Below the pieces are notes generated by a model that worked only from the letters and a program-made list of their open reading frames with translations, was not told the origin of the DNA and made no database searches. From positions 5,166,565 to 5,230,564 of the forward strand of contig JAKZAN010000001.1 of the NCBI GenBank assembly GCA_023053545.1: DNA of 64,000 bases, in the 5' to 3' direction. Every line of letters starts with the position of its first letter. Position 1 is the stretch's first letter. The position numbers and the translations under genes are program-made. Shown here piece after piece: positions 1 through 64,000 of the stretch. This stretch comes from Lepidurus packardi (lineage: Eukaryota > Arthropoda > Branchiopoda > Notostraca > Triopsidae).

Positions 1-348
1 GAAAAATACACAATTAGGTTCATTTTAATTGATTTATCACAAAAATACTTACAGACATTTTGCACTCTCACAACCAACAACAATCGAACGACACATGGTG
101 GGTGTGGCTAAATTTCACTCCTACCTAACGGTTTTTCTTTTTATTAAACCGATTAGGCTTGCGTCTTTTCTCGGATTCTTTATTAACGCTTGGTTTATTT
201 AAGAACCCAAATCGTAATTTTCATTATGTTCAAGAAAAGCAGTTTATTACGATCATTTATCCAAAGCCACTGTACAGCGTCAGGAATACGACACACTTCC
301 TTGATAAGAATAACCCATGTGGCACGGACATTATTAAGCAAAACACGT
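1..348. other. 3' flank of NASP, no gene seen
   Basis: AT-rich sequence beyond the NASP stop codon. Short open frames here overlap the last NASP exon antisense and show no recognisable protein. Probably NASP 3' UTR and intergenic DNA. Confidence 0.5.
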
Positions 349-2106
349 TCAAACAACCTTGTCAAAATCTCGTTTATCAAATTCTTCCAACTTTGCCCTT
401 TTGGTCACTTCTGCTTCCCCTTCATCAGGTTTTCGCTGAAGAAATATCAGACTTTAACACCACTTTAAAAGCAAATAAGCTTAATTAGTTTACCTTCTTC
501 TTAACCAAATGAGAAATGTTGGAAACTGGTTTATCGGAAATAGACGGAGTTGCAGCAGTGGAAGTTGACATTCCAAAAGACGAAGAACCAGAAACGGTTT
601 CGGAAGCATGGCTCCCGTTGACTTTGGAAGTACTAGCTGTTTCACTGGAACTGGAAAATCCCATCTGGGAATTCGGAAAATAATAACAGAATTCATAAAA
701 AATTCCAACAAAATAAGGTGGCATTTGCCTCTTCTTGGAGTTTTCGAACCGCTTCTCGTTTCAAATCTTCCGTATCGGTCACTTTGCTTTGAATATCAGG
801 TAAAAGGGACGTCAGTTCTTCCAATTCACCCTGTTCGGTATAAAACGGGTTTCGGGTGGCTGCATCTTCTTCTGGTTGCGCCACTCCTACAAGACACAAA
901 CTTATTAACATCCAATACAAACAATGTAATAATTATCCTAAACTGTACCCTTAGCCTTGTCTTCAATTTTCTTTTTCAGGTTGTCTATTCTGTCCTGGAT
1001 AACTTTGGCAGCAGCTTTAAAATGTGAGATGGCTGTGTTAAATTCGTTGGCAAAAGAATACGCCATGCCTAACTGGTAACGAGTTTCGGCTAAATATCTC
1101 GAATCTGGGGCGTAGATTTGGGATTGAAGATTTAAACAATCCTAAAACGACTCGTTTAAGCTTCAGGAAACCGAAAGTTGACAAATTACCAGCAAGTCTT
1201 CAATTGCTGCGGTAAAATTCTCTGACTCCATGGAAACTTCGGCTAAACGCAACAAAGTGTCTGCTAAACGCGGCTTGATACTGGAATCCGATTCTACTTG
1301 GCGCTTGAAAATAAGTTTGGCCAACTCGAGCATTTCCCAAGCTAATTGCAGATTAGACACTTCTTCCTCTTTAGCTTCTTCACTGTCGGATTTGCCGTCT
1401 TCAGAACCATTGGGATCTACATAACAGACACAAAATAAAAAGAAATATGAACAAAAGAGAAATAGGAATCATACTTTGAGAGACTGTGGCGTTTGGCTCA
1501 GCTATACTTTTGCCTTTGCCTTCATCTGGAACTTCTGCATCTACTTGAGAATCTCCTTCTTCCTCCTCGCCTTCAACATCCGCGTCGTTTTCTTCTTCAC
1601 TCTCGTCTTCGTCGCTCTTGTGTGCTGGTTTGTCTGTTTCCATACCAGGACCCAAAACGTCTGCATCAATACGAGCCATTTCAAGTAGGGCGGTGCCATA
1701 ATAGAAGTAAGCGTCCGCACATTCTAAAGCCGTCTCGCCGTATTGCTCAGCCAGCAAGCTGCACGCTTCCTGAAGTGTTTGGACAGCGAGGGGAATGTCG
1801 GATACCAACAGATGCCTTCTGCCTTGCGTAAGAAGATTCAAAGCAGATTGCGTCACATTCCTGGAAGAAATTGAAGTGAATTAACAATTTTTTGCCTAAA
1901 GTAAGAACCAAATACAGTTCTTTGTCGTCGAGTCTGGAGGACGAAGCTTTAGGCTCAACTTTAAGTTCAGTTTTAGGTTTTTTAACTTCATTTTCTTGAT
2001 TCGCGCTTGCGGTCTCGTCTAACTTGTTCGGATCTGAAGGTGAAAGTGAACCTGAAACTGAGGATGGTCCAGGTTGAAACTGGGTGTTTGAAGAGCCTTC
2101 AGCCAT
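349..2106 (-). CDS. NASP: NASP histone chaperone (nuclear autoantigenic sperm protein)
   Basis: Nuclear chaperone of the SHNi-TPR family, which binds H3-H4 dimers and linker histone and supplies them for chromatin assembly. Seven exons join in frame: 2106-1916, 1860-1475, 1416-1190, 1141-949, 886-729, 664-494, 435-349, giving 470 residues, close to the somatic form in vertebrates. Residues about 65-130 form the first TPR helices; an acidic Asp/Glu tract (about 146-173) interrupts the TPR as in the family; the motif LQLAWEMLELAK marks the SHNi-TPR. A basic KKKRKP nuclear signal lies at about 440-445 and spans the last splice junction. The last exon is easily missed, because read-through of exon 6 meets a stop two codons after the junction. 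The intron 728-665 uses a GC donor. The start is the first ATG in frame, and BTF3 diverges from it about 0.9 kb away. Family assignment is firm; exon ends are read by eye. Confidence 0.9.
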
Positions 2107-2994
2107 TTTAGCCACTAGAAACAATGCAACTGGTTAGGATTGAAATGCACTTAAGAGCTATCATATACACACCCAAGACCTAAAGCTTTTCCCACAATAA
2201 CAGCGAGTTTTCCAGAGCTGCTGAAACACAAAAGCCCGCGAAACTATCCTGTTAATAATTCAACATTGCCATTGGCAAATATTTCACATGACGTACTTAA
2301 TTCCACTATAATTAGGTTATATCTTCGACAATTTTAGTTTTTATTAGTGTAATAAAATTAATATAGAAATTTAGATGTTTAACACAAAACTTAAACACTC
2401 AGTCAACGCTGCTTGCTCATCATTCATCCGCCATCTTTTCTACCCCTCCTCGTGCCCTCGTGGTCTTTGTATCGTGTGAATTAGTGAATATTCCAGTATA
2501 AAAGGTAATTCTTCGCCGTACCTTTATCGGAATTTATTTCCCTTGTGCATACAGTGCTTTACTAGAAGTTTACTTGATTAGCGTGTGGGAATTTCCTGGC
2601 TTTTTGTTTACCGCGCTACTTTTGTTGTGTCCTTTTGTGCCTGACACGCCGCTCGCCGGCATTATCATAATTTTTTCTCTAGTCTTTTGTACGTCATCGA
2701 ATCAAAACCAAAAGTGTGTTACAATGATTTAGATCATGGAACCTAAAATTGTTTTCATTTCCTATTTTTTATTAATGTTTTTTCGAATGTTTTACCCTGG
2801 GCTCGGGGTAATGATACATCTTTTTATCTCTTAGCAATTAGCCTTCGTGTGAGAATCCCAAGAAAATCATTTCCAATCTTAATAGTCTTATATTACTGTT
2901 GATTCATTAGTAAGGTTTCTAAGATCTTACGCTCCGAACTAAACGCGGATTAAATATATTGCTTTATGATAATACATTATTCTGTCTTTCGTAG
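2107..2994. promoter_or_regulatory. Divergent NASP/BTF3 promoter region with BTF3 5' UTR intron
   Basis: Non-coding stretch between two divergent housekeeping genes. A good donor (AAAG then GTAATT at 2505) and an acceptor (TTTCGTAG ending at 2994), six bases before the BTF3 ATG, suggest a 5' UTR intron of about 490 bases. The BTF3 first exon would then lie just upstream, near 2400-2504, in pyrimidine-rich sequence. The transcription start is inferred; no TATA box is obvious. Confidence 0.45.
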
Positions 2995-3000
2995 TCTAGA

Positions 3001-3699
3001 ATGAACGCCGAAAAGTTAGCGAAATTACAAGCCCAAGTCCGCATTGGTGGACCTGGTACCGCTCGTAGGAAGAAGAAGGTGATCCACCGTACCGCCACCA
3101 CAGACGACAAGAAGCTCCAGAGCTCCTTGAAAAAACTGTCTGTAAATAATATCCCCGGCATCGAGGAAGTTAACATGTTCAAGGATGATGGCACCATTAT
3201 CCATTTCAACAATCCTAAAGTACAAGCTTCGTTGGCCGCTAACACATTTGCCATTACTGGTCACGCGGAACATAAACGTAATTTTTATTTCCTTTTTAAG
3301 AAACGTTTAAGCGCGTTTTGTATCCTTGCTCGCATCCTTAACAATAAAATTCTTTATTTCTAGCAATGACGGACATGTTGCCCAGCATCTTGAACCAGTT
3401 GCCGACCGAAAGTTTGGCTCAGTTGAAGGAAAGAATAGTCAACGCAGGAGCAAGCGCGGCCGGAAATGCTGCAGTTACAGCTGCTGCTGATGATGATGAC
3501 GTCCCCGACCTGGTTGAAAATTTCGATGAAGCATCGAAAGGAGAAGCACCTGCTGGTAAATAAATCTCGCACAGCTTCACTTGAAAGCAACTTAGTGAGA
3601 CAGTTTAATGACTCTTTTTCCTCTTCCCTAGTCGTGACCCAAGAAGAAGCGAAAGAAAACAAGGCCGAGATCAAGCCAGAGGAAAAGAAGGAAGAGTAA
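3001..3699 (+). CDS. BTF3: Nascent polypeptide-associated complex beta subunit (BTF3, fly bicaudal)
   Basis: Ribosome-associated beta subunit of NAC, which with NAC alpha shields nascent chains and controls ER targeting. Three exons join in frame: 3001-3277, 3364-3555, 3632-3699, giving 178 residues, slightly longer than usual. The N-terminus starts [17 protein letters not shown] and has the ribosome-binding RRKKK patch at about residues 24-28. The NAC domain follows ([13 protein letters not shown], then INF-like [10 protein letters not shown]), and the segment [12 protein letters not shown] is diagnostic of BTF3. The tail is acidic, then Lys/Glu-rich. The start ATG follows a probable 5' UTR splice acceptor. 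NASP diverges upstream and the class C receptor gene converges downstream. Confidence 0.95.
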
Positions 3700-4117
3700 A
3701 TCTTAACAGAGAGTGAAAGCAGCAGGCAAAAAAAGCAAAACCGGAAAACGAGAATACAGCAAAGCGGAACTGCGTGGTTTCAAGTTAAAGTTGGCTTTTC
3801 TAAAACCGAGAAAAGTGAGGAGGGAAACACTCGTATCGTTTACAAAACCAACCAACAGTATTTGGGAAAGTTGTATGCATATGAGAACCCAACGTCACAT
3901 CCCTTAACCTCTTTTTCCTTGTGTGGATTACAGCAAAAAACAATACAGTCGAATGAACCATTGTAGTTATCAGAATTTTGCGTTTTTCTTATATTTTTTT
4001 TTTCTCTTGTCGTACTTCCCTTTTTATGTTGGCATGTATAGCTAATACCTGCAGCGATTTTTATTACCGTTAGTTTAAAAGAGGTATTCAGTTTATAGTT
4101 TATTTGTACTACATAGT
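3700..4117. other. Convergent 3' ends of BTF3 and class C receptor gene
   Basis: About 420 bases between two facing stop codons. AT-rich, with T and A runs; it probably holds both 3' UTRs. No coding sequence is recognised. Confidence 0.5.
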
Positions 4118-7100
4118 TTACATACGGCCAGAGTATTGAGGATGTCTTGCCAATTGATGGCAAGACAACTCTGAGGGTGAAAAGTACCTCGAAGGTACGC
4201 TTTTCAACGTTTCTTGATTCTTTAGTGCATTAGAAATGAAAGAACTATCAGGTGCAGACATGACTTGCTTCTTTTGCATACGGGTTAACGTAATCATCTT
4301 AGGAATGAAAATCACCGTGATACTCAACCAGCCTAACATGGTCATCAAGGCGCATGTAGCCGTATCTCGGTATTCCAACGGTGCTAAGCCTACCGTGAGT
4401 CCCCAAGCTAGAATTAAAACGGTAGCAAGTAGACTGTTGAGTAGAATCCATTGGGCTTCGCGATGGTTCCGGCGCACGTTTCGCAGGTATACCGCATATA
4501 AAGTAGTGACTGTGGCGAGGATGAATATGTACAAAAACAGAAGGGGCAAATGGGAACGCGGCAAAGAACAGTCGTAATCAGCGACATTGACAAAATGCCC
4601 ACTGAGCCCTGCTTGTACGGCCAGAACAAAGAGTAGAGTCAAATAAAGGGGGGATTGAGGAACACTTCCTCCTAAGCCAGCTACCACTAAACCTCGCAAG
4701 TGCATAAGTTTGATAAGCATGGTGCCGTGGCACAACGCTAAAGATAACGGAGGAATAAATAGCTTCAATTGACAAATCATATAGTTAGGGGGTACTACAT
4801 ACAAAGTAATGCTACAAAGCTCTAAAATTACTCCTAGTAAAAGGATCAGACCCATGCCCTGAAGCGTACCGTTCATAGTACCATCGTAAAAGCGGATACC
4901 TACAAGGATGAGTATGTAAATCGCTCCCAAGACTCCTGTAGCTGCAATCGCTACTATTGCAGCAGCCCAAGTTCGGCTCATAAATAATTCGGGAATCACA
5001 TGGCGAGTAGTAGGGATTATCAACGAAGGCGGTATACTGAAACTAAAACCAGGCGCGGGTAAGGGAACAGTTGCATTCGGTTTCAAACTTAGCGGGTCAA
5101 CTGTTTCCGTGATCTCTTCATAGGTGACCACAGTCGTCGCTTCGATTGTAGAATTCGCATTCGCATGTTCTTCCGCACTAAAAATGGAAACAATACCGTT
5201 TTATAAAAGCTCCTCTAGTCCCAAACTAAATGTCTAAAGTGTTAATGTTACTCTTTCTTTAAGTGAACTTCAGGTTCTTCTTCTTCGACAAAGGCAAACG
5301 GCTGTACTGGAGACAAGGCAGGGCTGTTAAATTGGGAGAAGAACCATCGCCCTTGAGTGTTGTAGCCAGTCATGGCCGCCAAAACTAATCCTTCATCGTC
5401 CGAATACCAAGCTACCTGAAGTAAGTTAACAATGTCGGTTGTTTTATGACGAGGTCTTCGTATTTGTAACTAAATTTTAGTCTAAACACGTGTAGAATTC
5501 GTCTTTTATACGTTATCTCTAGGGGAATAGGAATGAGTCAAAACTTACTGGTTGTACGTCGCCGGTAGCCGCTGAAAGGCGCTTGACGAGGTACCGGTTG
5601 GTTACCAACCGGCCTGACGGGGTGAAATGTAGCGAGTTTCCTTCGAGTTCTCTCGGGGATGAGGCTGGTTTCGTGGCAGCATTGCTAGGGAGGCTGAGTT
5701 GCATGAGAGATTTGAGGACATGTTGAGGGAGATGATGGTCGAGGTCTGAGCAATGGGTAGCGTCTGCAGAGGCTGGAGCGTTAGTTTGGCAAGTCAATTC
5801 GATGAGGTGAAAAGCGGCACCCAAAGCTGAAACCGCTTGGACTACGTGGGCAATTTCGGCGTTTCGATTCGGACCCGGCATGCCTCGGTCTTCCAGATAA
5901 GTCGCTAAACCAGCCAGTTCGGGCATGTGGGGCTCGATGACAAAACAGTGCGTATTGATAGCTAGGGACCATTCGGCCATTTCTTTGTTGTCTAAACTGC
6001 CTAAACTACCGAGCAACCAGCAAACGGTGGTATCCGAGCTCACTTGCATCAACGAAGGCATTATTAACCTGACATCATCCGGTTCCAGTAAAATAGCCAC
6101 GCAAGTATCCTATGAAAGGTCCATGATTAAGTAGGTCGTTAAAGTGCCGTTTGGGATCGTTTGACTATATAACAGTCTCGACGAAAAAAAAAAATAAATT
6201 GACAAACTGCTTGACCACTTTTCGTAAAAAAAACATGCTCTTTAAATTTAGCCTAGCTAGGCAAAATTCTTTTTATCCCAACTTTTTCCGTGTTTGGGAG
6301 GCTTTAGAAAATTGTTCTCGGAACACCCATTTCCGGCAATAAAATACAGCCTAATAAGCGCCAAGAAGACCTTTTTAGCTGAACTCTTATTTGAGCTGTT
6401 GAATGAGCAAACATTTTGTCAAGCTTCGCAGGCAATTTAGGAAACAAAAAGAAAAAGTGTTTGTTTTACTTGCGCAGTGGAAAATTGGGATAGTATCGCT
6501 GTCCAATTTTGGTCGGCTTTCATGAGCTGGCTGCTGAGAATACTCAAATCCAGTTTTTCTGCAGCCGTTTCCGCTTCGCTTATAGCGTGGGGACAAGAAC
6601 TCAGGATGTGCAACTGAGCTTTTTTCAAGCTTTTTGCTACTGCTAATGTCGCCTGAAAAAGACCATAAGAATGGTTGTCATTCATAACCTTTACAAGGTA
6701 CACAGTAGAAAGTCTTGGCTTACGCGGGATATCGATGCTACGTTCGGCGCCGCCGAGAAAACGTTGTTTGTGATATTCGTTTGTTGTCGTTGTGTGTGTA
6801 GTAACATTTCGGCGGCTCGAGGTGAAGCTACCAAAAAAGGAACGTTTTGTGTGCGTAGTAATTTGGCTGCTTGATTAAGAATCTCAGGATCGCCAAGTCC
6901 AACCACACCTTAAATACCCAAAGAACGCACAAGATTTACTAATGTGGTAATTGGGAAACTTTTCAATTTTTCATTTACTATTTATCTATTTTTAGGCTGT
7001 AAAATTCCGTATAGGATACCAATACTTCTTTTTTATAATATGAACCCGAAATATTATATTAAAAGACAGTTAGGTGCAATGTGTTATTAACATTTGAAAG

Positions 7101-7740
7101 ATTCTGAACACAACTTTGAAATTGTACTATAACTAGGAGATTATGAATATACCATTCACTCTTAATTTAAGGAGTTTAATTTATGGCACAGTTACACGAT
7201 TATTTCAGAGTGCATTTAGGAATTATAATGCGGCAAGTTTCTTACCTAATAAGGGCGTTGTATAGTTTTCAATTTCGTTGTCGCTGGCCATATGCAAAAT
7301 TTGAATTAGAGCTAAATTCGGGTCTTTGCAGGTGTCCACTCCTCGAATAACTGAAGACAGTTATGAAAGAATGGAAGTTAATTTAGTACTTTTCGTAGAC
7401 GTTTAGTGCTTTTTGAATCTTACTTAATTGGAAGTCACGAGGCTGCGTCTGATTATAAATGACTTCCGCAGCCCATTGAGCTGCCATTTCTCTTTGGACT
7501 GCTCCAGGATCGCTCCTTTCGCAACCTCCCTTGCGTAAGCTTCTGTCTTGTAATAATACTTGAGGACGGGAAAAATATCAAGCAAAAACGGAACATTATA
7601 AGTCAGCAAAAATCTAGATTTTCGTAGCTCATTCAGTTTATGAGCGTTATAATACCAATTCCCACTGATCGCTGCGTCCGAACGAAGGCTGCTCCGACCA
7701 CAATGACACTGATTAGTCTCACCATCCATGTAATTTCCAT
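4118..7740 (-). CDS. Orphan class C (metabotropic-type) G-protein-coupled receptor
   Basis: Predicted plasma-membrane receptor of class C. Eight exons join in frame: 7740-7666, 7529-7424, 7341-7246, 6908-6724, 6652-6470, 6109-5549, 5415-5252, 5177-4118, giving 809 residues. Residues 1-22 form a hydrophobic signal peptide. About 28-420 resemble the periplasmic-binding (Venus flytrap) ligand domain, including a DTCKDPNLAL-like segment typical of the ANF-receptor fold. A Pro/Thr/Glu-rich linker follows, and seven hydrophobic segments span about 526-765. I do not see the Cys-rich domain that glutamate and calcium-sensing receptors have between ligand domain and membrane core; in this it resembles GABA-B-type or arthropod orphan receptors. 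The cytoplasmic tail is short. The exact subfamily is not recognised, so no symbol is given. The ligand is unknown. Confidence 0.75.
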
Positions 7741-10700
7741 GCTCGTAGGAAAAACGGGCTTAGCTAGTGGAAAAACGGTCCCGAGGAGCTGAAAAAATAC
7801 GGAAACAACAACACAAGACGTTTATAAACCAAGTGAACGTGAGATGAACGGTGGATAAGCCATGACATCTTTCACATCTCGACAGTCAAAGGAAATGTTG
7901 CTTGAAATTTCCCACGTGATTTGTAATTTATTTTTCCGCTGCTGCAAAAATTTAAAGCTTGCTTTTTTCCTATGTGAAATAGTGAGGAATCTCAACGCCA
8001 AAAAAGGGAATACAAGTCAGCACAACTGCAGATATGGGCGGAAGTCGTCAAGAATGCTGAAATTTGGTTTGCAGATAGTGAACACTATAAGTTTCCGGAG
8101 TCACACACACATACACATATAGAACGAACTGAGTTCCGGTGTCAATTGACAGACAAGAGAGAGAGGGAGGGAGGATAAGGCAAGTGGGTGAAAAAACGGT
8201 GGAGAATATGAGGAGGTCTGAAGAATTTTGAAATTTTGACGCACGCTTGACATGCTGCTTTACTTCCTAGATGAAAACGGAGCGGGTTCCTGTAACTCAT
8301 ATTGGTTTGACCATGTGTGTCAGTTCGCGTGTGCGTTGGAGCAGACCTCCCCTGTTTCCGGGATGTCCAGTTGGCTGCATGTGCTTTGGACATTTCTCAA
8401 ACAATTCTCCCTGTCATATTCACTCACTTTTGGATGATTTTTTTACCACATCGAAAGGGGTAAAACTACATTAAAAGGAGTATAGAAATAAGGGACTAAC
8501 TTGCGACATTTTACTGGCAATTTATGCTCAAAAACACGTTTCCCATGCTGTATCTATAATTCATTCTTGAAACTCCTTGTTGTAGCTCACTACACAGTAC
8601 GAATTCGTCGCAGCATCAATCTTTTTATATTTGTGAGGAAAAGGACAGGCCTAGATTTGGGCTACGGAGTTAATCTCGGCGACTTATGCTTTTCTTAACA
8701 TAGAAGTTATCACCGGAAACAGCCTTGCATCTACGCAACGTTAACGTTGTTCTTGGTTGCATCGACCTAGACACGGAGGGGAACCTTCGAACGTTTTTGA
8801 ATCGCTCGCAACGGTTTCGAACGTTTTCTTGTCCCTTAAGCCGTGTTTAGCTGTTTTAGCACTGTTATAGCACGTTTAGCTGTGTTAACATTTCAATGTG
8901 ATAATTTAGGTTATAAATTTGTTACGGGGCTTAAGCCTTGTGTTTCTTAAAAGAAGGCTTATGTTTGACGGTTAGTTTAGCATTACTTTTCTTCTTTTTT
9001 TAAACTCGACTTGTGGCAAGGGTGCGAGGGTACGGTTTTCTCACACGCAATTTGAATGCATCGCATATAAAGTCTATAGGCCCTAGGTAAAAGTAAACAG
9101 GAAGGCAGATTTGGACGACTTAGGTGTTTGCTTAAGCCCTGGAAGTATTGAATGAAGCACGTTTCGTTTTGGTAGCCGGATAAGGTCCTTTTACGTTTGT
9201 GAAAAGATTCTTCAAGTCGTATTGGCCGGAAGAATTTAGTTCTATGCTCGCTTTGTGGTTAGAAAGAATTTATTTCTCTTTTTTGTTGTGTGTGCTGCTG
9301 CGTCTTTAGGCATACGAAGATGTTGCAGGGCTAGCTGTAGCTAAAGGAGCAAAGCAGGATTTTGATTGTTAGCCGAAGAATACCGGTCCCAGGCAGAAGG
9401 CAGGATGTCAGGAAAGTGTCACCGTGACCAACACTATTCAACACATTTCAATTGCAAAGCGTCCCCTTATCTTTTGACAAATTTCAGTTCTCCATTGATA
9501 GAAATAATTTTTCTGGGGTTGTTTCTTCTACGAAGTTCACCCTAATCCATTGAACAGTGGACCAAATTTCCTTAAAGTTGAAGGTAGCAAAACGAGAGAT
9601 TTCCAATATATTTTGGTTGGAAAATTTCTTCCTTTAGTTTTCTGGGTTCTGGCCCCATAGAAGGCCGTTTTAAGGTGCTACTTTTTTTGTATTTCTTAGC
9701 AGGCCTTTATAGAGGGCACATTGAATGCGAGACTGCTGACCATGCTTGAGAAATCGAGCTTGAATTTCTCAGGTGACCATCAGGAAAACGATTAGAGCTC
9801 TCCAAATTGCATACAAGACTACAAGCGGAATCGGGAGTCCGGAAACGAAAGCGACGTATGTCACTTTTGGGAAATGGGGAAAACATAAGAAGAAAAGCGG
9901 TTGGTATACTAGACCGCAAAAATGCTTGAAATTTCGTAGTAAACCTAATGTAATTTTAAATGTCGTTCCGATCTTCTTGTACATGTGTCATAATACTCCC
10001 TATTGCAAACTGTAGCTTACAAGTTGTAATTGGCCACTTGAGAAATTGAAGCTAAGTGATAGAACACAATTGAATTGGAAAATTATAAAGAAAATCTTTG
10101 CACAGTAGTTTGCGGAATTTCTTGATGCAATGGCGTTGCCTATGCAGTATTCGCCAAAAGCACAGGCGCCAATCAATATTGTATATGTATACAAGTTACA
10201 AGCAGGCAAGAAAGCTAAAAGGGGGGTACCTTGCGTGCTAAAAAGGGGGTCGTACGAGAATAAAAGTAACCTGGAGTGGGACCCCGAATTTAAGGTTTGC
10301 GCGACGTAATCAATAACGTGTGGACGCTCCTATAGCGACCGCACCTTTATGCAAATTATTTGGGTATGGACAAGGACACTTGAGCAAAACAAAAAAAAAA
10401 CAGTTAAGGAGCGGGCAAGGCAATTTTGGTCATTTCGTAGTAGAGGCACGGTCGTTTCGTAGTTGATTTTAAAGTCGAAACTTACGTATACTACAACGTC
10501 CGATTAAGGGTAATTCCTTCACGAGATTTCGTACACTATACACTGTACGTTAAACACTTTCAAACTCACTTTAGGCTTTCCCAATGGAACAAATGTTAAG
10601 AATGGAAGTCCACTTAAGTGACATCCATGTCCGGCTAGACAGTTACGTCCGGCGTCGTCAACGTTACTGGGCTTTCTGTTTCCTCGGTGTCGTGTATATA

Positions 10701-12689
10701 AGTAGCCTTGCTGTTTCGTTCCCCGGCGTACCCAACGTATACGTATTCAACGCAAGTGCACTCACTATACACCGTGTGCAGCCCACCGAAAAAGGGCGGG
10801 AAAGAAAAGGGAGGGGTCCCTTCTTTTGCCTTTGCCTATGCGATTGTTAGGTTAGGTAGGTAGGTAGGTTCCTGCCTCAGCTTTTTGGTTAAAAGGGAAA
10901 AGAAAACGACGGTCCCAAGGCAGGCCACTTCCGGTACCCCAGCTGCCGTTAATGAACGCGTACTTGCACTTTATATGTGTTGCTTTGCTCTTCCGACTCC
11001 TAACGACTCTCCATGCCGTTTCTCTTTCAGTCTACCGATATCCTGATATTTACCAGAAAATTTTGGTTCAGTTTTTGGTAGAGTTCGCCGATGAAACTAT
11101 GGAGTCGAAGCGCTAAACCTTGTCTTTCGATAAAGATCAGGTGATAACTTGTCTTAGGGGCAGGCAGCTTCGTTAGCGAAGTTTTTGTTTGGGCATGTAA
11201 TTTGAACCCGGGCTATGTCACTGAGCCTTGACGAGTATACACCTGGACCCGGTCAGGTATAAATGGTCAGCGCCCTCTTTAAAGGTCGACCACGTTTACC
11301 CGCGACATGTGGACGTCGGTATAGCATAAGCCCGGCGGGGGAAAAGGGTGATGGGCACGTTAACCACCTGCTTATGCTTATGAAGAAGGCTTCATTAGGG
11401 TATCCTTTTCCTATCCTGCGACATCCATGCTCAGTAATACAAACTGGACAAGTTTCGGCGTCGATGCGCATGGATAAAGATGACTAACAAAGTTAGACGT
11501 CCAACTTTCCTCCCGAGACAATAAGCGAGTCGGGTTAATCATGTACAGCAGTGTTGGCAGTTTAATCGTGCGAATGATTTGCCACTTTCTGACTCTGGAA
11601 AGTAACCTCCTCGTTTCACTTCCGAGCTTGCCAAGTATAGCGAAATTCGAGGCAATATCTAAAACATTCATAATAAAGAGAGAAAAAAGGGTTTTAACGC
11701 AAAAATGATTGTAATTCAACGTCATCAACATAGTATTCTCGATCACACTACATGAGGTCATTTTCTATGCGTTGCTAAGTATCGTCGTTGTTACGTAAGT
11801 GAGTATACCGAAAGTAAAGGGAAAGTAAAAAGAAAAAGTTTTGAAGAACAATTCTACACCGATCATCACGTCACTTTTTTTACGACATGAAGGAATGATG
11901 CGGTATGGAGGAAACGAGTATCATTAAGAAAGGCACGTTGGTGAACCATACAAATAATTATGTAGACATAAACAAGCACGGAGTTCCCAATTCAAAAGTT
12001 CCGACTAACACACTGAGGCACAAAAGGAAAATACTACCACACAATTCAATGCAAATTAGCGAAAGCAAAATGAAAAGCAAACCGATCAAGAAGTACATAC
12101 GGGAATATCAAATCACATTGACTGTACACATTCATCGTGACTGATTTGCACCAGTTAATGCCCCAAGGGCATAAGCAGTTTGACATAGCTAGTTGGATCT
12201 CATTATATCAATTAACGAGAGTGCGACCAATATTAATTTTTCTAAAAAATAACTCTGGTAACTAGAACACATTCTCTATACTTCCCCGCAAGAACAGCAA
12301 CAACCAAACACCAATTCATATAGATCTTTTACGAGTTTCAGTAGATTTTTTTGAAATTATGACACAAAAATCTCGCCCAAATATATTTTTTTAACAATAA
12401 TAAAAAAAAAACGCTGGGAGCAAAATTAACAGTTTACTTTAACTTTGCTAACTTGCGTGCACTTTCGCGGCTGGGGGATTCCACGACGAAACTGAATTCG
12501 TCTTTGAGGAATGTTTTGTTTTTTTCAACAAAATAAAATAAAAATTTTAAAGCAAGGCACTTTCCGTTCAAGGCTTTGTCGGAAATGTAATTTTCCAAAA
12601 TAAGGCGAGATTATCTACAAAAGGAAAAAGGTTTAAAAATGATACGAGAGAAAGCCAAAAGCGTCAAACTTTGATCACATTCGACTGGT
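7741..12689. other. Gene-poor interval of about 5 kb
   Basis: No ORF here has recognisable protein similarity, and splice-linked coding exons were not found. The interval contains a short CA-rich tract near 8100-8120, a GA-rich tract near 8152-8175, two similar 'GCTAAAA plus G-run' stretches near 10215-10250 and a short TTAGG/TAGG patch at 10846. It probably holds upstream regulatory DNA of the receptor gene and the 3' flank of Klf15. Non-coding RNA cannot be excluded. Confidence 0.5.
10846..10870 (+). repeat. Short TTAGG/TAGG tandem patch
   Basis: About 25 bases made of GTTAGG units followed by three TAGG units. TTAGG is the common arthropod telomere repeat, but the patch is too short to be more than a microsatellite. 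Confidence 0.5.
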
Positions 12690-14268
<1,579 letters not shown>

Positions 14269-14830
14269 TTTACTGCAAAAAATAAAATAAAAATTAATAA
14301 AAATCTTTCTGAATCAAGATCGTGATCATGAGACACGTGCTACTAGTCAAGAGGATATTTCTCACAGCAATGACTCATGCGTACGATTATTGTAGTAGAT
14401 GATTAGGTGACCACAAGAGTCCCGGACCACAGACAACGCCAACTCACTTGTTCGAAATTCCAGAAATTTATGAATGAAAGGACTTATAATAATAAGGGAA
14501 AGGAATCAAATCAGCAAACGACGGCGGAAATACCACAACGTAACATCCGTCACACACGACGTTAAGCACTCAGAAGCCTGATGATAAATTGGCTCCCCCT
14601 TATACACTTTTTATCGCCCCTTGTAATTTTTGTAACAAGTGAGAACGAACATTTATTTTTAAAACAGACTAGAAAACATCGCGGGAAACGAACCCCAAGC
14701 CGGTTGTGGAGATTTTAAAACACTGTGAGACCGGCGAGCTCATTTAAATGAACTTTTGCTATGTTGGTACGCGTTTCGCGTACGTCACGTGACCGGGTAC
14801 CCTAACGTGTCCCTGATTGGCCGGGGCAAA
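14269..14830 (-). promoter_or_regulatory. Probable Klf15 5' UTR intron and promoter
   Basis: Upstream of the Klf15 ATG a pyrimidine-rich tract ends in TTTTTTGCAG, consistent with a 5' UTR intron. A TATA-like GTGTATAAGG occurs on the minus strand at about 14606-14597. Both are motif readings only. Confidence 0.35.
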
Positions 14831-17800
14831 GCTTAGTGCTTGCCCTTGTTAGGATTCCGTACGTTTTGATTGCAAACCCCAGAAAATTCCTATTAATTAC
14901 AATTTGGAAAGATAAAAACACTGGCGACACAGTTTTGTCGACGCAAAAAGTACCTCTCCATTGCATACATTCTGACTCTATAAGAGACGATAAAAAAAGA
15001 CATGTGGCTCTTCAAAAACGGAAGTTGGAAGCTCGAGAGACTAAGATAAGCGAAATCGCCTAGGACAGGAAGAGCCGTTTCCATCTCTATGGTACGGTTA
15101 ACGCGTTAACGACCTAACTTATTCCGAAGTATGCAAGCTGGAAGACACTGATGTCCTCGTTGTTAGGGCTAAAAAGGTTAGGCAAAGGTTATCCTTGCCA
15201 AAACAGATTTTGGTGCTGTTGAGACGAAATTACAAAGAAACATTGTAAACATGGGACATTCGAGAAGGAACATTAATGCAGATGCCCCCAAAATACTACT
15301 TTTGCGCAGACGTAGTTATATTTCGTGGGGAAATGATTAATGTGGCCTAAGCCTCAAAAAATGGTCATCTGACGTTTTGTTATTTAGTGGTATTTACAAA
15401 GAGGGAAAAATATTAAAGCGTTTGAGATTTCATAATCTCCTCCAATTACGCGTGGCGAGTGGCCGCGACAGGCACCGCAAGGAAAGAACGCGTTTACAAG
15501 TGTGGAATGAAACCCGATCATCCAATCCTTACACGTAACACAACCGTTTTGAATTTCTGACTGACAAGTCCCACTAACACTTCCAACTCTATTGCAATAA
15601 TACTACGATCCTTGGAGCTTGACTGAATCAAAAGGTGTCAAAATGAGAAGAAAAAGGGGTTAGGGAGGTCATGTCAAGAGCTTGTAGAATTCTTTCTGGA
15701 AATGTTCACAATTTGAGGGGTGTAGAATACTTACTTCGTGTGCGAATAATGCCGTAACAAAGTGTCGGTCTAGAGTGATCCATAGTCACTTGGCCCTTGA
15801 CCTCTCTCAACCACCATCACCGAGTTCACACTTGAATGTGTACGGAACCTTCTGTGCCGAAGCTCTATTTAACGCTTTTCGGGAGCTTTTAGACATCTTT
15901 TAACTGTGCCATGGCGCTCGATTTAAGGACTTTAAACCCCGCCTTTGTCCGGCATCCGAGTCACGTTGACCTGGTTTGAACCGACCCCCCTCCTCATCGA
16001 ACCATTGAGGTGACCTCACTTAAGGCCATGTGGGCGCCGTGCCTTTCCAGAACGTAGTTCAGCGACCCGTTTCCTCAAGTGGTATTTCCCAACGGTTTCA
16101 TACTTTACAGAGGGATTTTACCTTAGTTCTCCTTTAAGCCCTTATGAAAAAAAGTTCAAAGACCCGGGCGACCTGGCGTGACCCCGGATCAAATGACCTT
16201 TTCAGAAGTGGGAAAGGGAAAAAAGAGGTCAATGCGCAGAACCAGATGGAAGCGCACGCGAATTGTTCAAAGTTTTGAAATGCAAGAGAAAGGGGAGAAT
16301 GTGCACTGTTATGAGACTGTACGGGACTCGGAGAGTTGTGACTTAGCAGTTTCTGTGCGACCTCATAAGCTTTCTTTAACCTTGAGAGGTCATGATAAAG
16401 CTTTGTTCCATAACGGCTAACGGGACAACATGGCGTCTATTTGGTTTGTAAGGAAGGGCAGTTTAGATAAGGAAGTTGAAACCATGAACCGGGGGTTTAT
16501 GGCATTTGTTGACCTTGTCTAACCTCGAGTGGGGAAGCAGGTTCATATGGTTCAGAGGCGCCGTTATGTAGCGCTTAGTAACGGGAATTTTCGTTGTTTA
16601 TTTCATACGCGGCTCATGGTTACCCAAATCTTTTTTCGATAATAGATACGCATTTAATATACAGATAAATTCATTATTCTGGGGTACAAACAAGGCAATA
16701 ACCGAACGGTTACAACAAGGGTCAAGACGCTGAATATGGATCGCAAGGGTCACTTGACTCATGGTTTTTCTGCCGTTTGAAAGGATTGTAAACTTGCGAA
16801 GCCTGTTTGGGATGTTAAGTTCGCAGAACAGAGCTCACGTACACATTGACCTAGCTATTTTCTCTGTCTGATTTCATAAAGTGCTGCTTCTATTGGTTTC
16901 TTTTTCTTTGAGGTTCCGGCTCAAACAACGGATTAGAAAATATTTGGAAAATTTTCGGAATATTTCAAAGTTTACTGAATCCGTTACGGTAGATGAAGTC
17001 AGCTGTGGAGTACTTTTATCAAGTACATTGCTCGAGAACTTTTCAGTAATTATATAATAAACCTTCATGAATATATCCATATTATTATATACCTGTATTA
17101 TTTCTATACTTTCTTAGTCGTAGTGCTTTACCATGTCATTTGAAATTTTAGTAAATTCACTTGTGACGTGACTTAATAAGCTTTAGTATCACTTTCTGTA
17201 GCGTTATTTTAGCGTTTTAAAGAACTTGTTGGGAATTAAATATCCTTGTATTGACAGAAAACGTAGTTTTAGGGGAATTGAATGGCTTAGCTGACGTCTT
17301 TCGTCAGTTACACTTACCACGTCACAAGTAAACCACAAAATTGGGTTCCCACTGGTCGAGCAACTGTTGTTTAAGACCAGAAAATGAGAAGAACCACCCA
17401 TTGAATTGAAGTCCTGCGCCTTTTTTTATTTTTAGTAATTTCGCTATGCAGTGGTGAAGTCTTATTTGTTACTATGGATGGAAGGTCCTCTTTTCGGTTA
17501 TGGGGTTGTGAGTAAGACGTAGCAAACGTTCGGAAGTTGGCTGTAACCGGACTATTAGCTTCTTGCGCATATTTGAGGGCAATAAAGAATTTTACGAAAG
17601 GCACAAGAAACGCTAGTCTTTGATCTTTCATTGGAAATCCCGTTTAGACAGGTTGCATAAAGGAATTTGAAGGAAACCGAAGCGCTATGGGAATATTTGA
17701 TTCAATATATTCAATGTTTCTTTTCATAAATGCGTATGGTGTCCTTGGGGATGAATTGAAGGCGAAGGAACGTGAGAAGGCATTGTTAACGAAGCACGCT

Positions 17801-17998
17801 CCATAGCTCGTGCAAGCTGAACTTGGAGCGAGCCAAAAAGTCTACAGACGGGCCAAAATGGAGAGGATAGACGAGAGACCGTTAAGAGACCTGCGTCATT
17901 CCTTTGCTAGGGATATAATCGTGAAGGGCCCTTGTTTCGTATCTTACTTTAAAGCGTTTTCTTCCTGATTAAAACGAAAAATGAGATAGCAAACCAAG
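14831..17998. other. Gene-poor interval of about 3.2 kb
   Basis: No recognisable coding exon, RNA gene or transposon was found. Open frames (for example 16178-16420) lack family motifs and have no linked exons. The last part before 17999 probably holds the promoter of the N-acetyltransferase-like gene. Confidence 0.45.
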
Positions 17999-19108
17999 AT
18001 GGCGACGTTGACTCGACAGCAAGCTTTGGCTTTTGTGGAAGACAAACTTCGTATCCCCGATATTGAAGTTAAGTTGGATCAAGATGCCTTGGCCGCCTTA
18101 AATGCAATCATCCGAGCTTTCCAGCGTGAATTACCTTTCCAGGTAACACAAAATAATTTTAGTTGGCAATGAATGCCATTTTATCATTTGAATCCCCCCA
18201 AAAAAGAACTCACGTTGCTTCCTACCTATTCCTAATTGTGCCTTGTTCGATATTTTTAGAACTTGTCGATGTTGACTCAGCCGAGACATGTACCCACGTT
18301 GGAGGAAATCATAGCAGACGGTCTGGAATGTAAAGGCGGTGTATGTATGAGCGTGGCCGTCTTTTTATGCGTTTTATTGCTCGCACTGGATTACAATTGC
18401 CATCTTGTCGCGGGCACCTACTCGGCGACCCCTGAAAACCCCGATACTCACGTGATGGTCGTAATACGCGATTTGGATGATAATTACGAAGAAAGCTTAC
18501 ATCTGGCAGACGTCGCGTGTGGCTATCCCACCTTCCAAGCCATCCCTTTGCACAAATTGCCGCAAAAGTATAACTTTTCAGGCTTGGAGATCAAGTACGT
18601 CTTTTCAAATGGAAGGTATCGTCGTTTGCAACGCAGTGGCGATGAACCACCTCAGGATGAAGTAAGTTAAGATCCCAGATTTAATTAGTGTGCTTATTTT
18701 GTTGAAATGAAGCTCAAGCTAAATGCAATGATTTGTTTTTCAAACATATAGCCGTCAGTAATGGTGGATGATTGGCGCCAGGTTTTCGACTTTACCGCTG
18801 AACCAAGGACGTTTGAATTCTTTGTGCAGCCCATGGAACGCATCTATTGTTTGGCAAATGGCTTTCTAAGTGAAATTAAAGCAGTACGATTCCCTGAAAA
18901 GGGTCATGCAATGGTGGCTTGCTCGGTGATAAACGACAAAGCCAGAATTTTAGAAGTGGAGGATCACATTTCCGCCGAACATCAACTGGTTCTCAAGAAA
19001 GAAACCGTTACGAAAGACAAATTGTTGAATTACTTAATACGCAATTTCCCTATGGTTAAACATTCTGTAGTCCACCAAGCAATCGAGAAAATTATGGGAC
19101 AGTCGTAA
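17999..19108 (+). CDS. Arylamine N-acetyltransferase (NAT) family enzyme
   Basis: Cytosolic enzyme family that transfers acetyl from acetyl-CoA to arylamines or hydrazines through a Cys-His-Asp triad. Three exons join in frame: 17999-18142, 18260-18661, 18752-19108, giving 300 residues, the normal family length. The family landmarks are in order: PFQNLSML (usual PFENL), KGGVC with the nucleophile Cys77 (usual RGGxC), DTHVMVVI with His112, and LADVACGYPTFQAIPL with Asp132. The Arg of RGGxC is Lys here. The first intron falls exactly between PFQ and NL. This is the NAT1/NAT2-type fold, not the unrelated insect arylalkylamine (GNAT) acetyltransferases. No linked pathway gene is seen nearby. Native substrate unknown; enzymatic activity is inferred from the intact triad. 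Confidence 0.85.
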
Positions 19109-19343
19109 AGCAGAACACTATATGCAAAAAATCAAGATAACTGGAAATTTTATAATATAAGTGTAATAAGTGTATTCAATAGAATTAAAAAGAAAATATC
19201 TATGAACTTTGATACAGTGAGCAGGAATAGGAAACCAGTATCACAAGTTTGATTTGGTTAAAAAGTAAAACCTAAGCGGACTAAATTTTTTATCAGAACG
19301 TGGGTTTTACAAGGTTTTTTGAATGGTTTGGATATGATCAGGG

Positions 19344-20814
19344 CTAAAGAAGGGTTTTCCTACTTAAAACACCAAATTGGGAGTGACTACTATACTTAAT
19401 GTACGCTGCAGCACCCTTGCGTTCTCTGGCGGCTTTTAGTAGGTGTTGAAGCATAAACTTCATTGTGGGCTTTATGCTGTCGAATGGGTACTCTGCGCGA
19501 TACGTACAGGCATAGGTCCATTCAAATTGACCCGTAAGCAATTTTGCTAAATATAGAGCTGCTGCTGCTTGCAAAGAACTACTAACCCCACAGCTTCGGA
19601 TAGAAGGCTGTATGACGTCTAGGAGGCAATTGCATGTGTGCACAAACTAAAATAGACACAAAGTTAATACGTTAGGAAGGAAATAAGAAGTATGGCTTGC
19701 CTCATCTGGTACTTCCGGGAAGACCTGAAGGCAGTGCCGTAGGAAAAGTAGAAGATGGGCGAGGGAAGTTAAATGAAGATCTCGATGGCTCAAGATTTGT
19801 TGTTCCATGAGCAAAATATCACTAGCGGTATATGCACCGGTGCTTAAAGTTGACAAGCGGTAGACGTTCAAGATGACATTATCCTCGAACTTGACGGCAA
19901 TCCAAAGACACGTAGCACCCAGAAGTTGTAGTTTTGTAGGGGTGATCCGATGTATTAACAGGTACCGGTCCAGGATCTTGATGGACAGGCAATAAGTATC
20001 GGATACTGTTCCCCTAAAATGGGCCTAGAAGACTAGAGTGTCTTTACTTAATTTCTAAGTGTGTATTATTATTTTTGGGGGAAAGGTGAAGTATTTACCT
20101 GTACTTGCAGTAGCCATTCAGCGACGATAGAGCGCATCTTTGGTGTTATGCCGGAAGTAGAGAGGTAAACGGCATCCTTCTCTTTCATCCACAGATACCG
20201 CCTAACGTCCTATAATAGTTAACTGAAGTGGGAATTGAATTTTTTTCAAGGTTAAATAATATTACTTCAGCATAAAATGAAGTTCCAGTACCGTCTTGGT
20301 TGTAAATACAGAGCGGTGGAGGTGAGGCATCAGCGTGGGCAATCACGATATTGGGCAGAAGAGATGGCTGGCGGCTCTGATTCCAGGCCTTACTTACTGA
20401 GCCTCGGGATCTTGCTGACCAGACGCGGCGTGGCTTTAACCTCGCAAGAGCGGTGGCGAATTGGTGGAACGGCTTCTAATAGGGCTGCTGGGGATTTGGA
20501 ACGTCGCTTACTGCTTGGGACCCCCTTGCGCCTTGTTTTGCGCCCTTTCCTCATCTATGGTGTCAAACGTTAGTGAAAGCATACAATGAATCTTCACAAG
20601 ACTTACGGATGCAGGGGTTTTGATACGGTTTTTTGCAAATACGGGAACCGGCTTCAAGTGAAAGTTATCATTGTTTTGAGCTTGAGAGGTTGATGGAGGA
20701 GGAGCTAGACGCACAGGGTAATTAAGGTCCGCTAGCGGTCGGCGAAGCTAGTCATAATGATTATTAAAACGGGATCGAACCAACGAAGAAAAAACCTACC
20801 TTCTCGCTCGCCAT
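19344..20814 (-). CDS. Mitotic (A/B-type) cyclin, divergent
   Basis: Regulatory partner of a cyclin-dependent kinase at G2/M. Seven exons join in frame: 20814-20800, 20747-20607, 20554-20441, 20388-20266, 20209-20099, 20024-19701, 19646-19344, giving 376 residues. The start is a five-codon exon (MASEK). The N-terminus has RRPLADLN, resembling a destruction box (RxxL...N) but one residue shorter than the classic form, then a basic stretch RKGRKTRRKG. The first cyclin box begins YAEDVRRYLW, with MRSIVAEWLLQVQ and LQLLGATCLWIAVKFED; the second box includes SSLQAAAALYLAK and ends AAAYIKYSS. Order and spacing fit A/B cyclins, with B slightly favoured. The final intron (19700-19647) has a GC donor. 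The 52-base intron 20440-20389 is chosen to keep frame and is the least certain junction. Confidence 0.8.
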
Positions 20815-21397
20815 TCTTCACATATAACACTTTGTTGTCGGTTACAGTACAGTTTATAACCAACTATCATGACTGGTATTTTTGTCTAGCCTTTTATACG
20901 AGTCTGTGTTTATGTTATGTGAAACCTGTGAAACTGTGTTCTTGTACTTGAAACCTGTTTCTTGGGTTACGGTACGTGTTTAACATTTGAACCGATTTTC
21001 TGGAGTGGTGAACACGAGTATAAAAGCGAAACTGCATCACCTATCAATACTCTAAAAGTAACGTAAAGCCTGTTTTGCTATTTATGCCCAACGAAAAAGC
21101 CCTTTCTCGTGAAAAAAATTCCGCATCAACTGTGAGGAAAGTAGTTCGAATTTTCCCGCGCAAGTTTAAAAACTTACTTCCCAGATGGCGAAAGCATGCA
21201 AGGAAGGAACAAAACGTTGAAATAAATTCCAAACGCATGCGTCGAGTTGTATCCCGTATTTTCTAGACGTTTCCCTGGCGCTTCATAAGTAACGCAAGTA
21301 TAGGGGAGAACGTACGAAATTTCCAGAACAAACAACTTTTCGCAAGTGAATACAGATTATAAATTCTACCTCTTGCGTTATAAACCTGCGAGTTTCG
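20815..21397. promoter_or_regulatory. Divergent promoter between cyclin and Hop
   Basis: About 580 bases between the two divergent start codons, with no recognisable gene. It probably serves as shared promoter. No certain core elements are identified. Confidence 0.4.
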
Positions 21398-23716
21398 ATG
21401 GCAGATACAGCAAAAGTAAGTGCGCTTATCTGCATTTATTTGCAGGCCATGTGAGGCGTTTTGTGTGTCAATCATTGCCATGCTGCTGGGTTCAGATATC
21501 TTCATATGATAAGCTCATGTGTTTAGGCTTCGGCTCTGAAAGATCAAGGAAATGCGGCTTTACAAGCGGGGAATTACAACCAAGCCATCGAATTGTACAC
21601 ACAAGCCCTGACGTTTGACCTCAACAACCACGTACTGTACAGCAACCGATCAGCTGCCTATGCTAAAGCTCAAGATTATAGCAAAGCGCTCGAAGACGCA
21701 GAGAAAACCATTTCCATCAAACCTGATTGGGGAAAGGTAGTGTTTTTAATTATCTTTTTGTATCAGATGACAGTGTTGTTTTCTAGGGTTATTCAAGAAA
21801 AGGGGCTGCCTTGGCTTATTTGAAAAAATATGAAGATGCTGCAGAAGCTTACGAAGAAGGTTTAAGATACGACCCCACCAATGAGCAGTTAAAAGAAGGT
21901 TTGGAGGATATACGTGCCAAGGTGGGAGGCACAAAATTCTCCAACCCTTTCGCTGGCCCAGATGTTTTCGCCAAGCTTCAGAATGACCCCCGTACCAAGT
22001 CTATGCTGAATGATCCGACCTATGTAACCCTCGTCGAAGACTTGCAATCGAATCCAGGGTCAATGGCGTAAGAAGGAATCAGTTAACCTGATTGTTTGGA
22101 AAATTTTAAATGTGTTTTTGTCTTTTTAGCATGAAGCTCAGTGATCCTCGAGTTCTTACCACGCTGAGCGTGTTGTTAGGCTTGGATTTGGAGTCAGCAA
22201 CCACTGAGCCTATGGATACGGAACCTACACCTGCCCCTCCTCCTAAGCCTAAACTTGATCCCAAACAAGCTGAAGCAGAGGCGAAAAAACGCGAAGCTGA
22301 AAAGGTCTTTCAAGCTTTACCTGCAGAAAAAAAACGGGTAAATTGGACTAATTAATCGTTTTGTAGAAATCTTAGACATTTCTAATTCATTTGCGAATGT
22401 TTGTAGGCTGTCAGAGCAAAGGAAGCTGGTAATGAAGCCTATAAGAAGAAGGACTTTGAATCCGCAATAGAGCATTATAAGAAGGCTATTGAATTAGATC
22501 CATCTGATATGGCTTACCTAACAAATATTGCCGGTATGATGTTATACTAAAGTAAATTCTGATTCAGGTGTTTTTTTCATTTCAGCTGTATATTTTGAGC
22601 AGAAGGAATATGAGAAGTGTATTGAGCAGTGTAATAAGGCTATTGAGATTGGAAGAGAAAACCGAGCGGATTTCAAGCTAATAGCACGCGCTTATACCCG
22701 TATTGGCAATTGTTGTAGGAAAATGAAGGTGAAAGTAGTATTGTTACTTAATTGGGCTCTTTCGTTTAGCGATTTTTTTAATTATTTTTTTTCAACAGGA
22801 TTACAATAACGCAAAGACATTCTACGAGAAGGCCCTTTCTGAACATCGCACACCGGAAACGAAAACACTGTTATCCGAAGTAGAGACTTTATTCAAGGAG
22901 GAAATTAGAAAGTCTTATATCAACCCTGAGCTCGCAGAACAAGAAAAGGAGAAGGGCAATGAGTTTTTCAGGCTGAGTATGCAGTTCTTTGCGTTTACAC
23001 CCAGTTTTTTTAGTTGCTCTTTTTTTATTAGGCAAGTTTGCCGATGCTTTGAAATGCTATAGCGAAGCTGTAAAACGTAATCCTAACGACGCAAAACTGT
23101 ACAGTAACCGAGCAGCGTGTTATACCAAACTGGGAGCCTTCGACTTGGGGTTGAAGGATTGCGAGAAATGTTTAGAATTAGAACCTGACTTTGGTAAGAA
23201 AATAAAATAAAAAAATAGTATTCCTGTTAATTTTTGTCTCGTTACAGTTAAAGGATGGATCCGCAAAGGAAAGATCTTACAAGGTATGCAACAACATAGC
23301 AAGGCGTTGACGGCGTACCAGAAAGCTATGGAATTGGACCCTAATGCCTCAGTAAGAAAATTGAAGCGTTTTGGAAATAAAATGTTTTTTAACGGTCGGG
23401 ATGTTTATGTAGGAAGCCATTGAAGGGTATAAGTCTTGCATGATGGCTACCAACTCTAATCCTGAAGAAGTGCGCAAGAAAGCTATGAATGACCCTGAAG
23501 TTCAAGCCATCTTAAGGGATCCGGCCATGAGGTTAATCCTAGAGCAGATGCAGAACGATCCCAGAGCTTTGCAAGAGTAAGTACCTTTTTGTTCCTCATT
23601 TATCTTGATATAAGGTTATAATTATGGATTCCTTCTTCTGTAGTCACTTGAAAAACCCGGAAGTTGCAGCGAAAATCCAGAAGTTGATTGAAAGCGGTCT
23701 AATTGCCATCCATTAA
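21398..23716 (+). CDS. Hop: Hsp70/Hsp90 organising protein (Hop, STIP1)
   Basis: Cytosolic co-chaperone that bridges Hsp70 and Hsp90 so that client proteins pass between them. Eleven exons join in frame: 21398-21415, 21527-21736, 21787-22067, 22130-22337, 22407-22533, 22586-22728, 22799-22976, 23032-23193, 23248-23351, 23413-23576, 23644-23716, giving 555 residues (vertebrate protein 543). The full domain set is present: TPR1 (about 4-117, starts [20 protein letters not shown]), DP1 with [19 protein letters not shown], a Pro/Glu linker, TPR2A (about 240-350), TPR2B with [17 protein letters not shown], and DP2 with [20 protein letters not shown], ending in a short tail. The six-codon first exon MADTAK is absent from any long open frame. 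An AATAAA lies at 23839. The mitotic cyclin diverges upstream. Confidence 0.95.
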
Positions 23717-23838
23717 ATGCTTCTTTTTGCATTATCGAGTGACTGCGCTATTTTGCTACTTCTATTTTTTTGCTGCATCATGTATTCGTATGCTTGGTTT
23801 AAAGCTCGACCAGTGAACGAAGCTGTGTAGTTAATCAA

Positions 23839-23844
23839 AATAAA
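23839..23844 (+). terminator. Candidate Hop polyadenylation signal
   Basis: AATAAA about 120 bases after the Hop stop codon. Motif only. Confidence 0.5.
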
Positions 23845-24188
23845 TTACAATTGCATTGAAGTCGCAGGCTTTGATAACTTCACATTTGCTATCGATATGC
23901 AAGTGAAGAATCGATTTGATAATTTAGGATTTTAATCATGGCGGTGTGACTGCGTGTGACCTGTTGTTTACTACAGAAAAATCGTGGTAAAAGTAAGCAA
24001 AACTGAACAGATTTCCAATACATAACTATTTTATTGTTCCTAAGTCGATATTTGGAGGTCATGCGTTGTTACTTTCTAGATTTACTGCAACGTAATTCTA
24101 AGCTTATTGTTTGTTTTCCTTTGGTTTTCGTCAGTTCCTGATTATAAGTTCTTACTTTGCATCTTTTTTCTGTAAAGCTTGGGAAACT

Positions 24189-27100
24189 ATGAACGACCGA
24201 CTCGTACGCGCTGAGCGGGCGGTAGAAGAAAATCCGTATAACTTGGAAGCATGGAGTTTCCTTATTCGCGATGCCCAACAGAGAAGGATTGAAGATGTGC
24301 GAAATGTTTACGAACGGCTAGTTACTGCTTTCCCTACATCAGGCCGTTACTGGAAAATCTACATCGAGCAAGAGGTAAGGCGAGCGCGACTAGATGACAC
24401 AAGAATTATAATAAAATGTGAAAAATAAATTATTTACTCATGTTTTAATTATTTTTTCTAGATGAAAGCCAGGAACTATGACAGGGTTGAGAAGGTATGT
24501 TCATCAAGTCTTTACTGTATCTTCATTTTGTACCCAAGTACTGCAGTTTATCTATGGAGGTTAATTCAGTGCAAGTTCGGACTATATAGTACAATGCCCT
24601 ATGCCCTTGGATTTGGTATGGCTTTGAATAAAGGCACCTATACCAAAAACCGCCTTTTGTCTTTGCCATGATTTATTTAAAAATATAAAGCGTATATACC
24701 CATAAAGGCTGCCTAGGAAACAAAAATCAGCAGTTTCACTTTGTCATTTTGGATTCGTTTGTTAATTTTACGGAATTTTGGAACTAGAAAAAAAGATTAC
24801 TGCGTTTTAGATTCTTATTAGAAACGTCCCTTGCATGTTTCTAACCGCCAAATGTAATATTTGAACTTTGGCGTTTTTCGTCTTACTCTTCTTCCAGTTA
24901 TTCCCGCGCTGCTTAATCAAAGTCTTACACATCGACTTGTGGAAACTTTACCTAACTTACATTAAAGAAGGCAAAGCGTCTCTTCCGAACCACAAGTACG
25001 AATAAAACGGCATTTTTTTCTCCCCAAAACAACTCTTGGTCTTACTATACGCATTCCTAGGGAGAAAATGGCTCAAGCTTATGACTTTGCTTTGGATAAG
25101 ATTGGTCTCGACGTCAATTCCTATCCAATTTGGAATGACTATGTCAGTTTCCTTAAAGGAGTAGAAGCTATAGGATCCTACGCCGAAAACCAGAAGATTA
25201 GCGCCATTCGCAAAGTAAAGAACGAGTTTTGGAACTATTTGCCATTAAATTGTTCTCTCGTATAGGTCTATCAACGCGGGGTGGTCACTCCTATTCTAAG
25301 CATTGAACAGTTATGGAAAGATTACTTGTCCTTTGAACAAAGTATCAATCCTATTATCGCCGAGAAGATGTCCTTAGAACGGTCGAGGGATTATATGAAT
25401 GCCCGGCGAGTTGCCAAAGAACTGGAAGCTGTCACTCGAGGAATTAATCGAACTTTGCCCAGCACACCTCCTATGGGCCACCCTGAAGAAGCGCGGCAAG
25501 TGGAACTCTGGAAAAAGTACCTGCATTGGGAAAAGAGCAATCCATTGCACACGGAAGATATGGGCGTGGTCATCAAGCGAGTCATGTTCGCTTACGAGCA
25601 ATGCTTACTATGTTTGGGACACCATCCTGATGTTTGGTACGAAGCTGCTCTCTTTCTTGAACAAAGCGCCAAGGTGTTACAGGAAAAAGGAGTAAGTTTT
25701 AAAGTGTTCAAATTTATTGTAATGACCTCTAATTTCTTTTTCCGTTCAAATTATAGGATGTAACAGGAGCCAAAGCGTGTAATGAGGACGTGGCTGCCAT
25801 GTATGAACGTGCAATTACAGGTCCTTTGAAAAGCAATCAGTTGCTTTACTTTGCCTACGCGGATTATGAGGAAAGTCGACTGAAACACGAGAAAGCAAAC
25901 CAGATCTATAGCAAATTCATTGACCAGCCAGACGTAGATCCTACGCTGGTAATACAAGTGTTCGGTTGTACGAATCCTCTAAAAAAAATTTTTTTTAGGC
26001 GTATGTGCAATACATGCGATTTGCAAGGAGAGCTGAAGGGATCAAAGCGGCCAGGTCAGTTTTTAAGAAAGCGCGGGAAGATTCACGTTCAAGCCATGAA
26101 GTCTATACAGCTGCAGCTTTGATGGAATATATGTGTAGCAAAGACAAGACGATAGCCTTCAAAATTTTTGAATTGGGATTGAAGAAGTTTAGCGATAATG
26201 CGGACTATTTATCTGGCTACGTCGATTATCTGTCTCATCTTAACGGTAAATTAAAACACTTTTTTCCCTTTTCAATTTTATTTTTTATTTTTTTAAAATT
26301 TGTTTTTGTCTCGCAAAAGAGGATAACAACACCAGGGTCTTATTTGAGAGGATACTGACATCAACCACGCTAGCTCCCGAGCATTCATTGTAAGTTAACT
26401 AGTTCTTATAGAAAAAATAATCTTATTCTTTTTTTTTTTTGCGTAGGCAAATTTGGGATAAGTTCTTAGAATTCGAGTCTAGTGTCGGCGATCTGAACAG
26501 CATTGTCAAAGTGGAGAAGAGAAGAGCAGGGGTATTGGAAAAGGTAATAATTATTTTTGCTTTTTATTAAGACTATTTCTGGAATTTATTTTAGTTACAA
26601 GAATTTGAAGGGAAGGAAACCGCCCTGTTGGTTGATCGTTATAAGTTTGGAAATTTGTTCCCTTGTTCTGCTGCGGATCTTAGGTATTTCTCCTTGAATG
26701 TATTAAATTCTAGTGCTATTTATATTTTTTTAAAATCATGTTTCGTTATTATATCATTATTTTTTAAAAATATATTTCTTTATTTTATTTTTTTTCATTA
26801 TATTGGGTTATTTTATAATTTTTTATTTTAATATTATAGAGCGATTGGGTATTACGATATTCAGAAAGCTGGTGATCCAAAAGAACCTGTTGTGGAAGCA
26901 GTGGCTGCTCCCACAGCCACCTTTTTTGCGTCAGATGCTGCTCTACCGAAACCTGATTTTTCGCAAATGGTTCCTTTTAAACCGAAACAGCAATGGGCTC
27001 CAGGCGAACATTCTGTTCCGGGTTAGTATTTTAAACATTCGCGTTGAAATGATTTAAAGTTTTATTTTTTTTTATTTTTAGGTGGTATGTTTCCAATGCC

Positions 27101-27431
27101 TCCTGCTACCAGTCATCTTTGTAGTATTTTACCTCCGCCGGATCACTTTCAAGGACCGTTTGTTCGCGTAGATGACCTGTTGGATCTGTTCATATGCCTA
27201 ACATTGCCAGACACAGCCGTGGGACAACCGTTCTCTGAAAACGGTGAAGGTTTGTCACTTTTCGATCAGGTGCGATCGGTTCAGTGGGGTCAAGGTGAAG
27301 GCGGGGATGGAAAGAGGAAGAAACGGACTGCTGCCATGGCTGTTCACGAAGAATCCGATGACGAGGATTCTCAGTCTGGACCCCCTGCGAAAGACATTTA
27401 TCGCCAGCGACAGCAGAAAAGAGTGAAGTGA
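24189..27431 (+). CDS. su(f): Cleavage stimulation factor subunit 3 (CstF77, suppressor of forked)
   Basis: Scaffold of the CstF complex in mRNA 3' end cleavage and polyadenylation. Twelve exons join in frame: 24189-24374, 24462-24494, 24898-24995, 25061-25214, 25266-25691, 25757-25948, 25999-26245, 26320-26389, 26447-26543, 26595-26683, 26840-27021, 27082-27431, giving 707 residues (human 717). The first about 540 residues are HAT (half-a-TPR) repeats, with [53 protein letters not shown] and [18 protein letters not shown] matching the family almost word for word. The C-terminus is the Pro-rich 'monkeytail' region that binds CstF64/CstF50, with [17 protein letters not shown]. The 33-base second exon ([11 protein letters not shown]) is tiny but essential. 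The protein may start at the ATG given or a little upstream, where no in-frame ATG is obvious. Confidence 0.94.
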
Positions 27432-27917
27432 AAATCTGAAGTAGAGGCTTTTTTGTTAACATGTTTTATAAGCATAACGACACAAATGTTTCATTACCTA
27501 TAAGAGCGATGGTTTTGTTGTCTAAGCGTACTGAAGACCAATACACTAGATGTGATCAATGAACCTTCAAACTTACTTTCTTTCAAACTCTTTAATTTCT
27601 AAGTTAATTTTCATTTTTAAACTTTTCCATTTTAGACTCTGGTTTTTAACCCACAGTTTTAGAGTAAAACTTTTAGTGAAACCAATTTTCAGTTTGCTGT
27701 ATGTCATGGATTTACATGCCAACGTACAAAGAGTAATTCAAACATACTATCGCATTAGTATCACAAATTAAGGCAAATTTTGGAATTTTTGTTTATATTT
27801 ATAGTTACGGTACGTGAATTCCTGGGTTATCATGGTTCGAAGCGATTTGAATGGTGAAACTAGTTTTAAACGGAAGAAGACAGATCACCGATTACACTCA
27901 TTAACGTCCAGTGCCAT
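27432..27917. other. Convergent 3' ends of su(f) and SMC6
   Basis: About 490 AT-rich bases between facing stop codons. No gene is recognised; probably both 3' UTRs. Confidence 0.5.
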
Positions 27918-30900
27918 TTACGCAGAACGAGGATCAGGCAACCTAGAAAAACAAATGACAACAACATTAAGCATGAACATCTTGAAACCAGGTGATTGGA
28001 TAGCTTTACTTATGGATTTGAATTTGCTTATCTATTCCAATATCCAGAGCTTGAGGTGTCAAGAAAACAAACTGCATATTCGTAAATTGTTTCGCTTTGG
28101 TCAAAAGCATATCCAAGACCGCAGTACGGTTAGCTGCGTCCTAAAGCCTCATTTTACTTGCACGGCTAAATACGCACAAGATTCAGTTCTTACCATAAAC
28201 ACGTCAAACTCGTCCATCATACGAAAAGGAGTTTCCGCTACATCCCACATTGACAAGAGAAAGGCAACCGTGGTGAATGATCTCTCGCCACCCGAGAGTG
28301 CTAGCATATCGTCATTACCGTCTTGCTCCACTGTACGGTTAACCCGTATCTGTAGAGTCTGTTCATCATGGTCAATTTGGAGAGCAGCCTACAAGAAAAC
28401 AAATTATTTTAGCAGTTTCTAGTGGTCAAGCTTATGCTTACGTTGAAATTCCTGGAACGCATAATCCTGCTAAACCAGTGGTGGACAGACGAAGTCACGT
28501 GCGCCCTAATATTCTCGTACCAAGCCTTACGCTTTGCTACGGTTTCCTCCAGTTTCTACGGTTAATTAGAGGGAAACAATCTGCATTCTTTAGTTGACTT
28601 TACCTTAACGTTCACTTTAAAGTTGGCAAATTTTCCAAACATTTCTACATATTTATCCCGTTTTTGCGTGTATTTGTTCCGTATTTCGTTCTCGTCGCCT
28701 TGCATGGTTTCACGCTTCTTAATGTAAGTTTGCAAAGCCTTCATCTCAGTCTCCACCACATCCAGTGACCTATAAATGAAAAACAATAAACACAAAGATA
28801 TTACATGTTCCCAATAACGCAGGACATGCTTCACCGCCTAGTTTCTTCCAGTCTGGGACAAATTTTGGCCGCTGTGGTAGCATCGTCCTCTGCTGCGCGA
28901 ACCATACTCAGCCAATCTTCCTTCTTCTTATTATGAACTTCATCCATTTTATTCTTCCTGTCCTTATACTGAGCAATCTTGCTTAACAAGTCCCGTACTT
29001 TGGCCTGTGCATCTTCTAAGCGATTCTAAGAGCCCGGAAAAGAAGTTTTAAAGCTAAAAAAACACATGTATTTCGTTTATTAATTTTTACCTTAGCTGAG
29101 TTTTCACCAGAAATAAAATCAATCTTCTTGGTAACCTTACGGTATTCCTCTTCTGCGGCGTCCATTGCAGCTTTAGTTTCTATATGCCGCTGCTGTATCT
29201 CAATTTTCTTGGCTCTTTGCTCTTCCATTATCGTTTCATTTTTGGCAATGTCTTCCTCCTAATCAAACAAACTGTTCGCATCACCTTAAAACGTTTTTCA
29301 ATGGTAACCTTACATAAACTCGAATATCTTCGGGTTCAGGCTCCTCAGCATCTTTTAAAGTTTGTACTTGACGCTCAATGCTTTCTAACTGGCGCCGAGT
29401 ATCAGCCATATTTGCCGTTTCTTCTGCCACTTCTTGAGTTTGGGCATTGACTTGCAATTGAGCTGCTTCCATTCGTTTTCGCATGGCCTCTTTCTCTGCT
29501 TTCAGTGGCTTCGTTTCCTGCTCAAGATTCCTATACAACAAAAATACACGAATAAGATCTTTACACGTTATTACTCACACGACAAAGAGCAATTTACCTG
29601 ACCAAATCATCAACAGACACTTGGAAATAACGACAAGGCTTCAAATGCCCTGCGTAAGTTTTGTAATTAGGTGATGGCATGTATGTGTCTCCTTCGTTCT
29701 TCAGTATAACAATTGAACAATTCCTCGGAACGCTAAGAAAGAAAAGCGGTTAAGAACCCGAAGCTGTCAAGGTAAGTCTAATGCTAACTTTCTCTCATCA
29801 GCTGTGAAAAACTGAGCTTCGGCGTCGTTATTAACGACAATTTGGGTCTCCAGCGAAGTATTGTCTATCACCAGGTTGAAAATGTCATCATCCTTCATTA
29901 CGACCTGGTCAATCAAGCGGACATAGCCAGAAGAAGGTTCCACACTTCCTTGTTCGATGTCATAGCGCTTTGCCATAACCAAAATTAAGTAAAAATTTCA
30001 GGATTTAAAATGTGGTGTACCTTTCTTCCCAACTCATTAGTGAAAATAGTCGGCCTCGGGTTTACGTTACTCAGCAATCGCTTCAAAATAATAGCGTCTC
30101 CATCGTTATCCACCACATACCCACACAGGATTTTGCCCAAGCGATTTTCCACTAAAGAAACGTACGAATGATCCGGTACTTTTACAAAAACGCCTAGTTT
30201 CACATATTTTCTATTAGAATATTTCTTAAAAGCAAAGTTAATTAGTACCAATGGGTCCTTTGGGGATTTTCTTGAAGCCTGCAGTACTGAATTGCTCCAG
30301 GAGCCTTGGAACAAAAGCCCCAAACACGCTTAACTGGTTACTGGTGGTGTTTTTCAGGTCATCTAATCGGCGATAGTTGTTACCTGTACATTTTTTTAAA
30401 TAATTTTTTTTAATACATAAAATATTATCCTAAATTTAAAAGAACAAACTAAAAATTAAACATTTATATTTTTTTTTAAATATAAAAAAAAATATCAGAT
30501 GGAGGTAGTGATTGAACGTACTAATCTTTCTCTGAAGTTCTCGATCGTCTTCTTTCAGGGTATCCAGCTGCTGTTTGGCACTGTTTAGCGCAGATCTGAG
30601 TTGATTTAAGTGGTGATCTCCTGCTCTTCGTTGGGAAATAATCGCAGCTTTCTGCTGTTCCAAATTTAGCATTTGCTCTTCGCGTTCTGCTTTCCTCCTC
30701 CCAAACTCTTCATAATCCCTAAAAAGAGACATGAATACGATAAAAACATGTTCTGGAAACTTAAAGAATATACGTTTTGAGCAAGTTTTCAATTGCAATC
30801 GTCAGATGTGAAACTTCCTTCTGTAAAGAAACCATTTTTGCATCCAGTTCACGGTTTTCATGAGTGGAGATACGGTGGAGTTCACGAGCTCTACGTAAAG

Positions 30901-32145
30901 CTATTTCTTTTTCCCTTTGTTCGGCTCGTAAGGTGCCCAATTGAGAGTCGGTATCTTGGACTTCGCCTTGGAGTTGCCTGCGAACACGACATTAAAGCAG
31001 TATTGAGAATAAGGGTAATAACTTACTTCATTTCATCCTCTGCTTCTTTTAAGGCAGTACGTAATGTTGCAATATGGTCAGCAAGCTGATTGACCTTATG
31101 CTCTTCCTTTTCAAATAAAGCTTTTAAGGTGACAGCCTCACTTTCAAGTCCGTGAACCTAAATATAGAGCGTTAACTACGCGTACGGGAAAGTATTTCAA
31201 CTAATAATTAAAGGTACTTGAGCCCAAGCTAATTCTCCGCGAAGAATATCAAGTTTTACTTTGGAATCATACAAGGTCTGGATAAACTTGACTTGAGTCT
31301 CCCAATACTCGACGTCCTTCTTGTATTCCTCCAAACTCTACCAAAATCAGATTAGAACGGGGCGTTTTTAAGTACCTAATCACAATCTTACCTCAAGTTT
31401 TTCTGCTAAAGCTTTTTTGGCAACTTTAAGATCATCCGCAATCTGACTTCTTTCAAGCTTAAGCTGCTCCAGTAAGGTAGCTCGGTAGAAAAGTTCATAC
31501 AGCTTGCTATTGCTGTTGGACTTGAGAAACTCGCGAGAGGCATCTTGGCTTAAAATGCAGAGAGGGTTGTAAACTTGAATGTTTAACTTCAGCAAAATAT
31601 TCAGCAAATCCTTCTTTTTATTAGAAACCATTTTCCCTGTAGTAAAAATGCATGTTTCTATACCAGTTTGGTTAATCGTATTATTGGAACTAACCATTAC
31701 TATCACTAATTTTATAAGGACCACTTCCTGAAGACAATATGGTTCGAGATACGATAATAGAAGGGCCATACACGTTCGGCAAATAAGCTCCAGTACCGTC
31801 GTTTTCTAACGTGATTTCAATAAGTGCTCTCGATTCTCCCGTCTTTATCATGCCTACATAAGAAAGCCGGTCAATAAATTAATTAAAAACCACACTAATA
31901 TGCATTGTTAAGAAACGCAAATGCAGCTTACTCTGTAAGCAACTTCCGCGATTGGTAGTTCCTGCTCTGCTTCCTAGAACCACTTGTGCAGCCGTAAAAA
32001 TGGCACTTTTCCCACTCCCATTTTTTCCCACAATAAAATTGATGTTGGGTCCAAGTTTCAACTCCAACTTACTATGGCACAAGAAGTTTTCTAGATAGAT
32101 CCGCTGGATCAGTCCACACACTTTGGGAGCTGGATCTGGCTGCAT
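27918..32145 (-). CDS. SMC6: SMC6, ATPase of the SMC5/6 complex
   Basis: ABC-type ATPase that with SMC5 forms the SMC5/6 complex in recombinational repair and chromosome segregation. About 19 exons. Well-resolved 5' ones are 32145-31932, 31853-31695, 31636-31392, 31337-31218, 31157-31027, 30977-30774, 30718-30522 and 30383-30249. Walker A is GKNGSGKS at 40-47. The [18 protein letters not shown] segment is typical of SMC6 heads. The first coiled coil is followed by the hinge (about 30383-30021, with KIPKGPIG), then the second coiled coil. The ABC signature [16 protein letters not shown] and the Walker B strand [12 protein letters not shown] lie near 28280-28175. The last exon encodes only the end LPDPRSA, matching the short conserved SMC6 tail, with stop at 27918. 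One junction in the hinge (30248-30211) cannot be closed in frame with GT-AG ends; see findings. Confidence 0.93.
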
Positions 32146-32968
32146 TTTTACGCTCTATGATAGAGGCAACAACATGTTAAAACTTTATTCAGAGTGGACA
32201 AAAATCTGCCGCACGAACCCACAAATAAACGACACAAAATATGAATATGATGAATACTAGCTATGAAGGAGCCAGCAGATACCAAAGGACACCCAACCCA
32301 ATCAAATGATACGAAAGTGACAGTAGCGCCAAGAACGGAGAGCGTAACCATTACAGGATGCTTTTTACTTGTATGTAAGGTTCACGCCATGAGTTGGTGG
32401 ATGAAGAGATTTAAGCTTAAGGCCCCGGTATACACATGTTCCAGGATTTTTTCCGATAATAGATGGGGACACCGCTGCTTCCCTAGAGGATAGGCAATGT
32501 TAGCGTGGCTAACAACAGATGGCGTACTAGTCAAATAGAAACCCCGTATGAAGGCTACGCCCCCTTGCATTTTATATCAGATATTACCATACGGTTTGCT
32601 GCAGTAGCGGAAAAAAGCGTAAACATGACATGAAATAATGATTTTATTACGGATATTTATGTTTATACTAAATACATGGTACTTTCTTTCCTTTTCTGTT
32701 ATCAATTTTATATCTATTAACCAGTTATATGATTTTTCAAGTTTATATTATTGAGTAATAAAAGAACCTGAACTTGTTGGCTAAACAATTAATTATACTT
32801 GCATGAGGAAGCATACTTTAGAGCGTCCCCTTGCTTAATTTATTGAATAAATAAGTTTCTGGGTGTTCTAAAAACAGTAGTTTCTTCAACAAAACAACGA
32901 TTTATCCCATCTAATCTACTTGTATTCCACCACTTCAGAAGATTATTTTTCTGAGTACAATTGAATTG
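32146..32968. other. SMC6 upstream region and 3' flank of orphan ORF
   Basis: AT-rich, no recognised gene. It probably carries the SMC6 promoter (nearest 32145) and the 3' UTR of the minus-strand ORF ending at 32969. Confidence 0.4.
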
Positions 32969-33499
32969 TTATTCCATTTTCTTTTGTTCTTCATTCTCGT
33001 TAATGGACATCTGTCGAAATTCCTGATCAGGAGGAGCTCTTACGCCGTTGCTTCCGTTTTCGGGAGTGAGATGCGCTTGCAACATGTAAAAAGAGCGAAT
33101 GTTGTCAGGCAAATCAATGTTTCCGTCAGAGATATGGCGACCTAGATCCCTGAAGAAGTTTTCCATGCCAACATCTACTTGTTGACGTCTCTCGCGTCTT
33201 CTTTGGTTCCTTGTATAAGCCCTAGTATTGTCATTTTCCTCCAAGAAACGCGGATTCGCGCCTCGCGGTGCAAAGTTTGTAGCCTGCGGTACCTCCGGCC
33301 TGATTCTGCCGTGCTGCGATACCCGAGCACGGCCATTATAGGGGTGCGTAAAATCGCGTCGATCACGGTAATTTACATAACCCTGAATACTGCGGCCTCT
33401 GCTTACTCCGCTTCTTCCTCGCTCTTCTTCCTCCCGAATTAGCAGCAATCTGGCGTTACCCATTAGATTTTCTGCAAACTGCCGCATAAACGGATCCAT
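32969..33499 (-). CDS. Orphan Arg-rich hypothetical protein
   Basis: A 176-residue single-exon ORF that I do not recognise. It starts MDPFMRQFAENLMGNARLLL, a possible amphipathic helix, followed by an Arg-rich, low-hydrophobicity middle (RGRS, RDRRDF, NQRRRERRQQ) and a more acidic C-terminal third ending ENEEQKKME. No signal peptide, membrane segment or Cys pairs. The sequence just before the ATG ends ATCAATAG, an acceptor-like site, so a 5' UTR intron is likely. Length and composition exceed what chance frames in this window show, and it is not antisense to a known gene. It could be an RNA-binding or disordered nuclear protein; that is a guess from composition only. Confidence 0.5.
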   Translation of the reverse strand: MDPFMRQFAENLMGNARLLLIREEEERGRSGVSRGRSIQGYVNYRDRRDFTHPYNGRARVSQHGRIRPEVPQATNFAPRGANPRFLEENDNTRAYTRNQRRRERRQQVDVGMENFFRDLGRHISDGNIDLPDNIRSFYMLQAHLTPENGSNGVRAPPDQEFRQMSINENEEQKKME

Positions 33500-33919
33500 C
33501 CCTATTGATAAATACTCTAAAATAATTTCACTAAACTAAACATAATGAAAATTACGTACCAATAATCAATGAAGATAATTAAAAAAACACTGACGCTAAG
33601 TAGTCACTGCTAGACTGCGCGTAGCCTGCTAATGTAATGGGTAACTTTATTTCGGCTACTTACAGAAAATGACTCTCCCTTGTAACCTGAGGTCAAGCCA
33701 AATACCGTCAACTCGATGACCCTTTTATTACTATTTATCCATTTATTCTTTCACTAGTCTTTTCTCCCCGTCAGGCAATAAAAGAATGGGTAAACTACAA
33801 AGGCGAGGACAGACGCGTTATATAGGAAAGGGTTTTATCAAAAGAATCTCTTGCCTAAACAATCTTTATTCGTCAGTACGCGAAAACGCATGTGACTTGG
33901 TTTTTCTATTTATTCTGAG

Positions 33920-36900
33920 ATGGGTTCTAAGAGAAATTCGGGCCATTTCAAGAGGAAGAAAAAAAATCCCCGTGAGTACCTCCGTATTCAACGTGAAAAA
34001 CTTGAACGGATAATTGTAGAGGAGAAAAAACAGTATAACCAGGTTAGTGATTAGTGACTTACTGAGTACTAGTCAATCCCTTGAAATTCATAACGCTAAC
34101 TCCATTCTCCTAGGCGAACGGCATTACTGAACAAAGTAGCCCTGTGGCTGAACGAAGTAATGATGAAGATTTATTATCTGACGAAATTACTTCGGCAAGT
34201 TTTGACCATCAGGCGGAAACTGAAGCAGTTCAGCTGAATATAGAGAAAGGTGCTTTCAGTCAACCTGAGTTGTTGCGTGGGGTGAAACTTGAACGGATAA
34301 TTGTAGATGAGAAAAAACAGTATAGCCAGGTGAGTGATTTTAGTGACTAGTACTAGTCAATCCCATGAAATTCATAACGCTAACTCCATTATCCTAGGCG
34401 AACGCCATTACTGAACAAAGTAGCCCTGTGGCTGAACGAAGTAATGATGAAGATTTATTATCTGACGAAATTACTTCTGCAAGTTTTGACCAGGCGGAAA
34501 CTGAAGCAGTTCAGCTGAATATAGAGGAAGCTGCTTTCAGTCAACCTGAGTTGTTGCGTGGGGTGAAAGGCAGAAGAATAGTTGACTTAGGGCATGTCGT
34601 CCAGCTTACAGCACAAGTATTCTTGACTCATGGCGAATCATGCAAAGGTAGGTTAATTTTTCGCAGAGAATTGAGGAAAGGTTCTTTCACCGCATTATTT
34701 CTACGGTGCGATGCATGTCAAACTGAGTGGTATATTGATTCAGAGAGAGGCTTCAGAAAAATGACTAAGCCGAAGAAAAGGATGGCTACATCTGATGACG
34801 AAGAGGATATAATTTTGCCACCTAACAAGAAATTTTTATCCATAAACACTCTAATGACTTGGGGATTGGTAGCGGTGGGTGCTGGGCATCATGTTTTAGA
34901 GGAACTTTGCTCAGTCATTAGTGTACCTTGCATGACTAAAAAAACATTTTGTAAGAAGGAGCACTCCGTTGGTGAAATTTGGCACAAAGAAGTAGAAGAA
35001 GCAACGCGTGAAGCGATGGAAGAAGAGATAGAAGCTGCTATAGCTGCAGGCGACGTTGATGACGAAGGGTTCCCACTGATCACCGTTATCGGTGACGGTG
35101 GATGGTCCCAACGAAGTCACGGAACCCGCTATACAGCAAAATCTGGCGTGGGTGTGCTAATTGGTGCATATACAAACAAAGTACTATACGTTGACACTCG
35201 CAACAAGTTTTGTTCGGTTTGTACCAGAGCTGCCCGTTTACAACAAGCGCCAACACCCCATCAATGTTTTAAAAACTGGGACGGTCCCTCCACAGCTATG
35301 GAAGCGGACATCCTGAGCAAAGGAATAAGAGAATGTGAAAAAAAGTATAAGGTACGTATTTCTCATTTTATTGGGGACGGAGATTCTTCGACTTTCAATA
35401 AAATCTTGGCAACTACGCCTAGAAGTCAGAAGCTTCCCAAAAAAATCGAATGCGCCAATCACGTAATCAAGAATTACACAAAGAAGCTTTACTTGATTCA
35501 GGCCAAAAACATCAAGTACAGAAGGGTACTCGTGAAGTCCCTTATTTCGAAACTTACACGTGCTGCCCGAGGTGCGATAAAAAGAAATGCGCGAAATAAG
35601 GGTACCGCTGAGGACCTCTGCAAGGCCTTGGACAATGGTCCGAAGCATTACTTACTTGGGGACCACCGATCTTGCGAGAAACCCTTGCCCGGGAAGAAGG
35701 GCTGTGAGTTTGCTGGACAAAACAAGATAAGCAAGATAGATCCGAACCTCTACCGTGAAGTTTGTGCAGCACTTGATTACGTGAGAAAGAAAAGTCACAA
35801 TTTGTTACAAGAGGTGACTACAAACGCAGCAGAGAGGTTCATGTCTAGTGTTGCCAAAATTGTTGGCGGAAAGCAAATTCTTCGCTCGCAAAGGGGAGCG
35901 TACACGCACCGCTGCTATGGTGCTGTGTTGAATTTCCTTTATGGGAGAGGATTTCATGTTCCCATTTTAAAGAAATATAAAGTTACTTCTCCTGTGCTTG
36001 ACGCATTTGAGTTAAAACACCTTGCAAGCACCAGAGCAGGAAGAGAGCGTTATTCTAGATCGTCTCAAGAACGGCAAAACACAGCAGTTTCTGCTGATGT
36101 TGTTCAGGGTGGAGAGCCTTCTGGAGGTTTGGACCTTCATTACGGAAACACAGACTTGGACCCTGATTCTCTTGAAAGAGAAGCAGATCGAATACGTCAT
36201 CTTCTGCAGCTTACATCAGAAGAAATTGTGTCACTGGAAGAAAAGACCCGCGCCCAGGGAAGTTGCCCTGAGTGGATAGAAGGTAGACGAAACAGAGTAA
36301 CTGCCTCGTTATTCGGGAAGGTTTGTAAATTGCGGGATTCTACTCCTCGCAAAAATGTTTTGAAAGCAATTATGCTCCCGTCCAGCTGGACTTCAGAAGC
36401 TACAGAGTACGGCAAGTGTAAAGAACCTGAAGCGAGGAAAGCGTACGAAAACTTAAAAAAAGTTACTGTCCAACCTTCCGGGCTATGGGTACACCCTGAA
36501 TACGGCTACTTGGGTGCATCTCCCGATGGTGTAGTCGAAAAGGATGGCTTGATTGAGATCAAGTGCCCAAGCAGTGCAAAAAACGCGGAAAACCTTTATG
36601 ACTTCGTTATTTCCGAAAAGAAACAGTCAATTGGACTACTGCCTGGCGAAAACCGCAAGCTAAGGATCAACAAGAACCACCACTACTACTACCAAATTCA
36701 AGGACAACTTGAAGTTACTGGTAGACAGTGGTGTGATTTTGTTGTATGGTGTCCAAATGACATGCATGTCGAAAGAATCAAACGGGATAGAGACTTTTGG
36801 AGCAAAGACATGTTTCCCAAACTGAAACGCTTCTTTGACGACAGCTTCCTACCTGAACTTGCGGACTCACGGCTACAACGAAGCGAAAATCCTCGCGAGC

Positions 36901-36992
36901 CCCAGTTTGTGTTAGACGCTATCTCACGAAGAACGAAAGTCCAGGCCAATAGACAAAAAAAGGGAAAGGAAAACAGAAAAAAAAGAAAATGA
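33920..36992 (+). CDS. Transposon-type protein: Mutator-like DDE region fused to YqaJ nuclease
   Basis: Three exons join in phase 0: 33920-34042, 34114-34329, 34398-36992, giving 977 residues. The start exon is MGSKRNSGHFKRKKKNPREY. A CDAC zinc pair lies near residue 220. The RNase H-like region carries IGDGGWSQ (Asp about 346), a CSVC...HQC knuckle, FIGDGDSSTFNKI (Asp about 440) and NAAERF (Glu about 593), the order expected of Mutator-like DDE transposases. The C-terminal YqaJ exonuclease region has GRRNRVTAS (about 742), ASPDGV (about 821), LIEIKCP (about 831) and YYYQIQGQL. Such fusions are scattered through invertebrate genomes as repeated or domesticated genes. Both catalytic sets look intact and there is no frameshift, so it may be a young copy. 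I found no terminal inverted repeats around it. The exon/intron duplication is described separately. An AATAAA lies at 37082. Confidence 0.8.
33998..34571 (+). repeat. 287-base tandem duplication of exon plus intron
   Basis: The unit beginning AAACTTGAACGGATAATTG at 33998 recurs at 34285, so the period is 287 bases. Each copy has the end of one exon, a whole intron of about 70 bases and most of the next exon. Copies differ at only scattered bases and a 3-base indel (CAT present in copy 1, absent in copy 2). Splice sites remain intact in both. Confidence 0.92.
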
Positions 36993-37081
36993 GACATCAT
37001 TTTCGTATTTCATGTCTAAATGCAAACTTTTGACGCTACTTTATTTTTTCCCAATGTAATTACGTTTATTATGTCACTGTA

Positions 37082-37087
37082 AATAAA
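37082..37087 (+). terminator. Candidate polyadenylation signal of the YqaJ-type gene
   Basis: AATAAA about 90 bases after the stop codon at 36992. Motif only. Confidence 0.5.
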
Positions 37088-38074
37088 GAACACATATGTT
37101 CGATCTTTTAGCACGTTTTACTGGTACTGTGAACGCAAAATCATTACGTGGTCGTAATAAATATTTTATATTACAGGTTGTCAACTAATGCCTTTGGCGA
37201 ATCACCTCTGTAATGAGTATTTTTTTTAAACAATTCGCTTCAACAGGGTTACAAAGAATATAAAGGCGTGCGGCAGGAAATCTTATAATATCTACGTTCA
37301 ACATATAAGTCAATTGAGTTTGGCTCACACCTGTAAAATGTGAAGAAGTTTGGTCACTGGGATGCTAGATGCGTAGTTCACGTCGAATATTTTTTTAAAT
37401 GATAAGCGCAATGCTGTTTTGCGAACTACTTGTGGTAAGCCTAGTTATTTTTTCTCATTTTAGTAATAAAAAATTATTTAATTCATGTCTTGTCATAGTG
37501 TCAACATTATCTACACAAACCCACTAGAAAGACACATATTTCAATCGGGCGTACAATTGAGACGTAAGTTTAGAAGATGCCCAACTCCACGTCAAAAGAA
37601 TGGCAGATTTCTTCTTATATCCCATCGTTAGGCTTATGGAACTATAATTTTGGAAATGAGTCTTTTTCTTGCTTTATCGAAAATGTGTCAAGGGAAGCAA
37701 CTATTTTATATTACTATTAGACTACTTGCAACTGGAACTGCATACCAATGTGATCCACCCTTAATTAGAAAACTTTTATTGTAAAACTGAATGAATTTTT
37801 TTAACTGAAAACTCGTGTAGCTTCGTTATTGTTTACAAAGTAAGTCCCACCCTGAGGAGTGGTGACGTCGGCCGTCAACGGTTGTTCTTGAAGAAAAGAG
37901 AATTCTAGGGGAAATGTTTTGTAGAGAAGGCGTGCCATAGGCATTATCAACTATCCCTTCCTTCAAGGCCAATCCTTCATTCATATAGCCCGCTGTTTTC
38001 TTGCACCGACTGCAAACTTTTCCTATTCCCCCACATGGCAAATTGGCACCACTGTATAGGGAGCTAAATTATTA

Positions 38075-38353
38075 AAATTCGGGGGCTGATTTCATAAAAA
38101 CTACTCGTCCGATGTATTTTTTTTAAATTGTAAAAAATCTAGAAATAAAATATCTACTGCAAGTGATGGCCCGATTTCCAATTTTTCGGTTATTTAGAAA
38201 TTCCCAAAACTTTGCCTTCAATTTTTTAGTTAAATTACATAATTTTTTAAAAAAAACTCGATCACTTGCAGTAGATGTTTTTCTGATCGATTTTTTGTTA
38301 TATGTATCATTTTAATCGGTTGAGTAGTTTTTAAGATATCAGCCCCCGAATTT
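38075..38353. mobile_element. Foldback / MITE-like element
   Basis: A 279-base element whose ends are inverted copies: AAATTCGGGGGCTGAT at the left and ATCAGCCCCCGAATTT at the right. The arms extend about 100 bases each with mismatches; ACTACTC and ATCTACTGCAAGTGAT are shared further in. The centre is an AT-rich spacer with no ORF. This fits a non-autonomous DNA transposon. The target-site duplication is not obvious. Confidence 0.8.
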
Positions 38354-38404
38354 CCCCATGTTATTCACCCATAAGAGGGTTCTGTATACCGGGGCCTTAA
38401 AGAC

Positions 38405-38632
38405 ACAGATATATGTGAAAACTGTAGGGAACAAACACAGTAGAAAAACAGGTTGCTGTATTGCTCATCATACGGATACGAAAAAGAAAAATGGAGGAGA
38501 AGAGTAGAACAGATCGGAGTAACCTTTAACATGGAAAATGTATTAGGATTAGGGAAAATTGAACCAGAACGACAATATAAGTTAAGAAACTGTCTAGTAG
38601 ACTACCTTAAAGATACTAAACTAATAGAAGTG
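38405..38632 (+). pseudogene. Decayed C-terminal end of a non-LTR retrotransposon reverse transcriptase
   Basis: A frame with CENC, then a stop codon, then LLYCSSYGYEKEKW and VLGLGKIEPERQYKLRN resembles the Cys/His zinc-knuckle tail of Jockey/R1-type reverse-transcriptase proteins (CxxC...H...C followed by YxxER and an LLG-like block). The in-frame TAG and the absence of any catalytic part mark it as a truncated remnant. It lies about 50 bases after the foldback element. Confidence 0.5.
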
Positions 38633-41379
38633 GTGTATTTTTGTTACTTTTCTCTACCAATAATAAGATCAATAGAAAGTTTATTTCAGAATAATAACCT
38701 TTATAAAAAAAAATCAGCAATATTAAATGGTCAGAAATAGTCGATAATGTGCCCGTTAGATGGCACAGTTTTGACTAAAAATAGATCAACAAGGTTCACG
38801 CCTGAAAAGCGTTGACAAACTACGCCTATCGCTTACGCAAATTACCTTCAAGAAATTGAGAAGAAAAATTTAATATGAAGGGGAATATCATAGTAAAACT
38901 CAATTGCTGTAAATTGATAAAATTTTAAAGTTAATCAATATTGTACTCCACTGTGTGATAATTAAACTTTTGCACTGATATGTTCGAAACCAGAAAACGG
39001 ATGGGAAACATCTAAGGAGAGAGTCAATACTGATTAGCAAATTCTAAAAATTTTCTTTGCTTTGTCAAGAGAATTAGTACACAATTTTTGGCTCTTGCTT
39101 TCTAGGAAACAATGCAGTAAGTCACCGTTATAAGTACATCCAATTCTTGAGTTAATTAATAGGCAGAAGACTAAGGGCATAGATATGCGACAGTTTGAAA
39201 ATGCCGGTCTGGTATATGTTTTGCAATGTTCCAGATGCCTTTTGCCCTGTTCTGTACATGCTATGGAGCTTAGGCGATGGCAGGCAAGCTAGGTTTAAAA
39301 ATAGTTCTTCCGGCTAAGAGAGAGTCGAGTTGGGCTTAACCTCAACATCGGATTTGCATCGTGCTGTTATTGCTGCGGTCTCAAGCTGCTGTAATTACGT
39401 GTTATTCTTGTTAGTTATCGCGAAAACCCAATTTTGCAGGTGGAACTGTTGTAATACCTCGTGGTTATTGTTAGCATTTGTTGAACATTGTGTGGTGTTG
39501 GAGAACCTACTTACTATTCTCAGAATTGTTCGAGGTTCACGTCATTCTTCGTGAGGTAAAATTGTGGGAACTGAGGGAAATTTGTTTCTGACATAAACGA
39601 AATATAAGGCATCTAAATCTATTTCTCTAAGAGTCTAAATTTAGAAAGATTTAATGCTACGTAAAACCCATACACTTTTTTGGCAGGTGATACCGACTTT
39701 GGCTGTGAGATGGATCCCTTCTCAGCTTCAAGGACTGCATGTAATATTTGTTTGATAAAATAACTTTGTGCTCTCCATAACTAATAAGATTTGTGACAGT
39801 GATGCAAGAACTGCGCGAGCGAACTTCATCTAAGAGCCGCGTTTTTCGCAGCCAGGTGTCCTCGTCTGTCGAATCCGTATCTGTCGCGGAACGCGTGGTC
39901 CACGGCTCTACCGTAAGTTGCAAGTTTCTGGATTGCCTTCGTGCTTGCTGCTAACTGCAACCTTTGAATGCTCGTTTAACAAACCTCATTGCTCTCACCT
40001 GGCTAATGACGACGCATAACATGTACACAGTCTCCTTCGGCTCGTCCTAACATACAGAGTACAAATAGATGATTGAAAGCTATCTGACACATCCGTTGCT
40101 TTTTCTAAAGGAGATTTGTACACGACTAGCACATGACTGTTAGCAAAGGTCGTTCAAATTGCTCATTCTTGTAGCAGGTTGGTCTTCTTCGTTGGGCGGG
40201 TTTGATAGCGCATTTGGGCTGCCTCACATGATCACCTAACTCAGCGAAATGGGGCCCAAGTCACGGGAAGTGAAATTTTTAGCATTGTTGATGATCGGCC
40301 AACGCGCATTTGATTCTGACAAACGTCGTTGGGCTCCCTTTTCTTTTCGCTCCCAACCCCTGCTCCGGTATGTTCTTATCCTCTTGTCTTGTATGGCACA
40401 TGGCATACGCGTTAGTTTCCCACTGGGCTAAATGCGGTTGCTGGATCTCGTAAATTTTCGCAAGCAACATAAGTACTTGGCTACCTTTTTCCAGCTTTGC
40501 AGAATGTATTATCCCTTGGCGCTAACGATCTCCTCAAGGGTCTTACGCCTTCCATATGTCCAAGAATGTTAGAACCGAAGCATCTGTGGTCTTCTGTGGT
40601 TGAAGCTATGAAACCTATATCGGGACTCCCGGAATTAGCGTTACTTGTCACCTTAAAAGGGTATAGCAAGGTTAGGCTCGTTTGACACGGGTTTTGTGGA
40701 CCGGGCAAACAGGTTTCATGGACGACATTCATCTTCGCGCGTGGGGCCTTTCCAATAATTTGTTGAACACGCCAGAGAACAAGGATTGGCACCAGCCTAC
40801 AGCAAAAAAAAAATCCATCTTAAATTCCACCTGTCGTCACGAAACAGGAGCTTTGGAGATATATCTTTTCTGGCTATCTCTTTTTATTGTCCCAGCTCTA
40901 CTTTCATGCAACCGAGAAGGGACTAATGCTCATTAATGTGTAGAAAATCCCTTTAAATCAATCACAACACGAACCAACTGATGGTTTCGAACGATTTTAC
41001 GGTAAGACTGAGTGCTCAGCAGGATTTTTACGACAATTGTACTACGTTGTTCCATTTTTGAAATTCTTTTGGCGCTTTGGGGTTTGGTTCCTGCGGTTGA
41101 AAAACGGTCACATTTGCTGGGGACGAAGGACGTCTCGTTATTTTAAGAGCGCCTTGCGTATAACCCTGAGTGGCGGGATAGCCGAGTTAGTCAGAGCTCC
41201 TTCAGACTCCGAACGCAAAAGGGGAACACCACTGTCATACACCCCATGTGTGTTCAGTATCCCTATAACAGCCACAGGACTCCCATACTGTCAGTGTCAT
41301 CCGTCAAAAGCAACATACAGAAAGTGGTTCGGAAACGTTCAGTGGCTAAAGGTAATAACGAACCAGCACCCTAGACACC

Positions 41380-44300
41380 ATGATTTCCTCCTTCTGCCGA
41401 GTCACTGGCAACAGTCGCAACTTGCCTAAACCCAATTACTTTCCTCTATTACCTCCTATTTCCCCCGCGGAGGCTCGACGCATTTGCAAACTCACAGGCA
41501 AATCGCAATCTTGGGAGGATCACCACTACGTCCCGGTGATAGAATTCGGCAAGGAAAGCAAAGCTTTATTGACCCACTGTCACATCACGCAAAACTCCGA
41601 GGGCAACGAAATTCACAGCTATGTGCCGAGCGATGATTGCTGGCAACAAACAACGCGTCGTTCCAAGGAAGAGCCGCGAGGGGAAGGTTGCCGCATTACG
41701 TCTAAATACCAAGTGAATTCGGACTATGTTTATGTTTCTCCCGTCCTTGACCCTCCTTCGCCCACTTCGTCCAAAATAGCTCACCAAGAATGGAAAGAAT
41801 TGCAAGCGGTTATGAAGCAAAATACCGCCTCGCCCAAGAACACTTCTCATCCCGAGCAGGAGACTCGCTACGTCTATCCGTTATCGGACGACGGCATAAG
41901 CCTCGTCCTTCCCACTGCCTTAGAGGAAGCTGTTCGCAAGGGAGACATTGACAGCCTGTTGCTCTCCAAAGCTGGTGACATGTCCTTACTACGTCTCCGT
42001 AACGGCAAAACTGTGAGTCTTCCGATGCGGCAGCTGTCGCAGGAAGAAATTGCGACAGAGGAACCGTTCCTTTACCAAGGAGGCGGGCAAGACTCGCAAG
42101 TTTTGAAGAAACAAAAGAAAATCCAAGAGTACAAGAAGCGGAAAATGTCTGATTCATTGTTGGGTTGCCGACGGCGATTCATTGACTTCAGCAACAATGA
42201 ACAAATGTCTCAATCATCCCTAAAGGAGGAAGAGGATATCAACCTTGATCAACTGCGTTGGTCGCAGATTGACTGGAGTGCCCGCGTAGCATTACTAGAT
42301 GCAGGTCATCGGTCAGCTGCCAATATGCTTGTCTTTGGTCCGGACTGGCGAGATTTGGTGTATCCACATCCAGAAAAATGGGACTGGGAAGCGTTCTCAC
42401 AATTAGTTCTAGATGATTCGGTTCCATTGCCACCAACTTATTCCTCGACCGAGCTAACGCATGTGAATCTTGCCGAATTGAATCCGGGTCCATTTGTAAA
42501 CCAGCCGCTTATTACTAACGACACTGTAGGGTTTGAAGCTGTTCCTGTGTTTGAAACCATTTTAGCCCCTTTTCAGCCGCAAGTGGAGCTTGATCTACTG
42601 CAAGCTCTTAACCGTACGTCGGCGACAGTAAGTCAAGTGGACGATATCAAGAGTCTGTTCCAGAATGTGGAATCTGCTATGTTATTGCCATTTATTCACG
42701 AAGTTGACAACCTTGTCAACATTCTGAGCACCGGCACTCCCGGAGCGCTGGTGGAAGATACACGTCGTGGTGACGTCCGATTTCACCCCACAAACTCCTC
42801 TGAAGAAGTCGTTAAGCTCGGTCAGGCAGAGAACAGCAGAGTCATTGAAGGATTATTGGTGGCCATGGGCGAAGAGGAGAGATTCGTCATGGGTCGTCAG
42901 GTCCAACAAATAGATGGTGCAAAGGGATTTGTTGCGGGACGGGCAGTGCTTAATCATGTCAACAAGCTTGAGTTTCAGCCAGGAATTGTTGTACAAACGC
43001 CAGACACGCCAGGTTTTATCCCCGGGCTTACGTTCCCGTCTCCTACACATGGACAGACGTTCTGCCCGGGTGAAATCTTAACCAGTGGCGATGGTCAAAG
43101 TAAATTCCATTCTGGTCAAGCCTTGCAAACCCTACATGGGCCCAAGTTTACCAGTGGGTTCACTATACCTACGACCGAAGGACCGAAATTTGTCGCTGGG
43201 CACGTCTGCCACGACAAGCTTTTATCAGGGCAAGTCTTAAAGACACAGCAAGGCCCCGAGTTTATTACAGGACAAACTTACGATTCTCCACAGGGAGTTC
43301 GGTTTGTACCTGGTCGCGTTGTGCCCACGCCGAATGGTTTTAACTTTGTTCCGGGACAAAAAGTAAAAAATGCAGAGGGGGAAGCTCACTTCGCACCCGG
43401 ATATTGTTTAGAAACACCAGAAGGACCAGTCTTCGTACCAGGATTCTCATTATCTGCATCTGATGGACAAGATAAAGTGGAATTTACAGCAGGATTGGTT
43501 AAAGAAGGGTGTTTTACCCCGGGCCTTCTGACCGAGAAGACGGGTCAGTTTGTGGTAGGTAAGATTCCTCGGAATCCCGACGGATCAGGGTCGGCATTCG
43601 TACCCGGCAAGATTGATCCCGAATCGCGCAAATTCCAAGCGTCCACTAGCTTGGAAGACGTCCAAGTCATGGAATTCGAAGGCTGCATAAGCCAGCACTG
43701 GAATACTTGGCCAGTGAGCGGATCCTCATTAACAGCCATGCCCTTCGTGAAACCGGAAATGGGCTACATGAAGCAGGACGAACGCGCTGTCAAGTTCTAT
43801 CGTACAGAAAAGAACCCAGAAGGCCAAGACGCAGAAATCAAAATTGTCAGCGGACAGCTCTGGAATCTAGAAGGCGAAGAGACTCCCCGCTTTATTCCGG
43901 GTACATACAAGAAAAAACCATAGAAAACATTCGAAATCCTAATTACCTTCCCGGATTTCAAACTAGGCAAACTCATTGAAACCGCTATTGGGACGCGGTT
44001 CGTAAGTGGCCAGCTGGTGCGCACCCAAAGGGGAGAGCAATTTACCCCGGGAGTTGTCATTGACTCCAGGGATAATCCTCCCAAGTATTCGCCTAAGTTT
44101 ATACCAGGTAAACTTGGCGGCATTCAGGCAACACAAAAATTACTCTCCTCGGTTAACTTTTGGTCGTTTTAATAGGACAGCTCATTGAAACTAAGGATGG
44201 AAAGAGATTCTGTCCTGGTCAGGTTTTGCCACCCACCGGCAAGAAAGGTGGTCCTCCTCGGTTTGTCGTGGGTAATATCTTGCAAACTAAGTATGGGGCC

Positions 44301-47300
44301 ACCTTCGTACCCTCGCAGGTGATGTACACAGACCAAGGTTCTCGCCTAATACCGGGAAACTTGCACATGACAAGTCAAGGTCCAAGGTTTGTCCCTGCCG
44401 TATTGGAAGATATGGGCAACGGCGTGAAATTCCGTGAAGGTACCGTCGTTGAGACGCCTGAAGGACCTCGTTTCTTGGCATCCGACCTGGAGGAGAATGC
44501 AGAAGGTGCCCTGGAATTCACCGTACAAGGTTTTGAGGTAACGCCTGAAGAGTTGCGACTAATCACGGCTTATCCTTTTGCTGCTTTGCATTTTCCACTT
44601 ACCGATGATGAACCTCTCATCGACTCGCGAATGCTAAGACAAATGGCAGCTGCCGGAGCGGCTGTCGAACGTTACACGGCCCAACACTTGCACGATGTCA
44701 AGATTTCTTGTCCCCAAGATTCCAATCCCGCCATTTTAGGCGCTAACGCCTTCAATGTCACGGAGCCAGATCTAAAAAGTTTGGTAATCAAAGCCAGCAA
44801 GGCTGGTCACAAAAATAATAAGTCCACGGGAGCGGATGGGACCACGAACCCAGGAGTAGAAACGACAGGTCCATCCCAACATGAGTTTGACAAGAAGACC
44901 GAAACGGCTTCAATTTTACATTCCAACGCGAATGCAAAAACTTCTTTCTCTCAGACTGGTTTAAATAGCTCTGCTCGACATGTACCAGCAAAGCAAGACC
45001 CTAATGATGGGCAGTTTTCAGACGGAGGTGTCGAGGCACAGACAGGAGACTGTCAAGCTGTTACAGTAGCCCTTGTAGGAAACTTGATGAGTTCTGGGAG
45101 TGAGCAGAGTAATGAGGTGTCTGCAAAAGCTAACAAAAGCGGAGATCCAAACGGTGACGTACACCAAGATTCCGTGGCTCAAAACCAGCCTGGCACGCTA
45201 GGGGTTGAACAGAACGTAGGCCAAACTGAAGACATTAACTGTTCGACAGTTGACAACCTGACTCTTGTACCTTACAGCCAAACTTCTCTCTCTAATTCGA
45301 AAGGCCTAACTGCTCCCCAAACCTCCCAAGTTGACGTGCTTGGGTTGAACCAAGAGGAATCCAACTCTGTAAGGGATGAGGTTTTCAATTCAAGTAAGCA
45401 ATCCACGGCTACAGGGGCTGACAGCGATCATTTACTTTCAAGCTACCAACATATTAAGAACCAAGGCACAAAGAATGTGTCACCCTTGGATCCGTTAGGG
45501 GATAGTGACCTCAGGCAACTTGGAAATGGAAGTCATAAGTTGTTGCACAACAGTAGTTCTAATGAAAGTTCCTCAGTTGGTAAGACCACCTCGTTGACGA
45601 GTTTTGCTTCCACTGACTTGATCGACCAAAACCGAAACGATGCGTGTAACACCTGTGGTTCCGCAAGAAAGGCGGACCAAAATGGTATCAGGTTGGACAA
45701 TGACTTTGAAGAAGTAGATGGTTCCTCTCTTGGGAATTCAAGTAGCCAGGTTGGAGTTTTTGACTTTAAGAACCAAGTTCAACAAGGTCAACGCCTAACT
45801 GCGGAAGCTGATCAAGCAAACGGTAAGGTCGAACTAGGAAATTCTTCTACGCCAGGACTGCCAGACAGTTTCACTTTGCACGACCAGCAACAAGGCACGT
45901 CGAATCTTCATAAGTCGCAAAATGCGTCAAGACAAATCCACTACGAAAGCGAAACCCCCGACGGTGCAGCCAAAAATGATGACCTGTGCCAGGACCCATC
46001 AAAGCTTTCAGGAGCTGGGCAAGCAGGGCACAATTTACTGACACATGCATTAGACAGTGTCCCTTGTCCTGACAGATGTCAAGGCATATCTCTTGCGAAT
46101 TTGGAACTGTCATGTGGGAGTAATAAAGCAGCAGTATCAGCTGCTAATCAATTACAGTTGACTTCGAGCCCAAAAGAACCTATCCTTACTAATCGAAATA
46201 GTCAAGAATACCTTAATCCAACAAATAAACAGCAATCTTCTTTCAGAGATACGCAAGGTATGGCTAATGCATCGGAATCTGCTACAATGTCTAGCCTAGA
46301 AAGTCCGCTCTGTCTGAAAGAAACCTCAAAAGAATGCAAAAGGCTGGCAGGGAATCAAGTCCTTCCAAAAGAATCCAATTGTGTGTCGTCAGAAGGAGGG
46401 TTAGGATCTACAGCTCATGACAGTAATGCAGAGCTAGACTTCCAGTCCAGTACGACAGATCGGCCTGGTTATTCTTCAGGGCAGAGCCATAGCACTGTGC
46501 TAATGACCTCAGAACTAACGGCAAATAAAGAGCCCCAGGCTATTAACCGAGTCCGACAACCAACTTGTAGCTCAGTAGAATTAGCTGCAAGTGGATACGA
46601 CAGCCAGAACGGTCCAGAACAAGATGCAGACGACAATGGCTTTCGCGAAACTTTCGCGGAGCCTCAAATTGGATCAACGCCAAACACTACACCATTATCA
46701 ATCTCGAACGCATCGCAACACCAAGGAGACAATTCAGCTCTGGTGACGCAGATCGATGCGTCAAACTGTCGCACACCTGCTGAACCTCTCGATAGAAGTT
46801 CAGGTGGCCTTCATACGGCCCTCCCATATTCCACCCTAACGTCGGTAGACGGGAACAATGAAGCAGATGACAGAAAAGGCGAGTTGTTTGTGTGTGACAA
46901 AAAACCTGCCAAGAATGTCGCGTTGAAAGGAAACAAAAATAGCACATCCATCAACAGCCAGCTCGGAGCTGGACGAAGTGACGGAGCAGTCGTAAAGGAA
47001 TGTCAAACTAACCAGTTCTTAAATGACAAGAATAATCTTCCTACGAGCAGCCACGCGAACCAACTAGACAGAGAAATGCCGAATGATCTACGTAAAAGTT
47101 TCTCTGCGGCCAGAAGAACAATCGGGTCAGCAGACCGGATAGGCTTAGCTGCTACTGGCCGTGACGACGGCATAATGCTCCATCAAACACGCAATGATTC
47201 AATCGCAGGAACCTTTGCAGCATCCAAGATCAATTCAGAAGGAGGATCCCCACACTGGCACGCTTCCAATGAAATTTTTAATGGCGATGGAGTTGTGAAA

Positions 47301-50300
47301 GATGGAGAACCATGTGTCAGGAGCAACAAAAAAGGACACGACACTGGACCAGGAATGCTACATACTGACAGTAGTCTGGCGTTAGAAACAGAATCTGAGC
47401 TTCCCCACGAGCACACAAGTATGCACGAAGGAGGTACCCAGATTGCCAGTTCCTTACGTAAAGGTTACCAAGACGACGAGCAAGTTCCGGGCAACGGTTC
47501 AAGAGGAACAATGGGAACAGACTTTAACGATTATGATTCTAACAGCCAAGACAAAAGCCAACGTGAGAAAAACCGCATAGAAAAATCAGTAGAGCAGGGT
47601 AGTGGGGAAGAAAACACCAGTAATAATCCACAAGAATCGCTGAGTCTCGACAAGGAATACGACGAGAATTCTATAAACTACCTTAACGCAGTCATACTCA
47701 ATAACAAGCACGGTATAGGTTCTAATGACGACCGTACTAACTCCAATTCATTGTTGAAACACAGGGGAAAAGGGAATTCGGATCAAGACAATCTTAGCGA
47801 CAAGTTGGAGTACGTTTCTTCGCCAACAGATTCTGTACACAATGTACCAGGGAACGGCACTGGAGAGCCGGTTTCAGATGGAGCCGCTTTCAGAGAAGAA
47901 GACATCAAAGGATTTCATACTTCAGGTTTAACGACCGAGTCAACAACCATGAATCTGTCACGAACGGACTCCGAAGACCTAAGCGAAAAGAAAGCGCAAC
48001 TTCATTTGTTGTCGAAATTGTTGAACAAGGACGACCCAAACGACGCGTCTGAAGAAAGAGAATTTAAAGACCCATTTGGGACTCGCAAAAGAAAGGACAA
48101 GAAACCTTACTTTGACGCAGACGATGACAGGGTTATGCCCGCTCTGGGTTTAAAAGAATCCCTGATCAGCTCAACAACCGACTATGCCAACTTGGCGGTC
48201 CAGGCGTTTTTCAAGCGCATCAAATCCGACCTGGATTGTGTTGAAGACGATCCTTTCATTCGGGGCACGTTAAAGCAAGCCGAAGGCTTAGCAGTTGCCA
48301 TCGCGCGTCCCGACTTGGCTGAAAACGTTCGACAGTTGCTGGACATATTAAAAAATTCGCAAGGGGATGAAGAAATGGTGCGCCTGATTGCTAATATTTT
48401 ATCTTTGAAGGAGCTAGCGGAAAACAACACAGAATTGGCTGAGTTGCTACAGAAAGTAGAGACGAAACCAGAGTTGATTGCCCATGACCAGAACTTGAAG
48501 AATAACTTGGCTGACGCTATCGCCGACGTACAAAATCACATGGCGGGTGACCTTCGTAGTTCAATCGCGAGTAGAAACAAACCCCCTTCTGAACTGCCAA
48601 CTGGTCATGTAGGCCAAGGAACAAATAACACGAAATCCCACTTATCTGGTCAGATCAGCTGCGATGAAGTGTCCCAACATACAAACGGTGTAGTAGACGC
48701 CTCTTTATCCAAACCTGGAAAAGAATATGATAGATCAGCATCATTGCAGTCCAGGCAACAATTGCAGTCAGCTAACATAACGGGCGGTGAAAGTCAAAAT
48801 AAATCTCTAACGTCATCCAGATCGAAAGGACTAACAACTGACAGCGTTAATAAAGCCCGACTCGCAGATTCGAATAATAGCAAATTTACTAAGCAGGGAA
48901 ATTCGGTTACGGAAGATGGTCAAGGTGGATCGAGTAAAATAAACCTTGTAGGAAAGACACCTTCTGAAACAACAGATCAAACTGCTGAACAGAAAGCAAG
49001 CCTGGAAAACCAATCTAGGTCGGATGTTGCTCTCGGTGGTAGACAGACATCAGAACTAGGTTCCCAGGGTACACCAGCTGCATCTAATGGTAAAGGAATT
49101 ACTGAGAATAAGGGTCTTCTTGACTTGACTGGGAATACAGTCGGAGATCAATCGAATGGCTTTATAACTGTTTCTGAATCCTTCATAGACTGTTCGGTCC
49201 GAGACCTTACTCCAACGTCTGCTTCGCAATCATTAACTAATATCAGCGGTGGTCCTAATCAGAGCCTTAGCGTCGTAGGGAGTAAACTAGAAGATGCAAG
49301 TGGTAGCTTAGACAAGAGTCATCCAGGACGCAAGAACAAGACCCATACACACGAAGTGGGAAACCTCAGTAAAGACTCCATGAGCAATGAATTCAACCAA
49401 AATTTACGCGATCTAGAAAGTAAACTAGGGAACGGAAGCACTGCCGCAGATATCGCTCTTTCACAGCGCTCGAGCAAAGCACATCGACAATATGACGAAA
49501 GCCTTGACAAAAGACTCACCGATAGTGAATCAAAACAAAACATACACGATCCAGAACTTAAATCAGAAAATAAAAGTGATAACGTAGACAAGACCCATTC
49601 GCAAAGCACGAATTATGAAACAGACGATGGGGAGAACTTGTCAGCTAAGTCTGTTCTCAGAACAAAAAGACTTGACCAAGAAGTCTTCGCGGAGCAAAAC
49701 ACTTCACTCGGAGCAGAAGAGAACAAAAGTAGCCCTAAAAGACAAGGTGATGAAAATGAGTCCGGTCAATTGTCAAGTGGTAGCGGTCAGAATCAAGGTG
49801 GGGGAGAACACGGAAATAATGAGTTGGAAGACATACCCATTTTATGGAGGCCTCCACGTACCCCGAAGCGAATCTCCGTTACAAGTCGACCTGCGTCTGT
49901 TCGTTACTCTTCCAGTGAACTGTTGAATGACCGTAACAGTGTCGGGGATGATGAGAACGTCACTGCCGGACCCACTAGGAAAACGAGTTGCAGGAACACA
50001 GTTTCTAACTTTACCAACGCGGGTGACCGCAAGGCCTTACCCGAAGGTGAACCCTCTCTTCCACCCGTTATAACCTCCGCAAAAGATATCCCTAAAGAAA
50101 TTATAGACACGCTTCGCTACTCGACAGATGAGGCTAAGAAGGAGCTTTACGTAGAGCAAATCCTCGACGCTCTTGCTCGCACTCAGGATGAGCTCCATCC
50201 GTCCTCAGAGGGGGAAGAAGGCAACGGCGATGAAGACGAGTTTACTGAACAAAGTTACAAAAGGCGTCATGCTAGATTCACGCATCGTCGCCGCAGTTCT

Positions 50301-50837
50301 GCTTGTGTGATCCTTAAAGATTTCTTAGAAACTATAGTACCGCGGGACGCTGCTCGCGGAGTCCTTATTGGTGACATAGATTACATGGTAATTGATGAAG
50401 ACGGTGTCAGGTACTTCGAATCTGCCAGCGGGTTTGCTAGTCGTAGAAGTAGTCGTTATGACATTCGTTTATCCCGGGCTGGTTCCAGCGAGTTCAGTTC
50501 AGGTCCCTGGCCTTGGGCTGACACTGCTCCTTCTAGTGCGTCACGTAGTCGACGCTGCAGCGTAGACGATCAGATGCGCAAAGCGCGCCTCTCTAGGTCG
50601 GACTTGAAAAGTAATGCGTCCCAACCGGTTACCCGACAAAGTAGTGCAGAAAGACTGAACGCGCGTCGCAGTCGGTACTCCATGCCTTACTCCCGCAGTC
50701 CCAGCACCAGCGCCATTACTTCGCTCTCAGCCGTGTCAAGTCGGCGAAGCAGCGTCGGTCTAGCCGATGACCAACAGAGGCGTAAGCGTAAGGTGGGCGT
50801 ACTAGGTTTAGGCACGGGCTTTCGCGTAATTCAATAA
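41380..50837 (+). CDS. Giant F-x-P-G repeat protein of unknown family
   Basis: Three exons join in phase 1: 41380-43900, 43967-44107, 44176-50837, giving 3107 residues. I do not recognise the protein. Residues about 1-490 are soluble-looking, with a Lys/Arg-rich patch near 250. From about 495 to 995 there are roughly 20 degenerate repeats of 17-22 residues, consensus F-x-P-G-x-x-x-x-T-x-x-G, for example GVRFVPGRVVPTPNGFNF and GQLIETKDGKRFCPGQ. Both introns interrupt the Gly codon of an FIPG motif, so the middle exon is a repeat module. Residues about 1070-2160 are Asn/Ser/Asp/Gln-rich and probably disordered. A helical, conserved-looking block follows (about 2160-2350, with DLAENVRQLLDILKN). 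After more low complexity comes an Arg/Ser-rich C-terminus (RRSS motifs). It sits 0.6 kb upstream of Unc-89 on the same strand and may be a muscle protein or an alternative Unc-89 part; both are inference. The ATG at 41380 could also lie inside a longer first exon. Confidence 0.75.
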
Positions 50838-51416
50838 ATTTTAAACTTAGCATTAAAGATCCACCTAAGCATAAGGCCTAATTATGTAGGACGAGCAGCT
50901 CATTACTGCCGATCGTGATTAAATAGTCCATGTTAGCGTCTTGACGAAGAGACTTTGTAAACCTGACCCCACAGAAGTGAAGAACTTGGGTTCGTTTAAC
51001 CGTTTGTATAAAAAAAATATATAACCCGTGATTTTCGCATGTAAACTAGTTGCCCAGTTTCTCTTCCTCACATGATTAGTACAGTTTATTTCTTGGGGTT
51101 GCCTTCACTCTTGGAACTATGCCTTCCTGTGTGTGTAACCTAAACACATTTTAAATAAAAACCTAACTCTTTATTCTACCCTCGAAAACTGTTAAACACT
51201 TCTACTCATTTACTGTCAACACTAAACCTGGACAAGTTCCGAACGATCAAACTTGGAGCGAACATAGATTTTAACAGCTTTGCTTTAGATTTCTGACGTC
51301 CAGTTGTCCTTCGAAGAAACTGGTGATGGTTGCAGTTACTTTTACCACGAAGAACATGAGGCAGTAGTCCAAAAGTATTGTATATTAATATGTACGAACG
51401 TTAACAGATTGCTAAT
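50838..51416 (+). other. Gap between F-x-P-G gene and Unc-89
   Basis: Non-coding, AT-rich. An AATAAA occurs near 51156 and could end the upstream transcript. A splice acceptor-like CCTTGCAG ends at 51435, so upstream Unc-89 exons could splice across this gap. No SH3-encoding exon was found. Confidence 0.4.
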
Positions 51417-54400
51417 ATGTATCCTATACCTTGCAGACGACCCATATCGCAAACCTGGGACGAGGAGTTAGACATAACAATGGGAGACGAAGCGCTTTTG
51501 CTATTGGATAATAGCGCAGCACTACGCAAGCTGGCTGTCAGACCAAAGAAAAAGCACGACTCGCGGAAAAGTTCCAGACCTGATTCTTCGGTGTCTTTAG
51601 ACAGCCAAGATTTATTGTAATCCAGAAGTTCTTAATTAAGAAGAATTTGTACCTATTTTACGATTTTTTTCCAGGCTAACAAACGAAACGATTAACGTCA
51701 AGGAAAAGTACAAAGGTGATTTCCTTACCAGGCGATCTAGAAGTTACGTAGTCGACACGAAGGACCCACGGATCAAACGAGAGTACAAGAAATTTATCGA
51801 CCTTCTTCGTTATTAAATAAGTGATTGTAATAGAGCTGTGGTAAGAGAATTGATCGAGACCGAGGACGAGTTCATCAAGGATATGCAACACGTGGTCGAA
51901 CGCTACTTCAATCACATGGAAAGCTCGTCGGCTATGCCTAGGCACTTGCAAGATCACCGAGATGACTTGTTTGGTCCCTTTAAGAAAATCTACGAGTTCC
52001 ATCAGAGTGTCCTTAACGAGGGACTCAAATACTACGCGGATGAACCTGTTATGCTGGGACGTACCTTTCTGCGGCTCGTACGTATTCACAGTTCCGTTCA
52101 GAATTCGTCAGTCATTCCTTTCTTTTCTTCCCAGGAACGTGATTTCGACAAACACGTCAAATACTGCGAGCTGGAACCTCTGGCGCAAGCCTTGCTCTCG
52201 GAAGAAGAAGAACTCCGCGAGTATTTTGACGTAAGTATGTCCCTCCACTTCTAGTTCTTTCATAAAAACTGGTCGATAATTTACCGTTAATCAGTTGACC
52301 AAAGCCTAGCGTGGCAGCCGTCCCGTAGCTCATGAGCTATGGACCGAAAAAAATAAGAAAATAGGGTAAAAAGACGTCGTTAACAGCATGTTGTAGACAT
52401 CGGAATCTTGGCAGCAATAATCTTCAATGTCACTTACGGATGTATCGTGAGTCTCACACTTTTGGCGCCAACCCTGGACTCTATCTAATAAAAACCCGAA
52501 CTTCCCCATTCCTTATAATCACCGTTATCCAAACCTTGGTCTACCTTAAAGCCAAGGTCTGGTAGAAAAACTCTCGAATTGCTTAACCTTTGTAAGCGAA
52601 CCTGCTAATGGGGTTTTCACATTCTGGAGCAATGTCGACTTGGCCGCCGAGCCGCTCATGCATACACCCGGTAAGAAAAGCCCATCATCCACAGGTCCGA
52701 TTCCTATAGAGAGGTATATATACAGAGCCAGTATGGAAGGGCAGGATGCCCGAGTTCGTGTTGCGATCTTTTGGGAAGGGGCTCTGGGAGCCTAAATTTA
52801 GCTTTGACAGGGCCTTCCGACCCAATTTAGCCATCGCAAAGCGACACCCTTCTTTCCGTCCGTTGCTGACTGCCGAAGCATACGCTCCTGTGAGTTGTCC
52901 GACACCGTTGACTTGTCAAGTTCCCGGTACGAAGCGGGAAGCCGAAACACGGAAGATTGAAGTTCCTCACGGACAGAGCCCAGTGGCTTTCGATCGAGTG
53001 CTTGGCGAATTCTGACGTTGAACCCTGTAAGTGTTTGCGAGTTTCCCAGGATCCACCCCAAACAAACCAGCCAGCGTTTCTTTAAAAAGTGTCTTGCTTG
53101 GCTGTTATTTCTGTCTGCTTCGCTATTCCATTTTTTTCACCAAACAGCTCGTGCTTTGAGTCCTTGAAGACGGAATAATTAAACCTGGTTCCGTAAATTG
53201 ATCTATTTCCGTGGAGAGATCAGGTAGCAAGTCGTGAAATCCTACATAAATTTAGCCAGCTACAGTTACGGACTGGAAGGCCGTTTGGTGATGAGCCAAT
53301 AGTAACCCTCCCTCCCTCTCCTCTTTCTCCACCGTCCCACCCAGCCATCGAAAACGCGAGCAAGAAGCAGCAATCTTTAGACGCTGACTAAATTTAACGC
53401 AGAAACAAGAAAAACAACGCCTTACTTTCTACATTTAGCCTAATTTTTAAAAAGATAGTTTTAGACCACGTTTGCAGACAGTGCTTCACCATTCTTCGCT
53501 CTGCACAGTAGACGATATAACTCAAAAGCTTGTTTGTTGCTATTTCGTACAGGATTACAGCGTCCGGACTGGTGACGATAAGCTACTATCGGATCATCTG
53601 AAACTTCCTATTCAACGCATTAACGACTACCAACTGCTTCTGGAAGTAACAATTATGACCACATATGCTTTTGGAGTTACCGAATGAGAGGAACTAATGT
53701 AGACATGTTTTGAAACTAGGAATTGGTCACATACTCGAGTAAGTTGAACGAGAACACCACCGATCTACAAAAGGCCCATGAGTTGATGCTGAGTATCCCT
53801 CAGCGACACTCTGACTCAAAGTTTACTGCCAATATCAGTGGGTATCAAGGCAATATCCATAATCTTGGCCGACTCCTACGACACGTATGTATAGGAAACT
53901 CTTTTTCTACATTTTGGCACAGCGCTATTTGCAGTCTTTTCTTTGCCATGGGTACGATTAAGACATGTTAGACATGTCAACATGTAGACCGAAAGAAAAA
54001 GGGGAGTCTGGTCTATTACGGTAGGTGACGGAACGGTAGCAATTCAAGATTTTTTAACGAAACAGAGTAAAGACATGACTGCCATGTCATGAACAGCCAT
54101 GACTGGACTTATTCCTGGAAGATATTCTCAGAATAACTTAATAAAGAAATCCTATTGCTGTTGTGTGCTTAGTGCTTACATAGTTCCGGGTCATTTAACG
54201 GACGTTAGCGATCGTTCATGTGATCACAGCGGAATATCGGAATACGTATGCAAGCAGAAATGGAGAAATGACTTTGTCTGTACAACTTTTTCTTGGCTCT
54301 CCTTACGAGGTACACGTCGTTTCGGGTGGGTGTTGTAACAGCTGCGTCTCGCTAAACTATTGCGAAATGCACTGGTAGTGTGACTCAGCTTACCAGTTTA

Positions 54401-57400
54401 TTTTAGAGAGGAAGGAATGTTAATACTTTATTTGTCTTACCAAAACCTGTTAATAAGTCCTTTGGTGTCACACCATCCGCAGAAAAGAGCATAACCGTTG
54501 AAATTTAGACTATGAAAGGGACATCAGTTAAGAAATTAGAAACTCGGTCTGTAGGTCACATACCAGGTAGTCGTCATTCATGTTCGCCCACGTCTGCATG
54601 CGTAAGTACACTATTTTTGGGCGCATGCCGCACAGTGCCGAGTACAGACTAACCGAAATAACTCCGTGTTGATATAGCCTAAGCTTATTTATTATGGGCC
54701 GGCCGTTTCGTGTAGGAGTGGTTCACTGTCACCGATAACCGTGAGCGTACACGCGACCGCTACCTGTTTCTTTTTAAAGCCAGGATCCTAGTTACCAAGG
54801 TCCGACGCATTACCGACGACCGCTCCGTGTTTCTGCTTAAAGATATCATAAAGGTACTGACTGCTACCTCCTTACTGAAGAAATCAAATCCACAATTATT
54901 TTCTTAGCTCCCGGATCTTGAAGTTAGTGACTGCCATACGGACCCGCCGTCCTTCAGGTTAGCTCATCTGGACCCTAGCTTAACGCGATACCCACTGACA
55001 TTGAAGGCTCACTCCCAAGAAGCGCACGAGCAGTGGTTGGCCGAAATTCGCAAATACGCCACTGATGCAGGTAATAAACTAAACGTGTAGTTTAGACCGA
55101 GTAATAGAGGTGCTTATTTTGTATTTTTAACTACAGTGGCACTAGCTGAACACGCTGCAGATGACTTACAAGTCGAAGGTCCAAGCGACGCAGACCTCGA
55201 AGTGGGCAACACACAAATAGCTGAACCTATCTTTACGAATTTAGCAGAGGAAACGCTATATATTGTTGAGGAGCCGGACAACGTTCAAGCCGCTGCAGTC
55301 CGATCCGCGTCTATTGCCTCTGTTGCCTCGGTTACTGGTCAGTCTTTGTTTACTGCCAAGCTTAGGGTGCATGGCAACGTGTCTAACCGCTGCTGCTTCC
55401 TGCTCTTCCTTCACAGACTACCACTCTCTATCCCAAGCTGACGACTATCACTCGATGGCGGACCTAAACGAGGAATCCGTAGACGGGACCCACCCCCGGT
55501 TTACGCATACCATCCGCGGCGCCTTCTGTGAACGTAAGTCCCTTGTCTTAATCGGACGCCAATACTGTCTTGCTTATTACGCTATTAGCTATAACGTTAC
55601 ACAATGGCCTAATCACAAATCTTAAAATAAACAAGTCTTCACTTATGTTTCCCGTAGCTGGCGAGAAGGCGTCTTTTGAATGTACGGTGGACTCAGATCC
55701 ACCTGCATCAATTACTTGGTTGAAAGGCAATCGTCCGTTGGACGACAAACTGGCCGATCGTCTGCAAAAAACGACACGAGATAAGGTTCATCGTCTATCC
55801 ATTATGAACTGCCGTTTAGATGACGCTGGGCTGTACACGGTCCATGCTATGAACGAACAAGGAACGACGACCTGTTCGGCGCAACTTGTCGTCCAGGAAC
55901 GTACGTCTTTTCGTTGCATTAAAAGGACATGACCTTAATTGCGTTTGTATCTTTTAGTGACACCAGAAGAGCGAGAAAAGATGGCGGAGCAGAACTCTCC
56001 ATTGTACGTTGTCAAGCTTAGGGATGCTGAACTACTGGAAGGCACATCTGTCCGGTTTATGATCAAAGTTAAAGGCGACCCGAACCCTACAGTTCAAATG
56101 TATGTTTCTGAATTGTCTAACGTTTCTGGCTGACGTACTTCCCTTTAGAAAAAAGGACGGCAAGAAGCTGAAAGAAGATGAAAGGGTAAAGATCTTAACC
56201 GATCAGTCTATCAGTGGCTTCTATGAGTTACTCATTACCAACGTCCTAGCTGAAGATGCTGGCTTGTACTCCTGCGTGGCCTCCAATCGTTACGGAGAAG
56301 TTCTGTGTGAAGCCAACGTGACAGTTACCAGTAAGACTTAAACTAGATTAATTGTGCTAAACGATTGCTTTAACCAAAATCGTTTTCACACAAAGACGAA
56401 AAACAGGTATTCGCTCTCCTACAGAACCAAAGTCTACTGGAACCTGGCGAACAGCCTGTGTTTAGTTGGTTTCGGGATGGAGCCCAAATTGATCCTGATG
56501 AGCGCTTCAAAGTATTGTTGCAGGTAATCCTTATTATACTCAACGCTATATAACGCTTAACTTCCTTGTTTAAAAGGACGATGAGGACACACTGGCCTTG
56601 GTCTTCCAGCACGTCAAACCAGAGGACGCAGGGTTTTATACTTGCATTGCGTCGACGACTAGCGGCAAGATTTCCTGTAGCGCTGAACTTAGCGTACAAG
56701 GTATTGGCTAGCTACAGAACACCTTCTGTTTGCCAAATGACTACATGCGATTGGTTTATGCACTGAGTTCTATAGCGAGAATGATGGTTCCGCCGCAATT
56801 CATGATATAACGTTAGTACTTTCTTAGGAAGCGTCTACCAGCTTATGCACCCACCTGAGCCTCCTTGCATCCTGGCGGATTTGACTGACACCGAAGTAAG
56901 CTGCGGTGGTTCAGCTATGATGGAGCTGAAAGTCAAAGGATATCCTAAGCCTCAGATCATATGGTACACTCGTGTGTTTGTTTACCAGGTAGTTTATTTG
57001 TTCGGCACTCTAACAGGTACAGAGAAGGCGAAGAAGTAGTCGCCGGGGGTCGGTTCCGCTTTCTCTATGAAGATGACGAGAGCATTGCGTTAATAATCAA
57101 AGGAGTCAGTATGAGTGATGCAGGATTGTACACCGTCGTCGCGAAAAACGAATTAGGCGAAGTGACTACGGAGGGTCGTTTGTACGTCAAGGCACCACCC
57201 AAGTTCAAGAAGAAGATGGCTGACATGGCTTGTATGACTGAAGAAGCTTTCGAGATGAAAGTGGAAGTCGAAGGTTCGCCTGCGCCCGAACTTAAATGGT
57301 AAAATATCAACATTCTTTGCATCTACCATCTTAGAAACACATTCTGATTCCACTCAGGTATAAGGATGGTCAGCTAATCATGGAATCAGAACGTATAAAG

Positions 57401-60400
57401 ATTGTTCGAGAATCTGACGAAACTTTCACGATGATGATTGAACGAGTTAGCATGGATGACTCCGGCTCCTACTCGGTCGTAGCCAGCAATGCCTTGGGTC
57501 AAATGTCCGAGTTCTGGCAAGTGGTTGCTAACGCTTCTCCGCAGTTCCTCAAAGCTCTGCTAAAGAACTTGGAGGGTGACGAAGGGGAAACTATCAGTTT
57601 CAATGTAGCAGTCCAGGGAAATCCAAAGCCTACCGTAACTTGGTAAGCCGCCTACTGAAAGCATGGATTGACTATGTTTTCATTAGATGAATGGGTGAAA
57701 AATTAGTAAGAAAATCATTTGATCCCATCAAATCAGGACGAAAGATGGAAAGCCTATTAAACCTGACGGTAAGAAGATCATCGCTAAAGAAGAAGGCGAT
57801 GTCCATACCTTGACATTAGTGGGCATAAAGAGCGCCGACGCTGGACGCTACGGTTGCTTAATTACGAACCCTTACGGTGATACCGAAGATACCGCAACGC
57901 TGAACGTGCGCGCTGCACCGAAAGTTACCAAGCCGCTGGCTGACATTGAAGCCAAAGAGGGTGAAACTAATGTTGCGTTTACTGTGGTAGCTGATGCGTA
58001 TCCGGAACCCAAGATTCGCTGGTGAGTTTGTCAAAAATTAATCCAAGTGTTTTGGGAGTGCAGTTTATAATGCGTATTATGATAGGTTTGTGGATGAAGT
58101 TGAAATTACAGAAGAAAGGAAGGAGTTCATGAAGTCCCAAGATGGGGGCTCGCACACATTGGTGCTGAAGGAAGTTAAAACCGAGCTGGCTGGCAAGTAC
58201 TCCGTGGAGGTTAGCAATACCATGGGTAGCACGCGATGCGATGGCACACTGTCTGTCATGTATAAGCCTAAAGTGAAGACCGGCCTGACTGATTCCAAAG
58301 TAGATGAAGGTCAAAATGCCAAGTTTACCGTGAAGGTAGAAGGTGTAAATGAACCGGCCGTTACATGGTACCTGCATCAATTTTTACTGCTATTTATAAC
58401 TGATAGCATTGGTTGGTTTAGGTACAAGGATGGTAGTGAAGTATCGGCCAGTGCGCGTATTAAGATCGAGAAGAACAAGGGCACACACTCACTTAGCATC
58501 GACAGTTGCGTTGCGGAGGACGTCGGTAAATACGAAGCTAAAGTCTCTAACAGCATTGGCGAAGCTTCCACTTCAGCGACTTTAACCGTTGACAGTAATG
58601 TGCTTACTACCTTCATTGTCAATGCAATTTTATATTTTGACTTATTACAGCTAAGCCTAAAATCGTTTTTGACAACTTCGAGTACCGCGAAGTATACGAA
58701 GAGGAGGAAATTCGCTTCGAGATTCGGGTCACTTGCAGTCCTAAGCCTGAAGCGACTTGGTAATGCTGCTCGTCTAAAGGTGAACTAGTAAATCAACGAC
58801 TAATGTTCGATCAACAGGTTTAAGGATCAACAAGTAATTACAAAATCGGAGAGGGTTGAGATCACCGAATCCTCAGATATGTACAGTTTTACGATCAAGT
58901 CGGCGACCATGACCGATGCTGGTACCTATAGCGTCAAGCTTAAGAATCGTGTAGGGGAAGTTTCCAAAGAAGAAAAATGTGTTGTTAAGTGTAAGTACTG
59001 TAATAGTTCATCTTTCGAAATGAAACAACGTGTTTCGTGTCATTTGTCCTTAGCTTTACAAGAGTTGAGAGTACCCAAGATATTGACCATCCTTAAGGAC
59101 ACTGTCACTTCCAAGGGTAAAAAAGCAGAATTCACTGTACGCGTTCGCGGAGATCCCAAGCCGGCCGTTGAATGGTATTGACTGTTAAAAGTATTCTACA
59201 AACCGCGTTAAACTCATCTTGAGGCAATAGGTTAAAGGACGGTAAAGTAATTCCACCCAGTAAAGACTACGTCCTGTCATCCGATGACAAGGAGTTTACT
59301 TATACGTTGATGATCCCGTCCACCAAGGAAACGGACGCTGGTAAATACACAGTGCGGGCATCCAATCAGTACGGAAATGACGAATCAAGCGTACGTCATG
59401 ATAGAGCGGCAATACACGGAATGCTACTATAACTTCGGGTCTAAACTTGCTTTCAAAGCCAACGCAAACATCAGATATCTAACGCACGACGAAAATCTTT
59501 ATAGGTTCTCGTTTTATAGACCCCAAGTTGTACTAAGCACTTCATGCATCCTTAACTCCAAACACTATGTATGATGGCAGTTTTACAGTCTTAATTTTTA
59601 GGCTGCTCTGACAGTCGTCCTAAAACCCGAAATCACTGTCCAAGAAGAATTGGTGGTCAAGTACGGGGAAGACATTTTCATTAGCGCTCGTATTAATGCC
59701 AATCCTAAACCTACCGTGAAATGGTAATTACCTTCCTCTTATGAGCTTGAAAAGTAGTCTTATGAATGGTGACTAGGGTAAAGGACGGTAAAGAAGTAAC
59801 TATAACTGAGCGGATCACTATCACCAAAGAGGAAACCTACACGTTGCGCATAACCCAGTCGAACCTCCAGGACGAAGGGACATACTCTCTGCAAGCCACG
59901 AACTCGGAGGGTCAGAGCAATTCTAACACGAAGGTCAACGTCACGAGTACGTGTTTGGGTTAACCGCTGTATGTAATGGGACATTAATATTCCACTTTTT
60001 AGCCGAGAAGCCCGCGTTTGTGAAGAAACCAAGCAACATTACCGGTAAAGCGGGTGAACGAATGAAGTTAGCTGCCACTATATCAGGTATGCCCTTACCT
60101 TCGGCGAAGTGGACGAAAGACGGGAAGGAGCTCAAGAATAATGAACACTTGGAGATTTCTGCCAGCGAAGACGGTAGATGCTTACTGATAGTAAACGAAC
60201 TGAAGGACTCGGATTTCGGCAAGGTAAGACCAAAACGTTTCTGCCCAAACTAGGTTGAAAGAATTGTTTCCGATAGTATACCTTACAAATTACCAACCCG
60301 TTGGGGCAAGAAGAAGCTTCGGTGGAGCTACTACTAACCATGGAATCTCCTACCGTGGGACAGAGTTTGCCCAAGGTCACTCATGTAATCGAAGGTGAAC

Positions 60401-63400
60401 CTCTGAAGCTACAAGCTAAGCTGTCAGGCAGTCCGCTACCTGAAACTAAATGGTACATCGAGAGCAAAAAACTGTGATTTCTTAATGTTAAAATTTTAAA
60501 ACCTTAAAATCGCCAAGGTATAAGGATAACGAAGAAATTGTCCCTGACGAACGATGCCACGTCACGATGTTGCCCGATGGCACAGCCACTTTGGAGATCG
60601 CTTCAGCTCTACCAACGGACTCGGGAGTCTACAAACTAGTGGCGGCCAATGCCGCAGGGCAAGTAACGACGCAGTCTGCTGCGGATGTGCAACGTAAGGT
60701 TTAATTTTCCTTTCCATCAAATGTCACTTACGCATATTTTCAACAGCCAAACCAAAGAAACCCAAGTTCGGCAAAAAGCTGGAGCCGGTCACGGTAATCC
60801 AAGGACAGCCGTTTAAACTGCAAGCTCAGATTAGCGGTTACCCTAAACCCGCCATTAAATGGTAAAATTTTCAAATAAACCTAACCAAACAGCGTTAACA
60901 AAGAAATGCCTTCTTTCCGGGTAGGTTGAAAGATGGGCGTCCCCTTAGGGGAAATTCCCACGTCATCCTAAGTTCTTTGCCTGACGGTAACGTTGCTTTG
61001 GAAATTGACTCCGCAAACCCTGATGACGCAGGCAAGTACACCTTGGTGGTAACCAACGATATGGGAGAAACTTCTTCAGTCGCTGATGTCACCGTTGAGC
61101 GTAAGTTATGCTTTACTGAACACTTAGTTCACCTGACTAATTATATACCTTTGTCTAGCTCCGCCTAGTCCACCGCATTTCACATCCCCATTGTTCCCCA
61201 GCAAAGCGACCGAAGGTTTCCCTGTAACAATGGAAGCGAAGCTCCAGGGACGGCCTACACCATCAGTTGTTTGGTAAGCTACTTTCAGCTGAGCTATTTG
61301 ATCACAGGTTGACATGTATGTTTTTATCACAGGTTGAAAGATGGGAAACCTTTGAAAGCTGATGGTAAACGTGTTCAGGCCAGCGCAATGCCCGATTCGA
61401 CCGGTCTTATTCAACTTGCCATCAGTGAAACAGCTTTGGGTGATATCGGAGAATACGAAGTCGTGGCTACCAACCCTGAAGGCGAGGTCAGGTCGGCCGC
61501 TAAGTTGGACGTAAAAGGTAAACCCTCGCCTTGTTCGGTAGCCTCTTTAAGGGATGCAGTAAGAGTAGCCAATACAGATATTTCTTCTCTTCCAAAGGAC
61601 GCGACCGTCCTGGCGAAAAAGAAGCCCAGCCTTGTTTCTTGACCCCTTTGAAGGATGTCAGTGTCGATGAAGGTACCCCGTTGAAATTATCCGCAAAGTT
61701 AGGGGGCAATCCAATCCCAGACGTGGAATGGAAACGTAACGGAGAGCCGCTCCCTCCCTCCCAGGCTAAGCTAGCCTTCGACGGAGACAAAGCTGTCATG
61801 GAAATAACTCAAGCTACTCCGCAAGACGCAGGCGAGTACGAGCTAACAGCTACTAACAAACTGGGTACGAATAGTAGCAAGGCAACAGTGGGAGTTCGCA
61901 AAATCTACCAGAAGCCAAAGTTCACCCAAACGTTCACTTATCTACAGCAAGTAAGGCTCCCAATTCACTACAAAGAGCGAAAAGCAATTGACAGTCGTTT
62001 GCTACTTAGTTGCCCTTGTACGATTCTAAGTTTTTGGCCAAAGTTTCTGGTATACCGAAACCTGATATCACATGGCTATTTAAGGGTAAACCCATTGCGG
62101 AGGACGATAAATACAAGATCAAACGCGACGGAGAGATTAGCGTCCTTTTCGTGCGCGACTGCACAGAGGCTGATGCAGGCAAATACAGCTGCGTTGCCAG
62201 TAACATTGAAGGCGAAGCAAAATGTGAAGCAGAACTGGAGATCGTGGACAAAATGTAAGGGTTTCTCAAGTTCCAAGTTAACGTAATATTTACACAAGTC
62301 GTATTACTTACAGTGAGAAGCGACAAAAAGCCGAACCGCCATCATTCTTGAAAAAGATAGGGGATTGTGAAGTCTACGAGGGAATGATAGCCAAGTTTAC
62401 TGCTTGTGCCTCAGGCTGGCCCGAACCCGAATTTGAGTGGTTCCGCAACGACTTTCGTTTGTTCCCTAGCGATCGCATTAAAATGGAACGTGAAGGTTCA
62501 GGTCTGTTACGCCTTACGATCCGCCATGTTGATGAAGCAGATGTGGGTCGTTACAAGCTCCGCGTTTTCAACCCTCATGGAGAAGCCTTTTGTGAAGCTG
62601 ATCTTAGTTACGACAGTGAGTGGGAGGACTACGTTTAGTGGCAATAGTCTAAACTCTTGATAATTCTCCGTTCTAGCATTGGATAGTCGTCCCAAGCGAC
62701 CCTTGGGTGATCAGTACGTGGATTTCGACAAGTACCGGCGCAGCGGTGCACCTTTGCCTATGGCCGATCGTCCAATTATCAATCGGTTAATGGACCGTCA
62801 TTTGACACTTTCTTGGAAGCCATGTATTCCACTAGGACCTGAATCTCGCACGCCTGTCACTTACCAGGTCGAAATGTCTGAATGTCCTGAAGGAGAATGG
62901 TTCCCCGTCCGCTCTGGTACTTGGAACTACTTTTGTTATACCGAGATTAAAATGGATACTAATGGCCTGGTATGTGTTATTCCACTTAGGTATCCGCGGT
63001 TGCTGTTGTGAAATCCGTAACTTGGATCCTTTCAGGGATTACAAGTTCAGAATCAGAGTAGAGAACAAGTATGGAGTCTCAGACCCATCCCCGTACGCCA
63101 TCACTTACAGGTATTATTGATGTACTAGGAAGTGATAGTACGTAACTTGCTCCGTTTTCTCTGAACCGATAGGGAGAAACTAGACATGGAACCTTCCAAA
63201 AGACGAACGTATCTACCATCTGGTTCGGATTTCCATCCGGACTCGTCTTCCTACTTCCCCAAGGACTTCGATTTGGAACGACCACCTCATGACGGCTACA
63301 GCCACGCTCCCAAGTAAGTTTTCATAGAAACCATTACTATGATCCAGATCCACTACATAATTGATGTAACGACACTTAGATTTTTGAGGCAAGAGCATGA

Positions 63401-64000
63401 CGCACAGTACGGTATTAAGAACCAGAATTGCAACGTTCACTGGTACGTGTATGGTTACCCCACACCTGCCATGACTTACTACTTCAACGGCGAATTAGTG
63501 GAAATGGGAGGCCGGTTCAGTCATAGTTATACACGAAGTGGTCAAGCTACTTTGTTCGTCAACAGGTTAGTACATCCATCGATAAACTGTCCTCTATCTC
63601 TGTTGGTGTGATTTTGCTGTAGAATGCTGGAGCGCGATGTTGGTGTGTATGAGGCAGTAGCCACCAACGAACATGGTGAAGCGCGTCAAAGGATCCAAGT
63701 GGAAATTGCCGAACATCCGAGATTCATCGAGCGACCAGAAGAAATCGTCTTCTTGCAGCGCAAGAATGGACGCTTGCAATGTCGCATTTCGGGTTATCCA
63801 GAGCCTGATGTGAAGTGGTACAAAGACTGGCAGCCTCTAGCAGCATCAAACCGAGTCAAGGTACTCTAAATCCCTCAGATTTTACGTTCAGGATTCGGCA
63901 ATCTTATTATCTATGCGACAGATCCAACACATTGATCCTGACATCTACATCATGTCTATAACCGATGTAATCGGAAAAGACGAAGGTTTGTATTCAATAG
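51417..64000 (+). CDS. Unc-89: Unc-89 / obscurin, giant sarcomeric M-line protein (3' end outside window)
   Basis: M-line organiser of striated muscle that links myosin filaments and signals through Rho-type GTPases. The part seen has a short N-terminus, DH-PH RhoGEF pair, 18 Ig domains, one FN3 and two more Ig domains, the second cut by the window end; family members continue with kinase domains. Early exons are 51417 (or 51436)-51616, 51675-51782, 51834-52077, 52135-52230, 53553-53645, 53720-53884, 54716-54853, 54908-55070, 55137-55337, 55417-55533 and 55658-55900. The 51-base intron 51783-51833 removes an in-frame TAA and gives IKRE-AVVRELIETEDEF. The SH3 domain that often precedes the RhoGEF part was not found. 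The ATG at 51417 is open but an acceptor 18 bases later means the true start may lie upstream. Unexplained long introns are 52231-53552 and 53885-54715. Confidence 0.92.
51834..55070 (+). other. Unc-89 RhoGEF (DH) and PH domain exons
   Basis: The DH domain runs through the exons 51834-52077, 52135-52230, 53553-53645 and 53720-53884, with VRELIETEDEFIKDMQ at its start and LKLPIQRINDYQLLLE, the conserved GEF helix. The PH domain follows in 54716-54853 and 54908-55070, with RYLFLFKARILVTKVRR and the C-terminal helix HEQWLAEIRKYA. The 54716 exon begins EWFTVTDNRERTRD and was recognised only by extending upstream of its first long open frame. Exchange activity on Rho GTPases is known for the family; here it is inferred. 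Confidence 0.88.
55658..62637 (+). other. Unc-89 array of 18 immunoglobulin (I-set) domains
   Basis: Repeated I-set units of about 90 residues, each with a W-x-K-D-G core and a D-x-G-x-Y motif. Approximate starts: 55658, 55958, 56382, 56848, 57190, 57530, 57910, 58260, 58650, 59055, 59620, 60001, 60343, 60748, 61165, 61640, 61910, 62335. The second has Ile where the core Trp is expected (AT|A codon across the intron). The third lacks roughly 20 residues before the Trp strand, including the usual B-strand Cys region. Many Ig domains here lack one of the two Cys, as is common in muscle giants. Confidence 0.85.
62760..63172 (+). other. Unc-89 fibronectin type III domain
   Basis: Starts ADRPIINRLMDRHLTLSWKP, with VTYQVEMSE in the C-strand region and RDYKFRIRVENKYGVS as the Y/F-x-F-R-V-x-A/N-x-N/Y-G motif of FN3, followed by SDPSPYA. 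It is split by two introns, near 62970-63036 and 63110-63171. The FN3 is followed by an acidic linker (DMEPSKRRTYLPSGSDFHPD) and two Ig domains. Confidence 0.8.
63379..64000 (+). other. Two further Unc-89 Ig domains, the last cut by window end
   Basis: The first reads NVHWYVYGYPTPAMTYYFNG and RDVGVYEAVATNEHGEA; the second HPRFIERPEEIVFL, with CRISGYPEPDVKWYKDWQP and then IYIMSITDVIGKDEGLYSI at the window edge. This Ig pair lies where fly Unc-89 approaches its first kinase domain. Confidence 0.8.

Follow-up and report, generated by a model that had tools for sequence, protein, structure and literature searches.

The 64,000-nt stretch of Lepidurus packardi DNA analyzed here (the window) contains a real gene, present in one copy, that encodes a protein of 3,107 residues (ca. 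337 kDa), referred to below as the giant. We give a probability of about 40% to the reading that this is an old single-copy arthropod gene for a cytosolic scaffold or tether, separate from Unc-89 and consisting of a stalk of β repeats and a largely disordered tail of ca. 2,000 residues. In this arrangement, a stalk would come after an N-terminal region (residues 1–480) and would be built from about 26 repeats of 14 residues, each providing one β strand of ca. 11 residues (GPRFVPGQVVET) and a tight turn (P-E-G), to give an antiparallel β meander. The tail after the stalk would be disordered for most of its ca. 2,000 residues, apart from a single foldable island, and its end is basic. The giant would then hold partners together over a long reach, with the stalk being stiff or spring-like and the tail serving as a flexible linker.

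When the three exons (Table 1) were joined, the resulting 9,324 nt comprised 3,107 codons and a stop without any internal stop codon, which confirms the three-exon model with long in-frame exons that had been proposed. An in-frame stop is located directly upstream of the ATG of exon 1. The codon usage of the whole protein agreed with that of an Unc-89 sample at 0.87 in frame, compared with 0.65–0.81 otherwise. Both introns have GT..AG borders and interrupt an F-I-P-G motif between the first and second bases of its Gly codon, as described in the original prediction; the chance of both introns lying at such a site was computed as 7 × 10−5, in a test framed after the introns were seen. The middle exon had been called a repeat cassette, and this description holds: the exon begins and ends in phase 1, carries three repeats, and its skipping would rejoin FIPG/Q in register.

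Table 1 Features of the giant gene and the beginning of the neighboring gene (window coordinates).
Feature	Position	Strand	Description
Exon 1	41380..43900	+	ATG at 41380; N-terminal region 1–480, repeat block 1, and start of block 2; no Pfam match at E ≤ 1
Repeat block 1	42871..43632	+	15 of 26 copies; Phe at residues 502–740
Repeat block 2	43879..44504	+	11 of 26 copies; spans both introns; Phe at residues 838–987
Intron 1	43901..43966	+	66 nt, GT..AG, phase 1 in Gly codon of FIPG
Exon 2	43967..44107	+	141 nt, 47 codons, symmetric phase 1-1; three repeats, Phe 852, 866, and 885; product without Pfam match at E ≤ 1
Intron 2	44108..44175	+	68 nt, GT..AG, phase 1 in Gly codon of FIPG
Exon 3	44176..50837	+	Remainder of repeat block 2 and entire tail through stop
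Ser/Asn/Gly-rich tail	44784..48053	+	Residues 1091–2180; Ser 13%, Asn 9%, Gly 9%; predicted largely disordered
Leu/Ala-rich island	48114..48593	+	Residues 2201–2360; predicted more foldable
Ser/Arg-rich C-terminus	50094..50834	+	Residues 2861–3107
AATAAA over the stop codon	50833..50838	+	Candidate poly(A) signal; hexamer common in the window (118 vs 79 expected)
First recognized Unc-89 exon	51437..51609	+	Recognized by its acceptor; outside the giant unless spliced to it

To define the repeat unit, we calculated the autocorrelation of residues 470–1010. Lag 14 gave z = 9.5, which was reached by none of 1000 shuffles, and lag 28 gave z = 3.6, which was reached by one of 1000. Among all lags tested (5–49), these two alone exceeded z 3. 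Therefore, the repeat unit is 14 residues. About 20 degenerate F-x-P-G repeats of 17–22 residues had been predicted; the repeats are real and 26 copies were accepted, while the predicted length was wrong. The F.PG motif occurs 13 times in the giant (shuffle mean, 0.4; shuffle maximum, 3). A profile seeded on the F.PG sites and iterated, with its threshold taken from shuffles, accepted 26 copies with Phe positions from 502 to 987, a number that is approximate since the profile was trained on its own hits. The consensus of these copies is F-[VI]-P-G-Q-[VL]-[VL]-E-T-P-[DE]-G-P-[RK], and the spacing between copies is exactly 14 residues in 14 of 25 steps. Phe1 (24/26), Gly4 (23/26), Gly12 (19/26), Pro3 (16/26), and Thr9 (12/26) are conserved, and positions 2, 6, and 7 are hydrophobic in 77–81% of the 26 copies. 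P-G is absent from several copies in exon 3, where Phe is retained.

At the DNA level, Tandem Repeats Finder detected no tandem repeats in 41380–50837, and a DNA repeat search of 42800–44600 found a single family of two copies of 23 nt. The mean pairwise identity among the 14-residue repeats was 0.27. At four-fold residues common to two copies, the third base agreed in 182 of 757 pairs (0.24), compared with 0.26 for unrelated codons of the giant. The saturation of synonymous sites together with the retention of Phe and Gly indicates that the array is old and is held by selection on the protein. The gene itself thus provides evidence that purifying selection has long acted on the giant.

Structure prediction of the repeats, which had been suggested as a check, yielded strand-after-strand models at low confidence. 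Two AlphaFold2 predictions were made with alignments built from the giant's own repeats, one with a query from exon 3 (4 rows) and the other with a query from exon 1 (5 rows). The mean confidences of the models were 57, 44, 42, 42, and 37 for the exon 3 query and 54, 52, 49, 46, and 37 for the exon 1 query. The best exon 3-query model placed strands at 26–35, 38–49, 52–63, 66–76, 81–91, and 94–104, and the best exon 1-query model at 88–99, 102–113, 116–126, and 132–142; the latter was poor in its middle (about residues 43–90 of 158) and disordered in part. Both best models, at their low confidence, thus have strands of ca. 11 residues that are ca. 14 residues apart. They weakly support one strand of ca. 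11 residues per 14-residue repeat. The predicted fold, which is of low confidence, draws its chief support from the agreement between the two different query exons, whose alignments share repeats and are therefore not fully independent. Since the turn between the predicted strands is so short, neighboring strands would be antiparallel, and the array would form a β meander in which the P-G step falls within the strand and the turn is made by P-E-G.

The charge-hydropathy plot separated the regions of the giant. All 14 windows of the repeat region (residues 481–1080) were on the folded side, while 24 of 27 windows in residues 1081–2200 and 15 of 17 in residues 2361–3107 were on the disordered side. 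Residues 2201–2400 had three of four windows on the folded side and one on the disordered side. The N-terminal region (residues 1–480) had no known domain in the libraries searched and placed 5 of its 11 windows on the disordered side, so that a compact folded head is doubtful. The predicted run of more than 1000 Asn/Ser-rich residues in a single exon was recovered as residues 1091–2180, which lie inside exon 3. A possible cluster of kinase sites at the C-terminus was rejected; 12 RxxS/T motifs occur in residues 2771–3107 against a shuffle mean of 8.8, and this number was reached by 267 of 2000 shuffles, which is not significant.

A crude hydropathy scan of the giant detected no membrane-like stretch (highest 19-residue value, 0.99) and no signal-like N-terminus (at most −0.39). 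A cytosolic protein is therefore the simplest reading. This location is inferred, as are the scaffold function, the partners, and the tissue of the giant. The giant had been proposed to be an elastic or scaffolding protein. A scaffold-like build fits its anatomy because it has no signal or membrane stretch, its repeats are predicted, at low confidence, to form strands, and its tail is mostly on the disordered side; an elastic role is possible.

Searches of Pfam, PHROGs, NCBIfam, and PDB sequences yielded no convincing relative of the giant, in agreement with the original prediction that no named domain fits, and neither exon 1 nor exon 2 matched a Pfam model at E ≤ 1. The Pfam matches to DUF489 (E 0.0033 and 0.00016), MucB_RseB_C, and DnaG_DnaB_bind were all under their cut-offs and were judged to be chance, as were the PHROGs matches at 0.27 and 0.29, the NCBIfam match at 0.12, and the PDB matches to bL27 (0.64), LRRP (0.43), exportin-T (0.83), and receptor fusions (0.09–0.1). 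A PDB match to crotonase (0.00072) was also taken as chance. An array of the consensus gave eight sub-threshold rows in Pfam (best, 0.0036), three rows in NCBIfam (best, 0.0012), and eight rows in PDB, seven of which were RPB1 (best, 0.0012); all were rejected as compositional. In viral contigs and prokaryote genomes, which are non-animal and uninformative on arthropods, pattern matches were confirmed in 0/0, 0/4, 0/21, 0/15, and 0/71 cases. Among the open-licence papers listed by motif-string and topic searches, none was on such a protein, as judged by title and abstract start.

In the 108.6-Mb genome of the organism itself, the N-terminal region and the C-terminus each matched themselves alone, and the repeats matched this gene alone. 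Of nine matches to the repeat consensus, eight fell in the giant's gene, and the ninth, at another place, had E 0.78. By these searches, the giant is single-copy in its own genome, with no convincing paralogue. The repeat may be a new type, as judged against Pfam, PHROGs, NCBIfam, PDB sequences, and one animal genome, its own. The giant may nevertheless be widespread in arthropods and merely listed as 'uncharacterized'.

Several other features of the genome were recorded during these searches. It carries at least 150 R&R cuticle-protein matches, which mark it as that of an arthropod, and R&R genes form an extensive cluster at about 0.4–2.8 Mb of contig C3, where several equal scores perhaps reflect recent duplicates. 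A search for odorant-binding proteins gave no match, but its control gave none either, so that this result does not argue against a hexapod. Most hits fall on six large contigs. COX1-type genes that are open under the standard code were found on the small contigs C52, C214, and C43 and are probably from bacterial contaminants or symbionts. COX1 matches with internal TGA on C1, C2, C4, C5, C6, C21, and C38 are likely nuclear copies of mitochondrial DNA. One COX1 copy has a crustacean appearance.

Among known repeat systems, MORN proteins have short Gly- and aromatic-rich β repeats in series with a period of about 23. The giant resembles them in its short Gly- and aromatic-rich repeats in series, with its β structure being predicted, but its period is 14. 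The Pfam MORN model was not matched by exon 1, exon 2, or pieces of exon 3 (E ≤ 1) or by the consensus (E ≤ 10), and the Xin model had no match in the giant at E ≤ 1. The C-terminal heptads of RPB1 were the sole PDB matches of the consensus below E 0.1 (best, 0.0012); this likeness is a compositional one in Pro and Ser (14 = 2 × 7), and the giant's actual repeats do not match the heptads.

The giant had been placed beside Unc-89, and this holds. On the same strand, its neighbor has a RhoGEF match and I-set Ig domains in all five of its ORFs scanned within the window, and locus L011, which adjoins the window, adds two kinase stretches (from 661 and from 2590); therefore, the neighbor is Unc-89/obscurin. 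The stop codon of the giant lies 599 nt from the Unc-89 acceptor at 51437, and the two genes are arranged head-to-tail. SH3 is counted among the obscurin domains in PMC10129394. Near the Unc-89 RhoGEF (51437–52231 and upstream), no SH3 was found among the best candidates listed in the window, and the first exons of Unc-89 may lie elsewhere or be divergent.

Pfam matches were found in 5 of the 10 other ORFs scanned. The window contains a NAC-domain protein (2995–3360, +), a class C GPCR (4121–5200, −), a zinc finger (12693–13139), a cyclin (19650–20024, −), and a suppressor-of-forked-type HAT protein (25266–25760, +), all assigned by Pfam. An 864-codon ORF at 34398–36989 (+) carries a Mutator-like transposase and a YqaJ-type exonuclease domain and represents a mobile element.

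A sarcomeric role had been suggested from the position of the giant. As a special case of the scaffold reading, the giant would be co-regulated with Unc-89 and would provide elasticity or spacing at the M-line or Z-disc. The basis for this role is the head-to-tail adjacency to Unc-89 on the same strand, at 599 nt, and in animal genomes being neighbors is by itself weak evidence. The giant is like obscurin/Unc-89 and titin-like proteins in its size and adjoins Unc-89; however, Pfam scans found no Ig, Fn3, RhoGEF, kinase, or other known muscle domain in it. We regard a sarcomeric role as unlikely.

Elastin-like proteins are secreted and have VPG-type repeats with a period of about 5 residues. 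The V/I-P-G steps of the giant are similar, and its F-V-P-G segments could be elastin-like turns that make the array a disordered or β-spiral spring with no folded sheet. The P-G of the 13 strict copies and the low AlphaFold2 confidence are consistent with such a spring. However, the giant differs from elastin-like proteins in its 14-residue period, its conserved Phe, and, by the crude hydropathy scan, its lack of a secretion signal. Moreover, the conservation of Phe and Gly12, the hydrophobic positions 2, 6, and 7, and the strict step of 14 suggest a packed fold, and the exon 3 copies that lose P-G keep Phe. A spring of this kind is unlikely.

We also considered that the giant supplies Unc-89 with an alternative N-terminal half, with a donor in exon 3 spliced to 51437. 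According to a review (PMC12812942), Drosophila obscurin isoforms differ chiefly at the N-terminus. Between 49500 and 51436, six sites resemble donors with a score of 7 of 9; this cut-off fails to detect one of the giant gene's own two donors. The donor after 50410 (50408–50413, CAG/GTACTT) is the one of the six that is in the right phase, and its join to 51437 stays open. However, sites as good as this one arise by chance, joins from the other five run into a stop no more than 11 or 24 codons past the junction, and exon 3 reaches its own stop under AATAAA, although this hexamer is common. A shared transcript of this form is very unlikely. Least probable is an untranslated tail, with the gene being the repeat part alone and the open tail being accidental or from a different transcript; in the tail, codon usage resembles that of the Unc-89 sample as much on the antisense strand as in frame, so that the coding strand is not singled out (0.76 vs 0.75 antisense, and 0.75 vs 0.77), and the tail had no homologue in the libraries searched, but exon 3 has no in-frame stop in an open run of 2,219 codons, compared with 59–202 stops in each of the other five frames and a longest run of 185 codons in 200 base shuffles.

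The scaffold or tether reading can be taken further. The F-x-P-G repeat may be an undescribed β-meander module with one strand per repeat that forms the stiff or elastic stalk of a cytosolic arthropod giant that is expressed together with obscurin and works with it, and the symmetric exon would then add or remove three strands and tune the length of the stalk. This combined proposal is improbable as a whole. If the fold and the muscle role are true, arthropods would possess a giant structural protein that does not belong to the Ig/Fn3 titin-obscurin family. Its simple repeat would be suited to mechanical study, and the cassette exon would alter the stalk length stepwise. Even otherwise, the giant gene of L. 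packardi is a well-defined and evidently selected gene that lies outside the domain libraries searched.
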